From Phormidium tanganyikae FI6-MK23 (GTDB lineage Bacteria; Cyanobacteriota; Cyanobacteriia; Leptolyngbyales; Leptolyngbyaceae), in assembly GCA_019359175.1 (NCBI GenBank), contig JAHHHU010000001.1, positions 434,001 through 498,000 of the forward strand: DNA of 64,000 nt, in the 5' to 3' direction. The notes below the pieces were generated by a model, which saw only the letters and a program-made list of their open reading frames with translations, made no database searches and had not been told where the DNA came from. Below are positions 1 to 64,000 of this stretch, piece by piece. Position 1 is the first letter of the stretch. Each line of letters begins with the position of its first letter. The translations under genes and the position numbers were made by a program.

Positions 1-1
1 C

Positions 2-235
2 ACTTCTGCGGTCGATAACGAAACCGAAGCAGCAATTCAGCGATCGCTCGAAACCATCACACAACATCGCACGACAATTGCGATCGCTCATCGTCTTTCT
101 ACAATCCGACAAGCCCACTGTATCTATGTGATGGAATACGGGCGCATTGTTGAGCAAGGAACCCATGAAGAACTGCTTGAAATCAATGGACTTTATGCAA
201 GTCTGTGGCGAGTTCAATCTGGGATTCGTGCCTGA
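2..235 (+). CDS. ABC transporter ATP-binding/permease protein, C-terminal end (partial)
   Basis: This is the last 77 residues of an ABC ATPase whose start lies before the window. It begins just after Walker B, in the D-loop area (TSAVDNETE). The H-loop ([13 protein letters not shown]) and the usual ending ([16 protein letters not shown]) follow. The combination matches the nucleotide-binding domain of exporter-type transporters in which ATPase and membrane domain are fused (MsbA/lipid A or peptide exporter class), but the membrane part is not visible, so the substrate cannot be named. The gene converges on the minus-strand NYN gene and their 3' ends overlap by 22 bp. Confidence 0.85.
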
Positions 236-813
236 GTTGGGCGAATCTTCTCGATTTCGGATTTCATCTTCGATAGGTCAACAAAGCGATCGCAGACATT
301 GATCAAACTATCACTCGTCATCGTTGGTAAGCTAACCACTTCAGTTTGAACGCCACGATATGAGACATGATCGATCGCATAGGTTAGATCACCTGTGCCG
401 CTGAGCAAAATGATTCTGTCGCAGTGTTCAGAAAGGGTCAGCATATCGACTGCCATTTCGATGTTCAAATCTGCTTTTTTAGAGCCGTCTGGATGTTGAA
501 TTAAGTCTTTGCTAACGACTCGATATCCGTTGTGGCGCATCCATAAGAGAAAGCGCTGTTGCTTCTCATTGGTGCGATCGACTCCGGTATAGAAGTAAGC
601 GCGAACCAGCGATCGATCTTTGGTTAAACATTGCAACAACCGCGTATAGTCAATCTCCAATCCAAGCTGCATCGCTGCATAAAACAAGTTCGCGCCATCG
701 ATCAAGATAACGACTCGTTCAGTGTGAGCAGTTGAAAACGGCGAAACGGTTGTGAACGGCGAACGGGTCTGCGGAGCTTGGGTCGATCGTGAAATTAATT
801 GCATTTGAACCAC
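214..813 (-). CDS. LabA-like NYN domain protein (putative ribonuclease)
   Basis: This 199-residue protein has a NYN (PIN-like) domain over roughly residues 32-185. The first strand and acidic residue are in [14 protein letters not shown], a second acidic cluster is in [14 protein letters not shown], and the third motif is [15 protein letters not shown], which has SGTGD where many relatives have SGDGD. NYN proteins are metal-dependent nucleases of the PIN fold; cyanobacterial LabA/LabB-type members affect circadian output, but nothing here shows that role for this copy. The first 30 residues are polar and low in complexity. An internal ATG three codons in (at 804) is an alternative start. The gene is monocistronic and faces an AT-rich upstream region. 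Confidence 0.8.
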
Positions 814-1168
814 TTCTGTAAAGGATAGAGATTACATTGGCATTAAGAAAATAAAATCGTGCTTTGATACTCCGAAGCTTAGCACTCGTCCGCAAGTCAA
901 AAAGGTAGAGGGGTCTTGCAAGCCTTTAATAGTTTTTATATTCCTTAATACTTTCTTTAGATTTAACCTGATCTTTCTTCTTTTTGCTAAGTGAATTCAG
1001 AAGGAATAAACAATTCTTAGTATTTGTTAATTTTATTACTAAAAAATAAGGGCGATCGGGAAATGAACGATCGATTTTCGGGTTAATTTTCAACCAGCCT
1101 GTTTCTTCAGAGAGACGAGAACAATTTTAGATAACGGCAGGATTTGCACTACTGTTGTTGAGGATAGA
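814..1168. other. Intergenic region, AT-rich, divergent promoters presumed
   Basis: This 355-base gap lies between the divergent NYN and mutarotase-like genes. It is AT-rich, with poly-A/T patches around 950-1050. I see no ORF, tRNA, strong hairpin or repeat. It must carry both promoters, but no -10/-35 pair stands out. Confidence 0.6.
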
Positions 1169-2098
1169 GTGTTGCGCCAGGATTTTGAACTTTTGCAAAC
1201 AACAGAGATTACGTTAGAGAATTCAGAGATTGCAATCGTGATTCGTCCCGATTTGGGTGGTCGCATCGATCGCTTATTCGACAAACGCACTGAACACGAT
1301 TGGATCTGGCATCCCCCGCAGTATGATCCGACTCAATCAAGAGCGATCGAGCTTGGCGAATCGTTCGATCGACATTGGACAGGCGGCTGGGATGAGATTT
1401 TCCCGAATGATGCCGAAGGCGAGTTTCAAGGACGACAACTCGTGGATCATGGGGAATTCTGGTCGCAATCTTGGAACGTTTTAGAACAGGGGCAATCTAG
1501 CCTAAAACTTGGCTTAACTTGTCAAACTGTTCCCGTAAAAGTTGAGAAAACAATCCGAATCGAAAATGCTCAAGTCGAATTATGCTATACGTTTCAGAAT
1601 CTCTCAGATCAGCCCGTTTCGTTTTTGTTCAAACAACACGCTGCAATCGCGATCGAGTCCGGTGATGAAATCATTCTTCCAAAGTGCGACATCGAACCCG
1701 CTTTTCTTGAATTTAGCCGGATCATCGGACAGCCTGGAAAAACGAAGTTTCCAACCGCGATCGACAAAAACGGCGAAGTCGTTTGGCTCGATCGAACTCC
1801 CGCGAGATCGCAGCTACAAGAGTTTTACTACAGTTCTGGATTAGCGATTGGGCAATGTGGCGTAAGAAATCCGCGATCGCGTTCCACCCTGATGATGAAT
1901 TTTAACTTAAATGAATTTCCCTACGTTTGGATTTTCCAGAGTTACGGCGGATGGAACGATTATTATGTACTTGTGATGGAACCTTGTACAACGATGCCTT
2001 ATGACTTAGAGATTGCAGAACGCAATGGCACGATCGCAACTTTAGATCCGTATCAGATTCAGTATCGGCAATTGAAAGTGAAACTCGAACGAGATTGA
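1169..2098 (+). CDS. Aldose 1-epimerase-like (galactose mutarotase fold) protein
   Basis: The product is 309 residues, starting at a GTG preceded by a GAGG-like site about 6 bases upstream. The N-terminal part contains IRPDLGGRIDRLFDK, the glycine-rich opening of galactose-mutarotase-fold proteins, followed by WIWHPPQ. The central part is beta-rich, with a His-containing stretch (FLFKQHAAIAI), and the C-terminal part has YVWIFQSYGGWNDYY. Members bind sugars and interconvert anomers or act as accessory sugar-binding proteins. The classical catalytic His/Glu pair cannot be assigned by eye, so activity is uncertain. There is no signal peptide, so it is likely cytoplasmic. It converges on nrtD with a gap of about 60 bp. 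Confidence 0.6.
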   Translation: MLRQDFELLQTTEITLENSEIAIVIRPDLGGRIDRLFDKRTEHDWIWHPPQYDPTQSRAIELGESFDRHWTGGWDEIFPNDAEGEFQGRQLVDHGEFWSQSWNVLEQGQSSLKLGLTCQTVPVKVEKTIRIENAQVELCYTFQNLSDQPVSFLFKQHAAIAIESGDEIILPKCDIEPAFLEFSRIIGQPGKTKFPTAIDKNGEVVWLDRTPARSQLQEFYYSSGLAIGQCGVRNPRSRSTLMMNFNLNEFPYVWIFQSYGGWNDYYVLVMEPCTTMPYDLEIAERNGTIATLDPYQIQYRQLKVKLERD

Positions 2099-2160
2099 AT
2101 AGAACACAGAAAGAAAATCGGGAATGTCAAATCCGAATTACATTCCCGACTCCCCATTTT

Positions 2161-3018
2161 TTAGTGCGTATCGTCGTGTGCGAAGCGGTTGTAGAGGAAA
2201 TCCAGCGCTTCGTTCCGCAAATCGTAGTACAACGGATCTTCCATCACCTGAGCGCGGTCGCGCGGACGAGCAAACGGAATCGTGAGGATTTCACCGATCG
2301 TTGCTTCCGGCCCATTGGTCATCATCACAAGGCGATCAGCAAGGAACAACGCTTCATCAATGTCGTGTGTCACCATCAACACCGTACAACCGTGATCCAA
2401 ACAAATCTTCGCCAGTTCTTCCTGCAATTCCTCTTTGGTGATTGCATCGAGCGCACCGAACGGCTCATCGAGAACTAGCACTTCAGGACGGAGAGACAAT
2501 GCACGAGCGATCGCGACCCGCTGACGCATCCCACCCGACAACTGAGGCGGCTTTTTCTGTGCGGCTTCCGAGAGTCCCACCATCGCCAAATGTTCGTTGA
2601 CGATCGCGGATTTTTCAGAATTCGATTTCTGTGGGAAAACAGAATCGATCGCTAAGTAAACGTTCTCGAATGCGGTTAACCAAGGGAGAAGCGCATAGTT
2701 TTGAAACACCATCATCCGTTCGGGGCCTGGCTTCTCGATCAGTTTCCCTTTTAGCTTCACTTCTCCTTCAGTTGGAGTAACGAAGCCAGAAACCGTATTC
2801 AGCATGGTAGATTTACCACAACCGGAGTGACCGATCACACAGATGAATTCACCTTGCTTCACATCTAGGTGAATGTCTTTGATAATCGTTTGGGGGCCGC
2901 TACGAGTGTTGTAAACCTTAACCACGTTTTCTAGGGTTAGAAACGGCTGAGTTAAGGATGAAGGAACAGAAGTAACGGTAGCTGATTCTCTTGTGTTCAT
3001 TGGCATGGGGAGATTCAT
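2161..3018 (-). CDS. nrtD: Nitrate ABC transporter ATP-binding protein NrtD
   Basis: This 285-residue ATPase is the second nucleotide-binding subunit of the nitrate/nitrite importer. Walker A (GHSGCGKST) is at about residues 63-71, the Q-loop in VFQNYALLPWLT, the signature in LSGGMRQRVAIARAL, Walker B in VLVLDEPFGALD, and the H-loop in MVTHDIDEA. It closely parallels the ATPase half of the preceding NrtC but lacks the NrtC substrate-binding-like extension. The N-terminal 20 residues are poorly conserved-looking and two further in-frame ATGs follow the first, so the start may be slightly downstream. It is the last gene of nrtABCD, 74 bp after nrtC. Confidence 0.93.
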   Translation of the reverse strand: MNLPMPMNTRESATVTSVPSSLTQPFLTLENVVKVYNTRSGPQTIIKDIHLDVKQGEFICVIGHSGCGKSTMLNTVSGFVTPTEGEVKLKGKLIEKPGPERMMVFQNYALLPWLTAFENVYLAIDSVFPQKSNSEKSAIVNEHLAMVGLSEAAQKKPPQLSGGMRQRVAIARALSLRPEVLVLDEPFGALDAITKEELQEELAKICLDHGCTVLMVTHDIDEALFLADRLVMMTNGPEATIGEILTIPFARPRDRAQVMEDPLYYDLRNEALDFLYNRFAHDDTH

Positions 3019-3092
3019 AGAGATAAAGCTGTGAGGTTAGGATTGTGGACAACGGCTAGAGTCTGGGGCACTGTGAAATGCCCCAAGCTAAA

Positions 3093-5066
3093 CTATGCGA
3101 CGGCTCTTGCAGGTTGTAGAGCAATTTCTGCCATTGTGTAATCGCGCTTGATCGCCAAGCTGTTGAGATAAGCGATCGGGTCTTCAGAATTGAACGGAAT
3201 GCCATCAAACAATTCAATCTTGTTGCGGGCGTAGCTCAGTTCTGCAAGACCCAACTCCCGCGCGGCGGTACTAAACACATCCACACGACAAGTTTTTTCC
3301 AACACTTCTACCCAGTTGCGCGGCAAAGGAATATCTCCCCAACGCGCCATCTGCGTCATGATCCAAAGATGCTCAGTCCGGCTCGGACGGTTTGCGCCTT
3401 CCCCGAAGAACAAGTGATGCGCTGGATCAGAAGTTCCTAACCCAAGTTGGATGTATTCTACCTGAGTTCCGACGTATTCTTTACGCGCCAGAATCTGACG
3501 AATTTCAGTCGTATTCTCTGGATCAGCGCAATAGCGGCAAGCTTCGAGCAAGGCTTTCACCAGTGCAATGTGAGTATTCGGGTACTTCGCTGCCCAATCT
3601 TCGCGCACACCGAGAATTTTACCGACGTGACCGCGCCAGATATCGAGATCAGATGCGATCGTCTTTCCAACTCCTTCGCGCTCTGCTCTGAGATTCCACG
3701 GATCACCGACGCAGAATCCATCGATCGTGCCTGCTTTCAAGTCCACCACCATTTGAGCAGGCGGAATGATTTGCAGATGCACTTGATGATCAGGGTCGAT
3801 TCCCGCCGAAGCGAGCCAGTACCGCAGTAACAAGTTGTGCATCGAAGACGGGTGAACCACACCAAAGCGGTGCGGATTTTCGGGAGAGCGATCGACCATT
3901 CCCTTAAAGGTTGCCAAGGAGTTGACCCCTTGTTCCTCGAATCGTCGATCAAGCGTGATGCCGTTCCCGTTTCGAGTCATGGTGAGCGAAGTTACAACGG
4001 TTGGGTTGTCGTTGCGCTCATTTCCACCGAGGGTGATCCACAGAGGCATTCCAGCGGGCATCTGAGCCGCATCGAGGTATCCAGCAGTGATGCCGTCTAC
4101 AATCCCACGCCAGCTTGTTTCGCGTGCCAGAGACACTTCATCTAAACCATGCTTTTCAAAGAATCCCTTTTCTTTCGCGACAGCCAACGGAGCGCAAGCG
4201 GTGAGGGGCACAAATCCGATTTCGAGATTGACTTTCTCTAAACCGTGACGTGCAACGGTTGCAACTTTCTGCGCTCGGATTTTCTTCACGCGCTTCTGTT
4301 GGTTCAAGAAGTAGATCAGTTCACTTCGTAAGCTGTAGTAGCTCGGATGCTTCACAACTTCCATCCGGCGGCGCGGGCGAGGAATGTCTACATCGAGAAT
4401 ATTACCGATCTTAGAACCCGGCCCGTTCGTGAGCATCACAATACGATCGCTGAGCAATACTGCTTCATCGACATCGTGCGTCACCATCACAGCCGTAACT
4501 TGGTTCTCTTCACAGATTTTGATCAACTGCTCTTGTAAGTTCCCTCTGGTCAAAGCGTCCAACGCACCGAACGGCTCATCAAGCAGCAATACTTTCGGCT
4601 GAATTGCCAGACCCCGCGCGATCGAGACTCGCTGTTTCATCCCGCCCGAAATCTCGTTGGGATATTTGTCGATCGCGTGTGCGAGTCCGACGAGCTTGAT
4701 GTACTTCTCAGTCAGCTCTACCCGCTCTTGGGGCGACTTTTCAGAAAGGACTTCATCGACTGCCAATCCAACATTTTCACGCACCGTTAGCCACGGTAAG
4801 AGTGAATAGTTTTGGAACACCACCATACGATCGGGCCCCGGTTGCTTCACGGTCAAGCCCTCAAGGGTGACAATGCCGCCTGTCGGATTATCCAAGCCTG
4901 CAATCATGTTCAGCAGGGTAGACTTACCACAGCCAGAGTGACCGATTAGTGAAATGAACTCGCCTTTTTTGATTTGTAAATCGATGCCTTTGAGTGCTAG
5001 ATACTCTTGACCACCAGGAAGTGGAAAGGACTTCTCAACCTGTTCGACAGAAACGAAATTGTCCAT
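3093..5066 (-). CDS. nrtC: Nitrate ABC transporter fused ATPase/substrate-binding-like protein NrtC
   Basis: The 657-residue product has the two-domain form diagnostic of NrtC. Residues 1-260 are an ABC ATPase: Walker A GHSGCGKST at 42-50, signature ISGGMKQR at about 139-146, Walker B LLLDEPFGALD near 160-170, and H-loop VTHDVDEA. From about residue 280 onward the sequence resembles NrtA (IGFVPLTACAPLAVAKEKGFFEKHGL, split here as IGFVPLTACAPL and AKEKGFFEKHGL), a cytoplasmic solute-binding-like domain known in the family to mediate ammonium-dependent inhibition of transport. The gene lies 22 bp after nrtB and is surely co-transcribed. The length is normal for the family and no lesions are seen. 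Confidence 0.95.
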   Translation of the reverse strand: MDNFVSVEQVEKSFPLPGGQEYLALKGIDLQIKKGEFISLIGHSGCGKSTLLNMIAGLDNPTGGIVTLEGLTVKQPGPDRMVVFQNYSLLPWLTVRENVGLAVDEVLSEKSPQERVELTEKYIKLVGLAHAIDKYPNEISGGMKQRVSIARGLAIQPKVLLLDEPFGALDALTRGNLQEQLIKICEENQVTAVMVTHDVDEAVLLSDRIVMLTNGPGSKIGNILDVDIPRPRRRMEVVKHPSYYSLRSELIYFLNQQKRVKKIRAQKVATVARHGLEKVNLEIGFVPLTACAPLAVAKEKGFFEKHGLDEVSLARETSWRGIVDGITAGYLDAAQMPAGMPLWITLGGNERNDNPTVVTSLTMTRNGNGITLDRRFEEQGVNSLATFKGMVDRSPENPHRFGVVHPSSMHNLLLRYWLASAGIDPDHQVHLQIIPPAQMVVDLKAGTIDGFCVGDPWNLRAEREGVGKTIASDLDIWRGHVGKILGVREDWAAKYPNTHIALVKALLEACRYCADPENTTEIRQILARKEYVGTQVEYIQLGLGTSDPAHHLFFGEGANRPSRTEHLWIMTQMARWGDIPLPRNWVEVLEKTCRVDVFSTAARELGLAELSYARNKIELFDGIPFNSEDPIAYLNSLAIKRDYTMAEIALQPARAVA

Positions 5067-5088
5067 GTGCTTGTTCTCCCTCTAGAAA

Positions 5089-5913
5089 TTACTGTTTAAC
5101 AATGAGGGACTGAATCCAGCCCACGAAGCGATCGAGCAACAAACCAACCGCACCAATGTAGAACAACGCCAGAATCACTTCACTGATGTAGTTGTTTTGA
5201 TACGCTTCCCAGATAAAGAAACCAATTCCCACAATCCCGGACATCACGATTTCTGCTGCGATAATTGCCAACCATGCAAGACCGATCGAGATTCTCATTC
5301 CGGTAAAGATGTAAGGCAGTGCAGATGGGAGCAAAATTTTGAAGAAGTACTTTTTCGGAGAGATTTGCAGTACTTTTGCAACGTTGTTGTAGTCCTGGGG
5401 AATCTCTTTCACACCCACAGCAGTGTTAATCAAGATGGGCCAAATTGCAGTAATGAAAATCACGAACAATGCAGCAGGCTCGTTTTTCTGTAAAGCGGCA
5501 AGTGAAATCGGAACCCATGCCAACGGCGGAACGGTACGCAGGAACATAAACAGCGGATCGAGCGCTTTCGAGATTAAAGGCTTTGTACCCACTAAGATCC
5601 CGATCGCGATTCCAACAATTGCCGCCAAGGTGTAGCTAAATAAGACCCGCTGCAAGCTTGCCCAAGTCTGCCAAAAAATTCCTTTGTCAGTTCCACCTCG
5701 ATCAAAGAACGGATAAAACAGCAGTTCGCGCGTTCGTTCATCTGTCCACAAGCTCGATGGCGGTGGGAGCAGAATCACTTTTGAAGCAGAAAGCAATTCC
5801 CAAATAATCAAGAAGATTGCGATCGCGATCAGCGGCGGCACAATTTCTTTGCCCAACTTCGACAAATTGATCCCACCAAACCCTGCTCTACTTTTACCCA
5901 ACGTAGCTGTCAT
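5089..5913 (-). CDS. nrtB: Nitrate ABC transporter permease NrtB
   Basis: This 274-residue inner-membrane permease has about six hydrophobic segments, starting with PPLIAIAIFLIIWELL near residue 30. The binding-protein-dependent transport permease loop (EAA-type) is around LPSALPYIFTGMRISIGLAW, where it would contact the NrtC/NrtD ATPases. It belongs to the SsuC/TauC/NrtB family; the nitrate assignment comes from the NrtA and NrtC neighbours. The start ATG is 55 bp after nrtA, and the gene is followed by nrtC after 22 bp. Confidence 0.93.
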   Translation of the reverse strand: MTATLGKSRAGFGGINLSKLGKEIVPPLIAIAIFLIIWELLSASKVILLPPPSSLWTDERTRELLFYPFFDRGGTDKGIFWQTWASLQRVLFSYTLAAIVGIAIGILVGTKPLISKALDPLFMFLRTVPPLAWVPISLAALQKNEPAALFVIFITAIWPILINTAVGVKEIPQDYNNVAKVLQISPKKYFFKILLPSALPYIFTGMRISIGLAWLAIIAAEIVMSGIVGIGFFIWEAYQNNYISEVILALFYIGAVGLLLDRFVGWIQSLIVKQ

Positions 5914-5968
5914 GTCGATTCTCCTTACTGCAATTGAGACTGTGCAAACATCCTTGTCCTAGTCGCAA

Positions 5969-7327
5969 CTAGGCTTTCAAACTCTTGAACTTCAAACTAT
6001 CCAGGTAAGCCTGGGGTTTTGTTGGATCAAACTCTGCACCATCAAAAAACTTCTCAACCCCACGCGTCGGTTGTTGTGGAATGTCTGCTTGTGCAACACC
6101 CATTTCCTGAGCGGCTTCTCTCCAAAACTTCTCGCCGTTGACTTCGTTAACAATGCGATCGGCTTCGCTCAATGCGCCCTGCGGCAAGTATCCCCAACGC
6201 ACACTCTCAGTCAGGAACCATAGATCATGGCTCTTGTACGGATAAGACACACTACCTTTGCCGTCTTTCCAATACTTCACCGCCAGTTCTGGATTATTCT
6301 CTGGCTTCTGGGTGTCGCCTAACTGATACTGTCCGGCATAAGGGCCACGCAAGAAATCAGGTGGAACATTGAAGAACCTGCGCTGTGCCAAAATGCGGGA
6401 AAGCTCTTCTTTGTTTTCTGGCTTGTCACACCACATCTGAGCGTCCATGATCGCTTTGAGAACTGCCTTGGTTGCTTTCGGATTTTTCTCAATCCACTCT
6501 TTGCGAACCGCGACGTATTCTTCAGGGTGGTATTGCCAAATCTGAGCGGTTAACACAGCGAGGAAGCCAACTTTGTCGCGCACAATCCGGTAGGGCCAAG
6601 GATCGCCTGTGCTGAAGGCATCCATTGTTCCCGTTTTCATGTTGGCAACAGTTTGCGAGGACGGAACTGCCATCAAGTTAATGTCATTGTTCGGATCGAC
6701 ACCGTTTGCTGCCATCCAGTACCGAATCCAGAAATCTTGGTTCGCTTTGGGGAACGTATAAGCCGCCTTGAAAGGAGTTCCCGTCTTCTTCATTTCGCGA
6801 ATATAGTCGGCTGCACCGGATTGGGCTAAGTTCAATTCAAAGCCTTTACCAATGTGTTTGTTTGCTACAGCAACGCCGTTTCCATGTGTGCAAAGTTGCG
6901 CAAGAACCACCATCGGAATTTTGCGGTTTCCTTTGGTAATCAAACCTTCACTTAATAGATGCGGCATCGGCATTTGCCATTGCCCGCCATCAATCCCACC
7001 GTTTTCTGAACCAAGTTCTGCGTTATCGCGAGCGGCTCCCCAAGAGGGCTGCTTTGCGATCGAGACATCAGTCATGCCGTGTCGAGCAAAAAATCCTTTC
7101 TCCTGAGCAATGATCAAAGGAGCAGATTCGACGATCGCGATATAACCGAGTTTGATCCGAGTCGTTTCAGGCAGTTCAGCGGGTGAAAGGGAAAGAGTTT
7201 GAGCTTTCGGGGACAAATCAGACGGGGAAGGAGGCGTTAAAGTACATCCTTTCAGGGTGACGGCTCCTGCTGCTGCACTAGCCGTCCATAAGAACCTTCG
7301 GCGAGTCAAGAAGTTGAATTCGGTCAT
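5969..7327 (-). CDS. nrtA: Nitrate/nitrite-binding lipoprotein NrtA
   Basis: This 452-residue periplasmic binding lipoprotein begins the nitrate transporter operon. The N-terminus has a twin-arginine-like motif (LTRRRFLW, residues 7-14), a hydrophobic stretch, then a lipobox ending at Cys28 (VTLKGC), consistent with export and lipid anchoring. The mature part starts [21 protein letters not shown], shown here as [12 protein letters not shown] followed by AQEKGFF, typical of the NrtA/CmpA family. NrtA is favoured over the bicarbonate-binding CmpA because the cluster carries a single binding protein with nrtB-C-D, but the sequence alone cannot fully separate them. NtcA normally controls this operon; no perfect GTA-N8-TAC box was found upstream. 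Confidence 0.9.
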
Positions 7328-8125
7328 GTCGAGTCTCCAAGGATAGCAAGGCTTCTCCCTCGTCGATCGTTCGATCGCAGGGGAGATTCACAGAAGCAGA
7401 TGGGTCGTCGCAACATGACTTCAAATCGATCATTCAGTCTTCAACTTTGTCAGATTTGGCAAACTTAAAACTGCTGAATTTGTGTAAGATTGAGGGTCAG
7501 TGAGAGCGAACCACGCTTACGTATTTTTACGAGAAAATAACTGTCTTTTTGAACGCATTAGAAACGATTGAGTTGAGTCAATGGTTTCGATTTGTTCAGG
7601 CATCCATTCAGTTCAATGTATTAAACTCAACTGGTGGATTGAAATAAGATTATCGTCTTTGTGAACACTCGTCTAGTCAAAAAATGATTGAAACTAAAGG
7701 AATTCTAAATTCAAACAATAAGAAATTTAACTGCATTCAAACTGTATCTTTGATTGGTATCGATTTGAATAGATAGTTATACGGTTTTGCCCCGTTTTTT
7801 GGGCTATTTTCTAATCGTTAAAGCGACCAAAGTTTAGTATAGAAATCCTTCGTTCTTTGTAATGGATTAATCCAATTGTTGCGATCGCAATTCTAGTTTC
7901 CCGAAAAACTTGTAGTTTGAATTAATGCTTCTAGTAACAAATATGGTGCCGTGGTAGAGACGCAATCTAGAAGCTGATCAAGCTCATTTTGAAAGCATAA
8001 CTAATCATTAAGATAAATTACAGAAATGTAATGTTTTACAGGCTGTCTTTTGACGAAGGGAAATTAGCGGGGACAGCATGGATAGTGGTGGGACTGCTCG
8101 CTGGTTGATGTTTAAGAGATGAACG
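7328..8125. other. Long divergent intergenic region between nrtA and petJ
   Basis: This region of about 800 bases separates the divergent nrtA and petJ and carries the promoters of both. It is AT-rich, contains no convincing ORF, and lacks nirA, which often sits beside nrtA. Checking every GTA by eye found no perfect NtcA palindrome. The nearest match is GTA-N8-AAC at 7618-7631, without a well-placed -10 toward nrtA. A small palindrome built on CGATCG lies at about 7358-7371. A homopolymer-rich, T/A-biased stretch runs from about 7680 to 8000. Confidence 0.6.
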
Positions 8126-8476
8126 ATGAAGACGACGATTCACAGAATGAGAACACTATTGGTAACGATCGCACTTTCGGTTCTATTTCTAATCGGAATG
8201 AACCAATCTGCGTTAGCTGCGGATGCTGCTGCGGGCGCGAAAGTGTTTAATGCAAATTGCGCGGCTTGTCATGCGGGTGGCGGTAACGCAATTAATGCAG
8301 CAAAAACGCTTAAAAAAGATGCACTGACTGCGAATGGCAAGGATACGGTCGAAGCGATCGTGACTCAAGTAACAAACGGCAAAAACGCTATGCCTGCGTT
8401 TAGAGGTCGATTGAAAGAAGATCAAATCCAATCGGTTGCGATGTACGTTTTAGAAAAAGCGGACAAAGGCTGGTAA
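8126..8476 (+). CDS. petJ: Cytochrome c6 (PetJ), thylakoid-lumen electron carrier
   Basis: This 116-residue precursor has a signal peptide: basic MKTTIHRMR, a hydrophobic core [15 protein letters not shown], and cleavage near SALAAD at about residue 31. The mature part of about 85 residues carries one c-type haem site (CAACH) and the late methionine ligand in [10 protein letters not shown]. The end, [14 protein letters not shown], is typical of cytochrome c6. The protein shuttles electrons from cytochrome b6f to photosystem I as an alternative to plastocyanin, or to cytochrome oxidase. In many cyanobacteria it rises under copper limitation; no such operator is recognised here. The gene is followed by a 12 bp inverted repeat and then the SpoIID gene. 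Confidence 0.95.
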
Positions 8477-8482
8477 GCGGAT

Positions 8483-8542
8483 TTCGGAATTCAAGATTGA
8501 ATAGAGTTAAGGTGAAGATGCAGTCCAATTTTGAATTCCGAA
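8483..8542. repeat. 12 bp perfect inverted repeat between petJ and the SpoIID gene
   Basis: The arms TTCGGAATTCAA (8483-8494) and TTGAATTCCGAA (8531-8542) are perfectly complementary around a 36-base spacer. There is no T-run, so it is not a canonical terminator. It could be an RNA-stabilising hairpin at the petJ 3' end or a protein-binding site. Confidence 0.55.
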
Positions 8543-8552
8543 CCTCAGTTTT

Positions 8553-9608
8553 ATGTGGCGTAAATCGATTTTAGAGCGGTTGAAACATCGTCCCTGGTTG
8601 CTTGTGCCGTTTCTCGCACTCATTCCGCTGGCTGGACTGTATTTGAATCAGCGCCCTCAAACCGAGGTAGAATCCGTACCGATATCGGGTGCTTCGCAGT
8701 TAAACGCGCCACTCGCATCGCCAACGCCCTCGACCTTAACTTCGCCGCCTCCACAAGCTCAAAAATCCCCAACTCCGAAACCGACTTTAACTCCGGTCGA
8801 TCCAAAGAAATATACAAAAGAGCAAGCTGCAATTAATGAGCGATCGAAAGCCGCATTCGCTGCCTCAGTCGGTACAGTGGATTCATTGATCGAAATGCAG
8901 GTTGCGATCGCCATGGGACAGCCGACAATCTCGATAACCGCGTCTCAAGGGGCAACGATTTCGGATGCAAATGGTCGATCGTTAAGCCAGCTTGCAGCAG
9001 GAAATCCCTACACGGTTCAAGCAAGGGGCGATCGGATGAGTTTCGGCAGCGGTCAATTACCAGGAATGGTCATGATTCAACCCGCAGCGAATGGAGTGCT
9101 GTATTTAGGCGATAAGCCTTATCGCGGGCGCTTTTTGCTTGCTGCACAAGGTGGGCGAATTTGGGCCGTGAACTATATTGATTTGCGCCACTATCTCTAC
9201 AGTGTGGTTGCCAGTGAAGTATCACCGAGTTGGAATAAAGAAGCGCTGAAAGCACAGGCGGTCGCGGCTCGATCGTATGCGCTGACCTACTATTTTCGAC
9301 GGGCACAACCGCTATATCATATGGGGTCGGACGAGTATTTTCAGGTATATAGCGGCATGACGCGAGAATCCGATCGCAGCAATCAAGCGGTAGACCAAAC
9401 GGCAGGTGAATTTGTCAGCTATCGAGGCGGGATTGTTGAATCGCTGTATGCGGCATCGGATGATATTGTTGCCGATGCGTTTCGGGGGCGAGGAATGAGT
9501 CAGCTTGGAGCGTTGAAACTGGCGGAAATGGGGTACGAATATCGGCAGATTTTAGCGCGGTACTATCCGAAAACTGGGATTGCTCGGATCGAGCAGGATC
9601 ACGAATGA
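8553..9608 (+). CDS. SpoIID/LytB domain protein (cell-wall amidase-activator family)
   Basis: This 351-residue protein has one N-terminal membrane/signal segment (WLLVPFLALIPLAGLYL, about residues 15-31), then a Pro/Ser/Thr-rich linker to about residue 85. The SpoIID core follows, with GRIWAVNYIDLRHYL, VVASEVSPSWN and KAQAVAARSYALTYY around residues 205-250. The family includes the Bacillus septal peptidoglycan hydrolase SpoIID and LytB-type amidase enhancers; cyanobacterial members are envelope proteins of unknown detail. The C-terminal signature normally ends with a GHGVGMSQ-like motif; here it reads FRGRGMSQLGA after a shorter loop. The protein is expected to face the periplasm. Confidence 0.85.
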   Translation: MWRKSILERLKHRPWLLVPFLALIPLAGLYLNQRPQTEVESVPISGASQLNAPLASPTPSTLTSPPPQAQKSPTPKPTLTPVDPKKYTKEQAAINERSKAAFAASVGTVDSLIEMQVAIAMGQPTISITASQGATISDANGRSLSQLAAGNPYTVQARGDRMSFGSGQLPGMVMIQPAANGVLYLGDKPYRGRFLLAAQGGRIWAVNYIDLRHYLYSVVASEVSPSWNKEALKAQAVAARSYALTYYFRRAQPLYHMGSDEYFQVYSGMTRESDRSNQAVDQTAGEFVSYRGGIVESLYAASDDIVADAFRGRGMSQLGALKLAEMGYEYRQILARYYPKTGIARIEQDHE

Positions 9609-9680
9609 AACTGTGCGATCGCATTAAAACGTGCCGTCAATATTGCAGACTCTTTAGATTAATGCCAGTTCGACCCGCCG

Positions 9681-10118
9681 TTAACGCAGCGTTTCTGCGA
9701 CTCGTTTCAATCGGCGCAATTGTGCCTGCATATCTTCCTGCGTCCACTTTGCGGCAAATCGGTTAAACCCAAACCGCACAATCGCATTCGGAATCTCGAA
9801 TTCAAAGCGATTGAGTAAGCGCGTTCCTTTTGCTTCGGGATTGCACTCCCAGCGATCGCATCCCTTAAAAAAGCCCTCAAATTGCCAAACCACTAATCCC
9901 GGTTGGCGTTCTGCCACCACACTTTTTAGCGCAGGCTGCAACACCGGGATCTGAATCACAAAGCGACTTTCGCTACCGACCTCAGTTGACCACTGCTCAA
10001 TCGGCTCACACCGCAATGTCGGATTCAGCCAGCGGTGCATCAAATTTAAGTCTGTAAAACAGCGCTCCACATCGGTTGCACTCGCTTGAATTAGGATCGA
10101 TTGCTCAAAAACTTCCAT
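9681..10118 (-). CDS. SRPBCC/START-like lipid- or cofactor-binding protein
   Basis: This 145-residue protein has the helix-grip opening of the SRPBCC superfamily: EQSILIQASATDVERCFTDL, written as EQSILIQASA then TDVERCFTDL, followed by LMHRWLNP. A strand-rich middle and a C-terminal amphipathic helix (AKWTQEDMQAQLRRLKRV) complete the fold. Members bind hydrophobic ligands and act as cyclases, aromatases or cargo carriers. No catalytic residues can be deduced, so the ligand is unknown. There is no signal peptide. It is monocistronic and convergent with the SpoIID gene. Confidence 0.75.
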   Translation of the reverse strand: MEVFEQSILIQASATDVERCFTDLNLMHRWLNPTLRCEPIEQWSTEVGSESRFVIQIPVLQPALKSVVAERQPGLVVWQFEGFFKGCDRWECNPEAKGTRLLNRFEFEIPNAIVRFGFNRFAAKWTQEDMQAQLRRLKRVAETLR

Positions 10119-10451
10119 ATGTCATGCCTCCCACCTCTACGAAACACTGCTTTGAGTCCATTCTTATTTTTCTCTATATCGAACATTTGTGCCTTAAATC
10201 GCTAGACTCTCCCTGTAGGCTGAAGATAAATCAATTTAGGAAGTGAGATACTTTCCTCTAACTTGTGCGATTCAGCAATTAAGCAAGTCGCATCACGAGT
10301 TCGGCGCATTCACATTGTCGATCGCTTTGTCGATCGCTTATCCAAGTACTTCATAGAAAATTCAAAAAAGTATTTCTAAAAGCTTTTCTCTAAGGAGAGA
10401 TACGAGTACTCTTATGATGCAACCGTAACTTCAAAGAGGGGTGCGCTACTC
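10119..10451. other. Intergenic region before the channel gene
   Basis: These 333 bases separate the divergent SRPBCC and channel genes. Two near-identical GTCGATCGCTT segments sit side by side at about 10318-10340. There is no ORF or strong terminator. The 3' end carries a purine-rich AAAGAGGGG at about 10433-10441 that probably serves as the ribosome-binding site. Confidence 0.55.
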
Positions 10452-12257
10452 TTGGTCACGGAAACCAGTACTTTTACTGTGGACTGTGCGAAGGGTAGAC
10501 AAACGGGTTTGGTTCTCTTGGAGCAGCGGTTGCAATACATCTACAAAAGCGATCGATTTAGCGCTTTTTTGAAAGCGAAAGGGGTTGATCAAAAAACCAT
10601 GAACGAGTTATTGCAACACATTGACCAGTTAGGGGGAATGCAGCGACTCACGGGGAACCTGGAGTTTGCTCAACTTCCGCCCGGAGAAGCGCCATTTGGC
10701 TACATTCAAGGAGTCAATGTCGCGGATTTATTGATTAAGTTAGGCGGTGCGTTACTTGTCCTACTGATTGGGGCGCTAGTCGCCGTTTTCGTGTCGAGTA
10801 TTGTGCGTGGACTATTGAAGCAGACGACGCTCGATAATCGTCTAGCAGATTGGGTTTCAGGCGGACGTGGACAGGCGAATTTCAATGTCGAAGGCTTAAT
10901 TTCGACGATCGTGTTTTGGATCATTATGGTTCTGGCACTGGTCGCCGCTCTGAACGCGCTTGGACTCAACGCGGTTACGCAACCGCTGAATGGCTTTCTG
11001 AATCAGATTTTCTCCTTCTTGCCTCAGTTGGGCGCAGCGGCACTGCTGGCGGGATTGGCGTGGGTGGTGGCAACGATCGCCAAAGCGATCGTCGTTCGCA
11101 CTTCACAATCGTTCTCGTTGGATGAGAAGCTGTCTGATCCGAGCGACGATCCTCTAGGAGTGAATACCTTTCGGCTCAGCGATACGTTAGGAAATGCGGT
11201 TTACTGGTTCGTTTTCTTATTTTTCTTACCGCTAATTCTAGGAGTTTTGAACCTGCAAGGCCCGCTCCAGCCTGTTCAAAACCTGCTGAATGATATTCTA
11301 AGTGCGCTTCCCAACATTATTAAAGCGTTGGCGATCGGGGCGATTGGTTGGTTTTTGGCGCGGACGGTACGCGGCATTGTGACGAATTTGCTTGCTGCTG
11401 TCGGAACTGATCAAGTTGGGTCAAGAATCGGATTGAGTCGGACGCGGGGCGGTCAATCGCTGTCGTGGATTCTCGGCACGATCGTTTATGTCTTGATTTT
11501 GATCCCGGCGGCAACTGCGGCGTTGGATGCGCTTCGGATTCCAGCGATTTCGGGGCCTGCAACTGCAATGTTGAATCAGGTGTTGAATTCACTGCCTCTG
11601 ATCTTTACCGCAGCGGCAATTTTAGCGATCGCTTATGTCCTCGGTAAGTTTGTTGCCGATTTGGTGTCGAGCATTCTTGCCAGCATTGGATTTGACAATC
11701 TCTTTTACTGGCTAGGACTGCAATCCGCGCCCTATACGCCCAAAGTTCCGCCAGAACAATACAGCACTGAGTTTCAAACGGGTGAAACGATGCTGCAACC
11801 CAATGAGACATCAGGAGTGCGATCTCCTTCTGAAATTGCAGGCGTAGTCGTTTTGGTTGGGATTTTGCTGTTTGCGACGGTTGCTGCTGTAGATGTTTTG
11901 AGAATTCAAGCATTGACTGCGATCATTGCTGGATTGCTCTATATTTTCGGACGCATTCTGTCTGGGCTGGTTGTATTTGCGGTGGGATTGTATTTAGCAA
12001 ACCTGGCGTACAACTTGATTACCAGTTCAGGAAGTCGGCAGTCGAAATTGTTGGGTCAAACGGCTCGAATTGCGATTCTCGGATTTGTGGCAGCGTTGGC
12101 ACTTCAACAAATTGGCATTGCGCCGAACATTGTAAACTTGGCGTTTGGTCTATTACTCGGTGCGATTGCGGTGGCGATTGCGATCGCGTTTGGTTTAGGC
12201 GGTCGTGATGTTGCTGGAGAGCAGTTACGCGAGTGGCTGAACGAACTTAAACGCTAA
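10452..12257 (+). CDS. Multi-TM mechanosensitive-channel-related protein with TM-helix repeats
   Basis: The 601-residue product contains at least eight to ten hydrophobic helices arranged as repeated units, for example LGGALLVLLIGALVAVFV near residue 90 and GLISTIVFWIIMVLALVA near 150. Several units are followed by VRGL- or VSSI-type turns and LNQ/LND helices, the pattern of the 'conserved TM helix' (PF05552) family related to MscS channels. The last repeat ends GLGGRDVAGEQLREWLNE, a glycine-rich pore-lining motif common to small-conductance mechanosensitive channels. The chosen start is TTG (10452), 10-12 bases after an AAGAGGGG site; no nearer in-frame ATG is present. An osmotic-release role is likely but inferred. 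Confidence 0.75.
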   Translation: MVTETSTFTVDCAKGRQTGLVLLEQRLQYIYKSDRFSAFLKAKGVDQKTMNELLQHIDQLGGMQRLTGNLEFAQLPPGEAPFGYIQGVNVADLLIKLGGALLVLLIGALVAVFVSSIVRGLLKQTTLDNRLADWVSGGRGQANFNVEGLISTIVFWIIMVLALVAALNALGLNAVTQPLNGFLNQIFSFLPQLGAAALLAGLAWVVATIAKAIVVRTSQSFSLDEKLSDPSDDPLGVNTFRLSDTLGNAVYWFVFLFFLPLILGVLNLQGPLQPVQNLLNDILSALPNIIKALAIGAIGWFLARTVRGIVTNLLAAVGTDQVGSRIGLSRTRGGQSLSWILGTIVYVLILIPAATAALDALRIPAISGPATAMLNQVLNSLPLIFTAAAILAIAYVLGKFVADLVSSILASIGFDNLFYWLGLQSAPYTPKVPPEQYSTEFQTGETMLQPNETSGVRSPSEIAGVVVLVGILLFATVAAVDVLRIQALTAIIAGLLYIFGRILSGLVVFAVGLYLANLAYNLITSSGSRQSKLLGQTARIAILGFVAALALQQIGIAPNIVNLAFGLLLGAIAVAIAIAFGLGGRDVAGEQLREWLNELKR

Positions 12258-12292
12258 AGCGTGCCTCATTTAACTTAAAGTTCAAATTTAAA

Positions 12293-12324
12293 GTGCGCTG
12301 GGTGAAATCCTCAGCGCATTTTTT
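12293..12324 (+). terminator. Rho-independent terminator after the channel gene
   Basis: The stem TGCGCTG (12294-12300) pairs with CAGCGCA (12312-12318) across an 11-base loop and is followed by six T residues. It lies 36 bp after the channel stop codon. Confidence 0.85.
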
Positions 12325-12410
12325 ATGTCGAACCGAGCAAAATTAATCTACCGAGATTTCCCGGAGGGAGCGGATCAATTTCGGGTGTACAAGAAGGGGG
12401 TTGATTTCCT

Positions 12411-13160
12411 GTGCCAATTGCTATGGCTCAAGTCCTGAATCGTCGTTCCTCCCAAGTCCCTACCCGTGATGCTGCTTCTCAATCTCCGCCTGCTGAAGCG
12501 CTGATTCAACTGCGTCAGGTGAGCAAAACTTACCCGAACGGAAGTTCTGCGCTCACAGGCATTTCGCTCGATGTTAAAGGGGGCGATTTTCTATTTATTA
12601 CAGGACATTCTGGCTCTGGGAAATCAACCCTTCTTAAATTGCTGTACGGGGCAGAATTGCCGTCTGAAGGTGAAGTATGGGTCGATCGACAAAATCCGGC
12701 TCAACTGCGCGGCAATCAACTTGCGTTTTTGCGTCGTCGCATCGGAATCGTGTTTCAAGATTACAAACTAATCCCGCGTCGAACTGTTGCGGAGAATGTT
12801 TCGGTTGCGCTGTGGGCGCAGGGCTATTCTCGTCCTGAAATTCAACGTCGCTTACAGCCTGCACTCAAAATGGTCGGATTAGCTCATAAAGCGGACTGTT
12901 TTCCTGAAGAGCTTTCGGGTGGAGAACAGCAACGGGTTAGTATTGCCCGTGCGATCGTGGGGACTCCTCCGATTCTTCTTGCCGATGAACCGACCGGAAA
13001 TCTCGATCCTGATAATTCCTGGCAAGTGGTTAAGATTCTGAAAAAGCTAAATCAGATCGGAATTACTGTTTTGGTGACGACTCACGATGAAAACCTCATT
13101 CGGTTAGCCAATCATCCGGTCGTGCAAATTCGTAACGGCAGACTGTATGAGGGCAATTGA
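12411..13160 (+). CDS. FtsE-like ABC ATPase
   Basis: This 249-residue ABC ATPase has a 30-residue polar N-terminal tail, Walker [10 protein letters not shown] near residue 69, [17 protein letters not shown], signature [15 protein letters not shown], Walker [13 protein letters not shown] and H-loop VTTHDENLI. The Q-loop context FQDYKLI, the DEPTGNLD form and the small size are typical of FtsE, which with FtsX regulates septal peptidoglycan hydrolases. No FtsX-like permease follows, so the partner must be elsewhere; LolD/MacB-type ATPases remain possible. A GTG start at 12411 follows AAGAAGGGGG; an in-frame ATG at 12423 is an alternative. Confidence 0.75.
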
Positions 13161-13161
13161 A

Positions 13162-13356
13162 TCAATACGCTTTTTCTAACCAATCGAAAATTTGATCAAG
13201 CTGGTTCAACGTGACTAAGCCGTACTGCCAAAGTACCATCGGCAGGGGGGCGAGTTCAGTTTGACTATGCTTGATCGCAAGATCGATCGCAGAAGTCGGA
13301 AGCGCCAATTCTTCCCGAAGAAACTGAATTAATCTCGATCGCTTTTTCGCTTCCAT
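13162..13356 (-). CDS. DUF2949 small cyanobacterial protein
   Basis: This 64-residue protein has the strongly conserved cyanobacterial pattern FLREELALPTSAI, then LPMVLWQYGLVTLNQLDQ and a C-terminal IFDWLEKAY. It belongs to the DUF2949 family, function unknown. There is no signal peptide or membrane segment; it is probably a small helical cytoplasmic protein. It converges on the FtsE-like gene, with its stop codon adjacent to that gene's stop. Confidence 0.8.
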   Translation of the reverse strand: MEAKKRSRLIQFLREELALPTSAIDLAIKHSQTELAPLPMVLWQYGLVTLNQLDQIFDWLEKAY

Positions 13357-13621
13357 GTCATCGCCCTGCTTTTATGAGAATCAATTTAACTTATGTAAAC
13401 AGATTCCAGCAATCTCGAAATCGTCCAAAAGTTTAGGTTTTGCCTATAAAAAGTATAGCTCCCCCTATCCATGAAAATACGGAGATGCTTTTTAAGTTCT
13501 TCATGAGTTGCCCAAAACTACGCAGTTGTTTCGCTTGATCTGCGGTCTAACCTGAGTCAATCAGCAAGTTTTAATCTTCTTGTTGAAACTTATCGTTGGT
13601 CTTTACTGGGGAGATCTCAAG

Positions 13622-14521
13622 ATGACATCACTGCCGCAACTTTTAATCTGGAGAAAGCAATCTGCTGATCGCTTACAGCAAATTTTGCTGAGTACGACGA
13701 GCAACGATCTTCAGCCGAATGATGCTCATGCAGACACACTACTGCGGCAGTTGAGCAATCTCCCTGCACGTCCTGGCGATCGCGCTCCCTATCAAGGCAG
13801 TTTCCCAAATGAAGCGGTGAGCATTGCGCGTGTCAAAACGGTTAATCGTCTCAGACAGTTGATTCTGAACATTCGGAACGCGCAGTTTCAGCCGCAAGAT
13901 CAGGCGATCGATGCTGCATTACGATCGCTTTTATCAATGCCTGCAAGAACGACTCAGAATCCTTACGCTGCGATCTTTCCGGCAACGCCTTTAGCCGATA
14001 TTAATGTCGATCGGCTGTTAGAAATTGCACCTTATGCCGATCCTGCTCAAGTGACTTCGCTGCTGCCGCATCTTCTTTTAACGATGGCAGAGTATAAAAT
14101 TAATACTCCTTTACGTCAGGCTCACTTTCTCGCTCAATTGATCCATGAATCGGGTTCATTCAACTATCTTGAAGAAATTGATCCAGGCGATTATCTCGAA
14201 GATAGAACCGATCTTGGCAACACAGAACCGGGTGACGGTCGCCGTTTCAAAGGTCGGGGGTTGATTCAAATCACGGGTCGATCGAACTATCAAGCTTGTG
14301 GACAGGCACTTGGAATTAACTTGATTCAAGCCCCGACGCGCTTGGCTGAACATGATTTGGCGTGTCTGAGTGCGGGTTGGTTCTGGTCAAAAAATCAGAT
14401 TAATCAATTTGCCGATCGAGATGATGTCGAAATGGTGTCGCGCACGATCAACGGCGGACTGAACGGATTTGATGAGAGACAATACTATCTCGCTGCGGCA
14501 AAGGATGTCCTCAACGTTTAG
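13622..14521 (+). CDS. GH19 chitinase/muramidase-like glycoside hydrolase
   Basis: With ATG 13622 as start the protein is 299 residues. That ATG is favoured because GGGGAG sits about 8 bases upstream; an in-frame TTG at 13580 would add 14 hydrophobic residues. Residues 1-130 contain two loosely repeated segments (around LLRQLSNLPARPG and ALRSLLSMPART). The GH19 lysozyme-like domain follows: HFLAQLIHESGSFNYLEE includes the catalytic Glu in HES, and RRFKGRGLIQITGRSNY is the family signature, here split as RRFKGRGLIQ and ITGRSNY. It should cleave peptidoglycan or chitin-type glycans. With the longer start the protein might be exported; with the ATG start no signal peptide is seen. Confidence 0.8.
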   Translation: MTSLPQLLIWRKQSADRLQQILLSTTSNDLQPNDAHADTLLRQLSNLPARPGDRAPYQGSFPNEAVSIARVKTVNRLRQLILNIRNAQFQPQDQAIDAALRSLLSMPARTTQNPYAAIFPATPLADINVDRLLEIAPYADPAQVTSLLPHLLLTMAEYKINTPLRQAHFLAQLIHESGSFNYLEEIDPGDYLEDRTDLGNTEPGDGRRFKGRGLIQITGRSNYQACGQALGINLIQAPTRLAEHDLACLSAGWFWSKNQINQFADRDDVEMVSRTINGGLNGFDERQYYLAAAKDVLNV

Positions 14522-14587
14522 CGGATAACGGCGATCGAGGCGTGAAGCAGGGATTAAAATACTCTGCGACCTCGATCGCGCATTCCC

Positions 14588-15379
14588 ATGTTTCTATTTC
14601 TTTCTAAACTGCTGCCGATCTTTCTTTATCCGTTGGGATTGAGTTGTGTTTTGCTCATTCTCACGCTGATTCTGTTGTGGAAAAAGCGATCGCGTTTAGC
14701 TTTAATCCCCGTCACCCTCACATTCCTGATTCTATTCTTGAGTTCAAGCGCTTGGATCAGTGATGCAATCGTTGAATCCTTAGAATTTCAGTACATTACG
14801 CAGGGCGAACTCCCGACCGCAGATGCGATCGTCGTGCTTGGGGGTGCAACGGAATCTGCACTGCCGCCGCGCCCGTGGATCGAAATTCGAGAAGAAGGCG
14901 ATCGCGTTCTTTATGGAGCGAAACTGTATCGGGATAAGAAAGCACCAAAGTTGATTCTCAGCGGGGGGCGAGTGGATTGGCGACCGAGTAGCTCATCTGA
15001 AGCCGAGGACATGGCGATTTTGATGGAAACGATGGGCGTTCAGCGATCGGCAATGTTGCTCGAACCCCGATCGCTGAACACGCGCGAGAATGCGGTGAAT
15101 TCGCTGGAAATTATGAAAGCTCAGAAGATCCAGAAAATCTTGCTCGTGACCTCCGCGATGCATATGCCGCGATCGATGATGATTTTCAAAAAGCTTGGGA
15201 TTGATGCGATTCCCGCTCCGACCGATTACACTTCGATTCAACTGGGGCAAGCAACTCGATCGAGCTTAGAAGCGACCATTCTCGACACGCTGCCGGATGC
15301 GGATCAACTCCGTCGCACCTCCCGCGCGATGAAAGAATATGTCGGAATTTTGGTGTATCGCTTGCGGGGATGGGCTTAG
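14588..15379 (+). CDS. YdcF/ElyC/SanA (DUF218) family membrane protein
   Basis: This 263-residue protein has two N-terminal membrane helices (KLLPIFLYPLGLSCVLLI and a second near ALIPVTLTFLILFLSS). A DUF218 domain follows, with ADAIVVLGGATE, RVLYGAKLYRDKKAPKLILSGG (shown as RVLYGAKLY and LILSGG), LLEPRSLNTRENAVNS and ILLVTSAMHMPRSMMIFKK. The family includes E. coli ElyC and SanA, linked to envelope integrity and peptidoglycan precursor handling. The biochemical reaction is not established. It stands 66 bp after the GH19 gene in the same direction, possibly as one envelope-related unit. Confidence 0.82.
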   Translation: MFLFLSKLLPIFLYPLGLSCVLLILTLILLWKKRSRLALIPVTLTFLILFLSSSAWISDAIVESLEFQYITQGELPTADAIVVLGGATESALPPRPWIEIREEGDRVLYGAKLYRDKKAPKLILSGGRVDWRPSSSSEAEDMAILMETMGVQRSAMLLEPRSLNTRENAVNSLEIMKAQKIQKILLVTSAMHMPRSMMIFKKLGIDAIPAPTDYTSIQLGQATRSSLEATILDTLPDADQLRRTSRAMKEYVGILVYRLRGWA

Positions 15380-15550
15380 AGACTGTTCCAAAGTGTGAAG
15401 ACCTGTTGCAACTCTTAATAAAACTGCGGAAAAGCGTTGCAGGAAGCTTGGTAGACTAAGAAGCGTATAGAAAACGTGGAATGCTGATGGTAGAGCGATT
15501 TGCCGCATCCACACGCTCACTTAGACCACACTGCGCTTTGCGTAAAACTC

Positions 15551-16627
15551 ATGGTAGATTCTCTTAAAAAACCAGGATTTGAAGAACTGCGCCCCGGAAT
15601 CAAGGTTCCAGCCAAAGAAACGCTTCTTACGCCGCGCTTCTACACCACCGACTTTGATGAGATGGCGCAGATGGATCTCTCCCTCAATGAAGAGGAGTTT
15701 GAGGCGATCGTTGCCGAATTGCGAAACGACTACAATCGCCATCATTTTGTGCGTGATGCTGAATTTGAGCAATCTTGGGATCACATTGATGGACATACCC
15801 GTAAAGTGTTTGTCGAATTCTTAGAGCGTTCTTGCACTTCTGAGTTTTCAGGCTTTCTGCTTTACAAAGAACTATCCCGCAAGCTAAAAGATCGCAATCC
15901 TCTCTTAGCAGAAGGATTTGCTCTGATATCCCGCGATGAAGCGCGTCATGCTGGGTTTTTGAACAAAGCTTTATCTGATTTCAATCTTTCTCTGGATCTG
16001 GGCTTCTTGACCAAGAGCCGCAAATACACTTTCTTCAAGCCGAAGTTCATCTTTTACGCAACATACCTTTCTGAGAAGATCGGATATTGGCGATACATTA
16101 CCATTTTCCAGCACCTTGATGCTCATCCTGAAGATCGGATCTATCCGATTTTCAAGTTTTTTGATAACTGGTGTCAGGATGAGAACCGCCACGGTGACTT
16201 TTTTGATGCCCTGATGCGGACTCAGCCCCAATTCTTAAACGATTGGAAAGCGAAGCTCTGGTGTCGGTTCTTCTTGCTGTCGGTGTTTGCGACGATGTAC
16301 TTAAATGACATTCAAAAACCCGATTTTTATGAAGCGATCGGTCTAAACACCCACGAGTTTGACTACACCGTGATCGAGAAAACGAATGAAACCGCAGGTC
16401 GCGTTTTCCCGATCGTTCTCGATGTGAAGCATCCTGAGTTCTACTCACGCTTGGAAACTTGCGTGAAGAACAACGAGAATTTAAGAGCGATCGACATCGC
16501 CAACGGATCAAAATTCGTTAAGACGCTGAAAAAGCTGCCTTACTACCTCTCGAATGGGGTTCAACTAGCGAAACTGTATTTCATTAAACCGATCGAGATG
16601 ACCCCGTTACATGGTCAAGTTCGATAA
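15551..16627 (+). CDS. acsF: Mg-protoporphyrin IX monomethyl ester (oxidative) cyclase AcsF
   Basis: This is the di-iron oxygenase that forms the isocyclic E ring of chlorophyll from Mg-protoporphyrin IX monomethyl ester using O2. With the ATG at 15551 the protein is 358 residues, the normal family size; the reading frame is open further upstream but that extension (15500) is not family-like. The two iron-ligand motifs are visible: [11 protein letters not shown] in the first half and [11 protein letters not shown] in the second, each preceded by the matching Glu helix. It is monocistronic with a strong terminator, and is the aerobic form, as opposed to BchE. Confidence 0.95.
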
Positions 16628-16650
16628 GCCTTGAGATACCCCTTGATCTA

Positions 16651-16680
16651 AAGCGGTTCCGTTCTGGAACCGCTTTTTTT
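16651..16680 (+). terminator. Rho-independent terminator after acsF
   Basis: Perfect 10 bp stem: AAGCGGTTCC (16651-16660) pairs with GGAACCGCTT (16666-16675) around a 5-base loop, and the T-run continues to 16680. It lies between the convergent acsF and raf1 ends. Confidence 0.92.
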
Positions 16681-16684
16681 AATC

Positions 16685-17746
16685 CTATTCATCAAGTTGC
16701 CAAAGCTCGGTTGAGTAAGCTTCGTCTAGTACCTTCCTCGGACGCATCACAAGAATGACACGCCCCAAGAGCGGTACAGTTGGCGCTTCTTCAAACCACT
16801 GCAATTCAATTTGCTCTCCGTTCGCGATCGCAAAATAACTATCCGCCTCCCAGTCCCGCTGCGCTCGATCCAACACAACGATCACTTCTTCGGTCGTGCC
16901 GGGTAACGGAGTCGGTAGTCGATTGCTGTCACACAGGATTGCTACCGGATCATCCGCGCTCCGAATCACCTGCCAGCCCGGAACCGTCATCCATGCGCCC
17001 GTTCCTGAGAATTGGACGATCGCGAATGCTCCCGTTTCTTCGGTCATTGGGACAGCGTGAAGATCTGCGACGGTGAGCGGTAGTTTTCCGGCGACTGGAA
17101 GAATGCGCGGAAGTTGCTCATCGGATTCTAGGCGATAGACCGGAAGGCGCGGAGCAGGGCGTTTTGGCGTAACCGTGAAATCGGTTAAAAGAGATTCGAT
17201 CTCACGTCGAGCAGTTTCACTATGAGCAAATTTCAAACCTCTGGCGATATAGCGCGATCGTTCTTGCAAATCAGTTTTCTCTTTTGCCGTTTTCCAAGCT
17301 TGAAACGCGATCGCATCACCGGGATGTGCCGTAAATCCTTCGGGGAGTTTGCTCAGTCGTGAGTAGTCCTTGAGCGCACGAGCAACTTCGTGAACTTCAT
17401 CAGTGTCTAAACCCTTTTCAAACACTAACTCTGCGGCGGCGGCTCGCTCTGACTGAGAGAGAACCCGCAGTTCGTAGAGAATGTCGCTGGCTTTGTGACC
17501 GAAATGCGATCGAACTGCATCCGAAACACCGACTTTTAACATCGAATCGTAAACCTGGGATGCGACGATGATTTGGTTTTGGTGAATCGGCTCAAATCCA
17601 GTCGCTTCAAAGATCGCCTGAGGCGTGTAGCCTGCTTTCTGCAAAGTTTGACAAGCTTGACCCCACTCGACCCATGATCCTTGTTTTCGACGGAGCGATA
17701 AAAGCAGTTCGTCAGCGTTTGGTAATTCTTGCGGTGTCTCAGTCAT
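16685..17746 (-). CDS. raf1: Rubisco accumulation factor 1 (Raf1)
   Basis: This 353-residue assembly chaperone stabilises RbcL dimers during Rubisco biogenesis. The N-terminal alpha domain begins ELLLSLRRKQGSWVEWG and continues with ILYELRVLSQSERAAAAELV, here noted as ILYELRVL and SQSERAAAAELV. A linker around residue 190-205 (TPKRPAPRLPVYRLES) leads to the beta domain that dimerises and ends in MRPRKVLDEAY. The ATG at 17746 is chosen over an in-frame TTG at 17773 because it lies about 10 bases after a GGGA site and matches the family start. The neighbour acsF is not functionally linked. Confidence 0.92.
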   Translation of the reverse strand: MTETPQELPNADELLLSLRRKQGSWVEWGQACQTLQKAGYTPQAIFEATGFEPIHQNQIIVASQVYDSMLKVGVSDAVRSHFGHKASDILYELRVLSQSERAAAAELVFEKGLDTDEVHEVARALKDYSRLSKLPEGFTAHPGDAIAFQAWKTAKEKTDLQERSRYIARGLKFAHSETARREIESLLTDFTVTPKRPAPRLPVYRLESDEQLPRILPVAGKLPLTVADLHAVPMTEETGAFAIVQFSGTGAWMTVPGWQVIRSADDPVAILCDSNRLPTPLPGTTEEVIVVLDRAQRDWEADSYFAIANGEQIELQWFEEAPTVPLLGRVILVMRPRKVLDEAYSTELWQLDE

Positions 17747-17803
17747 GGCGCGTTTTTCCCAGTGAATCCTCAATCAGATTAGCAAAGGGAGCAATGCAAT
17801 TTG

Positions 17804-17980
17804 TTAAACTTCGGAATTCTCTAAACGATCGACGCGAGTAATCGTCAGTGTACCTCTGTCGATCGGAAAGATAGGTTTACTCAAAACATTCTGATAAAGG
17901 CGAAAGATTCCAATCACTGCGCCAAATCCAATCAATAGCGCGAGAACAAGACTTGAGCGATATCGCGGCTGAACATTCAT
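17804..17980 (-). CDS. Small single-pass membrane protein, unknown
   Basis: From ATG 17980 the product is 58 residues: MNVQPRYRSS, one hydrophobic helix (LVLALLIGFGAVIGIFRL, about residues 11-28), then a polar tail with DRGTLTITRVDRLEN. The frame continues upstream to 18187, but that part overlaps the porin start and looks non-coding. No family is recognised. The single helix with an N-terminal positive charge suggests an N-in, C-out bitopic protein. Confidence 0.5.
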   Translation of the reverse strand: MNVQPRYRSSLVLALLIGFGAVIGIFRLYQNVLSKPIFPIDRGTLTITRVDRLENSEV

Positions 17981-18151
17981 GTTATGAGAACTTGTTATCG
18001 AAGAGTTTAGATTTAATTTAGCGGTCGAAACTCGATCGATACGCCCATCTGAAGAAAGAAAGTCGTCTGATTGACTGTACTTAAGACGAAGGTGAGATTT
18101 TATACGAAGTTGCGGGTATAAGGGGAAGGCAGCACTCAGAATAAATTGACG

Positions 18152-19915
18152 ATGACTGAGATTGGAGCGATCGCGCAGCCCCCCCAACAGCCCCCTATCA
18201 TTGGCACAGGACGGACGCTTCAGAACTCTGTTCAGTCCGTCTCAAAATCTGCGAAGATCACAGCCGCGACTCCAGAGACAGTACGATCGCCAGAATTTAG
18301 CATTGTCAAAAGCGATACTAAATCTCAACTGAAGCCGATTGCGCCCGATGTCGATCGTAGTCCTTCAGCAGTACCAGAGTTTAGCTCTGAAAGTACGATC
18401 GAGCCGGACGGCATGGAGCAAGTGACTTCGGTTTCGCAATTGTTAGATGTGCAGCCGAGCGACTGGGCATTTCAGGCGCTCCAAGGATTAGTCGAGCGGT
18501 ATGGCTGTATTGCGGGATATCCGGATCGTACCTTTCGCGGAAATCGGGCACTCACTCGATACGAATTCGCGGCTGGCTTGAATGCGTGTCTCGATCGAGT
18601 TCAAGAATTGATCACGGCTCAACGATCGGATGCAGTGACACGAGAAGATTTAAACGCACTGCAAAAATTACAAACCGAATTCACAACTGAATTAGCAGCG
18701 CTGAAAGGTCGAGTCGATACTTTAGAAACCCGAACGGCAACGCTAGAAAAGAATCAATTTTCAACAACGACGCGATTGTTTGGACAAGCGATTTTGTCCG
18801 CTCAGGCTAGCAATAAAGCAGATGTAGATCTGTTTCCCAGAGATGGCATCCCCGACCGTCAAGGCGAACTGAAACCAACATTGACCGACAACGTTCAGAT
18901 CTCGCTTGCAACCTCGTTTAGTGGGCGAGATTTGCTCTTGACCACGTTGCAAACGGGAAACCTACGATCGACCTCTCCCAATTTGTTCACCAACATGGGA
19001 CGGCTCTCTTACGAATCCGAACAAGACAACCAAATTTTCATCAGCGATTTGTCTTATCGGTTCCCGATCGCTAATAATTTCGGAGTTTTAATTGGTGCAT
19101 CTGGAGTGAATCCGTCGAACACCTTTCGCGGCATCAATCCGCTAGAAGGATCGGGAGAAGGCGCACTGTCATTGCTCGGTCAGCGCAATCCGATTTTAGC
19201 GATCGGGAATGGAACTGGGGGCGTTGGATTCGATTGGCAAATCAATCCGCGCATCAGTTTACAAGGTGTATACAGTGCGGAACTGCCTTCATTTGCGGGA
19301 AATGCGAATTTCGGCGGACTGGTGGGCGGGCGCTATGTTGCCGGAGCGCAATTAACGATCGCACCAACCAACACGATCGATGTTGGCATTCACTATCTGT
19401 TTTCGCGATCGCCCGATGGTTTTATCGGAACCGGAATCGGAGATTCACAACTCCTGTCGCCTTTTGCCCCGACGAATACAGCTTTTACGACTCATGCGAT
19501 CGGGGCAACAGCCGCATGGCGATTAAATCAAAAATTGACGATCGGCGGTTGGGGCGGCTGGACAAGCTCGAAAGCCATTGAAGTTCCGGGTTCCGTACAG
19601 ACCACAAACTGGATGGTTTTCTCTGCGTTTTCTGACTTGTTTGTGCCGGGAAATCTCGGTGGTCTTCTCTTCGGTCAACCGCCTAAAATCACAAGCAGTA
19701 CACTACCAGATGAATATAACTTTCCTCGGTTTAGTGACACAGGGGGCGAAGGTGGACAACCCGATACAGCCCTACATTTAGAGGCATTCTACCGCGCTAG
19801 AATTAATCCCTTTCTTGACATTACTCCTGGCGTTTTCGTGGTTTTCAATTCCAATCACAATGCTGCAAATGATCCGATCGTGGTTGGCGCAGTTCGTGCA
19901 ACATTCCGGTTCTAA
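18152..19915 (+). CDS. SLH-domain OprB-type outer-membrane porin (iron-uptake porin family), no visible signal peptide
   Basis: From ATG 18152 the protein is 587 residues; a TTG two codons upstream is also possible. After about 90 low-complexity residues comes an S-layer-homology domain (VSQLLDVQPSDWAFQALQGL, seen as VSQLLDV and WAFQALQGL, then GCIAGYPDRTFRGNRALTRYE in pieces). A coiled coil follows (DLNALQKLQTEFTTELAAL region) and then an OprB beta-barrel ending VGAVRATFRF, the terminal aromatic typical of outer-membrane barrels. The N-terminus (MTEIGAIAQPPQQPP) has no hydrophobic export signal, which is odd for a porin, and a run of seven C residues lies at 18180-18186. The next gene starts 6 bp downstream. 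Confidence 0.85.
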   Translation: MTEIGAIAQPPQQPPIIGTGRTLQNSVQSVSKSAKITAATPETVRSPEFSIVKSDTKSQLKPIAPDVDRSPSAVPEFSSESTIEPDGMEQVTSVSQLLDVQPSDWAFQALQGLVERYGCIAGYPDRTFRGNRALTRYEFAAGLNACLDRVQELITAQRSDAVTREDLNALQKLQTEFTTELAALKGRVDTLETRTATLEKNQFSTTTRLFGQAILSAQASNKADVDLFPRDGIPDRQGELKPTLTDNVQISLATSFSGRDLLLTTLQTGNLRSTSPNLFTNMGRLSYESEQDNQIFISDLSYRFPIANNFGVLIGASGVNPSNTFRGINPLEGSGEGALSLLGQRNPILAIGNGTGGVGFDWQINPRISLQGVYSAELPSFAGNANFGGLVGGRYVAGAQLTIAPTNTIDVGIHYLFSRSPDGFIGTGIGDSQLLSPFAPTNTAFTTHAIGATAAWRLNQKLTIGGWGGWTSSKAIEVPGSVQTTNWMVFSAFSDLFVPGNLGGLLFGQPPKITSSTLPDEYNFPRFSDTGGEGGQPDTALHLEAFYRARINPFLDITPGVFVVFNSNHNAANDPIVVGAVRATFRF

Positions 19916-19921
19916 ATCATC

Positions 19922-20794
19922 ATGCTATCTAAAACCCTCGCTCTTTTAACGATCGCGATTCCCCTCAGTTCGATCGGAGCCAATTCCGCCTCTGCTCAAA
20001 TCACTATCCGCAGTACGGGCGTTGTGTCGGGTACGGTCGTCCCCCCAAGCCAAAATCCCAATTTCAACCAAGGCACAACCAGAGTCAATACAGACAGTCA
20101 AGGACGCTTTTTTAGAAATGGGCAACTCGTCTACTCGGCTCAAGATTTCAACCCGAATTTAGTGCAAGTCGATGGCAGTGGTCGCTACTTTGTCGATTTT
20201 CGCGGAATTCCGATCGTATCGACTGATGCAACGCTCACTTCTCCAGTGCTATCAAATGGTGAACTTCAGCCGATTCGCCGCAATCACAATGCACTAACCC
20301 GATTTAATGGCACGATCCAAGATGAATTGGTCGTTCGTGGACAATATACGGGGATCGCAACCGATCCTGCTACGGGGCAACAGTATCAAGGCACATTCGA
20401 CATCAGCGGACAAGGGCCGCGCTACAGCGATCGTAATGGCGGCACGAGTCCGACCGTATTCGATTTTCGATCGCACTACAATTTCAGCGCCAATCCTCAG
20501 ATTCCACCGCGCCCAACTGTTTTTTCCTACCGCATCGATGCCATGCCCGTTCAATTGCGCGTCACGATTCCGGCGGGTTTAGCTCCGATCACGCAAGCTC
20601 CGCCTACGACTCCCGGTAGTACGCCGATTCCTAGCCCGATCGCGCCTCCGATCTCTAGCCCGATCGGTGTTGACTCAAACCTTGGCGGAATTTTGAGCAA
20701 CAATCAGCTACAGCAGGTTAGCCGCGTTGTTCTGGAAGGCTCGAAGGCTTCGCCATCGCAGATCGGGCCGAGTAGCCGAATTTTGCTGAAGTAA
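19922..20794 (+). CDS. Secreted protein of unknown function, paired with the porin
   Basis: This 290-residue precursor has a clear signal peptide (MLSKTLALLTIAIPLSSIG, cleavage near NSASA-QI at about residue 25). The mature part has the repeated pattern F-R-N-G-Q-L / G-R-Y-F-V-D-F-R-G and ends in a Pro/Ser/Thr-rich segment (about residues 225-255) with tandem PSPIAPPISSPIG-like units. I recognise no catalytic motif or named domain. It begins 6 bp after the porin stop, so the two are almost certainly co-transcribed and may work together in the outer envelope. Confidence 0.7.
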   Translation: MLSKTLALLTIAIPLSSIGANSASAQITIRSTGVVSGTVVPPSQNPNFNQGTTRVNTDSQGRFFRNGQLVYSAQDFNPNLVQVDGSGRYFVDFRGIPIVSTDATLTSPVLSNGELQPIRRNHNALTRFNGTIQDELVVRGQYTGIATDPATGQQYQGTFDISGQGPRYSDRNGGTSPTVFDFRSHYNFSANPQIPPRPTVFSYRIDAMPVQLRVTIPAGLAPITQAPPTTPGSTPIPSPIAPPISSPIGVDSNLGGILSNNQLQQVSRVVLEGSKASPSQIGPSSRILLK

Positions 20795-20826
20795 GTAGAA
20801 AGGAGCAGATGGCTGCTCCTTGAGAA

Positions 20827-22809
20827 TCAAGAATTGTGTGGGCGAAGCACAGAAGAAGGCTTAATCGTCGGTGCATATTCCGGCACTAATGTTTTGAGCA
20901 GCGATCGTAGTTTGTTCACATTCTTCTGATAGGACACCAAGAAAAGTTGATCCAATAAGGGTTCTAACTTTTCCCACGGTATCATTGCTTCTCGTGCCCC
21001 AAAAATCTTCGGATGACTCGTCTCCATCGCATCCCCACCGATCAGCAATTCTTCATACAGCTTCTCACCGGGTCGCAACCCCGTAATCTCAATGTCGATA
21101 TCTTCTCCAGGCACTAACCCGCTCAACTCAATCATCTGTACCGCAAGGTCATAAATCCGCACAGGTTCGCCCATATCCAATAGAAAGACATCGCCCCCCT
21201 GTCCCATGGCTCCCGCCTGAATCACCAATCGCGAGGCTTCTGGAATCGACATAAAATAGCGCGTCATTTCCGGGTGCGTTAGCGTAATCGGCTTGCCTGC
21301 TGCAATTTGCTGCTTAAATCGCGGCACAACCGATCCATTGCTATTCAACACATTGCCGAATCGAACCATCACAAATCGCGTGTGAGTCTCCGGTTTAGCG
21401 GCTAGCGCTTGTAGCACTAATTCCGCAATTCGCTTGGTTGCACCCATTACGTTTGTTGGACGCACCGCTTTATCCGTGGAAATCAACACAAACGTATCGA
21501 CTTTACAGCGATCGGCAGTTTGCGCCGTCACCATCGTGCCGTAAGCATTGTTAATGATCCCTTGTTCCGCGTTGCTTTCAACTAACGGAACGTGCTTGTA
21601 GGCAGCGGCGTGATAAACCGTCTCGATCTCATATTTTTGGAAGACTTCGGTTAAGCGATCGCCATCTGTCACCGATCCTAAATGCGCTTTGCGAGGAATG
21701 TCTGGATAAGCTTCTGCGAGTTCCGCATCGATCGAGTACAGCGCAAACTCATTCAATTCATACAGCACCAACAAGCGCGGATTTTGTTGAGCAATTTGGC
21801 GACAGAGTTCCGACCCGATCGAGCCTCCTGCTCCAGTGACTAACACGGATTTATCGGTGATATTAACCCGCAACAGACCTGGATCGGGTAAAACTTCCTC
21901 ACGTCCTAGAAGGTCGGAAATATCAACATTGCGAATTTGCCCGATCGAGACTCGCTCTGCCACAATCTCACGCACTGAAGGAACTGTTTTCACCTTTACG
22001 GGGAGTCCTTTCAAACTGCGGAGAATTCGACGCTTTTCTTGAGGTTTTGCAGACGGAACCGCTAGCAAAACCATCGTTACTTGATACTGATTGATCAGCG
22101 TTCTTAGCATCACTGGACTGTAGATCGGAGTACGATCGAGCAATCGCCCATGAATATCGGGATTGTCATCGATAAAGGCAACGACTTGATAAGCCGATTC
22201 GCGCATCAACGCTTGAGAAAGCTGAAATCCAGCCGAACCCGCACCATAAATAATAATTCGCTGTGACTCAAGCTCCTTAAGCGAAGGAATCAGGCGCGGA
22301 ACTTGAGTCGATACCTTTGGTGCAGCATCGACCAAGACTAAAAATTGACGGACTGAAAACCGAATGCCGACGACTCCAATCCAAGTAATCAGGGCTGAAA
22401 TAATCTGTACCGATCGCGGTAACACGGAGACTTGCAGCAGCCAGCTAAAAGCGACCAGTCCCGCCTCGCCCAAAACCACTGATTTCAGAGCTAACCACAG
22501 TACTTCTGCCCCTGTGTGCCGTAGCAACGGGCGATACATTCCTAATAAGTAGAAAATACAAAATTTAATCGGAATGACTAATAGCAAAGCATCCTGATAC
22601 TGTTGCACTTGATCGAACAGCGGGAGATCTTCAAATCGAAGATTGAGTGCGATACAGGTCGCAATCAGGAAAATCGCGCTATCGATCGCAAACAAAAGAT
22701 AACGTCGTAGCCGTCTGGGGAAGGACAAAATTCCCTTCATCGCCTGGAGGGGCAGTCCTGCTTGAAGAAACCGAAGGATAGCTGAAGAGACAGAAAGCCT
22801 TTCGCGCAT
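20827..22809 (-). CDS. Membrane-bound nucleotide-sugar 4,6-dehydratase (CapD/WbpM/PglF family)
   Basis: This 660-residue protein has four N-terminal membrane helices (about residues 30-165), a Rossmann-like middle domain (IIIYGAGSAGFQLSQAL near 195), and a C-terminal short-chain dehydrogenase-like domain starting at VLVTGAGGSIGSELCRQI. The catalytic region reads STDKAVRPTNVMGATKR: Met replaces the usual Tyr before GATK, which is characteristic of the long WbpM-type enzymes. It converts a UDP-N-acetylhexosamine, usually UDP-GlcNAc, to the 4-keto-6-deoxy sugar at the membrane and so supplies precursors for surface polysaccharide. It stands at the edge of the polysaccharide locus. Confidence 0.9.
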   Translation of the reverse strand: MRERLSVSSAILRFLQAGLPLQAMKGILSFPRRLRRYLLFAIDSAIFLIATCIALNLRFEDLPLFDQVQQYQDALLLVIPIKFCIFYLLGMYRPLLRHTGAEVLWLALKSVVLGEAGLVAFSWLLQVSVLPRSVQIISALITWIGVVGIRFSVRQFLVLVDAAPKVSTQVPRLIPSLKELESQRIIIYGAGSAGFQLSQALMRESAYQVVAFIDDNPDIHGRLLDRTPIYSPVMLRTLINQYQVTMVLLAVPSAKPQEKRRILRSLKGLPVKVKTVPSVREIVAERVSIGQIRNVDISDLLGREEVLPDPGLLRVNITDKSVLVTGAGGSIGSELCRQIAQQNPRLLVLYELNEFALYSIDAELAEAYPDIPRKAHLGSVTDGDRLTEVFQKYEIETVYHAAAYKHVPLVESNAEQGIINNAYGTMVTAQTADRCKVDTFVLISTDKAVRPTNVMGATKRIAELVLQALAAKPETHTRFVMVRFGNVLNSNGSVVPRFKQQIAAGKPITLTHPEMTRYFMSIPEASRLVIQAGAMGQGGDVFLLDMGEPVRIYDLAVQMIELSGLVPGEDIDIEITGLRPGEKLYEELLIGGDAMETSHPKIFGAREAMIPWEKLEPLLDQLFLVSYQKNVNKLRSLLKTLVPEYAPTIKPSSVLRPHNS

Positions 22810-23701
22810 GAGAATCTCGTTCCTAAATCAGTTGCGTCTAATATGTGGAATCGAGTTGGAGAAAATTGGGTAGATGATGCGCTCGATTCCAGGACAGCCC
22901 TGGTGCTTTAGTGAAACTGGTAGAGATCCCTTGATTAGAAAAGAGGCGTGTCTCAGTTGGAGAGGACACGATCGCTTGTATGTCGCTCTGAAGTTAACAA
23001 ATAATACGGAGGCACTTAGTGAAAATACTACTTTTTCAGGGGTTCGCCTTTAAAGAAATGGGTAAGTCTTGAACCGCTGCATAAACTAGAGATAAATTCT
23101 GCCTAAATTTGAAGCTGGCTCAAGAATTGCAGAGTTTAATCCTTGACTAATCCAAAAAGCAGGTTGATTACTCAGTAAAATTATGCTTATTTGGCAAGGT
23201 TTCCATCTAAGGTAGACGAGTCATCGCACGATCGTTAAGCGTTTAACCACGCAACTTTACCGAAGTTCTTCTACGAAATTCTACTGATAGGATTACTAAC
23301 GCTTCTCTGAATGTATGCGGAATCATTTTGCGATAAACCTGTTGAGTTCCGTCTATGCGCTCTGATTCGCTCAATTCTGCGATCGCAGTACTGACCGTAC
23401 CATTTAGCCGACTCCGTATTTTTAGTGAGTGCAGATCCGCAAGGTGCAAAATCATCTGCAAAATACGGATGGAATTACCAAAGTTTTGACACACTGAACT
23501 TTTTGGCGCAATTTTGTACGATCGCTGAACTTTACGTAGTTTTTCACGCCAAAACTATAAAGACTCGATAAAGATAACCGGGATTGTACGGACAAAGCAT
23601 TGCAACCGGAGAAACTAGCTAATAGTAATTACTGAACTTTCGTGAGGATACTCCTCGCGTTGGGTTTAGTTCCCTGTGATGTGATAGCGAGGCAGGCTGT
23701 A
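22810..23701. other. Long intergenic region upstream of the histidine kinase
   Basis: This stretch of about 890 bases lies between the divergent dehydratase and histidine kinase genes. It has moderate GC and no convincing gene. A minus-strand frame of 83 codons at 23243-23494 lacks recognisable features and a good ribosome-binding site. No tRNA, large repeat or clear operator was seen. The length leaves room for an unseen small RNA, but nothing specific supports one. Confidence 0.5.
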
Positions 23702-24889
23702 ATGAAGTCTACTCATCAGGCGACACGAGTATTCACTCCAGTTTTAGAAGAGTCGCGTCGTCCAGCGGCTCAGTTTGAGCAGCCCGATCATTCAGAGTTT
23801 ACCTGGATTGAGTCGGGTTGGTTTTCCACGATCGCGCAGCAAAGCCCAGATTTGGTCGGAGCGGTATCGCTTGAAGGCAATTGGCTCTGTCTCAATTCGA
23901 GCGGTAAGGCGATGTTAGGGTTTATGGATGCTTTGTCACCCTTCACCGCGATTTTGAGTGAGGCAATGCAGCATCTTTGGCACGAAACCGTATTGCCGCA
24001 ATTAGCGGAATGCGGTCACTGGCGCGGGCAGTTTGTCATGTTGCGACAGTCTGAGCCGATTTCGTTTGAGAGTCAATGGTTTTTGATTCGCGATCAGTAT
24101 ACGAATCAGCCTTTAGGGTTCGCCACCATTAGCCGCGAGTGCAGTGAAGCGATTGCAGTTCCTGCCCCAGCAGCGCTAGAACAAGCTTTAGAAAAAGAGA
24201 AAGACTATCACCAGCAGAAAACGAGCTTTCTTGCCGATGCTGCTCACGAGTTAAAAACGCCCTTAGCGGTGATATCCACGTCGATCGATTTACTCAACAG
24301 CGATCGGCTCTCGATTGATCGCAAACAAAAGCACGTTCAACGCCTGCGAGCGAAAATTCGCCAGATGACGCAAGTGCTGGATGATATTTTGATTCTCAGT
24401 CGAAGCGAACAACCTGAATTTGCGTTGCATCTCACTGAAATTGATCCGATCCAGTTTTGCGAGGAGTTAGTTGAAGAAGCGCAGATGAATAGCGATCGAC
24501 ACGAAATCGTGTTCTCGGCTGAATCCTCGGTTCCTACGATTCTGATGGATACCGGACTATTTCAGCGCATTCTTGCAAATCTACTTTCAAATAGCATCAA
24601 ATATTCTCCAAATGGCGGAAAGATTTTCTGCCGATTGTCGATCGAAGATCATCAGTTCATGCTCCAAGTTCAAGATTCAGGAATTGGTATTCCCGCCTTA
24701 GAGCAATCTCAATTGTTTCGATCGTTCTATCGCGCCAGCAATGCGGGCCGGATCGGGGGTACGGGTTTGGGACTTGCGATCGTGAAAAAATGCGTCGATC
24801 GACTGGGTGGACAGATCGCTGTAAGCAGTACTGTGCAGGTTGAAACGTGCTTTACCATCACGATTCCAATTGATAGCAATCTCGAATGA
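23702..24889 (+). CDS. Sensor histidine kinase, PAS-like input, soluble
   Basis: From ATG 23702 the protein is 395 residues; a GTG at 23642 would add 20. Residues about 30-145 look like a PAS-type sensor (WIESGWFSTIAQQSPDLVG, in part). The HisKA helix carries the phospho-acceptor His in AAHELKTPLAVIS at about residue 182. The HATPase domain shows NLLSNSIKYSPNGG (N box), QDSGIGIP (G1) and GGTGLGLAIVKK (G2). There is no membrane helix, so it is probably cytoplasmic. No response regulator gene is adjacent, making it an orphan kinase. Its position inside the exopolysaccharide region suggests, but does not prove, control of that locus. Confidence 0.88.
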   Translation: MKSTHQATRVFTPVLEESRRPAAQFEQPDHSEFTWIESGWFSTIAQQSPDLVGAVSLEGNWLCLNSSGKAMLGFMDALSPFTAILSEAMQHLWHETVLPQLAECGHWRGQFVMLRQSEPISFESQWFLIRDQYTNQPLGFATISRECSEAIAVPAPAALEQALEKEKDYHQQKTSFLADAAHELKTPLAVISTSIDLLNSDRLSIDRKQKHVQRLRAKIRQMTQVLDDILILSRSEQPEFALHLTEIDPIQFCEELVEEAQMNSDRHEIVFSAESSVPTILMDTGLFQRILANLLSNSIKYSPNGGKIFCRLSIEDHQFMLQVQDSGIGIPALEQSQLFRSFYRASNAGRIGGTGLGLAIVKKCVDRLGGQIAVSSTVQVETCFTITIPIDSNLE

Positions 24890-24938
24890 AGTCAAGATTC
24901 ACTCTGTTCACCAATCGATCGAGATTGCTATCGGTGCA

Positions 24939-26558
24939 TCAGAACATCGTAGCCAAACTTAACCAGCGAGTTAGATTCGCGGGTAGCTCAGTATTGAGCC
25001 GCAAGGGTAAATCCGGCTTAGAAAGCGATCGAGCATATTCCGGCGACAAGAACGGTCGATAGGTCTGCGCTTCAGGCGTAGCTTGCTTGATAAAAGCCAA
25101 ACTCACCCCTTGCAACAAACGGCGTAACGGTTCCACCTCTTGTCCTCTGCGTTCTTTTACCAAGGTTCCTTGCGCGACCGCACCGCTGAAATTCCCTGGA
25201 TCGCTCACACTTAAATGTGTCGTCCCGATCGCAGTCAGTAGATACTTCGGAGTTGGCAATTGCAAAAACGGCTGAAGCTGCTGAGTAAACGCAGGCGCTA
25301 GCGTATCATCCGTACTCGTCAGAATCAGCGTCGGAGTTGCCACCGATTTCAATCCCGACTTGCCGAAAATCTGCCCGATCGCTGGATTGAGCGCGATCGC
25401 TTGCACCACTCTCGGATCTCGCAGACTTAATCGATTTTCCGGTCGCTCCGTTGCGGCACACTGTAGCCAATCCGCCGGAACTCGATCGAGCAATCCACTG
25501 GTGCGACAAAATTCCCGCAGTTCATCAAATCGCAATTCTGCACCCGCCAAAGCCAAAGCTTCGTAGCCGCCAAGCGAGTGACCGATCACGCTCACCTGCT
25601 GAGTATTGAGTTTTCCTTGCAGCGCTCCCGGTTGCTGATTCAATTTGGCAAACTCATCCAGCAAAAACTGGATGTCTCTAGGTCGATCGATGAATTCACT
25701 CGCCGGAATTAAGCGATCGGGATTCAGCGAGGACAGCAATCCAGGCTGCGCCAGAAAAGGATGCTCGATCGCGGCAACGGTTAAACCCTGTGAAGCTAAA
25801 TGCCGCGCTAGATAAGCGAGAAATTTACGATTCGCTTCAAATCCAGGTGTAATCACCACGAGCGGTGCTTGCGGATTAGCAGCACTCCAGTAGAAATCTA
25901 CGGGTAAGCGTCGATTTCGTGCCGTATCAACAAACAACAGCGAATCTTCCTGTACCGATTGCTTTCCTGCGATCGACGGGTCAAACGAAGCGCGAAACTG
26001 CGAATTGCCTGCGTCTAAACTGCGCTCTAACAGCGATCGAATGCCCTGCGTTTTCCAATAAGAAAGATTTAATTGCGATGCGATGCCTAACGCTTGAGTG
26101 ACATCGATCGTCACACTTTCTTGTGGAATCGCCTTGATGACTGCGATCGCATCTAATCCGTTCGCCTGTCGTGCAGCTAACCAAAATCCTGCCTGCAACG
26201 TTTCCAGACTTAATTCCGGCGCGGCTTGTCGAATTGAATTCAACACCTGCTGACCCGAAGGCGATTTCAGCAAGTCTTCTACAATTTGAGTGCCCAAATT
26301 TGGATCAAGTTCTAAACGACTCGTTAACGCCCGTCGAAATTCAGGAGTCAGCACTGCCGAATAAAGTTGAAGCGTCGAGGGAACTTCGCCCGTTTTGGCA
26401 AATCTTTCTAAATCTGAAACCGCGATCGATTGCTCGAATGGTCCTAAGCGTAAATTTAATCGATCGGCAGCAAAACTCGGTGACACGCCTGTCAATGCCA
26501 GTGCCAACCCGCCCAGGAAACCAAACCCGATCGTTTTCAAAGAGACGTATCGCTTCAC
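24939..26558 (-). CDS. Exported alpha/beta hydrolase with N-terminal DUF1400 domain
   Basis: The 539-residue precursor has a signal peptide (TIGFGFLGGLALALTGV then SPSFAAD, cleavage near residue 31). Residues about 32-160 form a DUF1400 domain, found in cyanobacteria in front of esterases (LRLGPFEQSIAVSDLERFA, partly). The hydrolase domain has APLVVITPGFEANRKFLAYL (in pieces) for the oxyanion region, the nucleophile elbow VIGHSLGGYEAL with Ser near residue 326, and a probable acid/His pair around STDDTLAP and IGTTHLSVSDPG. It is predicted to be a periplasmic esterase or lipase of the dienelactone-hydrolase type; the substrate is unknown. Confidence 0.82.
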   Translation of the reverse strand: MKRYVSLKTIGFGFLGGLALALTGVSPSFAADRLNLRLGPFEQSIAVSDLERFAKTGEVPSTLQLYSAVLTPEFRRALTSRLELDPNLGTQIVEDLLKSPSGQQVLNSIRQAAPELSLETLQAGFWLAARQANGLDAIAVIKAIPQESVTIDVTQALGIASQLNLSYWKTQGIRSLLERSLDAGNSQFRASFDPSIAGKQSVQEDSLLFVDTARNRRLPVDFYWSAANPQAPLVVITPGFEANRKFLAYLARHLASQGLTVAAIEHPFLAQPGLLSSLNPDRLIPASEFIDRPRDIQFLLDEFAKLNQQPGALQGKLNTQQVSVIGHSLGGYEALALAGAELRFDELREFCRTSGLLDRVPADWLQCAATERPENRLSLRDPRVVQAIALNPAIGQIFGKSGLKSVATPTLILTSTDDTLAPAFTQQLQPFLQLPTPKYLLTAIGTTHLSVSDPGNFSGAVAQGTLVKERRGQEVEPLRRLLQGVSLAFIKQATPEAQTYRPFLSPEYARSLSKPDLPLRLNTELPANLTRWLSLATMF

Positions 26559-26595
26559 CGTAAAAATCCTTTGTCAGTTACCTGAATTCAACCGA

Positions 26596-26631
26596 AACGA
26601 GGTGCAACTTTTGAGCCTGCTGCACCTCGTT
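26596..26631 (-). terminator. 11 bp inverted repeat, possible weak terminator
   Basis: AACGAGGTGCA (26596-26606) and TGCACCTCGTT (26621-26631) are perfectly complementary around a 14-base loop. It lies downstream of the GT2 gene on the minus strand but is followed by TCGG rather than a T-run, so it may be a processing hairpin or factor-dependent terminator. Confidence 0.45.
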
Positions 26632-26704
26632 CCCATCTCAACTTTGATTGTAAAACTGACTTTAATTCTCTAACCGAGTTCCCTATGTGAATCTACAGTT
26701 CGAC

Positions 26705-27931
26705 CTATTTTTCCAGAATTCTCGCAACGGTTGGCTCTGGAACAAGTCCCGTATCCCGCTCTGTCCGAACCCAAGCCTGCTGCGGACGAACTAAAAACTG
26801 AAAGTACAGCGGGATTTTCTGCGCAGCATAAAACGGGATAACCAGTAATTCCCCCAATGGTAGATCTTCTTTCCCAAACTTTACCCAAGCTCCTAAAACC
26901 ATACCCGCTAAACAAATTCCCGCCACGATCGCACTAATTCCAATCGCCCAAACTCCCGTCCAAATGCTCCAAGCGATCGCGATCGCGCTAACTCCCATCC
27001 AACTCATCACAAATAATGAGAGCGGCGGCACACTCAGTTCTAATGCCAATACGATCGCATCCATACAGCGGTTCTGCACTGCGGCTCTGATCAAGGCAGG
27101 CACATAAACCAAAATTGCCTGTAAATGTCCATGTTCCCATCGTGTTCGCTGGCTCTGAATTGCGCTCTGCTGCTGCGGCAATGTCCCGATCACACGGGCT
27201 TCTGGACAGTAGATCGGCGGATATCCTGCGATCGTCAAATCCACACTCAACTTCATATCCTCAACCAGATGCCCACTTGCCAAATTCACCGACCGAATCG
27301 CCGCCCAAGGAAACGCCATGCCCGTCCCCATCAGCAAACACGGCAATCCCAACTGCAAGAGCCCCAAGGGGCGCACCAGATTTTTCACCTTAAAAGCAAA
27401 CGCTGAAACCGAATGTTTTGCGGTCGGCTTGGCTGGCTGTGTCATTAAATAGGTGGCTTGCGTCGGGCGTTTCGTCTTGATTGCAGCTTGCGTCAAGGAT
27501 GCGATCGCCCCCGCTTCAACTCGACAATCCGCATCGATTACAATCACTACATCCGGCGGATTATTTGCCAAAAATTGCAAACCGTAATCTAAAGCGTAGC
27601 CCTTCCCTCGCTGCACCAAATTCTCACGCTCCAGAACGATCGCACCCCACCGCCGAGCAATCTCTGCTGTCGAATCAGTACAATTATCCGCCACCACAAT
27701 CAGTTGATCTTGCGATCGTAGCTGTGGTATTAAACTCGCCAAAGTCGTCGTCAGTCCAGCTTCCTCATTATGAGCGGGAACGAGAATTGCAACTTGTTCG
27801 ATCGCTCTTACGGCGCGCTGATGTCTAGATGAAGGGGCAAACAAAGCGCAAATTGTTTCTAAAAACGTCCAAGCACTCAATCCAAGAAAGACTCCAACAA
27901 TTCCTGCTAAAGATGCACTCAGTATAAACAT
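26705..27931 (-). CDS. Family 2 glycosyltransferase, processive-type, membrane
   Basis: This 408-residue protein has an N-terminal helix (AGIVGVFLGLSAWTFLETI, in part), then a GT2 domain: VAILVPAHNEEAGL, the nucleotide-binding VVADNCTDSTAEIA, the metal-binding DADCRVEAG, GHLVEDMKLS, and QSQRTRWEHGH, which is the Q-x-x-R-W motif of cellulose-synthase/NodC-type enzymes. The C-terminal third holds three or more hydrophobic helices. It should elongate or decorate an exported polysaccharide. The neighbouring Wzc-like gene in the same direction supports a role in exopolysaccharide synthesis. Confidence 0.85.
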   Translation of the reverse strand: MFILSASLAGIVGVFLGLSAWTFLETICALFAPSSRHQRAVRAIEQVAILVPAHNEEAGLTTTLASLIPQLRSQDQLIVVADNCTDSTAEIARRWGAIVLERENLVQRGKGYALDYGLQFLANNPPDVVIVIDADCRVEAGAIASLTQAAIKTKRPTQATYLMTQPAKPTAKHSVSAFAFKVKNLVRPLGLLQLGLPCLLMGTGMAFPWAAIRSVNLASGHLVEDMKLSVDLTIAGYPPIYCPEARVIGTLPQQQSAIQSQRTRWEHGHLQAILVYVPALIRAAVQNRCMDAIVLALELSVPPLSLFVMSWMGVSAIAIAWSIWTGVWAIGISAIVAGICLAGMVLGAWVKFGKEDLPLGELLVIPFYAAQKIPLYFQFLVRPQQAWVRTERDTGLVPEPTVARILEK

Positions 27932-28028
27932 GGAAATCTGAATCGCTCGTAAACGGCTTCAAGCGATTTTTTCACGGATTTTACTGAAGTGTCAGTGTCT
28001 TAAGGCAGGTTTTTCCTCGATCCCCATG

Positions 28029-28060
28029 AAAAAACGCGATCGCATTTAGTACGATCGCGC
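28029..28060 (-). terminator. Rho-independent terminator built on HIP1 sequence, after the Wzc-like gene
   Basis: Read on the minus strand, CGCGATCG pairs with CGATCGCG around a 9-base loop and is followed by six T residues (plus-strand A-run 28029-28034, arms 28035-28042 and 28052-28059). The stem is essentially a HIP1 octamer on each side. Confidence 0.85.
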
Positions 28061-28090
28061 AATTTCCTCTTTATCCAAACGAGTAGGAAT

Positions 28091-30310
28091 CTACTTCGTC
28101 AACAGCGATCGTACTCGTTCACCGCGATCGCCCCGTTCTGAGACTTGCTCACGCGGGCTGGTGTAGTAGAAGTAGCTGTCCGGCTCGTACCGCACATTCA
28201 CGCCGTTTGCGACCAGTCCTAGAATGTTCGGTTCTGAGCGATCGAGCAGCGATTTTGCCGCCGCTACACTTGCCGCATCCGCCACACCTGGACGAACCGC
28301 GATTAAGATTCCGTCTGCCATTTTGCCGAGTACCGCCGCATCCGCCGTGCCTGCGAGCGGTGGCGTGTCAAACAGAACATAATCATAGTCTCTAGAGACT
28401 GTTTCCAAGAAGGTCGTCATCGCTTCAGAATCCAGAATCGCTAAGGGATTCGGTGGCATTACGCCCGCTGTCAGAACCGACAGATTGCTGGTAATCGGCT
28501 TCACCGCTTGCCGTAATTCGCTCTGATCCACCACGACGTTGCTAAGACCGACCGAATTGACCAGACCCCAAAGGTGATGCTGAGACGGGTTTCGCATATC
28601 GGCATCGACGAGTAGAACTCTCCGACCCGACTGTGCCATCGTTGCAGCGAGGTTTGCCGCTACTTCAGATTTTCCTTCTCGCGGTACAGCGCTACTGACA
28701 ACAATGGTTTTCACCTTCTTATCCAGGCTCATGAATTTCAGATTTGCTTGTAGCATCTGATAGGCTTCATGAATCATCGATCGCGGTGAAGTCATCGCAA
28801 TCACGCGGGGCGAAATGTCATCCGCAGTCGGGGACACAATGGTCGGGGTGTCGCTGGTTTCAAACCGGGGTACTAAGCCCAACAGCGTGTAGCCGTACTG
28901 GGCTTCGGCATCTTTGACGGTTTTGAGCGATTTGTCGATCGTGTCCACAAAGAAGGCAGCCGCCACACCTAACAGCAAGCCCACCATTACGCCTGCCGCC
29001 AATAAAACGAGCTGCATCCGACTCGCCGCTTGAGTCGGAACGAGCGCGTTTTGCAGAATTCGGGCATTGCCGACCTGCTGATTTTTCGCAACTTCAATTT
29101 CTTGCTTCCGTGCGTTTAGGTTCTGATACGCGGTCAGCGCGATTTCCTGCTTGCGTTGGAGTTCGCTCTCCTGCTTTATCAGAGTCGGAGTCTGTAGGGC
29201 ACGAGTGCGGTAGTTTGTCAGGAGCCCAGACAAGGTTGAAATCCGACCATCTAAACCGATGCGCTGAGATTGCAAAGTCGCTAGGCTTGCAGCTAGGTTA
29301 CGTTTAATGTCACCGACTTGCAGCGCTCCGGGAGCGATCGAGACAGTTGCGCCCACTGCCTCACTCACTCGTGCTTGTAACAAGGTGTTGAGATCGGCTT
29401 GCTGCTGCTTTAAGGTCTGAATCTGCGGTGCGGTGTCTTTGAAGCGGGATTGTTCAGTGACTAGACGGGTTTGGACAGTCTGAAGCTGACTGAGAACTTC
29501 CTGAACCCCAGCGGATTGGCTCAAAGAGGCAAGGTCGATCGCCTGTCCGAGTTCAAGTCCGAGCTGATTTGCAACTGCTTGCTCTTGTCGAGCGACATCT
29601 GCGAGTTGCGCCCGCGCTTGGCCCAACTGATCTTGTAGCGTTGCGGCTGAGTTGATATTTGCAGCGGATTCGCGCTCTAGATCGACAATGCCATTCCGGG
29701 TTCTGAAGCTCCGCAGTTCTTCGGATGCTTTATTCAGCGAATCCTCCACGTTGGGAATTTGGCTTTCGATAAAGCGACCCGCTTTGTTCGCTTCTTCCTG
29801 GTTAGTTTTCAGGTTGCTGTCGATGTAAGCTTTCATGATCTGGTTAACCACGTTCGCTGACATCTCTGGATCGTCGTCGCTGTACTTCAGGTTGAGAATG
29901 TCTGTGGTCGGAACCGCTTCCACCTTCATCCGGCGGCTCAGTTCTTCTGGATCCATCGGTCGTCCTTTACCGTTCTTCAGTTGCAGCGTATCGATTACGC
30001 GCTGCAAGATCGGGTAGGACGTAACCACGACAGCTTGTGTATCGAGCGGGTTGCCTTCTCGCTTGAGCGATTCGAGCGTTCCGACTTTCTCACCGACTCC
30101 GGTAAGCGAGGTCGTGCGGTTCGACTGTACTAAGATTCGCCCGTTCGCTTCATAGCTCGGTCGCTGCATTGAGGTACTAAGTCCGACGAGTCCGACGGTT
30201 GCGGCAAAGACACCCGCACCCACTAACCAGCGACGTTTCAGGACGAGCCAATAGCTTTGAAGATCGAAATCTTCGGAATAGCGCTTTGTCTCCATGTTCA
30301 TGCTTGTCAT
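28091..30310 (-). CDS. Wzc/CpsD-type polysaccharide chain-length regulator and tyrosine autokinase
   Basis: This 739-residue inner-membrane protein has a first helix near residue 30 (GAGVFAATVGLVGLS), a long periplasmic Wzz-type domain with coiled coil (about residues 170-420), a second helix near residue 435 (LLAAGVMVGLLLGVAAAFF), and a cytoplasmic BY-kinase domain: Walker A SAVPREGKSEVAANL, A' motif LLVDADMRNPSQH, Walker B VLFDTPPLAGTADA. The C-terminal tyrosine cluster is short (SYFYYTSPRE). It should couple chain length and export of capsule or slime polysaccharide. It is transcribed alone, with its own terminator. Confidence 0.9.
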   Translation of the reverse strand: MTSMNMETKRYSEDFDLQSYWLVLKRRWLVGAGVFAATVGLVGLSTSMQRPSYEANGRILVQSNRTTSLTGVGEKVGTLESLKREGNPLDTQAVVVTSYPILQRVIDTLQLKNGKGRPMDPEELSRRMKVEAVPTTDILNLKYSDDDPEMSANVVNQIMKAYIDSNLKTNQEEANKAGRFIESQIPNVEDSLNKASEELRSFRTRNGIVDLERESAANINSAATLQDQLGQARAQLADVARQEQAVANQLGLELGQAIDLASLSQSAGVQEVLSQLQTVQTRLVTEQSRFKDTAPQIQTLKQQQADLNTLLQARVSEAVGATVSIAPGALQVGDIKRNLAASLATLQSQRIGLDGRISTLSGLLTNYRTRALQTPTLIKQESELQRKQEIALTAYQNLNARKQEIEVAKNQQVGNARILQNALVPTQAASRMQLVLLAAGVMVGLLLGVAAAFFVDTIDKSLKTVKDAEAQYGYTLLGLVPRFETSDTPTIVSPTADDISPRVIAMTSPRSMIHEAYQMLQANLKFMSLDKKVKTIVVSSAVPREGKSEVAANLAATMAQSGRRVLLVDADMRNPSQHHLWGLVNSVGLSNVVVDQSELRQAVKPITSNLSVLTAGVMPPNPLAILDSEAMTTFLETVSRDYDYVLFDTPPLAGTADAAVLGKMADGILIAVRPGVADAASVAAAKSLLDRSEPNILGLVANGVNVRYEPDSYFYYTSPREQVSERGDRGERVRSLLTK

Positions 30311-30590
30311 AAAGAGGAATCTAAGAAAATGGGTTGCTCATTACCTGGGGGACACACGAAACCGAGAGATGAGAGCGTTCGGGTGAGTCAGAAAACAGGA
30401 AAAGAATTAGATGCAAGCCCTGGGATGCGATCTCTTCTGGACAGGTTTTCTGTACAGGTTCGCTAGATGCTATCGCGATCGCATTTCGTTGTCAGTAGAT
30501 CTGCCCTAACTATGCCATAACTTCTGCTTCAAAAAGATAATGTAAAGGTTCGAAAGGGCGAAATCTTTAAAAAAGCAATCCGTAATCTCT

Positions 30591-31397
30591 CTAGATTGTT
30601 TTCGTCAATGATCGTGATTTTTTTGGCGCGGGTTGCGTGGTTTCCCTAGCCCAAGGGTTGCGGTACGCACGGAAGCGCTGCTGAAGAATCAGCCAGAAGA
30701 AGGGAAAATCGTGAACGAGATACCGCTTCCACAGGCGTTTGGGTTCGCAAAGAATCCGAAACAGCCACTCTAGTCCGACATTGCTCATCCAGCGTGGGGA
30801 ACGCTGAATGGTTCCGGCTTCAAAGTCGATCGTCGCGCCGATCGCGAGGAAGGTTTTGACGTTCGGAAGCTGGTCTTTGTACCGAGTGATCCAGAGTTCT
30901 TGCTTGGGTGCGCCGACTCCGATCGCGAGAACAGTCGCTCCAGAGCGGTTGATGAGATCGACGATCGCTTGACATTCTGCTTCGCTTTTCTCAAAACCGA
31001 ACGAGGGCGAGTGAGCCGCAACGACCATCTCGCGTCCAACCTTGGCATTGATCCGAGTCCGAGCTGCCTCTGCAATTCCGGGCGCGGCTCCCAGCAGGAA
31101 GATTTTCACGCTGGGGTCATTGCGGTAGTACGTATAAAACGCTGGAAATAAATCAGATCCAGAGATCTTTTCTTGAACCGGGGTTCCTAGAAAATACGAG
31201 GCGTATACTAAAACCCGGCTGTCGCACACCTTAAAATCCACACCTTGGTATGCCCCGTAGAATTCAGGGTCATGCTGCAACTTCATCAGGTGATCCACGT
31301 TGGGCGTGAAAACCGTGCCCCCCAGTCGCAGCTTTTCGAGTAGCTCGATCATCGTGAGGTTATGAATTCCAATGTTAAGAAGGTGAACCTGTCTCAT
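30591..31397 (-). CDS. WecG/TagA/CpsF family glycosyltransferase
   Basis: From ATG 31397 the protein is 268 residues; the frame extends to a TTG at 31445, which is less likely. Family landmarks are TPNVDHLMKLQHDPEF near the N-terminus, CDSRVLVYASYFLG, IFLLGAAPGIAEAA and AIGVGAPKQELWI. WecG/TagA enzymes add N-acetylmannosamine, its uronic acid or a related sugar to an undecaprenyl-linked acceptor, an early step in cell-surface polymer assembly. There is no membrane helix; association with the membrane through the C-terminal basic helices (EPKRLWKRYLVHD) is typical. It is isolated from upstream genes by the broken-gene tract. Confidence 0.87.
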   Translation of the reverse strand: MRQVHLLNIGIHNLTMIELLEKLRLGGTVFTPNVDHLMKLQHDPEFYGAYQGVDFKVCDSRVLVYASYFLGTPVQEKISGSDLFPAFYTYYRNDPSVKIFLLGAAPGIAEAARTRINAKVGREMVVAAHSPSFGFEKSEAECQAIVDLINRSGATVLAIGVGAPKQELWITRYKDQLPNVKTFLAIGATIDFEAGTIQRSPRWMSNVGLEWLFRILCEPKRLWKRYLVHDFPFFWLILQQRFRAYRNPWARETTQPAPKKSRSLTKTI

Positions 31398-31976
31398 TAC
31401 TTTGCCCGAAAAATCTCTACTACGGCTCCCTCTCAATAGAGCCAAAGCCTTTGTCCCCGCACTCGTCCAGGTTGGACGACTTGCTTCTGTTGCCTACTCA
31501 TCTTGCACCCGATCGCCTTTAGTGGTTTTGAGAAACTACTTTGCTCTGTCTAATTTGCTTTGTCTAACTTTGAGGTGGCTCAGTACGTAATCTAAGTGGC
31601 TTGCCGGAGGTGCGTCTACCTCCTTCACTGAATCTTTACGTCACGATTAAGAGATTACCCAGAGTGGAAACCGTGGAACTACGGAAAATGCGACTCGATG
31701 ATCCTAAGAGAAAGACGAAATTTTCGTTTCGAGATCACGACAGAAAGGGAATGCAATTTGAGCATTTGTTTGCTAAGGCGAAATGACAAATGAGAAGCGC
31801 TTTCAAACAATAAGCTACTTATAAATGGATTATTGTGCTTAAACAACCACTTCAGAAATCGGTAGTTGATAAATTGAAATTTATTCTGGGGTTTTCGGCT
31901 TTCAAAGAGCTTATTTTCAACAAGATGCAGATTGAATTCATATTCATAGAAATGTGGAGTGGCTATCAAAGTTTTA
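31398..31976. other. Gene-free tract before the broken-gene cluster
   Basis: These 580 bases upstream of the WecG-like gene become strongly AT-rich after 31650. Several short frames exist on both strands but none has protein-like composition or a ribosome-binding site. It adjoins the remnants that follow. Confidence 0.5.
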
Positions 31977-32253
31977 GTCAAATATTCCTATTATCAAAGT
32001 TTTATCTCAGCACAAGCGTTGTAAATTTTATAGAGAATTAGATTCTATTTCAGAAATAGTTTGTGACGATGAAGCAACACATCTTCTGAATGAAATCAAC
32101 AGTTCATTTCTGACTTTGCTCAATAAAATCGGGGATCTGAGTACTTCCTGTTACCTTATGTTTTCTACATCACATTTGAAGGTAAAAGGCTTTTACTACT
32201 TCTCAGCATTTTCTATCAATAAAGATTCGTTGTTGAAGTTCAATACAAACTAA
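31977..32253 (+). pseudogene. C-terminal remnant of an unidentified gene
   Basis: An open frame without a start codon runs from after the TAG near 31976 to TAA at 32251-32253. Its translation has ordinary protein composition, including ISEIVCDDEATHLLNEI and VKGFYYFSAFSINKDSLL, about 90 residues in all. No family is recognised. It ends 14 bp past the stop of an equally headless minus-strand frame, so the two look like the convergent tails of two deleted genes. The AT content is higher than in the flanking polysaccharide genes. Confidence 0.4.
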
Positions 32254-32525
32254 ACGATGCTGGCGAGAAACGACGCGGCGTGATTAAACTCACATCATGG
32301 TTCAGCAAGTTCTCTAAAAAAGCGATCGCTTTTCGCCTAAGAGCGCAAAACTTGTAATCTAAAACAGTATTTTTCTCTAAGGGATTGTGGTAATTCGTAG
32401 GGCACAAAATCAACTTTGCGATCGCATTAATCTCAATCGAATCTAACTGAATTTCGTGAAGGATTTGGCGTTCTAACTTGTACTGATAAGCGAGTTTGTC
32501 TTGAATATAGTGATTATACGGAATG
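32240..32525 (-). pseudogene. C-terminal remnant of an unidentified gene, minus strand
   Basis: The minus-strand frame ending at TGA 32240-32242 stays open for more than 95 codons but has no usable start. It reads like protein: DWEIIPYNHYIQDKLAYQ, LHEIQLDSIEINAIAKLI and NTVLDYKFCALRRKAIA. Upstream it runs into the 5' end of the broken acyltransferase gene on the other strand, where the junction must lie (about 32523). I do not recognise the family. It is best read as the surviving tail of a gene truncated by rearrangement. Confidence 0.45.
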
Positions 32526-33040
32526 ATTTCCCAATCCTTGATTTCACCACCAAAAGTCCGATTTTACTTTATTGATGCTTTACGAGGACTGGCTGCACTT
32601 TGGGTCGTTTTATTTCACGCTCATCTAGATGAGCGGCTCGACTCGCTTGAACAGTCTTTACCCTTCTGGATAGATGCGCCTTTTTTTACAGGGGGTAGTC
32701 TAGGTGTCGCGATTTTCTTTGTTTTGAGCGGGTTTGTCATCGTACATTCACTGAGAAACGCCACGATCGATCGACATACCTTATTTGCGCCAGTTTACAC
32801 TCAGACGGCTGATTCGCTTAACTCCTCCGTACTATGCGTCGATTGCAATCACGCTTGTATTTGCGCTTCTGGCTGCCCATGCGAAGCGACAACCATTTGA
32901 ACCGATGGGACAAGAGTTTTCGATCATACGATTCGTTGCCCACTTGTTTTACGTTCAGGAGTTTGTTGGCTTTGCCAATCTTAATGATGTTTACTGGACG
33001 TTGGGATTAGAAATCCAGTCGTATCTACTTTTCTTCGATT
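32523..33040 (+). pseudogene. Acyltransferase-3 family gene, frameshifted and truncated
   Basis: The first part encodes FYFIDALRGLAALWVVLFHAH, given here as IDALRGLAALWVVLFHAH, followed by GVAIFFVLSGFVIVHSLRN: the N-terminal signature of membrane O-acyltransferases. At 32764-32773 a duplicated GATC (CGATCGATCG) shifts the frame. Deleting one copy restores ATIDIPYLRQFTLRRL and the following IRLTPPYYAS. The second part then reads normally up to DVYWTLGLEIQSYLLFF, and the gene stops at the junction with the minus-strand acetyltransferase near 33040. Roughly half of the usual 350-400 residues is missing, so it is non-functional. Confidence 0.8.
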
Positions 33041-33663
33041 TGAGCCGATGGGGCTGCCATTGCTGCTTCTAGACTCAAAACATCGTTTGCTGAGACTGCC
33101 ATTTCGGGAACAGGCTTGCGCTTGAGAATCTTGGCAGGGATGCCGATCGCAGTTTCGCCCGCAGCAATGTTGTTCAACACAACTGCATTAGCTCCAACAC
33201 AAGCATTGTCACCAATCACGACATCGCCCAAAATTTTTGCACCTGCACCCACATTCACCCGATCGCCCAATTTTGGAGCATCGAGCGGACGATCGAGGTA
33301 TCGGTTTCCGAGCGTGCAGCCTTGACGAATGATGCAATCATCACCGATCACGCAGTTGCCATGAACGACGATCGCGCCTTGATGCTCGATGATTAGCCGT
33401 CGTCCGACTTTGGCACTGTAAGGCAGTTCGATACCGTACCCGTTGCGGACTTTGCGGAACATCATGCGGTACAAAACGCTAAACGGTGCGCGTAAGACAA
33501 TCGACTGAACGCCCATGCGCCAAACTCCAAAGCGGTAAACCGCCACGGCTCGAAATCCGGGTTTTGTCCAATCGCGCCCGTTGGCGTTCCAATCTTCAAC
33601 AATTTGCTGCCACAAGCTGAGGGAATCTGTTGCGTTGTTCACAGTTTGAGTCCTGTTATTCAC
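33025..33663 (-). CDS. Hexapeptide-repeat O-acetyltransferase (serine acetyltransferase-like)
   Basis: This 212-residue protein has an N-terminal helical part (WQQIVEDWNANGRDWTKPGF, in part) and a left-handed beta-helix with hexapeptide repeats: GAIVVHGNCVIGDDCIIRQG, KLGDRVNVGAGAKILGDVVI and GDNACVGANAVVLNN, each shown in fragments of the repeat. The His in the IIEHQG segment is a plausible catalytic residue. The size and context fit colanic-acid/EPS acetyltransferases such as WcaB/EpsH-like proteins rather than cysteine biosynthesis. The last few residues (QIEEK) read across the junction with the truncated acyltransferase, so its natural C-terminus may have been changed. Confidence 0.8.
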   Translation of the reverse strand: MNNRTQTVNNATDSLSLWQQIVEDWNANGRDWTKPGFRAVAVYRFGVWRMGVQSIVLRAPFSVLYRMMFRKVRNGYGIELPYSAKVGRRLIIEHQGAIVVHGNCVIGDDCIIRQGCTLGNRYLDRPLDAPKLGDRVNVGAGAKILGDVVIGDNACVGANAVVLNNIAAGETAIGIPAKILKRKPVPEMAVSANDVLSLEAAMAAPSAQIEEK

Positions 33664-33678
33664 AAGGGTAGGATTGGG

Positions 33679-34956
33679 CTATTGAGCGATCGACACAATC
33701 GAAGTTTGTGCCTCGGTCAGAGTGGATTCAGTCACAGGCTGTTCAGTGGCTCCAGTGAACAGTGCTGCAAGTTTTTTGGCTTCGGTTGCGGCATCGTGGT
33801 AGCGGGCAACTCGTTCTGCACCAGCTTGTGCCATCTGCGCTAAGACCTCGGTAGGAAGCTCGATCGCGGTTTTAATCGCTTCGGTGAGTTCTACGATCGA
33901 ACCTGACGGAACTAGCCAACCGGAATGGTTGGGAATGACTAATTCGGGAATGCCTGCGATATAGGTGCTGATTACGGGACGATGTAGGGCGAGGGCTTCC
34001 ATCAGAGCGACGGGCAAACCTTCGGCAAAACTGGGAAGAACCAAGGCACGAGCCGCAAGAATTTGTTTACGAACTTCTTCATTGCTTGCCCAGCCTGTGA
34101 TTTCAACGTGATCCTGTAATCCACCTTCTGCAATCATGGTTTCAAGCTGCTGGCGAATCGAGCCATCTCCGACGAGAACGAGCTTAATCGGTACACCTGC
34201 GGCGACGATCGATTTAATTGCTTCGATCAGTAGGAGTTGACCTTTTGCCTCACAAAGTCTTCCGACGCAAACGATACGCGGTTCTGATGGAATGGGAGTC
34301 GCTGCGGCGAAGAATGCTCGATCGACTCCACAATGAATGATTTTGATTTTGTCCCACTGCGATTGTTCGCACCACCGATACAATTGGCTTTTGCTAAACG
34401 AACTAACCGTTGCGACGAATGACGATCGCTCGACCTTTTCGACGATCGATAAGGCTTGAATCGCATCGAATTCTTCAGGGCCATGAATGGTAAAGCTGTA
34501 GGTCGGCCCGCCTAATATGGTACAAAGCATTGCCACCGTGGTCGAGTTTGTGCCGAAGTGCGCGTGAATATGCTCGATGCCGTCTTCTTTGAACCAATCG
34601 TTTAGAACACAGGCTTCAGCGAGATAGATCAGATGGCGCAGAACGCCGCGATCGGAGCGTCGCCCGAATTTCACCGCAAGGTTTAGTGCTTGTAGAACTT
34701 GTTTCGGTCGGGTAAAAACAGCTTTTGTAAAACTTTTTAATAAGGTTGCTGCCCCGCTTTCTAACACCGTTCGCGTGAGGGCGACCTCTTTTTGATCTGC
34801 CTCATCGACCAATTCTGCTCGACAGGAACGAATCGCATAGCGTCCGACCGCAAGACCACAAGCTTCGATCGCATGAATTTCACGTCGGATAAAGCTGTGG
34901 CTGACTTTGGGGTACTGATTAATCAGATATGCGATTTTGGGCACATCTCTCTTCAT
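33679..34956 (-). CDS. Family 4 glycosyltransferase
   Basis: From ATG 34956 the protein is 425 residues. The GT-B fold is indicated by KIAYLINQYPKVSHSFIRRE (in part) at the N-terminus, HIHAHFGTNSTTVAML, FTIHGPEEFDA, the inter-domain IHCGVDRAFF, and the C-terminal donor-binding segment SFAEGLPVALMEALA with the EX7E-type glutamates. PRIVCVGRLCEAKGQLLLIEA marks the start of the second domain. Retaining GT4 enzymes transfer hexoses during polysaccharide repeat-unit assembly; the sugar cannot be told. It lies 15 bp upstream of the acetyltransferase gene and the two probably form an operon. Confidence 0.87.
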   Translation of the reverse strand: MKRDVPKIAYLINQYPKVSHSFIRREIHAIEACGLAVGRYAIRSCRAELVDEADQKEVALTRTVLESGAATLLKSFTKAVFTRPKQVLQALNLAVKFGRRSDRGVLRHLIYLAEACVLNDWFKEDGIEHIHAHFGTNSTTVAMLCTILGGPTYSFTIHGPEEFDAIQALSIVEKVERSSFVATVSSFSKSQLYRWCEQSQWDKIKIIHCGVDRAFFAAATPIPSEPRIVCVGRLCEAKGQLLLIEAIKSIVAAGVPIKLVLVGDGSIRQQLETMIAEGGLQDHVEITGWASNEEVRKQILAARALVLPSFAEGLPVALMEALALHRPVISTYIAGIPELVIPNHSGWLVPSGSIVELTEAIKTAIELPTEVLAQMAQAGAERVARYHDAATEAKKLAALFTGATEQPVTESTLTEAQTSIVSIAQ

Positions 34957-35347
34957 AAAGCTCGTAGTGCTACCTACGTAGGGATACTTGAACCAGTATA
35001 ATGAGCCGTTGCAACTCCGCAATTCTTTTGAGTCAGTCTTGTCTGTTCTTTCTCGGAATTCGCCTAAATGTAAAGGCTTTATGAAAAATCAAGACGATCA
35101 GCGGAATACTACTGAGTGGCTTGAGGTTAGATAACTAACAGACATAGCTAAATTAATTTTCTCTAGGGTCAGCTTTACAGATTCAGCGATAATTCAGATT
35201 ACAGTAGGTTGTAATCCTTACATCTAAAGGCGCGTCAACTATCCGGGGAGAGAAAGAATCTTAATAATTCTGGTAGTTATAGATTGTTCTGGTGGTTGTG
35301 TCGTGTCATGTAGTAGTGTTTCAGGCAAAGGTTGAGCGGCTCAGAGC
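34957..35347. other. Divergent intergenic region between two glycosyltransferase genes
   Basis: These 390 bases lie between the divergent GT4 and GT2 genes. A 17-codon frame begins at ATG 35081 but is too short to support. No hairpin, repeat or RNA gene was recognised. The 3' half is AT-rich and presumably contains the GT2 promoter. Confidence 0.5.
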
Positions 35348-36355
35348 ATGATGGAAAAAATTGGAGTAGTAGCGATCGGAAGAAATGAGGGCGATCGATT
35401 AGTTCGATGCCTCAATTCTTTAGTTGCTCAGATGCCAGTTGGAGTACCGATCATTTATGTGGATTCGGGGTCAACCGATGGCAGCGTTGGGTTTGCAGAA
35501 TCGATCGAGGTTCAGGTCGTGAATCTTGACTTATCAATTCCGTTTACGATGGCGCGGGGTCGGAACGCTGGATTTCAACGGCTGATCGGGCAGGCTCCGG
35601 ATCTGAAGTATGTTCAATTCATTGACGGAGATTGTGAACTGATTCACGGTTGGGTCGAAGCTGCGATCGCGGCATTAGAAACTGATCCGACTTTAGCGAT
35701 CGTCTGTGGTCGTCGTCGGGAGCGGTTTCCAGAGCGATCTGTTTACAACCGTCTTGCGGATATGGAGTGGAATACGCCTGTTGGAGAAGCAGAAGCCTGT
35801 GGGGGAGATGCTTTGATGCGGGTGGAAGCGATCCGGGCAGTTGGGGGATACAACGAGACGCTGATTGCAGGCGAAGAGCCTGAGATGTGCGTCAGGTTGC
35901 GGAAACTCGGCTGGAAGATTGAGCGAATCGAAGCGGACATGACGCTGCATGATGCGGCAATGCTCGAATTTGGGCAGTGGTGGAAGCGATCAATTCGGGG
36001 CGGTTGGGCGATGGCAGCATGGTCAGATTTACACGGCGCACCACCAGAACGCTATATGGTGCGCGAAAATCGTAAACACTGGGGCTGGGTGCTGGGACTT
36101 CCGCTTTTTGCGATCGGGCTTGCTGGAATCACTTCAGGGTGCAGTCTTCTGGCGTTTCTCGGCTATCCGCTGCTAATGTGGAAAGTCTATCGGTATCGCC
36201 TCGGTCGGGGGGATTCGGCAACAGATGCGCGATCGTATGCGGGATTTTGCGTTTTAGGTAAAGTTCCAGAATCGATCGGGCGGGTGAATTACTGGTTGAT
36301 GAAGCTGCGCGGGAAGCAGGCGACGTTGATCGAGTATAAGCAGTCTGTAACCTGA
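35348..36355 (+). CDS. Family 2 glycosyltransferase, EPS locus
   Basis: This 335-residue protein starts at two consecutive ATGs. The GT2 core is visible: IGVVAIGRNEGDRLVRCLNS in part, IIYVDSGSTDGSVGFAES in part, the metal-binding FIDGDCELIHGW, and GGDALMRVEAIRAVGGYNE. A later segment, GEEPEMCVRLRKLGWKI, is the acceptor-side signature. Near residues 240-270 there is a hydrophobic stretch (LGLPLFAIGLAGITSG) that may anchor it to the membrane. It resembles mycofactocin/EPS-type GT2 proteins and should add a sugar to the growing repeat unit. It is followed by gene remnants rather than an intact operon partner. Confidence 0.87.
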   Translation: MMEKIGVVAIGRNEGDRLVRCLNSLVAQMPVGVPIIYVDSGSTDGSVGFAESIEVQVVNLDLSIPFTMARGRNAGFQRLIGQAPDLKYVQFIDGDCELIHGWVEAAIAALETDPTLAIVCGRRRERFPERSVYNRLADMEWNTPVGEAEACGGDALMRVEAIRAVGGYNETLIAGEEPEMCVRLRKLGWKIERIEADMTLHDAAMLEFGQWWKRSIRGGWAMAAWSDLHGAPPERYMVRENRKHWGWVLGLPLFAIGLAGITSGCSLLAFLGYPLLMWKVYRYRLGRGDSATDARSYAGFCVLGKVPESIGRVNYWLMKLRGKQATLIEYKQSVT

Positions 36356-36405
36356 ATGTTTTAGATTTCGCGCTCCATCAATTTGTTGATTGGTGGAGGA
36401 TTGGC

Positions 36406-36555
36406 ATGGTGACCGCTTTGAAAGCTGCGGTGATTGGAACCGGAGTGATTTCTAAAGAGCATTTGAGTTTTTTGGAGCGATCAGAACGGGCGAACTTGGT
36501 TGGAGTGTGTGATCTGTCGAAGATCTCGGCGCGATATGCCGCAGAGCTGGCGTGA
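36406..36555 (+). pseudogene. Gfo/Idh/MocA oxidoreductase, N-terminal stub
   Basis: A 49-codon frame starts at ATG 36406, 5 bases after a strong GGAGGA site. It encodes LKAAVIGTGVISKEHL and a short following segment LVGVCDLSKISARYAAEL, which are the first dinucleotide-binding strand and second strand of a Gfo/Idh/MocA sugar dehydrogenase. It then meets TGA. The rest of the gene, about 300 residues, is missing. The intact ribosome-binding site means the stub may still be translated after the GT2 gene. Confidence 0.7.
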
Positions 36556-36612
36556 TTCACGATACGATTACGCACTTGGCTTACTTGGTGCTGCGATTTT
36601 TGCCTTTCCTGG

Positions 36613-36807
36613 CACGATCACCCGGATGTAGAGTTTGTTCGCTTAGATCTTCAGCGAAAAGAGTGCTTGCCTAAAGCAATTCAAGGAGTCGATGCTGTAA
36701 TTCATCTAACAGCGGCAAAATCGGGCGATTTCTACACCAACCGTGCCCTTGAAGGACAATCAGAAGCCATTCGTCCCGCTCTCGATTCAGAAAGGCAAAT
36801 CTCCTAG
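36613..36807 (+). pseudogene. NAD-dependent sugar epimerase (SDR) internal fragment
   Basis: An open segment without a start codon encodes DHPDVEFVRLDLQRKECL and AIQGVDAVIHLTAAKSGDF, which match the second-to-fourth strands of extended SDR epimerases (the D-V-I-H-L-A-A signature). It ends at TAG 36805-36807, which overlaps the 3' end of the minus-strand O-antigen ligase gene. Both the N-terminal GxxGxxG and the YxxxK region are missing. It is the second broken sugar-nucleotide gene in 400 bases. Confidence 0.65.
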
Positions 36808-38084
36808 ATCTGGGTTTCTGTCAGCCTTCGATAAGTCGGAACTGGCTCCCGTTCATCTTCAAACACTGGAACCCGCTGCTTCACCGTCAAAACGGTCGCA
36901 ATAAATAGCACCCAATAGATATTAGATAACCGCAGCATATAGCTTTCGGTCATATTGTTGAGTGCAAGAAAAGTGAGATAACCCAATGCCCACAAATGTT
37001 CTGGATGATTAGAAGCGTAAGCACGCAGCAACGCCCTCACAAAAGTGCTGACATAGCAAATTAAAAATAGACCCAAGCCAATCAGACCCACATCTAGTGC
37101 AGTATCAATAAAGCCATTGTGAGCGTGTGGCGCGTTGAAGCCTTGGGATAAATAGTAGCTGATTGCTTTTGGGTAAGGGCTTTCAGGCGACCAGAACGCA
37201 CTCCGACCATAGCCCAACCAAGGATGATCCCAAAGTCGATCGAGCGAAACTTGCCAAATATAAGTTCGTCCGCTGAGCGTTGCATCTTTCCCCAATACCT
37301 TGAGCAGTTCCACCCAATTCGCTAGCACACCGACTGCGATCGATCCTCCAATCAGCGCCGCTAAGCTCCCCAAGACGATCGTTCGCTTTCCGCGCCACCG
37401 AAAATTCCGGTAAAACAACATTAGCGCCAACATTCCAAAACCTAATACCAGCGCAGTTTTTGAGGTTGAGAGTAAGATCAGCGCGGTTGCACCAGCGATC
37501 CCGATCCATTTGATCCAGCGATCGCGCGGTTTCTCGATCGGCAACGAGAAAAACGCCAGAATCGCAATCACCATCATGCTGCCAAAGGTATTTTTGTAGT
37601 CGTAAATCCCTTTCCAGGCTCCGGGGTGATCAATGATGTGTTTTCCCAACGACGGAACTCCGATCGCTAACGCTGTACTTGCGATCGCGCCCACTCCAAA
37701 GGTCAGCGCGTAAAGTCTCACTTGTTCAGTCAGCGAGAACCGAGTTGCAAGATAAAGCCCGAAACAAGTCATTTGCGCCATTTCCCGATTGGCAGAAAGC
37801 GTCCAATCCGAGAACTCTGACCAGGCAAACGAGAACAACACTAGTCCAGTGAAGATCCACAATACCCAATCCCGCTGAATCGTGATCAGGGTGCGCTTTG
37901 CGTTTAGAACCAGCAAAAGCGTACTGACCAACCAGACAAAATATCGAACGGCTGTGACCGCAATGATTGGGACAGGACCTGTGACAGTTCCATCTTCACT
38001 TGCGCCGAGAGCAAGACCACCCGTAAAGAAGGTCAGCCCCAATACGACAAAACAAGTTTCAGCAAATAAAAGCAGCCTTTTCAC
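36804..38084 (-). CDS. O-antigen ligase/Wzy-type polymerase
   Basis: This 426-residue polytopic protein has about ten hydrophobic helices. The O-antigen ligase (Wzy_C/WaaL) signature lies in the large periplasmic loop: SGRTYIWQVSLDRLWDHPWLG (in part), then APHAHNGFIDTALDVGLIG, in which the HAHN and neighbouring residues are the conserved catalytic-loop motif. It either polymerises repeat units or ligates polysaccharide to a lipid acceptor; the two cannot be separated here. The start ATG at 38084 precedes a clear signal-anchor-like segment (LLLFAETCFVVLGLTFF). Its last codon overlaps the epimerase remnant on the opposite strand. Confidence 0.85.
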   Translation of the reverse strand: MKRLLLFAETCFVVLGLTFFTGGLALGASEDGTVTGPVPIIAVTAVRYFVWLVSTLLLVLNAKRTLITIQRDWVLWIFTGLVLFSFAWSEFSDWTLSANREMAQMTCFGLYLATRFSLTEQVRLYALTFGVGAIASTALAIGVPSLGKHIIDHPGAWKGIYDYKNTFGSMMVIAILAFFSLPIEKPRDRWIKWIGIAGATALILLSTSKTALVLGFGMLALMLFYRNFRWRGKRTIVLGSLAALIGGSIAVGVLANWVELLKVLGKDATLSGRTYIWQVSLDRLWDHPWLGYGRSAFWSPESPYPKAISYYLSQGFNAPHAHNGFIDTALDVGLIGLGLFLICYVSTFVRALLRAYASNHPEHLWALGYLTFLALNNMTESYMLRLSNIYWVLFIATVLTVKQRVPVFEDEREPVPTYRRLTETQI

Positions 38085-38658
38085 GCCAAGTCAATCCCTG
38101 AGTGAGTGCAACGTCTTGTTCAGACACTCCAAGCAGTTTAAACGGTTATCGCTGCTTCTAACGCAGCCTTTTCTTCAAAATCCGAAGAATCTTGATATGA
38201 GATCTCGAAATATGAGGAAATCAACAACCGTGGAACTCAGGAGTTTAAATCTACGGGCTAAAACGTTGCTCTGAGTTTTTACGCACCATAGTTCAACGAA
38301 CAATCTTGCACGTCCCTCTTCCGATAGAAATAGGAAATCTTTACCAAAATCCGAAAATTCCTAGTTTCTACGTAGAGTTTTTGCAAAGTTTATAAACTCT
38401 GTCTAAAGTTAGCCCTAGTACTTAGCGTATATTCTACGTATATCCCTACACGCTAAATTAAAGCAGGCACGGATGGGGTAAGTGAGCGATGTAAATGAAG
38501 TTGCTATAAATGCTTTCATCATAATCGTTCCACACTGTTGTTCTTAGTCAATGGCGAACAGCCCTCTAAATTCAGTTGGTATGGTTTTTGACTAGAGCAA
38601 TATTGGCTTATTCAAATTGAAGTGATTAAAGCAACAAAAGCTGTGATGGAGTGTAAGT
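38085..38658. other. Intergenic region between O-antigen ligase and GMC oxidoreductase genes
   Basis: This divergent gap of 574 bases is AT-rich after 38330. Imperfect ACGTA-containing palindromes occur at about 38369-38375 and 38430-38450 (TATTCTACGTATATCC). No protein-like frame, tRNA or terminator was found. It should contain both promoters. Confidence 0.5.
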
Positions 38659-40353
38659 GTGAAATTTAATGACCTCAGAACGTTAGAGAATCACCAAGTC
38701 ATCGAAACTGATCTCTGTATCGTGGGCAGCGGCCCGGCGGGACTCTCGATCGCGAAAGAGTTCGCTGGTACGAATATTCAAGTCTTAGTCGTTGAGAGTG
38801 GCGGCAAAGCCGAAGATCCTGACACTCAATCCCTATATGAAATTGAAAATGTGGGTGTGCCCCGCCAACTTGATCAAGATGTGATTCGCTACCGAATTTT
38901 GGGCGGAACCTCTCACATCTGGACGGGTCGCTGCGCTCCGTTCGACGACTTGGATTTTCAGCAGCGCTCGTGGGTTCCACACTCTGGTTGGTCGATCGCG
39001 CGTCGCAGTCTTGATTCCTATTTAGAGCGAGCGGGTGAGAATTTAGGTATTGGGCCGCACTGTTACGATGAGCGCTTGTGGGAACAGTTCAAAGTGTCCC
39101 GCCCTGCTTCTTCACTCAATGAAACGGTCTTGAAGCCTGTGTTCTGGCAGTTCAGTAAGCACTATACGAATCCTTATGAACCAGCCCGATTTGGGCAAGG
39201 CTTTATGCCTGATGATGTTCCAAACATCAATGTATTGATGAATGCGAATGTGACGCACCTGAGCACGAATGCAGCAGGGACACGACTCGAATCGATCGAG
39301 GTCACGAGCTTGAATGGGAAGCAAGCTACGGTAAAAGCAAAAGCGATCGTGCTTTGCTGTGGTGGGATCGAAAATGCGCGGTTGATGTTGGCATCGAATC
39401 GAATCGTGCCTTATGGAGTAGGCAATCAGAATGATTTGGTGGGACGGTTTTTAATGGATCACCCTGGTTGTGTGTTGGGAAGCTTCGATCCGATCTCTGC
39501 GAAAAAGGTGCGCGATCGCTTCGGGCACTACTGGTTAGACAACACTAAAGGGCGGCACGTCTATCTCCATGGCATTGCACTTAGCCACAAGCTACAAGAA
39601 AAAGAGCAGTTGCTCAATTGTGCGGCATATCTCGAAACTGTCACGGCTGAAGACGATCCTTGGGGCGCAATTCAGGGATTGAAAGCTTCTTTGAAAAACG
39701 GAAAAATTACGCCACAGGCTTATCGAAGTGCGATCGCGCTTTTGACTCAGCCTCACGCGGTTGGATACGGGCTTTATCGCCGCTATCTCAAGAATCGCCC
39801 GACGATCAATAAAGCTGAACGGGTTGAATTGTTCTGTCACGTTGAGCAGCGTCCTGATCCAGACAGTCGCGTCACTTTGTCTGATAAGTTTGATCGTTTA
39901 GGAATGCCGCTTTCTCGGTTGAACTGGAAGATTAGCGAACAAGAGCGCCAGTCGGTTCGACGGTTAGCACATCTAATTTGTGATGAATTCGATCGCTTAG
40001 ACTTGCCGAAACCTGTGTTGTCAGATTGGTTAGAACAAAAAGAAGGTTGGGAGCCGAATTTTAGCGATCGAGCGCATCCAACCGGAACGACTCGGATGTC
40101 TAATGATCCCAAGCAAGGAGTCGTTGATGCTAACAGTCAAGTTCACGGTGTTGATGGATTATTTGTTGCAGGTAGTTCTGTGTTTCCGACCGCAGGCTAT
40201 GCAAATCCAACATTGATGATTGTGGCGCTGTCGCTGCGGTTGGCGGACTGGCTGAAGTTCAATTACTTGCCTACAAAATCGACTCAGATCACATGGGATC
40301 GCGGTCAAATAGATGGCTCATCGACAGGGCTTGTATCTTCAGACTCAAGATAA
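38659..40353 (+). CDS. GMC-type FAD-dependent oxidoreductase
   Basis: This 564-residue flavoprotein starts at GTG 38659, about 8 bases after GGAG. The ADP-binding fold is DLCIVGSGPAGLSIAKEF near residue 18, a second GMC motif is in YRILGGTSHIWTGRCAP, and the C-terminal GMC_oxred_C part has AHPTGTTRMSNDPKQGVVD and GLFVAGSSVFPTAGYANPT, each shown in short form, with His and Asn at the expected active-site positions. The family oxidises alcohols or sugars. There is no export signal. Its position at the end of the polysaccharide locus suggests a sugar or polyol substrate, but this is inference. Confidence 0.87.
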   Translation: MKFNDLRTLENHQVIETDLCIVGSGPAGLSIAKEFAGTNIQVLVVESGGKAEDPDTQSLYEIENVGVPRQLDQDVIRYRILGGTSHIWTGRCAPFDDLDFQQRSWVPHSGWSIARRSLDSYLERAGENLGIGPHCYDERLWEQFKVSRPASSLNETVLKPVFWQFSKHYTNPYEPARFGQGFMPDDVPNINVLMNANVTHLSTNAAGTRLESIEVTSLNGKQATVKAKAIVLCCGGIENARLMLASNRIVPYGVGNQNDLVGRFLMDHPGCVLGSFDPISAKKVRDRFGHYWLDNTKGRHVYLHGIALSHKLQEKEQLLNCAAYLETVTAEDDPWGAIQGLKASLKNGKITPQAYRSAIALLTQPHAVGYGLYRRYLKNRPTINKAERVELFCHVEQRPDPDSRVTLSDKFDRLGMPLSRLNWKISEQERQSVRRLAHLICDEFDRLDLPKPVLSDWLEQKEGWEPNFSDRAHPTGTTRMSNDPKQGVVDANSQVHGVDGLFVAGSSVFPTAGYANPTLMIVALSLRLADWLKFNYLPTKSTQITWDRGQIDGSSTGLVSSDSR

Positions 40354-40444
40354 GTTGGGATCACTCTTGAAGGAGAAGAAGCTGCGATCGTAACCACTTA
40401 CAATGCCCCTTAGTTTGTTGCTACGGATGTAAAGAGGTTCATTT

Positions 40445-40714
40445 ATGGATATTTCTAAAATCAGAGCAGATTTAGCCGTTTATGCTGAAGGCCCTGGCGG
40501 TTTGGATGGAGCATCGGACGTGCATTTTGGAACTGTCGATGGAGTTGAAGCAGGAAAGTACATTAAACTCAAAAAACTCGATTCTCCAGATGGGCAGCAT
40601 CACTGGTTTCCGATCAACTGGGTGCGAGCAGTCGATGAAAGCGCGGTGTTTCTGAACAAAACAGTTGATCAAGCACTAGCAGACTTGATGAATGAGGCTC
40701 CGTCTGAAGGGTAA
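40445..40714 (+). CDS. DUF2171 family small protein
   Basis: This 89-residue protein contains GASDVHFGTVDGVEAGKYIKL (in part), then DGQHHWFPINWVRAVDES, the PRC-barrel-like pattern of DUF2171 proteins. The function is unknown; relatives are small cytoplasmic or stress-associated proteins. The ATG is about 6 bases after an AAGAGG site. It stands alone 91 bp after the GMC gene in the same direction. Confidence 0.7.
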   Translation: MDISKIRADLAVYAEGPGGLDGASDVHFGTVDGVEAGKYIKLKKLDSPDGQHHWFPINWVRAVDESAVFLNKTVDQALADLMNEAPSEG

Positions 40715-40898
40715 GTCTACTAAGAAAGGTTGCAATTCGATTAACTCGCCACGATTTTGATTCATTCTCATGGGTGAATGGGTCAGTTTGGCGAGTTCTT
40801 GCTTCAGCATCTTTAGCAATTGAGCAAACTGAAACTGTGGCTCCTGGCTTATGTAGAGATTTGATCGCGCTCCTGAGAAACTAAGCTACTCCCAAAGT

Positions 40899-41129
40899 TC
40901 AGGATGCTCCTTGAACCTGATTGAAAAGGGTGCGGTTTGCATCGTCGGAAGTCATGAAGGATTGCACGTCCAAGATTTCGATGAGGACTAGCTTATCGTT
41001 CTCTGAGTAATGCAGCAGCATCTGCCCTTCTTCTTCAGCGTGAAAGATCGGTTCATCTGAAACTTCAATCAGCAAAGCATCGACATCTGGACTATGGCGA
41101 GTCTTTCTCCCTGGATAGATCGTAATCAC
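40899..41129 (-). CDS. DUF2283 family protein
   Basis: This 76-residue protein matches the DUF2283 pattern: HSPDVDALLIEVSDEPI, EEEGQMLLHYSENDKLVLIE (in part) and ILDVQSF. DUF2283 proteins are often encoded beside a DUF4258 toxin-like protein and are considered antitoxin-like, but no DUF4258 gene is visible here. The N-terminal ten residues are less typical, so the true start may lie a few codons later. It is 59 bp downstream of a nonsense-mutated antitoxin gene on the same strand. Confidence 0.65.
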   Translation of the reverse strand: MITIYPGRKTRHSPDVDALLIEVSDEPIFHAEEEGQMLLHYSENDKLVLIEILDVQSFMTSDDANRTLFNQVQGAS

Positions 41130-41188
41130 TAGAATGAAGGCTGCGAAGTCTCAGTAAACCACTCTTAAAACCAAGAGGTATCGGGGCA

Positions 41189-41458
41189 TTAGTCGTACAT
41201 TGTGTCGCGGTGCATGGCTTCTTCGGGAAGTCCTGGGCTATCTTGCGGCAGGCTGACGACTCATTCTCTAAAACGGCGCGATCGCTCTTCGGGAGTTTTT
41301 GGGATTTGTTTTTGAAGTTCAGCAACATCGATCGAGGCGATGCCGGGTGGGAGTTTGACGGATTTCTTTTTTGCCGATCGAATAAAGTTCAAAGTCGCGG
41401 CGATGAGTTCGTCGGGGGCTTGTTCGAGGTCTTGTAGAAGTTGTTCTCGATCGGTCAT
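41189..41458 (-). pseudogene. Antitoxin-like gene interrupted by an in-frame TGA
   Basis: The first 65 codons (ATG 41458 to TGA 41261) encode TDREQLLQDLEQAPDELI and AELQKQIPKTPEERSRRFRE, an opening like many small cyanobacterial antitoxins (DUF2281-like). After the TGA the same frame stays open for 23 more codons: VVSLPQDSPGLPEEAMHRDT then MYD and a TAA at 41189-41191. This tail resembles the conserved ends of such antitoxins (a W before the tail and an EAxxRDxMY-type close), so the TGA probably replaced TGG. No toxin gene follows. Confidence 0.55.
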
Positions 41459-41759
41459 TTCGGTTTCCTCGTACGATCGTGATGGTTCAATTATCGCTGA
41501 TCGTTAGCATTCGAGATTCGATCGCGTTCCATACCTGCGGCGACACTCGCAAGGCAGCTTCTTGGCAGCCTATTACATTAAGAAGTCTAAGCCATTCAAA
41601 ATTAATGCGCGTGAACTACAGTACTGTACTTGCTCAAGAGCCGTGTTCAAGCTTCATAAAGAATTGTCATATGAAAATAATTTAAAGAGGTAATACATAT
41701 CTATGGGCACTGTGTTAGATTAAACACTAGCCGTAGCGTCAAATGTCAAATTAAGAGAA
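41459..41759. other. Intergenic region before the KilA-N gene
   Basis: These 300 bases contain only short frames without protein character. The last 20 bases include AAGAGAA directly before the KilA-N start, which serves as its ribosome-binding site. No repeat or RNA structure was recognised. Confidence 0.5.
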
Positions 41760-43255
41760 ATGGCAATTCTGTTAGGTACAGGTATCTCCATTAGCCTCGA
41801 TAGCATTGGCTGTTTTCGAGCGGAATTAGCCAGGGCTTGTGGCGCGCTTCCCGCATCGATGCGTAGGTGGCATAGGGTTCAAGTTCGCGCTGGAAGATTA
41901 AAGGAAGGGCGAGACTTCATTATAGTTAGGCAATCTCCTCATGAGAGGCATCACGATGATGATGTCTTCTACTTCTATGAAGCCATCAAAATTTGTCAGA
42001 AACGAACGGCAAAAAAGCAAATTGATCTAAGCCTCATCCAGCTAGATACCCTTCGCGCCCACGGATTGCAGATGATAGACGGGCAAGTGGTTCGCCGAAA
42101 TCAATTACGACTTTTTGAGATAGGACAATCAGCTAACATTACAAGTGCTTCTGAAGGAATTCATCCTGATCTGTTTTCGACACTGATTTTGCGGCAGTAC
42201 AATGGCGTGAATGTTCTCCAACGTTGTACTGACGGTTACATTAAGGTCGATAAGCTATGTCAGGCAGTAGGAGAAAACTGGAGCAGATTTGAGGAGCAAT
42301 TGAGCGACCCTAGCACTAAGTTAGGAGTATATGCTCAGATGCTTAATTCCACTCCGCGCTCTTACAAGATGCCCCTTGTCCAAGAGTTAGAATGTGATGA
42401 TCCAATATTTCAAGGAAACTGGGCAGATCCACGCATTGTGCGTCGTATAGCTGAAGGAATTGATATTGTACTTGCTAATCTTGTTGAGCAATGGGAGATT
42501 GACCTAGAAGGGCGGTTACGTTCCTTGATGACAAATTCAGAGAAGATAACGTGCGTCGTATAGCTGAAGGAATTGATATTGTACTTGCTAATCTTGTTGA
42601 GCAATGGGAGATTGACCTAGAAGGGCGGTTACGTTCCTTGATGACAAATTCAGAGAAGATAACAAAGGGTCACCATGAGTTACTTGAGGAAGCGATTAAA
42701 AAAATAGACTATCAGCGCAAGCATTACGAGCATTTGATTCAAAGCTTTGACAGTTTGAAAGAAAATATTAAAAATCAGCACATATTTGAGCTTTGGAATC
42801 AGAAGATTCAAAAGTATACAGAAGGGGCAATCTCAACCCCTTTGCAGTACTGGAATGTTTTTAAGCAAAAACCAACTAAAGCAACTCGGACAAAATTTCC
42901 GTTCATCTACGTCATCATTGTTTACGCACCACATATTCAACGCCTACCTGAAGTTTTTTACGTTGGTCAGAGCAGTCAACAGCCATACGAACGCTTTTCT
43001 AACCACAATGGACTGAAAAGTGTAGAGGCATTGATGAAGTATGGATATACGTATGAGATTCGTTACTTTGAATCGAAACGTTTTCAAATCAACGCCGTTA
43101 TTAATACTACGGAGACAGCTTTGCGAGCAGCATTAAGTCCATATTGGGAACACTTAACGGCAGAGCAACGCGACAAGATTAAGCGGGGAGAACTGATTAG
43201 CGATGGCTTGTTCGGTTGTCTCTTTACTAAAGATGAATTAACAATAGCTATCTGA
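41760..43255 (+). pseudogene. KilA-N plus GIY-YIG domain gene, frameshifted by a 113 bp tandem duplication
   Basis: Two overlapping frames (41760-42563 and 42551-43255) are halves of one gene. Removing one copy of a perfect 113 bp repeat joins them into a single 460-codon frame. Residues 1-120 form an N-terminal domain (FRAELARACGALPASMRRWH) of antirepressor-like appearance. Residues about 140-240 are a KilA-N DNA-binding domain: LRQYNGVNVLQRCTDGYIKV and GNWADPRIVRRIAEG. A helical linker follows (EEAIKKIDYQRKHYEHLI). The last 115 residues look like a GIY-YIG/T5orf172-type nuclease: FIYVIIVY, FYVGQSSQQPYERFSNH and TTETALRAAL. Such combinations are known in phages and large DNA viruses. As written the gene yields a truncated 267-residue protein. 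Confidence 0.75.
42438..42663 (+). repeat. Perfect 113 bp tandem duplication inside the KilA-N gene
   Basis: Copy 1 is 42438-42550 and copy 2 is 42551-42663; base-by-base comparison shows no mismatch. The unit begins GTGCGTCGTATAGC and ends AGAGAAGATAAC. The length leaves a remainder of 2 on division by 3, so it shifts the frame, producing TAG at 42561-42563 just inside copy 2. Confidence 0.97.
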
Positions 43256-43408
43256 TAAACATTAGGTAGCCGTATCAAAGTGCCAAAAATATAGTTCACC
43301 TGAATCAATATATTGAGCATCTTACCGACGATTTGAGAGGCTTTCTCTCATTGATACACTGCGATCGCAGAAAATCCCTCTCGACTTTCGAGAAATTACG
43401 GAAACAAA

Positions 43409-43560
43409 ATTGATTTCCTTGCGGCAAATACAGCTTTTGTCGTAACAAATATCGATTTCCTTGCGACCAAAATTGATTTCCTTGTGGCAAATACAGCTTT
43501 TATCGCAATCGATACTGATTTCCTTACGACCAATATTGATTTCGTTTCGAGAAAAGCTGT
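43409..43560. repeat. Degenerate 21 bp-period repeat array upstream of mutL
   Basis: The motif GATTTCCTTGCG or close variants recurs at about 43412, 43453, 43474, 43516 and 43537, that is, at spacings of 21 or 42 bases. A 34-base segment at 43409-43442 recurs at 43472-43505 with two differences. The minus-strand frame through it reads repeated QGNQF/QGNRY heptads, because 21 bp is seven codons, but the frame has no other gene-like property. It ends about 50 bp before mutL. Confidence 0.75.
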
Positions 43561-43609
43561 TTAGATCGAGACAAAACAGGAATCAGCGAGAGTTTTGTAA
43601 ACTAAAGGC

Positions 43610-45244
43610 ATGGGACATCAGATTCAAACGCTACCGATCGACGTAATTCACCTAATCGCCGCTGGAGAAGTAATCGATTCTCTTGCCGCAGTCGTGCGTG
43701 AACTCGTCGAAAACGCGATCGATGCAGGTGCAACTCGAATCACTATTTCAGTTTGGGCGGATCAGTGGCGGATTCGAGTCGCAGACAATGGCGCAGGTAT
43801 GAGCTTAGATGATTTGCGCCAAGCCGCACAGCCGCATAGTACGAGCAAAATTCGAGATCGAGCGGATCTCTGGCAAATTCACAGTTTGGGATTTCGAGGT
43901 GAAGCTCTGCACAGTCTTGCTCAACTCTCAAATTTAGAAATTCTCAGTCGTACCGCTTCCGAACCTGGATGGCGCATTGCTTATAGTTCTGATGGGGAAC
44001 CGAACCAAGTTGAATCTGTCGCGATCGCACCTGGAACGATTGTGATTGTCGATCGCTTATTTGAAACCTGGGAAGCTCGACGCGAAGGTTTACCTTCTAC
44101 TTCGCAACAGTTAAAAGCAGTTCAACAAACTATCTATCAGATCGCTTTAGCTCATCCGCACATTACTTGGCAGGTCTATCAAAACGATCGCTTATGGTTC
44201 AATCTGTGGGCAGGTAACTCTGCAAAAGACCTACTACCGCAACTGCTGAAAGATGTGCGAATCGAGGATTTAACTGAGGTTCAATCTGCTGCAATTTCTT
44301 TAGTGTTGGGATTGCCCGATCGCGCTCATCGTCATCGCCCTGATTGGGTTCGAGTCGCGATCAATGGTCGATTTGTGCAATTTCCAGAACTAGAGCAAAC
44401 GATCTTAGGTGCATTTCGTCGAACATTACCACGTGATCGACATCCGATCTGTTTGATTCATCTTCAACTTGCACCCGAACACATCGACTGGAACCGCCAT
44501 CCTGCAAAAGCTGAAGTCTATTTACATCACCTTGACGACTGGAAAGATCGGATTAAAAGCGCGATCGCTCAAGCGCTCCGAATCAATCCCGAATCTGTTC
44601 CCGATGGTCTTTACACCTCACAAGTCAGCCAACTAATCAAAGCGGCTGAGTCTGATGCTGGTTATCACGTTCAGCGCGAAATTATTCCCGAACCTTCTCC
44701 CTCTTTTCTCAAAGCGCTGACCCAAGTTCACAATCGATACATTTTGGCAGAGCATTCATCGGGAATGTGGTTGATCGAACAGCACATTGCACATGAGCGC
44801 GTGTTGTTTGAAGAAATTAGCGACCGCTGGCAACTGATCCCGCTCGAACCTGCGATTGTTCTCAATCAACTATCAGTGTCCCAAATCGAGCAGCTTCAGC
44901 GGATTGGGATCGAAGTTGATCCATTTGGCGAACAACTCTGGGTAGTACGATCGGCTCCTGAGTTACTCGCTCAACGAGAAGACTGTGCAGAGGCATTAAT
45001 CGAATTGAGTTTAGGCGGAGATTTGTTGGCGGCTCAGGTGGCGGTGGCTTGTCGGAGTGCGATTCGGAATGGGGTTGCGTTGTCGATCGAAGAGATGCAG
45101 AGTTTAATCGATCGATGGCAGAAAACCCGAAATCCACGTACCTGTCCGCATGGTCGCCCAATTTATCTATCGCTTGAAGAGTCGAGTTTAGCGCGATTTT
45201 TCCGGCGAAGTTGGGTGATCGGAAAGAGCCACGGATTAGAGTGA
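43610..45244 (+). CDS. mutL: DNA mismatch repair protein MutL
   Basis: This 544-residue GHKL ATPase links MutS to downstream repair steps. The ATP-binding motifs are all present: VVRELVENAIDAGATRI, ADNGAGMSLDDL and SLGFRGEALHSLAQL. The N-terminal domain ends with HIDWNRHPAKAEVYLH. The C-terminal dimerisation domain carries LIEQHIAHERVLFEE, a divergent form of the metal-binding DQHAxxExxxxE endonuclease motif with Glu for Asp and Ile for Ala, plus ACRSAIRNG and CPHGRPIYL. The endonuclease metal site may therefore still be functional. The start ATG follows the 21 bp repeat array, and the GAGAGTTTTG stretch before it is only a weak ribosome-binding site. Confidence 0.93.
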   Translation: MGHQIQTLPIDVIHLIAAGEVIDSLAAVVRELVENAIDAGATRITISVWADQWRIRVADNGAGMSLDDLRQAAQPHSTSKIRDRADLWQIHSLGFRGEALHSLAQLSNLEILSRTASEPGWRIAYSSDGEPNQVESVAIAPGTIVIVDRLFETWEARREGLPSTSQQLKAVQQTIYQIALAHPHITWQVYQNDRLWFNLWAGNSAKDLLPQLLKDVRIEDLTEVQSAAISLVLGLPDRAHRHRPDWVRVAINGRFVQFPELEQTILGAFRRTLPRDRHPICLIHLQLAPEHIDWNRHPAKAEVYLHHLDDWKDRIKSAIAQALRINPESVPDGLYTSQVSQLIKAAESDAGYHVQREIIPEPSPSFLKALTQVHNRYILAEHSSGMWLIEQHIAHERVLFEEISDRWQLIPLEPAIVLNQLSVSQIEQLQRIGIEVDPFGEQLWVVRSAPELLAQREDCAEALIELSLGGDLLAAQVAVACRSAIRNGVALSIEEMQSLIDRWQKTRNPRTCPHGRPIYLSLEESSLARFFRRSWVIGKSHGLE

Positions 45245-45269
45245 TGTGAGCGATCGAGATTTGATCTCG

Positions 45270-45530
45270 CTATTTCTGAAATAGTTCAGCGATTAGCTCA
45301 TCGCGGCTTAAGCCTAAATGCTCGGCAACATCTCTCAGAATTGCGGAAAGGGTTCCAACTTTGAGCGGATCGTGGGCAGGAATTGTAATGTGATGTTCTC
45401 CATTTCGTTCTGTGGTTAAACGGATATGGCTGCCTGTTTGATGATCGATGATGTATTCAAACCGTTTGAGCCGCTTGGCAAGTTCTGAACCAGAAAGGTC
45501 GCGAGGAGTTTCACGAGGCGATGACCTCAT
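45270..45530 (-). CDS. hicA: HicA family toxin (mRNA interferase)
   Basis: From ATG 45530 the protein is 86 residues; the frame is open further upstream only because it overlaps hicB. The HicA fold is shown by LSGSELAKRLKRFEYII, the catalytic-His segment HQTGSHIRLTT, and HHITIPAHDPLKVGTLSAI with the dsRBD-like closing helix. HicA toxins cleave mRNA when not neutralised. The start overlaps the end of the antitoxin gene by 20 bp, so the order is antitoxin first, the reverse of the classical hicA-hicB order but common in cyanobacteria. Confidence 0.88.
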   Translation of the reverse strand: MRSSPRETPRDLSGSELAKRLKRFEYIIDHQTGSHIRLTTERNGEHHITIPAHDPLKVGTLSAILRDVAEHLGLSRDELIAELFQK

Positions 45531-45720
45531 CTCGCACGAAATGTAGACGAATAAGTTTAGGACGAGCTTGTTCGTCTGGAAAGTGACATCGAACGGCATC
45601 GCGGATTTCTTCACGTAATTGGTCGATATCATCGGCTTCGGTAAAGATTGATTCGCTCAATGCGCGAGCAGTATAGCCGCCTTCGGGTGCATCTTCGATG
45701 AGAAATACGATTTCAGTCAT
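45511..45720 (-). CDS. hicB: HicB-like antitoxin
   Basis: From ATG 45720 the protein is 69 residues. It has the partial RNase-H-like HicB fold: EIVFLIEDAPEGGYTARAL, IFTEADDIDQLREEIRDAV and RCHFPDEQARPKLIRLHF. No C-terminal DNA-binding helix-turn-helix or ribbon-helix-helix is present, so autoregulation may need another protein. It immediately precedes and overlaps hicA. Similar short proteins are often mis-annotated as 2-oxoisovalerate dehydrogenase subunits. Confidence 0.83.
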   Translation of the reverse strand: MTEIVFLIEDAPEGGYTARALSESIFTEADDIDQLREEIRDAVRCHFPDEQARPKLIRLHFVRDEVIAS

Positions 45721-45881
45721 AGGTGCGATCGCGTTATACAACTGATTCAATTCTGACAAAGAAATGTAGGAAACGATCGCTGAGAAAATTCTGTAAAGTA
45801 TAACCACAAGGGACTTGCTGCTAACATCCCTTCACTCTGTTGCTCACCTGCCCGTGATGTATCAGTATCCAACAGGTGCAT

Positions 45882-46067
45882 TTAAGCGTCTTGTCCCTCA
45901 TCAACTTCTGAACGGCCCCGATCGCGGTAAATCGAAGCTCTCAGTTCAGTAAGGGTTTCATCATCAGCAAGCGCGCCAATTTGCTGAAGGAGTGCTGCAT
46001 GGCTGCTTGGCGTTCGGAGCCAGTCATCGATCGCAGATTTAAGAAATCTCCATTGATTTTCGATATT
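45882..46067 (-). pseudogene. C-terminal remnant of a small conserved cyanobacterial protein
   Basis: The frame ending at 45882 reads WRFLKSAIDDWLRTPSSHAA, ALADDETLTELRASIYRDRG and RSEVDEGQDA, an acidic helical tail typical of small (80-100 residue) cyanobacterial hypothetical proteins. Its own N-terminus is missing. Upstream the frame enters a dispersed palindromic repeat (46126-46155) and then the aldo/keto reductase gene. The repeat insertion or a deletion probably removed the start. The function is unknown. Confidence 0.5.
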
Positions 46068-46125
46068 GCGTCCTGGCAAACTTCCTTGGGTGGCTTGGCA
46101 TGCAATCGTTGTTTTAAGATTTACA

Positions 46126-46155
46126 GGTGGCGGGCAAGATGCCCGCTCTACAGTG
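46126..46155. repeat. REP-like palindrome with a GCGGGCA/TGCCCGC stem
   Basis: GCGGGCA (46130-46136) and TGCCCGC (46140-46146) form a 7 bp hairpin with a 3-base loop, flanked by GGTG and TCTACAGT. This is a common dispersed palindromic element in cyanobacteria (translated as ASCPP where read through). It sits between the remnant gene and the aldo/keto reductase stop, and no T-run follows, so it is a repeat more than a terminator. Confidence 0.8.
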
Positions 46156-46170
46156 TCCAACTTAATCTTT

Positions 46171-47130
46171 CTACCGAGCCGCCGTTTGCGGCAAAGCTGG
46201 CTCAAGAATACGATCGATCTCTTGCAGCACATCATCGCTCAAGTTCACCTCAGAAGCTGCCGCATTATCTACCACTTGTTCTGGACGACTCGCACCGATA
46301 ATGGCACTTGTTACACGCTGATCTTTTAGCACCCACGCTAAAGCAAGTTGAGCCATGGATAGATTTAACCGTTGCGCGATCGGCTTTAAATTCTGCACCG
46401 CACTTAAAACACGATCGTTGAGCAAATTACCCATAAAGCCATTCATCTGATCATTGGCAGCGCGGGAGTCTTGAGGAGGAGCTTCACCCGGTTTGTACTT
46501 CCCGGTCAGCACACCTTGCGCGAGCGGCGACCAAACGATCTGACCAATTCCATTTGCCGCACACAACGGAAACACTTCTGCTTCTGGTTTCCGCCACAGC
46601 ATCGAGTACTGAGGCTGACTCGACACAAATTTCGCCACATTCGGCAGATCCAAAGCGGCTTGAATCTGCGATGCGTTCCATTCGCTGAAGCCAATATATC
46701 GAGCTTTCCCTTGCTGCACAACTTCCGTTAAGGCTTGCATAGTTTCTTCTAGCGGAGTGTTCGTATCATAGCGATGGCATTGATATAAATCGACGTAATC
46801 AGTTTTCAAACGTTGGAGGGAAGCATCGATTTGTTTGCGAATCTGTGCTGCTGACAAACCTCGATCGACATCTGACATCGGAAAATAAACCTTGGTCGCC
46901 AGAATGTAAGAAGAGCGATCGATACCTTGCAACACTTCTCCTAGCAATGATTCTGCTGCTCCTCTCGTATACACATTCGCGGTATCGATGAAGTTAATGC
47001 CAACATCAAAAGCTTTATGAACGCAAGCTTCAGCGTTTTGTCTTTCCACGCCTCCACCGTAGGTTAACCAAGACCCTAAAATAATCTCTGAAGCATTAAG
47101 ATCACTGCTTCCCAACTTGCGATATTTCAT
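46171..47130 (-). CDS. Aldo/keto reductase
   Basis: This 319-residue NADPH-dependent oxidoreductase has a TIM-barrel fold. MKYRKLGSSDLNASEIILG (in part) is the typical start. The catalytic tetrad is visible as Asp in INFIDTANVYTRGAAE, Tyr in the same segment, Lys in ILATKVYFPM and His in LYQCHRYDTN. The C-terminal cofactor segment is SAIIGASRPEQVVDNA. It belongs to the YghZ/Kv-beta-like subgroup, which reduces aldehydes and quinone-like carbonyls. Upstream is a divergent alpha/beta hydrolase gene. The stop lies close to the dispersed palindrome. Confidence 0.9.
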   Translation of the reverse strand: MKYRKLGSSDLNASEIILGSWLTYGGGVERQNAEACVHKAFDVGINFIDTANVYTRGAAESLLGEVLQGIDRSSYILATKVYFPMSDVDRGLSAAQIRKQIDASLQRLKTDYVDLYQCHRYDTNTPLEETMQALTEVVQQGKARYIGFSEWNASQIQAALDLPNVAKFVSSQPQYSMLWRKPEAEVFPLCAANGIGQIVWSPLAQGVLTGKYKPGEAPPQDSRAANDQMNGFMGNLLNDRVLSAVQNLKPIAQRLNLSMAQLALAWVLKDQRVTSAIIGASRPEQVVDNAAASEVNLSDDVLQEIDRILEPALPQTAAR

Positions 47131-47246
47131 CTTGATTTCTCCACTTTATGTAATCGAACTATCTTAGAAAGCGACTGATCCACCCTCCTCTACCCAATGG
47201 TTAGAAAGTATGGAACGATTGTAAATAGTCCATTTCCGCATCGACA

Positions 47247-48134
47247 ATGTTTGAAAGCTTTCTACCGCCTGAAGTCGCCCAACTTACCGAAGAAACCTCG
47301 ATCGCATTAGCCAGCCAAATTCGTCAATCGTCGATTGAAACCTCAATCAGTTCAGAAGCGATCGAAACCGCATATGTGCATCAAGGCGAAGGCGGGATTC
47401 CGATTCTTTTACTACACGGTTTTGATAGTTCAGTGTTTGAATTCCGTCGATTGTTACCGAAACTTGCGGCACATCATGACACTTGGATTGTCGATTTACT
47501 CGGATTTGGCTTTACAGATCGACCGATTAACATTCCCTTCAACCCAGAAGCCATCAAAACGCATCTCTATGACTTTTGGAAGGAGAAGATAGCTCAACCT
47601 GTAATCTTAATCGGGGCATCAATGGGAGGAGCCGCTGCGATCGATTTCGTCCTCTCTCACCCCGATGCTGTATCAAAACTCGTCTTACTCGATAGTGCAG
47701 GCTTTGCCGCAGGGCCTGCGATCGGCAAATTTCTCATTCCCCCCTTGGGCTACCTTGCCACCGAATTTCTTAGAAGACCCAACGTGCGGCGCAGTGTCAG
47801 TCTCAAAGCCTACTGTGATCCAAGCTTCGTCACCGAAGACGCGGAACTCTGTGCAGCATTACACCTAAAGCTTTCTCGCTGGAATGAAGCTTTAATTACC
47901 TTCACAAAAAGCGGTGGCTATAACTTCTTGAGCAACAAGATTCAGCAAATCACTTGCTCAACATTAATTCTTTGGGGCGATTCGGATCAAATCTTGGGAA
48001 CGAAGGACGCACAGCGGTTTAGAAATGCGATCGCTAACAGCAAATTAATCTGGATCGAACAATGCGGGCACGTTCCTCATCTCGAAAAACCTGAACTCAC
48101 CGCAAAACATATTCTTGAGTTTTCGAGCCTGTGA
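47247..48134 (+). CDS. Alpha/beta hydrolase
   Basis: This 295-residue soluble hydrolase has an oxyanion motif GGIPILLLHGFDSS, the nucleophile elbow LIGASMGGAAAI with Ser near residue 126, an acidic residue in ILWGDSDQILG, and the catalytic His in EQCGHVPHLEKPE. The fold is that of haloalkane dehalogenase/epoxide hydrolase-like esterases; the reaction cannot be deduced. It has no signal peptide. It is followed 87 bp later by pyrH, probably with a separate promoter. Confidence 0.85.
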   Translation: MFESFLPPEVAQLTEETSIALASQIRQSSIETSISSEAIETAYVHQGEGGIPILLLHGFDSSVFEFRRLLPKLAAHHDTWIVDLLGFGFTDRPINIPFNPEAIKTHLYDFWKEKIAQPVILIGASMGGAAAIDFVLSHPDAVSKLVLLDSAGFAAGPAIGKFLIPPLGYLATEFLRRPNVRRSVSLKAYCDPSFVTEDAELCAALHLKLSRWNEALITFTKSGGYNFLSNKIQQITCSTLILWGDSDQILGTKDAQRFRNAIANSKLIWIEQCGHVPHLEKPELTAKHILEFSSL

Positions 48135-48221
48135 AAAAATTGGGACACGATCGACAAAAGGGTCACAAAATTCCGATCAACTGCTATCTTTAGTTGGAAA
48201 CAACTATCGACAAAAAAATAC

Positions 48222-48950
48222 ATGGGAGTCACGTATCGGCGGATTCTGCTGAAACTTAGCGGCGAAGCTCTAATGGGAGAGCTATCGTATGGGATTGATC
48301 CTGCCGTCGTTCATGGCATTGCCGAAGAAGTGGCAGAACTGGTTAACGAAGGCATTGAAGTTGCGATCGTGGTCGGCGGCGGAAATATTTTTCGGGGAAT
48401 GAAGGGTGCAGCCGCAGGAATGGAACGCGCCACCGCTGACTACATCGGAATGATCGCCACGGTGATGAACGCGATGACACTGCAAGATGCGTTAGAGAAA
48501 ATTGGTGTCCAGACGAGAGTTCAAACCGCGATCTCAATGCAGGAAGTCGCCGAACCATATATCCGCCGCCGCGCGATTCGGCATTTGGAAAAAGGAAGAG
48601 TCGTCGTGTTTGGGGCGGGTTCTGGGAATCCGTTCTTTACGACGGACACGACTGCGGCTTTGAGAGCGGCAGAGATCAATGCAGAAGTGCTGTTTAAAGC
48701 TACAAAGGTAGATGGTGTGTATGATTCTGACCCGATGAAGAATCCAGAGGCGAAACGGTTTAAGAGTTTAACTTACTCGCACGTTTTGACTCAGGATTTG
48801 CAGGTGATGGACAGCACCGCGATCGCATTGTGTAAAGATAACAATATCCCCATTATTGTGTTTGACTTGTCTGTGCGCGGAAATGTGAAGCGGGCAGTCA
48901 CAGGAGAATCTATCGGAACCATTGTCGGAGGTTTTTGTGAAGTTTGCTGA
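48222..48950 (+). CDS. pyrH: UMP kinase PyrH
   Basis: This 242-residue amino-acid-kinase-fold enzyme phosphorylates UMP to UDP. Landmarks are [14 protein letters not shown], the GTP/UMP-binding [20 protein letters not shown] (in part), [20 protein letters not shown] (in part) and [14 protein letters not shown]. The length is typical. It overlaps frr by 14 bp, so the two are translationally coupled, the normal pyrH-frr arrangement. Confidence 0.96.
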
Positions 48951-49485
48951 TGTTGAAGACCACATGAAAAAGGCGATCGAATCGATTCGCCGAGATTTCA
49001 ATACGATCCGAACGGGTCGCGCGAATGGGAGTCTGCTCGACAAGATTACCGTCGAATATTACGGTTCAGAAACGCCGATTAAACAGTTGGCTAATATTTC
49101 CACGCCGGATTCTTCGACGATTCAAATTCAACCTTACGATCGCAGCAGTATGAATGCGATCGAGAAGGCGATTTCGCTCTCAGATATCGGCTTAACGCCG
49201 AACAATGACGGCTCCTCGATTCGGTTGAACATTCCACCGCTGACCAGCGATCGACGCAAAGAACTTGTCAAACTGGCGGCGAAGTACGCAGAGGCGGGAA
49301 AAGTATCGATTCGCAACATCCGCCGAGATGGAGTCGATTCGGTGAAGAAGCAGGAAAAGGACAAGGAGATTTCTGAAGACCAATCTCGCGATACTCAAGA
49401 CAAGATTCAGAAGTTGACGGACAAATACATCGCTGAAGTCGAAAAGGTTTTGGCGGAGAAAGAAAAGGACATTACGACGGTTTAG
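48937..49485 (+). CDS. frr: Ribosome recycling factor
   Basis: This 182-residue factor splits the post-termination ribosome together with EF-G. The GTG at 48937 is chosen because GGAGG at 48926-48930 is 6 bases upstream; a TTG at 48922 lies over that site and is not credible. Visible motifs are [19 protein letters not shown] (in part), [19 protein letters not shown] (in part) and [20 protein letters not shown] (in part). The length matches bacterial RRF. The start lies inside the end of pyrH. A HIP1-type terminator follows. Confidence 0.95.
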
Positions 49486-49506
49486 TTGGGTTTGAATTTG
49501 AAGAAG

Positions 49507-49534
49507 GCGATCGCAGTTGTGCGATCGCTTTTTT
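49507..49534 (+). terminator. Rho-independent terminator built from two HIP1 octamers, after frr
   Basis: GCGATCGCA (49507-49515) pairs with TGCGATCGC (49520-49528) around a GTTG tetraloop and is followed by six T residues. It lies 22 bp after the frr stop codon. Confidence 0.93.
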
Positions 49535-49596
49535 GTTGCAATTTTTATAGCGATCGACGATGCTACATTGAAGCCTGACATTCAAAGATTCAAGGT

Positions 49597-50829
49597 ATGA
49601 GTTTATCGACGCTGATTTTGGTTGCAATGGCAGTGGGGATTGGGTTTGGGGCAGGACTACACGATTTCTTTCCGACCCTGATTGTGCCGCTCGATCGCTA
49701 TTTGCTGGCTCCAGTAGGAACGGCATTTTTGCGGCTGATTCAGTTTGTCGTAGTGCCGATCGTGTTTTCTTCGCTGATTTTGGGCTTAACTCGGATTCAG
49801 AATGCGGCACAAGTTGGGCGCTATGCAGTCAAACTGATTCTAAGTTACTGCTTGACGAGTGGGGTCGCTGTGGCGTTGGGGTTGGTGATGGCGCTCGTAG
49901 TGCAGCCTGGAGTTGGGGTATCGAGTTCGAGCGATGTTCAAATTAGTGCGATCGCTCAACAACAATCCTTAATCGATTGGTTAGTTAGCTTAATTCCAAC
50001 AAACCCGATTGAGGCACTTAGCACAGGTAACTTACTACAAGTCATTTTCTCGGCTGCATTAATTGGTGTTGCGATCCAGCTCATTGGTGAAAAGGCAGCT
50101 AGCTTTCTGAGCTTTATTGAAAGCTGCTATGCGATTAGTGAAAAGGTTTTATCAATCATTCTGTATGTTGCACCGATCGGCGTTTTTGCCTTAGTTAGCT
50201 CAGTGATTGCTACTGAAGGGCTGCAACTGATTGTAAAGCTATTTACCTATGTGTTTTCGCTGTTTATCTCAACATTAATCATGATTGGATTCTATGTTCT
50301 GGTCTTAGCGATACTCAAGGCGAAACCGATCAAGCTGCTTCAGTGTCTTGTCCCAGCAATGTCATTAGCATTCGGAACAGCAAGTTCTAACGCTGCACTT
50401 CCCGTCGTGTTAAAGAATGTTCAGGAAGATTATGGACTACGGGAGGACATTGCTAGCTTTGCGATTCCATTAGGAACTGCATTGAAGCGTGATGGATCAG
50501 CAATTTTGCAGGGCTTTAATGCTTTGTTTATTGCTCAGATGTTTGATATTCCTCTAACGCCTTCATTGTTACTTGCGATCGTACTCAGCACCTTCTTAGT
50601 CTCGTTTAGTACTCCGGGTGTTCCTGGTTCTGGAATTATCATGATGACGACTGTTTTGGCTGCATCTGGCTTACCTGTACAGGGGGTTGCAATTGTTGCG
50701 GGAATCGATCGCTTAACCGATGGTTTCAAGACTGTTCTCAACATTATTGGTAATGTCTCGAATGCTGTGATCTTAAATGCTTGGGAAGATGCGCCGGAGC
50801 CTCAGCAAGATGTCACAGAGGTGATATGA
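49597..50829 (+). CDS. Dicarboxylate/amino-acid:cation symporter (DAACS family)
   Basis: This 410-residue membrane transporter of the GltP/GltT (SLC1-like) family has eight helices plus two re-entrant loops. The serine-rich re-entrant loop appears as FGTASSNAALPVVLKN, and the NMDGT-type motif of helix 7 is changed to LKRDGSAILQGFNALFI (in part). The second hairpin is FSTPGVPGSGIIMMTTVL. It should import glutamate, aspartate or C4-dicarboxylates with sodium or protons. The altered NMDGT motif to KRDGS suggests a divergent cation site. A terminator lies upstream and dispersed repeats downstream. Confidence 0.88.
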   Translation: MSLSTLILVAMAVGIGFGAGLHDFFPTLIVPLDRYLLAPVGTAFLRLIQFVVVPIVFSSLILGLTRIQNAAQVGRYAVKLILSYCLTSGVAVALGLVMALVVQPGVGVSSSSDVQISAIAQQQSLIDWLVSLIPTNPIEALSTGNLLQVIFSAALIGVAIQLIGEKAASFLSFIESCYAISEKVLSIILYVAPIGVFALVSSVIATEGLQLIVKLFTYVFSLFISTLIMIGFYVLVLAILKAKPIKLLQCLVPAMSLAFGTASSNAALPVVLKNVQEDYGLREDIASFAIPLGTALKRDGSAILQGFNALFIAQMFDIPLTPSLLLAIVLSTFLVSFSTPGVPGSGIIMMTTVLAASGLPVQGVAIVAGIDRLTDGFKTVLNIIGNVSNAVILNAWEDAPEPQQDVTEVI

Positions 50830-50884
50830 AGCTGTGTTCCTGCGATCGTCAAATTAACGTCAGTTCGACGGGTTCTCTCGCTCC

Positions 50885-50937
50885 GTTTCAGTCGGCTTCT
50901 GCCCCCTAAATCCCCCAGCATGGGGGATTTAGGGGGC
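50885..50937. repeat. Dispersed palindromic element (CCCCCTAAATCCCCC type), copy 1
   Basis: GCCCCCTAAATCCCCC (50901-50916) pairs perfectly with its complement at 50922-50937 around a 5-base loop. The preceding GTTTCAGTCGGCT (50885-50897) is shared exactly with the copy between atpA and atpC (58592-58604). The element has no coding capacity and resembles a miniature mobile or REP-type element. Confidence 0.85.
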
Positions 50938-51016
50938 TTCCCGAAGTCATAACCGAAGTGAACCACTTCGATCAAACTCATGTCAAATCAACATTTCTCG
51001 ATCGCAGCAATTAAGA

Positions 51017-51262
51017 GCCAAGTCGGTTGAGCGATCGCTTTCCTTGATTGAACAATAAGCCAACTCGGTTGAATAGTAAGCCAACCCGGTTAAACGACGA
51101 GCCAACCCGGTTAAACAATGAGCTAATTCGCTTAAACAATCAGTCAACTCGGTTAAACTCAAACTCAACTAACTTGACCGATCGGCCAACTGAGAAAAAC
51201 AATCGCTCTCCTCGGTTGAGTAGAAGCTTTCCTCAGTTGAACAACAAGTCAACTTGGTAACG
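51017..51262. repeat. Degenerate 21 bp tandem array, about eleven units
   Basis: From about 51017 the sequence divides into 21-base units of the form GCCAACYCGGTTRAACNATNA. The best-preserved units start at 51059, 51080, 51101, 51122 and 51143; units further out are more diverged. The period of seven codons keeps frames open on both strands (heptads like KPTRLNN on the plus strand), but there is no start or gene-like composition. It has the same period as the array before mutL, with a different core. Confidence 0.8.
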
Positions 51263-51274
51263 CGATCGCTTTCC

Positions 51275-51493
51275 TTACCTAGCTCGATATCTTGTCAACA
51301 CACTCATCGATAAACCCGTCCCTGGCATCGGTACGATCGGGCTCCATAACCCAATGTCCGCATACCGCAACGCATGAAGCGTCTGCTTTACTTCGTGAAC
51401 GCCTTCAGACGATCCAATCAAAACGTGCTGCAACTTTTCACCGTCTCGCTCAGACTCGAAACGCTGCAAAAATTCCTGAATATTCATGTTCAT
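51275..51493 (-). CDS. Small conserved hypothetical protein (72 residues)
   Basis: From ATG 51493 (or 51487) the protein is 72 residues: FLQRFESERDGEKLQHVLIG, SSEGVHEVKQTLHALRYADI and GLWSPIVPMPGTGLSMSVLT. It is a soluble alpha/beta-type sequence with no membrane segment. I recognise it as resembling conserved cyanobacterial short proteins but cannot name a family. A GGAG lies 7-10 bases before the start. The leader contains two inverted repeats, one with its base at the start codon, so expression may be controlled by RNA structure. Confidence 0.65.
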   Translation of the reverse strand: MNMNIQEFLQRFESERDGEKLQHVLIGSSEGVHEVKQTLHALRYADIGLWSPIVPMPGTGLSMSVLTRYRAR

Positions 51494-51645
51494 GGGCTTT
51501 TTCTCCAATTTGTTCAGAGGAAGAAAGCCCAAAAACCAAAGCCGCCCCGAACAATAAAAATCGAGGCGGCTACTTGAAATGCTATCATCCTTCGTTAGCC
51601 TCCCGGACTGTGCGATCAGTCTTGGACGGTTAGCTGCTCAGAGTT
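51494..51645 (-). promoter_or_regulatory. Structured 5' leader of the 72-residue gene (candidate cis-regulatory RNA)
   Basis: On the minus strand the leader contains an 11 bp stem with one mismatch (51540-51550 with 51561-51571, AGCCGCC/GGCGGCT core) followed by a T-rich stretch. A second perfect 7 bp stem follows (GGGCTTT/AAAGCCC, plus-strand 51494-51500 and 51524-51530), which places the ribosome-binding site in its loop and the start codon at its base. Further upstream (51590-51640) GGACTG and CAGTC flank a small loop. I could not match it to a named riboswitch. Confidence 0.4.
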
Positions 51646-51942
51646 GGGTGCAATCAACTTTGGGCGGCGACGGTTTTAGTTTTTGGTCAGACTCGCAAAT
51701 ATTGATTTGCTTAACTTGAGAGACTAATCGATTTCGTTTGTGGAGTCAAGCGATCTACGCACCAGTCTGGTGAAAGACATCCTAAAGCCCAACGCTTAGG
51801 ATCTTGCATTGCTAGATGACAAATGAGACACGACGACTCGGTAAGATAGAGGCTGCACTGCTCAACTTCCTCCAATTTAGTAAATGAACCTCGATCTCGC
51901 TTTCATCAACTACACTTGTAGTATCTGTCTGAGGAGAATTTA
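51646..51942. other. Intergenic region between the leader and vapB
   Basis: These 297 bases are moderately AT-rich. GAGGAG at 51931-51936 is the ribosome-binding site of the antitoxin gene. No ORF, RNA gene or strong hairpin was seen. Confidence 0.5.
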
Positions 51943-52179
51943 ATGCTTAAAGTCTTGAAGGCAACCTACCACGATGGGAAATTTGAGCTAGAAGAGCAAC
52001 TAGGTTCGGAGTGGGAAGGTAAAACGGTTGAGATCACGATCAAATCCAATGAGGTTTCGGAAACTGAGCAAGGAAGAAAAGCCAGAGTCGAGCAGTTTCT
52101 TGAAAAATGGAAACAGCATCCAGGAACCGAATTGGCTGAAGACTACAAGTTCGATCGTGACGAGATTTATGACCGCTAA
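51943..52179 (+). CDS. VapB-type antitoxin (AF2212/DUF104-like)
   Basis: This 78-residue protein opens with KVLKATYHDGKFELEEQL and WEGKTVEITIKS, a small beta-barrel/SpoVT-like antitoxin fold of the AF2212-like type. A helical tail follows (FLEKWKQHPGTELAEDYKFD) that ends in RDEIYDR and should wrap the toxin. GAGGAG lies 7 bases before the start. The gene overlaps the PIN toxin start by 11 bp, typical of coupled toxin-antitoxin translation. A decayed second copy of its last 14 codons lies at 53532-53573. Confidence 0.82.
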   Translation: MLKVLKATYHDGKFELEEQLGSEWEGKTVEITIKSNEVSETEQGRKARVEQFLEKWKQHPGTELAEDYKFDRDEIYDR

Positions 52180-52600
52180 AGTTTTTCTAGATACAAACCT
52201 GTGGATCTATTTCTTCACTAAAAAGCCTTACGACAAAGCTCTAGCTGTTGCTGAAGTGATTGCTAACCATTCTGATGATTCTTCGCTTCTTGTAAGTACT
52301 CAAGTTCTAGGCGAGATTTATCACGTCCTGACTCGAAAGACTTCGTACTCGAAACAAGAATGTCAGGTAATGATTCAAGATCTCAATCGAGCATTCTCGC
52401 CTATCGTACCGATCGACACCGCTACGGTTCTCAAAGCACTCGAAATCAACGATCGCTATTCTTTCTCTTACTGGGACAGTCTCATTCTCGCAACGGCGCT
52501 ACTAAATGATTGCGAAACCCTGTACTCAGAAGATATGCATCACAAAATGGTCATTTTTGATCATCTACAGATTAGAAATCCTTTTACCGTTAATCCATAA
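52169..52600 (+). CDS. vapC: VapC-type PIN-domain toxin
   Basis: This 143-residue PIN-domain ribonuclease starts at ATG 52169, within the end of the antitoxin gene. The acidic active-site residues are visible: Asp in KVFLDTNLWIYFF, Glu in TQVLGEIYHVL, Asp in YSFSYWDSLILATALL, and Asp in LYSEDMHHKM. VapC toxins cleave tRNA or rRNA at specific sites; the target is unknown. The C-terminal sequence VIFDHLQIRNPFTVNP recurs in altered form in the remnant at 53588-53641. Confidence 0.9.
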   Translation: MTAKVFLDTNLWIYFFTKKPYDKALAVAEVIANHSDDSSLLVSTQVLGEIYHVLTRKTSYSKQECQVMIQDLNRAFSPIVPIDTATVLKALEINDRYSFSYWDSLILATALLNDCETLYSEDMHHKMVIFDHLQIRNPFTVNP

Positions 52601-52604
52601 GATT

Positions 52605-52632
52605 CCCCTGCCAAAAGTCATTAAGTATTATT
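52605..52632 (+). repeat. 28 bp direct repeat downstream of vapC, copy 1
   Basis: The 28-base sequence containing CTGCCAAAAGTCATTAAG is identical to 53647-53674, which follows the decayed vapC remnant. It marks the 3' boundary shared by the two vapBC copies. The 250 bases that follow, up to the acetyltransferase gene, hold no supported gene. Confidence 0.85.
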
Positions 52633-52878
52633 GCTTTTACATGGTATGCGATTCAACATTGTCGAGTTGGCGTTTGCTTGGACATAAGCATAGAAACGCT
52701 CCACTGATATTGGGCACACGGATTTCTTTCTCGCCTTTGATGTGTGTTTCTATCGGTCTAAGTTGGCGTTTGAGATTGGTCCGAAAAGATAAACGATGAC
52801 TCGATCGAGCAATCTTCAATTAGAAGCATCGATCGCGAGAAATCCGAGGCGTTAATTCAGTAACCTACAAAACGGTAG

Positions 52879-53433
52879 TTATACAGTATCGCTATGCTTC
52901 CATCGCTCTCTAGTGATCTGCCAATCTACCTCGTTCCAACCTCGCTCAACCATCCACGATGAGCCGGGACGGATGGCAACTACCTCTGCTCCGCTCCACT
53001 CTGCCAGTCGAGCAATCCGCAGGTTCGCGCTTACAGTGGAACCGAAAATTGCGTCTAGCCCTAGATCCATGAATCCGAAGTCAAGCAAAGCGCGTCCAAC
53101 CTCGATCGCGTAGGCATAGCGCCCCCAGTAGGTTGGTGCAAGTTCAATACCCAGTTCCATCTTGCCACGATCGCATTCCATTCCTCGCAATCCGCAGCAA
53201 CCGATGAGGGTGTAAGGTTCCTGCCGAGGCACAATAGCAAATTGGTAATTGAGCCGAGGTTGAGCAACAGCCCACGTTTGAAATGTCTCAAACAAATGTG
53301 CTGCGTGTTCAGGATTCGCTGCGTTTGGTTCATAGAATGTTAGGCTGCGCGAGCCGGCTTGATAGTCCAGAAATGAAGAGCGATCGGACTCAATGAAGTC
53401 ACGCAGCAGAAACCTTCTGGTTACAATTTCCAT
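52879..53433 (-). CDS. GNAT family N-acetyltransferase (RimJ/RimL-like)
   Basis: From ATG 53433 the protein is 184 residues; a start at 53454 would add 7. The fold is shown by RRFLLRDFIESDRSSFLDYQ (in part), FAIVPRQEPYTLIGCCGL, MELGIELAPTYWGRYAYAIE (in part; Q/RxxGxA-like coenzyme A loop replaced by TYWGRYAYA), and VSANLRIARLAEWSG. It should acetylate an amine on a small molecule or protein N-terminus. It lies between the intact and decayed vapBC copies, transcribed against them. Confidence 0.82.
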   Translation of the reverse strand: MEIVTRRFLLRDFIESDRSSFLDYQAGSRSLTFYEPNAANPEHAAHLFETFQTWAVAQPRLNYQFAIVPRQEPYTLIGCCGLRGMECDRGKMELGIELAPTYWGRYAYAIEVGRALLDFGFMDLGLDAIFGSTVSANLRIARLAEWSGAEVVAIRPGSSWMVERGWNEVDWQITRERWKHSDTV

Positions 53434-53531
53434 ATCAGCAACCCTAATCCTCAAACTGTATAACTCTCTTTTCTTTAGAAATTATCCATGAATCAGAAAC
53501 GGGTAATTGCCTGCTGTGGTTAGAATCACCT
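53434..53531. other. Short gap between the acetyltransferase gene and the vapBC remnant
   Basis: These 98 bases include the acetyltransferase promoter region and the point where similarity to vapB begins (about 53530). Nothing else is seen. Confidence 0.5.
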
Positions 53532-53641
53532 GAAGATTATAAGTTCGATCGCACTCAACTCTATGATCGCTAAACTCACAGCATACTATGGTCACTTTCG
53601 ATCGCCTTTACATTAGCGATCCTTTTATCGTCAATCAATAA
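53532..53641 (+). pseudogene. Collapsed second vapBC copy
   Basis: 53532-53573 encodes EDYKFDRTQLYDR and a stop, matching the intact antitoxin end EDYKFDRDEIYDR. A toxin-like start overlaps it (ATG 53563, MIAKLT against MTAKVF). After about 20 bases the sequence jumps to VTFDRLYISDPFIVNQ and a stop (53588-53641), matching the intact toxin end VIFDHLQIRNPFTVNP. About 370 bases of the toxin and most of the antitoxin are therefore deleted. The 28 bp downstream repeat (53647-53674) follows as in the intact copy. Confidence 0.85.
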
Positions 53642-53646
53642 AATCC

Positions 53647-53674
53647 CCCTGCCAAAAGTCATTAAGTATTATTA
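53647..53674 (+). repeat. 28 bp direct repeat, copy 2
   Basis: Identical to 52605-52632. Its position 5 bp after the remnant toxin stop mirrors copy 1 and shows that the two loci share an origin extending beyond the genes. Confidence 0.85.
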
Positions 53675-53786
53675 CCTCCACATGATATGATGACTCGTGG
53701 TTCAACATTGCCGGGATCGCTCGAAAATCAACTGATTTCGATCGTTATCATGGCAGTGTAGACCTAACTTTGGAGCCGCGCCTGCT

Positions 53787-54197
53787 ATGGAAGAAACGAT
53801 CCAAACTGGTACAGAAACACCAGAACCTAGTGAATCAATGACTGAGTATTATCGACTCCAAAACGAGTTGCTGACTACCACCGTTGTTCTCATCGGGTTA
53901 ATATTCTTCCCCGTCTGGTATTTCTACTCACTGAACACCGCTCTGAATTATTTAATTGGAGCGTGTACAGGTGTGGTTTACTTAAAGTTATTGGCACGAA
54001 ACGTAGAACGCCTGGGTACGGAGAAACAACAGATCAGCAAAACACATTTAGCGCTTTTCGTTGGGGTGATTGTTATCGCCACACAAGTAAAAGAACTCCA
54101 TGTGCTTCCTGTTTTTCTGGGGTTTCTAACCTACAAAGGAGCGCTACTCGTGTACACATTGCGAACTTTATTCACGCCTGATCAAACTCAGAGTTAA
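53787..54197 (+). CDS. atpI: ATP synthase subunit I (AtpI)
   Basis: This 136-residue membrane protein heads the ATP synthase operon. It has an acidic N-terminus and four hydrophobic segments (TTTVVLIGLIFFPVWYFY, LNYLIGACTGVVYLKLL, LALFVGVIVIATQV, LPVFLGFLTYKGALLVY). AtpI assists assembly of the c-ring and is not a stable part of the enzyme. The sequence is weakly conserved in general and the assignment leans on position directly before atpB. The gap to atpB is 60 bp. Confidence 0.85.
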   Translation: MEETIQTGTETPEPSESMTEYYRLQNELLTTTVVLIGLIFFPVWYFYSLNTALNYLIGACTGVVYLKLLARNVERLGTEKQQISKTHLALFVGVIVIATQVKELHVLPVFLGFLTYKGALLVYTLRTLFTPDQTQS

Positions 54198-54257
54198 GAA
54201 TAGAAATTCGTGAGAAAATATTGCTCCTTGAATCTGGGAAAAGCCGCCTGAACTGAA

Positions 54258-55010
54258 ATGCTAAATTTCCTCGACGCTCCCAACGTTTTACCGATCGCCA
54301 ACCTAGAAGTGGGTCACCATCTCTATTGGCAACTTGGCAATCTAAAGATTCATGGGCAGGTTTTTATTGTCTCCTGGATTGTGATCGGGCTATTGGTCGG
54401 AGCTTCAGTGCTTGCGACTCGTAACCCGCAGCGCATTCCAAAAGGCATTCAGAACCTGATGGAGTACGCGCTGGAGTTTGTGCGTGAGTTGACTCGCAAC
54501 CAGATCGGCGAAAAAGAGTACCGTCCCTGGGTTCCCTTTGTTGGAACGCTGTTTCTGTTCATCTTTATCTCCAACTGGTCGGGCGCACTCGTTCCCTGGA
54601 AGTTGATCAAACTGCCAGAGGGCGAACTCGCTGCCCCAACAAATGACATCAATACCACAGTCGCTTTGGCGCTGTTGGTGTCGCTGGCATATTTTTACGC
54701 AGGCTTCAGCAAGAAAGGTTTGGGATACTTCGCCAAGTATATTCAGCCGACTCCGATTCTCCTGCCCATCGCAATCCTAGAGGACTTCACCAAGCCGCTT
54801 TCCCTCAGCTTCCGACTTTTTGGTAACATTTTGGCGGATGAGTTGGTGGTGGGTGTGTTGGTGCTTCTAGTGCCGCTGTTTGTACCGCTGCCTGTAATGC
54901 TGCTGGGATTATTTACCAGTGCAATTCAGGCGCTCGTGTTTGCAACACTTGCGAGTGCTTACATTCATGAAGCGCTCGAAGGTCATGGCGAAGAAGAACA
55001 CGCGCCGTAG
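54258..55010 (+). CDS. atpB: ATP synthase F0 subunit a
   Basis: This 250-residue integral membrane subunit forms the proton half-channels against the c-ring. The essential Arg is in [19 protein letters not shown] (in part), with further conserved sequence in [14 protein letters not shown] and [19 protein letters not shown] (in part). Five to six helices are visible. It is followed 45 bp later by atpE. Confidence 0.96.
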
Positions 55011-55043
55011 ACCCGTTTTGATCTGTTCACCGTATTCAATTAA

Positions 55044-55331
<288 letters not shown>

Positions 55332-55342
55332 GTATGAAGTCT

Positions 55343-55369
55343 GAGATCTGGATGTACGATCCAGATCTC
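55343..55369 (+). terminator. Intra-operon hairpin after atpE (attenuator or mRNA stabiliser)
   Basis: GAGATCTGGAT (55343-55353) pairs perfectly with ATCCAGATCTC (55359-55369) around a 5-base loop. It is followed by GCTTTATTATTC, a weak T-tract. It lies 12 bp after the atpE stop and 33 bp before atpG, where partial termination or 3' protection could help set the high c-subunit ratio. Confidence 0.75.
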
Positions 55370-55401
55370 GCTTTATTATTCATCTTCATCCTTCTCCTAT
55401 C

Positions 55402-55824
55402 ATGTTTGATTTTGATGCAACGCTGCCGTTGATGGCGGTGCAATTTTTACTGTTGGTCGCAGTGTTGAATCTTGTGTTCTTTAAACCATTGACCAAAGTG
55501 GTTGAAGACCGCAACGATTTTATTCGTGGCACTGAAGCAGATGCGAAAGAGCGATTGGCAAAGTCTGAGGCGTTAGCGAAACAGTACGAAACTGAACTCG
55601 CACAATCGCGTCGGGCATACCAAGCGGCGATCGCCAAAGCTCAAGCTGAAGCAAATCAAATTGCGGCACAGAAAATTGCAGCGGCACAACAAGAAGCACA
55701 ACAACAGCGGGAACAGACTCAGAAGGAGTTAGACCAGCAGAAGCAAGAAGCGCTCTCTACCTTAGAGCAGCAAGTTGAAGCATTAAGCCGTGAAATTCTA
55801 GACAAATTATTAGTTGGAATTTAA
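55402..55824 (+). CDS. atpG: ATP synthase F0 subunit b'
   Basis: This 140-residue peripheral-stalk subunit has one N-terminal membrane helix ([18 protein letters not shown]) then a long charged coiled coil rich in Ala, Gln and Glu ([20 protein letters not shown] region). It pairs with subunit b as a heterodimer, as in chloroplasts and cyanobacteria. The presence of b' and b side by side is diagnostic of the photosynthetic enzyme. It precedes atpF by 88 bp. Confidence 0.94.
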
Positions 55825-55912
55825 CGAAGCTGCTGGTTAATCAGAACTTCCCGATTAGTCTAAGTACCCCGTCCAGTTTGGGATCAGTCACGCGCAGTTT
55901 TGGAAAAATGTC

Positions 55913-56458
55913 ATGGAAATGTATTTGCGACTAGCCAGCGGAGTGAGTCTCCTGGCAGAAGCAGAGGGGGGCGGTTTCGGATTCAACTTCGATATTCTCG
56001 AAACCAACCTGATTAACCTCAGCATCGTTATCGCGATCGTCGTTTACTTCGGACGTAAGTTTCTCAGCAAAACGCTGACGGAACGCCGTAGCGCGATCGA
56101 GACTGCGATTTCAGAAGCAGAAGCCCGCAAGAAGACCGCCGCCGCAGCCCTCGCTGAACAGCAGCAGAAACTTGCCCAAGCGCAACAAGAAGCAACGCGA
56201 ATTCGCTCTGATGCGGAAACGGCTGCGAAGAAGTCCAGCGATGAGATTTTGGCGAAAGCGGAGCAGGATATCGTCCGGATGCGTGAAACCGCAGCGGCAG
56301 ATATTACTTCAGAGCAAGAGCGCATCATCAACGAACTGCGTCAGCGAGTGGCAGCAATGGCACTTCAACGCGCAGAAGGCGAATTGCCCGGGCGGTTGAA
56401 TGATGATGCCCAGCAGCGTCTAGTCGATCGCAGTATTGCGTTATTGAGTGAGGGATAA
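55913..56458 (+). CDS. atpF: ATP synthase F0 subunit b
   Basis: This 181-residue stalk subunit has an N-terminal amphipathic part, a membrane helix (NLINLSIVIAIVVYFGRKF, in part) and a long coiled coil (ETAISEAEARKKTAAAALAE region) ending QQRLVDRSIALLSEG. It joins b' in linking F0 to F1. It ends 4 bp before atpH, indicating coupled translation. Confidence 0.95.
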   Translation: MEMYLRLASGVSLLAEAEGGGFGFNFDILETNLINLSIVIAIVVYFGRKFLSKTLTERRSAIETAISEAEARKKTAAAALAEQQQKLAQAQQEATRIRSDAETAAKKSSDEILAKAEQDIVRMRETAAADITSEQERIINELRQRVAAMALQRAEGELPGRLNDDAQQRLVDRSIALLSEG

Positions 56459-56462
56459 AGCG

Positions 56463-57020
56463 ATGGCAGTGAATATTTTAAGGTCAGAAGTTTTAGATCC
56501 TTACGCTCAAGCGTTGATGTCTTTGGGCAAGTCGAATGATTTGGTCGATCGCTTCGGTGAAGATGTCGGCAACATTCTCGACACGCTGAACGCTTCGCAA
56601 GACCTAAAAGACTTTGTGGCAAATCCTCTAGCGAAAGGCGAACTCAAGAAAGAGGTCTTGTCTCAGGTGTTTGGTGAAGCGGTGCATCCATTCACGCGCA
56701 ATTTCATCATGCTGCTCGTTGATCGTCGTCGCATTGTGTTTCTCGAAGGCATCTGTCAGCAGTATCAAAGACTGTTCCGGAAGTTGAAGCAAGCGGTCTT
56801 AGCCGAAGTGACTTCGACGGTTGAACTCAACGACGATCAGAAGAATGCAGTTCGCGATCGAGTGATTGCAATGACCAGCGCTAACTCGGTAGACATCGAA
56901 ACCAAAATTGATCCAGAGCTAATTGGTGGTGTGATCATCAAGGTCGGTTCACAGGTGATTGATGCGAGTCTACGCGGTCAACTGCGTCGGATTACGCTAC
57001 GCCTGACCAGTTCAAACTAA
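56463..57020 (+). CDS. atpH: ATP synthase F1 subunit delta
   Basis: From ATG 56463 the protein is 185 residues; the frame is open a little upstream, but that overlaps atpF, and GAGGG lies 8-12 bases before this ATG. Conserved features are LDPYAQALMSLG, LKDFVANPLAKGELKKEVL (in part), MLLVDRRRIVFLEGIC and the C-terminal DPELIGGVIIKVGSQVIDAS (in part). Delta caps the top of the alpha3-beta3 head and binds b/b'. It corresponds to OSCP of mitochondria. In some cyanobacterial annotations it is called atpD. Confidence 0.95.
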   Translation: MAVNILRSEVLDPYAQALMSLGKSNDLVDRFGEDVGNILDTLNASQDLKDFVANPLAKGELKKEVLSQVFGEAVHPFTRNFIMLLVDRRRIVFLEGICQQYQRLFRKLKQAVLAEVTSTVELNDDQKNAVRDRVIAMTSANSVDIETKIDPELIGGVIIKVGSQVIDASLRGQLRRITLRLTSSN

Positions 57021-57060
57021 ACTCCCCTTTCTTTCTCTCATCCTTTAACAGAGGTTTCCA

Positions 57061-58578
57061 ATGGCAGCAATCAGACCAGATGAAATTAGTAACATTATTC
57101 GCCAGCAGATCGAAACTTACGATCAAGGCGTGAAAGTTGCAAACGTCGGAACCGTTCTTCAAGTCGGTGACGGCATTGCCCGGATCTATGGCTTGGAAAA
57201 GTGTATGTCCGGTGAACTGGTGCAGTTTGAAGATGGTTCCGTCGGCATGGCGTTGAACTTGGAAGAAGATAACGTCGGTGCGGTATTGATGTCCGATGGT
57301 CGCAGCATCCAAGAAGGAAGCTCGGTCACTTCAACCGGACGGATTGCTCAAATCCCTGTGGGTGAGGCAATGATCGGTCGCGTGGTGGACGCTTTAGCAC
57401 GTCCTTTAGACGGAAAAGGCGACATCAATACTACCGACACTCGCCTGATTGAATCGATGGCTCCGGGTATCATCGCGCGGAAGTCCGTGTGTGAGCCGAT
57501 GCAAACCGGAATTACCGCGATCGATTCAATGATTCCGATCGGTCGGGGACAGCGTGAGTTGATCATTGGTGATCGTCAGACCGGAAAGACTTCGGTTGCA
57601 GTAGACACGATTCTGAACCAGAAAGGTGAAGACGTGATTTGTGTGTATGTTGCGATCGGTCAAAAAGCTTCGACTGTAGCGAACATTGTTCAGGTGCTGC
57701 AAGATCGTGGGGCGATGGAATATACGATCGTTGTTGCTGCAAACGCAAACGATCCCGCAACCCTGCAATACTTCGCACCTTACACGGGTGCAGCTTTGGC
57801 TGAGTACTTTATGTACAAAGGCAAAGCAACCTTGGTGATCTACGATGACTTGTCTAAGCAAGCTCAGGCTTACCGTCAAATGTCGCTCTTGCTGCGTCGT
57901 CCACCGGGACGTGAAGCATATCCGGGAGATGTGTTCTACGTTCACTCCCGCTTGCTCGAACGTGCGGCAAAACTCAGCGATGAGGAAGGCGGCGGCAGCA
58001 TGACTGCATTGCCGATCATCGAAACTCAAGCGGGTGACGTTTCGGCATACATTCCGACCAACGTAATTTCGATTACTGATGGTCAGATCTTCTTGTCGTC
58101 TGACTTGTTCAACTCAGGTCTGCGTCCCGCTGTAAACGCTGGTATTTCAGTATCGCGTGTGGGTTCTGCGGCACAAACCAAAGCAATGAAAAAAGTTGCG
58201 GGTAAAGTGAAGCTTGAGCTTGCACAATTCGCTGAATTGGAAGCATTTGCACAGTTCGCATCTGACTTGGATAAGTCCACCCAAAACCAACTGGCGCGGG
58301 GTGTGCGTCTGCGTGAAATTCTTAAGCAGCCGCAATACTCGCCGCTGTCTGTTGCAGAGCAAGTTGCTGTGATTTACTCCGGTATTAACGGCTACTTGGA
58401 TGATATCCCTGTGGATAAAGTCACGACCTATGTGAAGAATCTGCGGGAGTACCTGAAGACTGGTAAGCCGAAGTACCTCGAAATTGTTCAAGGTCAAAAG
58501 GTATTGAGCGATGAAGCTGAAAGCCTGCTCAAAGAAGCGATTACCGAGACGAAGCAAACCTTGATGGTAGCAGCATAG
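57061..58578 (+). CDS. atpA: ATP synthase F1 subunit alpha
   Basis: This 505-residue non-catalytic nucleotide-binding subunit carries Walker [12 protein letters not shown] near residue 170, [20 protein letters not shown] (Walker B region, in part) and the signature [17 protein letters not shown]. The length and sequence are normal. The ATG follows AGAGGT at the usual distance. It is separated from atpC by a 227 bp repeat-bearing spacer, wider than the other gaps in the operon. Confidence 0.97.
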
Positions 58579-58591
58579 TTTCTCTTGCTTC

Positions 58592-58692
58592 GTTTCAGTC
58601 GGCTGTGCCCCCTAAATCCCCCATTCTGGGGGACTTTGAGGATTGAGAGTTTCCTTGGTTTGAAGTCCCCCAGAATGGGGGACTTAGGGGGC
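58592..58692. repeat. Dispersed palindromic element, copy 2, inside the atp operon
   Basis: After the shared flank GTTTCAGTCGGCT (58592-58604), a 29-base arm (58607-58635) and its inverted partner (58664-58692) differ at one position across a 28-base centre. Each arm is itself a small hairpin (CCCCCATTCTGGGGG). The 5' arm matches the element at 50901. Insertion between atpA and atpC did not interrupt either gene. Confidence 0.88.
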
Positions 58693-58751
58693 GAAACCCC
58701 AAGCAATCCAGAACTCAGATAAACCATCCCCTGAGACAATTTTGGATTTTG

Positions 58752-58788
58752 GATTTTAGATGTAGTCCAAGATCCAAGATCTAAAATC
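58752..58788. repeat. 10 bp AT-rich inverted repeat before atpC
   Basis: GATTTTAGAT (58752-58761) and ATCTAAAATC (58779-58788) are perfectly complementary around 17 bases, with further imperfect GATTTTGGATTTT/AAAATC symmetry outside. It occupies the 18 bases immediately before the atpC leader and could form a hairpin near the atpC ribosome-binding region. Confidence 0.65.
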
Positions 58789-58805
58789 TAAAATCGTTTC
58801 AAACT

Positions 58806-59756
58806 ATGGCAAACCTAAAATTTATTCGCGATCGCATTCAGTCGGTCAAGAACACCAAGAAGATTACGGAAGCGATGCGGCTCGTAGCAGCGGCGAAAGT
58901 GCGTCGGGCACAAGAGCAAGTCACTGCGACTCGTCCCTTTGCTGATCGTTTAGCACAAGTGCTGTATGGCTTACAAGCGCGATTGAGATTTGAAGAAGCC
59001 GATTTACCGCTGTTGAGAAAGCGCGAAGTTGGAACCGTGGGATTGCTCGTGATTTCGGGCGATCGCGGATTGTGCGGCGGCTACAATGCCAACGTCATTC
59101 GTCGGGCTGAAACTCGCGCCAAAGAACTCAAAGCAGAAGGCATTGATTACAAAATGGTTGTGGTTGGACGCAAAGCCGCACAGTATTTTCAGCGTCGGGA
59201 TTATCCGATCGTCGAAAGCTATGCAGGCTTAGAACAGATTCCGACCGCATCCGAAGCGGCTGGGATTGCAGATGTGGTCTTGTCTCAGTTCTTGTCGGAT
59301 AGTGTCGATCGAGTCGAGCTAATCTACACCAAGTTCGTGTCGTTGATTTCGTCTCGTCCGGTGGTGCAAACGCTGTTACCGCTTGATCCGCAAGGATTAG
59401 AGGTTCCGGATGATGAAATCTTCCGGTTGACGACTCGCGGCGGTCAGTTTAGTGTCGAGCGCGAGAAGGTTGCGGCTCCTGAAGTTCAGAGCTTCCCGCA
59501 AGACATGATCTTCGAGCAAGATCCGGTGCAAATTCTCGATGCGTTGTTGCCGCTGTATCTGAATAACCAATTGCTCAGAGCGCTGCAAGAGGCGGCGGCG
59601 AGTGAGCTGGCGGCTCGGATGACTGCGATGAACAACGCGAGTGATAACGCGAAGAATTTGATTGGTTCGCTTACGTTGTCCTATAACAAGGCACGTCAGG
59701 CAGCAATTACTCAAGAACTGTTGGAAGTGGTTGCGGGTGCAGATGCACTGACTTAA
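58806..59756 (+). CDS. atpC: ATP synthase F1 subunit gamma
   Basis: This 316-residue central-shaft subunit opens with [20 protein letters not shown] (in part) and ends with [20 protein letters not shown] (in part), the two long helices of the rotor. [19 protein letters not shown] (in part) is the conserved Rossmann-like portion. A segment of about 35 extra residues in the middle (around [20 protein letters not shown]) corresponds to the photosynthetic insertion, and it lacks the redox cysteine pair of chloroplast gamma, as expected for cyanobacteria. It ends the operon; beta and epsilon must lie elsewhere. Confidence 0.95.
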
Positions 59757-59778
59757 GACAATTCTTGAAATTTCTTAG

Positions 59779-59807
59779 AGTGTCCAAGGAAGCTTGGGCG
59801 CTTTTTT
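59779..59807 (+). terminator. Rho-independent terminator of the atp operon
   Basis: AGTGTCCAAG (59779-59788) pairs with CTTGGGCGCT (59793-59802) using two G-U pairs and a GAAG tetraloop, followed by a run of T residues to 59807. It lies 22 bp after the atpC stop codon. Confidence 0.88.
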
Positions 59808-59868
59808 CATGCCCATGTTAATATGCAGCCCATTCTCATCAATTCGCCTTAAAGAGTTATTGTCAGCG

Positions 59869-60436
59869 ATGAAGCACTTACCAACCGACCTTGAAATTTT
59901 CAACGAAATATACAAGCTCATACTACAAAAAATTTACAGATTTCTCAGATGAGAATAGGACTCGCAACCGTAAAAACTTTGTTCCATTAGATATTGCCCA
60001 GATCGCAAAAAATTTGAGAATTGACCCAGACATTATATTTTCGAGATTATACTCTCTCAACCTCAAGCATAGCTATTCAAAAGACAGCACTGAATTTAAC
60101 TTGTTTCTAAACAGCATGGGCGAAGAGCGCCATTGTATAAACTTTCCATACATGGCATCAATTTTGGCGGATCTTAGGGATGACCGCAGAAAACATCAAG
60201 CAGCCATCTGGGTTTCTATTTTCTCTTTAATATTTTCCGCGTTGTCCTTGGGTGTTTCCGCATATCGACTGATTGCAGTAGAGGTTCCAAAGAATTCTAC
60301 TAATCAGGTTTTTCCAGTTCCTGCAACTTCGCAATACCAACAAGGAACCACAGTTGTTCCACCTCGAACTATGCCCATTCTAAGTCAATTACCCAAAAAG
60401 TCCAATTTAGAAACCCAGCCACAAAGCCCTAAGTAA
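59869..60436 (+). CDS. Conserved membrane-anchored protein, apparent one-base frameshift
   Basis: ATG 59869 begins MKHLPTDLEIFNEIYKLIL, a convincing N-terminus, but its frame stops at TGA 59950-59952. The frame one base on (a TTG at 59891) continues to 60436: FTDFSDENRTRNRKNFVPLD, IAQIAKNLRIDPDIIFSRLY and HCINFPYMASILADL, then one helix (AAIWVSIFSLIFSALSLGVS) and a proline-rich tail. Dropping one A from the run of six at 59927-59932 joins them as LQKFTDFSD. The pattern of a small helical domain that selects by HCINFP then a membrane anchor is conserved-looking, but I cannot name the family. Either the base is a sequencing error or the gene is newly broken. Confidence 0.6.
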
Positions 60437-60539
60437 ATCTCTAAAGCTTGCTTCGTGTCAGGATAGTTAAGCATTCAATTTGTAGTGAAAAAGATTGACA
60501 TAATTAAAGTAACCCTTCGGTCTTAGCAACACGATCGCT

Positions 60540-60623
60540 CTAACTCGCCTCGACATACTCACAGATAGAAATCGGCTCAGACACAGACAATTCATCTTCC
60601 TTGAGTCCTTCTAGATGAAACTC
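60540..60623 (-). pseudogene. HicB antitoxin C-terminal remnant, copy 1
   Basis: The minus strand encodes EFHLEGLKEDELSVSEPISI then CEYVEAS and TAG, the conserved tail of HicB-type antitoxins (E-F-H-L-E-G-L-K-E, P-E-P, EYVE). The DNA from 60532 to about 60624 recurs at 61540-61632 with four differences and no gaps. No upstream HicB sequence remains. Confidence 0.75.
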
Positions 60624-60682
60624 GCTGCTTTCGGCTCACCAAAATCGCCCGCTCCAGCATTGTTTAGACTGAGCTTGGATGC

Positions 60683-60720
60683 AACCACGATCGCTCAATT
60701 CGAGAAGTGCGATCGTGGTT
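60683..60720. repeat. 12 bp perfect inverted repeat downstream of the HNH gene
   Basis: AACCACGATCGC (60683-60694) pairs perfectly with GCGATCGTGGTT (60709-60720) around a 14-base loop. It lies 40 bp beyond the HNH stop on the minus strand. Without a T-run it is more likely a processing hairpin or factor-dependent terminator. Confidence 0.65.
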
Positions 60721-60760
60721 TCGTGTCCATATCAAGTGCGATCTCTGTCCCGAAAATCTT

Positions 60761-61207
60761 CTACTCCCGTGGATCAGAATCGGGCGGATGGAGTCCAGCG
60801 ATCGTCCACTGCTGTCGGGCATTCTGGATAAACGGTTCTTCGCGGCGTTCATCATTCAGATCTAGACGATTGCAAGTCGTCCGCCCAATTGAGGTTCTGC
60901 CAAGGATTTGCAGCGCATCAGTTGACCACATGAAATGATCAGACCACTGCTGCTGCCGTGGGTTGAATAATGCAACCTCTGCGCCTGTTTCCGGATCTAT
61001 CCCAGTCATGAAGTTATATCGTCTTTCGTTGCAGCGACGGCAAGCTAGAGCGAGGTTGTCTAGGTCGTCACTCCCACCCAAAGATTGGGGTTGAATGTGG
61101 TCGATCGAGAGTGGAGCAGAACTAAGAAGTTCAGGGTAGTGACAATATTCACACTGAGCTTGAGCGCGTTGCCGAACCTGCTCATACACCGATTTAGGAA
61201 TGCTCAT
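60761..61207 (-). CDS. HNH endonuclease
   Basis: This 148-residue protein has the HNH/zinc-ribbon nuclease core: CEYCHYP, LSIDHIQPQSLGGSDDLDNL in part (the D-H and N), and ALACRRCNERR. After the core is a 70-residue C-terminal extension (FNPRQQQWSDHFMW, ILGRTSIGRTTCNRLDLND) common in cyanobacterial HNH proteins. It overlaps the upstream 83-residue gene by 14 bp, so the two are translated together. It may act as a mobile or defence nuclease; the flanking antitoxin remnants point to an accessory module. Confidence 0.88.
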   Translation of the reverse strand: MSIPKSVYEQVRQRAQAQCEYCHYPELLSSAPLSIDHIQPQSLGGSDDLDNLALACRRCNERRYNFMTGIDPETGAEVALFNPRQQQWSDHFMWSTDALQILGRTSIGRTTCNRLDLNDERREEPFIQNARQQWTIAGLHPPDSDPRE

Positions 61208-61445
61208 TTGCTCTTGCAGCCATCACCGCATTGACGTAGCTGAAGATTTCATCAAGTTCTGCGATCGCTTCTAGCTCAAGGGCTTCTTCTGCCGTGAGCG
61301 TGTCCGCTTTCTTCTGATCCAGGAGGGTTTGCAGGCGTTCCCCCAATTCGTCCGTAAATTTGAATAGCGTGAGATGATTGATTTGCTGAACCCGCAGTCC
61401 TTTAGGCAAGAGTGTTGACGGCTTAAGAAGGATTGTCATTGGCAT
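61194..61445 (-). CDS. Small partner protein of the HNH endonuclease
   Basis: This 83-residue protein has a strand-like opening (ILLKPSTLLPKGLRVQQINH, in part) and an acidic helical second half (LTAEEALELEAIAELDEIFS) ending YVNAVMAARANEHS. It is acidic and helix-rich, like many toxin-neutralising proteins, but no named antitoxin family is recognised. The stop overlaps the HNH start by 14 bp. Functions as inhibitor, chaperone or targeting partner of the nuclease are all possible. Confidence 0.65.
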   Translation of the reverse strand: MPMTILLKPSTLLPKGLRVQQINHLTLFKFTDELGERLQTLLDQKKADTLTAEEALELEAIAELDEIFSYVNAVMAARANEHS

Positions 61446-61539
61446 TGCTGAATCAGAGTAGATGGTGAAATCGTAGCAGTTTGTCCCTATTCGCGAATCA
61501 ATGTTTTAAGTGAGCAAAGCATAGTCTCCTCCCAAAGCG
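61446..61539. other. Short gap between the HNH module and the HicB remnant
   Basis: These 94 bases hold the presumed promoter of the HNH module. No other feature was seen. Confidence 0.4.
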
Positions 61540-61547
61540 CGATCGCT

Positions 61548-61631
61548 CTAACTCGCCTCAACATACTCACAGATAGAAATCGGCTCAGGCAGAGACAATT
61601 CATCTTCCTTGAGTCCTTCTAGATGAAGCTC
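61548..61631 (-). pseudogene. HicB antitoxin C-terminal remnant, copy 2
   Basis: The minus strand encodes ELHLEGLKEDELSLPEPISI then CEYVEAS and TAG, closer to the family consensus (LPEP) than copy 1. It is exactly 1008 bp from copy 1 with four base differences. Only the last 27 residues of a HicB remain; upstream sequence turns into an unrelated run (SFPI) next to the promoter of the following plus-strand gene. Confidence 0.75.
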
Positions 61632-61685
61632 GATCGGGAAGCTGCAAAAAGATAAAATGACCTTGTCAGCAGGAGGATACATTCG

Positions 61686-62051
61686 ATGACCCCTCAACTT
61701 GAAAACGCGATCGCCATTGCCCGATCTCTTTCTGTTCCTGAGCAGCGCGAACTGCTCGATATTCTCTCTAATTTAGTGGATGAGACAGAAGAAGAAGACA
61801 TCGAGCCAAGCGTGGAAGAGATCGCTGCAAGTCTTGAGAGTGCGCTTCACGAAGTCAAAGCTGGACAAACTAAACCCATCTCTCAGCTTTGGGATGATTT
61901 GAAATCAGAACCTACACCCAAAGACGATAAGAAACTCTTACAACTCTTGAAGCCTGGTGCAACGTATGAAATTTGGTCGCCCTTTACCTCTCATGAAGCT
62001 GCTTGGCAGTTAGCCGAACTGTTAGAAGCAGATTCTTTAGATGAATCCTGA
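61686..62051 (+). CDS. Acidic small protein, unknown
   Basis: This 121-residue acidic protein begins TPQLENAIAIARSLSVPEQR and has VDETEEEDIEPSVEEIAASL, then KPISQLWDDLKSE, and ends SHEAAWQLAELLEADSLDES. The N-terminal helix resembles the 'LSVPEQRELLDIL' start of small cyanobacterial addiction-module-associated proteins. No toxin gene follows. It converges on the cyclo-ligase gene and overlaps it by 15 bp. AGGAGG about 8 bases upstream supports the ATG. Confidence 0.6.
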   Translation: MTPQLENAIAIARSLSVPEQRELLDILSNLVDETEEEDIEPSVEEIAASLESALHEVKAGQTKPISQLWDDLKSEPTPKDDKKLLQLLKPGATYEIWSPFTSHEAAWQLAELLEADSLDES

Positions 62052-62576
62052 TTCTGTACAAATTGTCTGTAACGGCTGATCCCAGGTGTCGATCGACAAC
62101 TCATCAATAACCGCAAAATCAAACACAATCCCGATCGTTGATTTCCCTTGCCATTCTGGTTGGTTGAGCAATCGATCGTAAAATCCGCCTCCATAGCCCA
62201 AACGATACCCGCGTCGATCGCACATCACACACGGGACTAAAATCAGATCCACTTGTTCAGGATTAATCAATGTACTATTCGGATCAGGTTCTTGAATGCC
62301 GAACTTGTTCGATCGAAGTTTTCCAGGTGTCCAGACGTGCCAGCTTAGGGTTTCTTCCACACAGCGAGGCAATCCCCACACCTTCGGAATTGTCAGGAGT
62401 TCTTGCAAATCAGGTTCTTGGCGAAAGCTGCAATATGACAAAACGGTTTTTGCTGAATGCAAGTGAGGAGAGGCTTTGAGATGCTCACAGACCTGTTTGC
62501 TTTTCGATTCCCACTCCTGAAGAGAGAGCGATCGACGTTTCTGAAGATAGATTTTTCGCAACTCTGATTTATACAT
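62037..62576 (-). CDS. 5-formyltetrahydrofolate cyclo-ligase
   Basis: This 179-residue enzyme converts 5-formyl-THF to 5,10-methenyl-THF using ATP. Features are the N-terminal KSELRKIYLQKRRSLS with basic ATP-binding residues, VLSYCSFRQEPDL for the folate site, and the signature LGYGGGFYDRLL at about residue 129, preceded by LILVPCVMCDRRGYRLG. The size is normal. It is monocistronic and divergent from the ATP-grasp-like gene. Confidence 0.92.
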   Translation of the reverse strand: MYKSELRKIYLQKRRSLSLQEWESKSKQVCEHLKASPHLHSAKTVLSYCSFRQEPDLQELLTIPKVWGLPRCVEETLSWHVWTPGKLRSNKFGIQEPDPNSTLINPEQVDLILVPCVMCDRRGYRLGYGGGFYDRLLNQPEWQGKSTIGIVFDFAVIDELSIDTWDQPLQTICTESGFI

Positions 62577-62661
62577 CTTTACCGTTCATTGCTAATGCTA
62601 CTTTGCTGTAGCCTCAGTGGATATGATTGCAAATATACGTCGCTCGCGGAACTCCATTTTT

Positions 62662-64000
62662 ATGAACGTGCTTGACCCTACCGTTCAGTTTCAGCATCTC
62701 CAAACCCAACTGCGCGATCGCTGGCGCAATGTTGTCGAGTTTGATACGAGCGATGCCGATATTATTGTGATTCCTTCACTCAGTATCGATCAGCGCGAAT
62801 TACTTAAGATTGAAGGCTTTTTGCACTATGAAGAACGCCTATTATTCTCGCTGATTCGATTGCGAAATCCCCGGACTCGGTTGGTTTATGTGACTTCGCA
62901 ACCGATTCATCCAAGCGTGATCGATTATTATCTCCAGCTATTGCCGGGAATTCCATTTTCCCATGCCCGCGATCGCTTACTTTTACTTTCTACTTATGAT
63001 TCGTCATTGAAATCACTGAGCCAAAAAATTCTCGATCGCCCTCGATTACTCGATCGCATTCGGCAGGCTGTGAATTCCGATCGCGCTTACATGATCTGCT
63101 ACAACTCCACGAATGCTGAGCGCGATTTGTCGATTCAGTTAAACCAGCCATTATATGCACTTGATCCATCGCTGCTAAATTGGGGCACAAAGAGCGGCAG
63201 TCGGCAGATATTTGCAGAAAGTGAAGTTTCACATCCAGACGGAAGTGAACTGGTTTGGAATGCGAAAGATCTCGCAATGGTGACAGCCGAGCTATGGGAA
63301 CGCAATCCCGAGCTACAACGGGTTGTGATCAAATTAAATGAAGGATTTTCAGGCGAAGGAAACGCATTGCTTGACTTGCGACAATTAGGAGAATACAAGC
63401 CTGGAGCAATATCGCATGAACAGCGAGTGACAAAGATTTACGATCGCTTTGCTCATCTCAAGTTCGAGGCGAAAACGGAAACTTGGGAAAATTATGGCGA
63501 TCGTATTCCCGAATTGGGAGCGATCGCAGAAGCCTTTATCGAAGGTGATCACAAACTATCACCAAGCGTTCAAGGTCGCGTCACTCCCGATGGCGAAGTT
63601 GAAATTCTCTCAACTCATGATCAAATCCTTGGCGGGCCCAGCGGACAGATCTATCTCGGCTGTCGTTTTCCAGCCGATGAAGCTTATCGAATGCGAATTC
63701 AGGATATGAGTTTGCGAGTCGGTCGAACCTTGGCGGAAAAAGGCGCACTAGAACGGTTTGGGGTCGATTTTGTTGCAGTGCATCGAGACGGCAACTGGGA
63801 ATTTCATGCGATCGAGATTAACCTGCGAAAAGGTGGAACGACTCACCCGTTTATGACGCTAAAGTTTCTCACGAACGGGCGCTATGACCTATCGAGCGGA
63901 CTATTTTACAGTCAACACGGACGACCAAAATACTATATGGCAACCGATAATCTACAGAAACCACACTACTGTGGACTATTGCCAAATGATTTGATGGACA
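62662..64000 (+). CDS. PGM1/ATP-grasp-related peptide ligase-like protein (partial, runs off the window)
   Basis: The visible part is about 446 residues, starting at ATG 62662 (MNVLDPTVQFQHL). The first 200 residues are a pre-ATP-grasp domain (IIVIPSLSIDQRELLKIEG then YVTSQPIHPSVIDYYLQLL, in part). The ATP-grasp part has VVIKLNEGFSGEGNALLDL in part (the glycine-rich loop), FIEGDHKLSPSVQGRV, ILGGPSGQIYLGC and EFHAIEINLRKGGTTHP (the metal-binding E-x-N). This matches cyanobacterial proteins annotated as PGM1-related peptide ligases with a C-terminal PGM1 domain that lies past the edge. The family joins carboxylates to amines, but the substrate is unknown and there is no biosynthetic cluster in view. 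Confidence 0.8.
   Translation, partial: MNVLDPTVQFQHLQTQLRDRWRNVVEFDTSDADIIVIPSLSIDQRELLKIEGFLHYEERLLFSLIRLRNPRTRLVYVTSQPIHPSVIDYYLQLLPGIPFSHARDRLLLLSTYDSSLKSLSQKILDRPRLLDRIRQAVNSDRAYMICYNSTNAERDLSIQLNQPLYALDPSLLNWGTKSGSRQIFAESEVSHPDGSELVWNAKDLAMVTAELWERNPELQRVVIKLNEGFSGEGNALLDLRQLGEYKPGAISHEQRVTKIYDRFAHLKFEAKTETWENYGDRIPELGAIAEAFIEGDHKLSPSVQGRVTPDGEVEILSTHDQILGGPSGQIYLGCRFPADEAYRMRIQDMSLRVGRTLAEKGALERFGVDFVAVHRDGNWEFHAIEINLRKGGTTHPFMTLKFLTNGRYDLSSGLFYSQHGRPKYYMATDNLQKPHYCGLLPNDLMD

Follow-up and report, generated by a model that had tools for sequence, protein, structure and literature searches.

Between positions 41760 and 43255 of the window, i.e., the whole 64,000-nt stretch of Phormidium tanganyikae FI6-MK23 DNA that was analyzed, the ORF list contains two plus-strand ORFs in different reading frames. 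The junction between them coincides with a tandem duplication, and the interval is organized as follows.

41760–42563, plus strand: ORF1 (267 aa), with an orphan N-terminal region (residues 1 to ~135, no convincing family match), a divergent KilA-N part (residues ~142–249), and the start of a helical linker
42438–42550, plus strand: copy 1, the first half of a perfect 113-bp tandem duplication
42551–42663, plus strand: copy 2, also 113 bp, at which the frame is shifted
42551–43255, plus strand: ORF2 (234 aa, GTG start), a long predicted helix followed by a GIY-YIG-like domain

A reading made earlier from the sequence alone had given the correct coordinates and assigned to them a merged product of 460 residues; the sequence, however, holds two ORFs, and such a chain is only obtained if one 113-bp copy is omitted. 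All domain analyses were run on ORF1 and ORF2 separately. The two copies (42438–42550 and 42551–42663) are 100% identical, which means that the duplication is either recent or an assembly error, and because 113 is not divisible by 3, the reading frame is broken. With its frame broken by the duplication, the KilA-N gene would either have become a pseudogene recently or be an allele that is reversibly "off". The gene is probably switched off or dying in this genome, and it is broken here unless its halves work separately or the duplication collapses.

Two other explanations of the duplication were considered. The first is that it is false and the gene intact, which we regard as unlikely: the assembly comprises 77 contigs and misassembly is known to create spurious short tandem duplications, but the duplication lies inside a 539-kb contig, although this position is little evidence. 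The second is that it serves as a reversible switch, or that translational coupling yields one chain from each ORF. Perfect tandem copies can be collapsed by recombination, and ORF2 overlaps the last 13 nt of ORF1, with a purine-rich stretch ahead of its GTG start. However, this GTG is nothing more than the triplet with which the second copy begins, and the two-copy allele is the only one seen, in a single assembly, so that we consider a phase-variable or two-chain gene very unlikely. With respect to codon usage, the expected frame was the best of six for both the KilA-N and the GIY-YIG stretches, but only weakly so compared to mutL, and for the N-terminal stretch an antisense frame scored slightly above that of the ORF itself. 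The number of sites found in a promoter and terminator scan was no higher than in shuffles.

The KilA-N assignment was examined by profile and translated searches, which place the domain as follows.

42183–42500, plus strand: KilA-N domain (approximate; residues 147–245 by hmmscan, with most tblastn stretches within residues 134–254)

Pfam aligned ORF1 residues 147–245 to positions 3–100 of the 107 positions of the KilA-N profile PF04383 (E = 3.2e-4), with a score of 21 bits that is below the curated gathering cut-off of 23.8 bits. An hhalign comparison of ORF1 to a profile of 24 cyanobacterial KilA-N ORFs (7 of 31 loci were omitted from the alignment as duplicates, wrong frames or, in one case, for a stop) gave 97.3% over 100 columns, compared to 2.7% at most for 40 shuffles. 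By tblastn, ORF1 matched seven plasmid records (best E = 4e-6, to an annotated KilA-N protein), of which five are annotated as KilA-N, one is unannotated, and one is annotated as DNA methylase. It also matched three records (best E = 7e-5) belonging to two phages, among which one carries a KilA-N annotation. At the level of sequence comparison, the KilA-N homology claimed by the earlier reading is thus confirmed as real but divergent. Relative to other KilA-N proteins, e.g., those of cyanophage S-SRP02 and of Planktothrix plasmids, the core of ~100 residues is alike (23–40% identity); the window gene, however, has W-A-D-P where its relatives have W-x-H-P, lacks the following A-x-W, stays below the Pfam cut-off, and is joined to two further regions. 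A PDB sequence search with ORF1 found nothing. The N-terminus had also been described as antirepressor-like. AntA and Bro-N are N-terminal domains of phage antirepressors, and neither was matched by Pfam in residues 1–140, where the scan returned only an unrelated match (E = 0.25). As the N-terminal 135 residues have no convincing family match, this description is unsupported.

For the second half of the gene, the relevant feature is the following.

42890–43252, plus strand: probable GIY-YIG-like domain with the motifs IYV...FYVGQS...ERF..H...KYG...TETAL

The domain alone matched PF01541 with E = 0.05 and 14.3 bits, compared to a gathering cut-off of 22.6, and PF01541 was absent from the Pfam results for the whole of ORF2. 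T5orf172 (PF10544) was unreported by Pfam at a limit of E = 10, where the HMMER filters drop most matches above ~0.1, and the C-terminus had no Pfam match to MUG113. Among the three profiles proposed with the earlier reading, PF04383 and PF01541 are therefore both found below their cut-offs, and PF10544 is not reported. We further applied an HMM of 50 viral GIY-YIG domains, for which 52 of 80 viral loci were used after removal of near-duplicates by eye, three were dropped for stops, and locus L113 was added. The window scored 9.4 bits, and 1 of 2000 shuffles was as good; the window score was equaled by 2 of 2000 shuffles with a T5orf172 HMM and by 14 of 2000 with a mixed PF01541-type HMM, whereby shuffles getting no score were taken as lower. 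One shuffle reached 17.4 bits in the HMM test, and PF01541-type sequences outside the training set obtained 14–22 bits on the viral HMM, as compared to the 9.4 bits of the window. This HMM misses the T5orf172 branch, since 26 T5orf172 sequences scored only −1.7 to 2.2 bits. With hhalign, no signal was obtained against GIY-YIG profiles, but T5orf172 members gave none either, and this profile–profile test is therefore without power; from its set, a frame filter had removed 4 of 30 T5orf172 loci and 15 of 30 PF01541 loci, and many of the latter look like genuine small GIY-YIG ORFs.

An alignment with 23 viral GIY-YIG domains revealed that the window retains the invariant Tyr, Tyr-x-Gly, and Arg as well as the K-x-G of KYG. 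The nearly invariant Glu column holds Ala, with a Glu five positions before it (TETAL); this points either to a misalignment at that place or to the absence of the catalytic Glu. Of the motifs listed earlier, FYVGQS and ERF are thus present in order, and the late Glu is outside the Glu column. The domain shares IYV, FYVGQS, ERF, and KYG, in this order, with the GIY-YIG endonucleases of PF01541, from which it differs by an F-I-Y instead of a G-I-Y as the first motif, the unaligned Glu, and the sub-threshold profile score.

Structure prediction, which the sequence-only reading had suggested, contributed little. The AlphaFold model of ORF2 alone had a pLDDT of 50, too poor for use of the fold, although the linker formed a helix over residues 2–91 (block pLDDT 52–85) in this otherwise poor model. 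A second model, for which GIY-YIG rows were supplied, reached a pLDDT of 64 and a pTM of 0.42 with the order E-E-H-H-E-H; the GIY-YIG fold is beta-beta-alpha-beta-alpha, and the model leans to this fold because of the GIY-YIG rows in its input. No significant fold match was obtained for this model with Foldseek/VIA. The weak matches include GIY-YIG entries (2wsh_C at rank 2, E = 0.77; 1ln0, Z = 3.1; 2wsh_D, Z = 3.2), and unrelated folds rank equal to or above them. EndoII and I-TevI are among these weak matches of the modeled C-terminus; T4 EndoII, I-TevI, and the viral Seg-like enzymes are GIY-YIG endonucleases. A PDB sequence search with ORF2 returned only four weak matches to the linker (E > 0.5). 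The C-terminal domain probably belongs to the GIY-YIG superfamily. Of the GIY-YIG/T5orf172-like nuclease proposed earlier, the GIY-YIG part is moderately supported, and the T5orf172 part found no Pfam match.

No full-length relative of the gene was found in 41 other members of the family, in 387 other genomes of the class, or in phage and plasmid collections, and pattern scans of genome and viral contigs, which reach close relatives only, did not reveal one either. Within the family, ORF1 occurs in its own genome only (1/42). Seven of 388 class genomes, including its own, matched ORF1, the six others over the KilA-N part only (best E = 2.7e-14), and two matched ORF2, i.e., its own genome and one with an E = 3e-3 match to residues 3–81 in the helical linker. 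ORF2 had no match in plasmids and phages. KilA-N is uncommon in the class (17 of 291 genomes), and the genome studied here is counted among the 17 by virtue of another KilA-N gene, as the window gene was unlisted at the E limit used. This second, intact KilA-N gene (L055, G000:C77:227987-228247) has a 297-aa frame, is located on another contig, and was missed when the window gene was the query; it is not a second copy of the gene, of which the genome has none. A T5orf172-domain gene with a 463-aa frame (L082, G000:C50:430958-431239) lies ~3 kb before the start of the window.

Domain shuffling joins KilA-N with GIY-YIG-superfamily domains in viruses, and the earlier reading had called this combination a known theme. 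We could identify precedents. One cyanobacterial locus (L066) encodes a fusion of KilA-N and MUG113/T5orf172, and in another (L006) the ORF with KilA-N overlaps a second one containing a stretch similar to GIY-YIG, which scored 20.5 bits on the viral GIY-YIG HMM with 0 of 300 shuffles as good; Pfam at E = 0.001 gives only helix-turn-helix for this second ORF. For large DNA viruses, a published table of gene clusters places KilA-N, GIY-YIG, and T5orf172 together in one cluster (PMC8715426). Like L066 and the fusions of large DNA viruses, the window gene has KilA-N followed by a probable GIY-YIG-superfamily domain; in contrast to L066-type fusions, its C-terminus matches neither MUG113 nor T5orf172, and it has an extra N-terminal region and a longer linker.

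These data also bear on the suggestion that the gene is a domesticated phage antirepressor or regulator, in which KilA-N would regulate transcription and the C-terminal domain would not cut. In line with it, stand-alone KilA-N genes are found next to those of regulators in a cyanophage and a cyanobacterial plasmid; the weak match of the C-terminal domain and a Glu outside the Glu column agree with it as well. On the other hand, Tyr, Tyr-x-Gly, and Arg are conserved, and none of the relatives searched had the gene, although a domesticated gene should be kept. We therefore judge a regulator to be rather unlikely, while retaining it as a candidate.

To place the gene in its context, ~8 kb upstream of mutL were compared among seven other genomes of the genus. 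The comparison revealed the following features around the gene.

43610–45244, plus strand: mutL, the conserved neighbor anchoring the comparison
41481–41576, minus strand: stump of a NACHT gene, the last ~30 codons, oriented opposite to the KilA-N gene (tblastn, 87.5% identity, E = 4e-13)
43337–43368, minus strand: remnant of the NACHT leader, 32 of 32 bases identical to locus L211
41570–43336: replacement segment of ~1.77 kb carrying the KilA-N gene, without match in the congener stretches compared

Three of the seven congeners (L027, L029, and L031) carry a minus-strand NACHT gene of 680–723 aa at mutL, with Pfam E-values of 1.3e-13 to 4.4e-15 for NACHT and additional NCH2 domains. The other four had no DNA match to the NACHT gene beside mutL; one of them, G017, has a homologous gene elsewhere (L211), which is 79% identical to the L029 gene over 2.1 kb. 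In L211, the leader lies ~13 bp upstream of the NACHT start codon, and L027, L029, and L031 contain leader matches of 26–36 bp at 86–96%. In the window, the NACHT body of ~2 kb is gone, and only stump and leader are left. The replacement segment had no match in the mutL-upstream stretches of the seven congeners, nor in L211. Its GC content is 41.2% (41570–43342), compared to 47.7% for the window, and was as low in 5 of 1245 sliding placements, which include ones overlapping the segment itself. Judged by these sequence comparisons, the KilA-N gene stands in place of a NACHT gene, with remnants on both sides, and is absent from the congeners examined. While the combination of KilA-N with a GIY-YIG-superfamily domain is already known, its substitution for an NLR-type gene is more unusual, and we found no publications combining NACHT and KilA-N in one open-access library.

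That the gene is flanked by both ends of a NACHT gene could also be explained by a homing-type selfish gene, whose GIY-YIG nuclease cleaved the NACHT gene and which was then copied into the cut site. In homing, no part of the target is lost on insertion, and an extra N-terminal region of ~135 aa is atypical for a homing-type gene. Selfish elements often use GIY-YIG endonucleases (PMC11334073). However, the target gene is not otherwise complete, and the explanation is weakened because the ~2-kb NACHT body is missing rather than merely interrupted; in addition, no second copy exists in the genome and none in 41 family members. Homing accordingly appears improbable to us, and among the three options offered by the sequence-only reading it lost ground, whereas a defense nuclease and a domesticated antirepressor both remain candidates.

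The surroundings of the NACHT gene form a toxin–antitoxin/NACHT island, of which the window retains the following parts.

41261–41458, minus strand: antitoxin-like ORF of 65 aa (89 aa in L027), termed VapB-like solely because a PIN gene adjoins it there, and without Pfam match
40899–41129, minus strand: DUF2283 gene of the same island
41503–41525, plus strand: 23-bp repeat GTNAGCATTCGRGATTCGATCGC, which recurs at the 3' ends of island modules in congeners

Next to the replacement segment, about 0.7 kb of L027 are missing in the window, comprising most of the PIN toxin gene and a small ORF. Together with the loss of the NACHT body and the shortened antitoxin-like ORF, this missing PIN region indicates that the island is eroding. 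Among 16 distinct neighboring ORFs scanned, 14 with and two without a Pfam family, no phage gene was found. The gene had been said to stand alone, with no prophage genes around it; the latter agrees with our scan, but the former was incomplete, as the survey of neighbors in congeners revealed a NACHT gene at the same place, and the gene occupies that place in the island. On the other side of mutL, we observed a HicA toxin gene (45270–45632) and a small HTH-like ORF with a Pfam score below cut-off (45882–46235), so that conflict genes flank mutL on both sides. A 21-bp (63-bp) minisatellite lies in the mutL leader (43405–43550), and at the corresponding place in L029 and L031 a different short repeat is seen by eye (GAACTC...CGAGTATTT).

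With up to 2 mismatches allowed, the repeat GTNAGCATTCGRGATTCGATCGC has 14 copies, distributed over seven of the eight congeneric genomes, compared to 0 for the reversed control. Twelve of these copies are upstream of mutL, including that of the genome studied here, and two are in L211. When up to 3 mismatches were allowed, the examined stretches also contained 14 copies, and a minus-strand ORF ends within ~60 bp at nine of them. The repeats (41503–41525; L026–L029, L031, and L211) have the same orientation at or near module 3' ends, and the module order differs between species; e.g., a VapBC-like module (68.8% DNA identity) lies on the left side of NACHT in L027 and on the right side in L029. 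Overall, the island looks like a case of module shuffling with shared 3' ends. The toxin–antitoxin/NACHT package has also moved, since in the congener G017 it is absent beside mutL (L030) and present at L211 (G017:C1:1010500-1019500), in the vicinity of genes that by eye resemble ispE and rsmA. Integron-type sites at the repeat were considered and set aside, as single-strand folding of two repeat-bearing stretches was not better than that of shuffles (z = −0.13 and −0.82). Viral contigs contained no exact match to the repeat.

Bacterial NACHT (NLR-related) antiphage proteins are the kind of gene replaced here, and the congeners carry NACHT with NCH2; one of two of their NACHT proteins tested matches the PADLOC candidate model PDC-S60 (1.7e-9). 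Pfam gave no named effector domain for them. The KilA-N gene is dissimilar to these proteins, and PADLOC returned 0 families for ORF1 or ORF2 at E up to 0.1. Two of the NACHT proteins (L029:4809-6851 and L031:2007-4178) contain short degenerate repeats (ALALDRVRAR... and RVLDRAYDRA...) that differ between congeners, and the repeat part of that in L029 has short matches in Streptomyces and Acaryochloris plasmids. NACHT proteins protect other bacteria against phages (PMC12169576). Together with the substitution for a NACHT gene, this suggests, by analogy, a role of the KilA-N gene in defense or conflict.

The explanation we favor, to which we give an even chance, is that an acquired phage-type KilA-N/GIY-YIG-like conflict gene replaced the body of a NACHT (NLR-type) gene and is now frame-broken. 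It would have arrived by horizontal transfer and replaced the NACHT body in the toxin–antitoxin/NACHT island beside mutL. In its intact form, it would encode one chain of the orphan N-terminal region, KilA-N, a long helical linker, and a GIY-YIG-like nuclease, in which KilA-N may bind a DNA site, the linker may pair two chains, and the GIY-YIG domain may cut, with incoming DNA of phages or other mobile elements as its most plausible target. A further explanation would be a cassette locus without an obvious recombinase, at which toxin–antitoxin and NACHT modules sharing 23-bp 3' ends are shuffled beside mutL and were moved elsewhere in one congener, with the KilA-N/GIY-YIG gene as a functional NLR-type substitute held "off" by a reversible duplication; we consider this quite unlikely. 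If the replacement by a conflict gene is right, the locus would be a fresh example of conflict-gene turnover, in which the two ends of the NLR-type gene are still visible, and the island with its common 23-bp tail would allow tests, in a single genus, of how small defense modules move when no recombinase is obvious.
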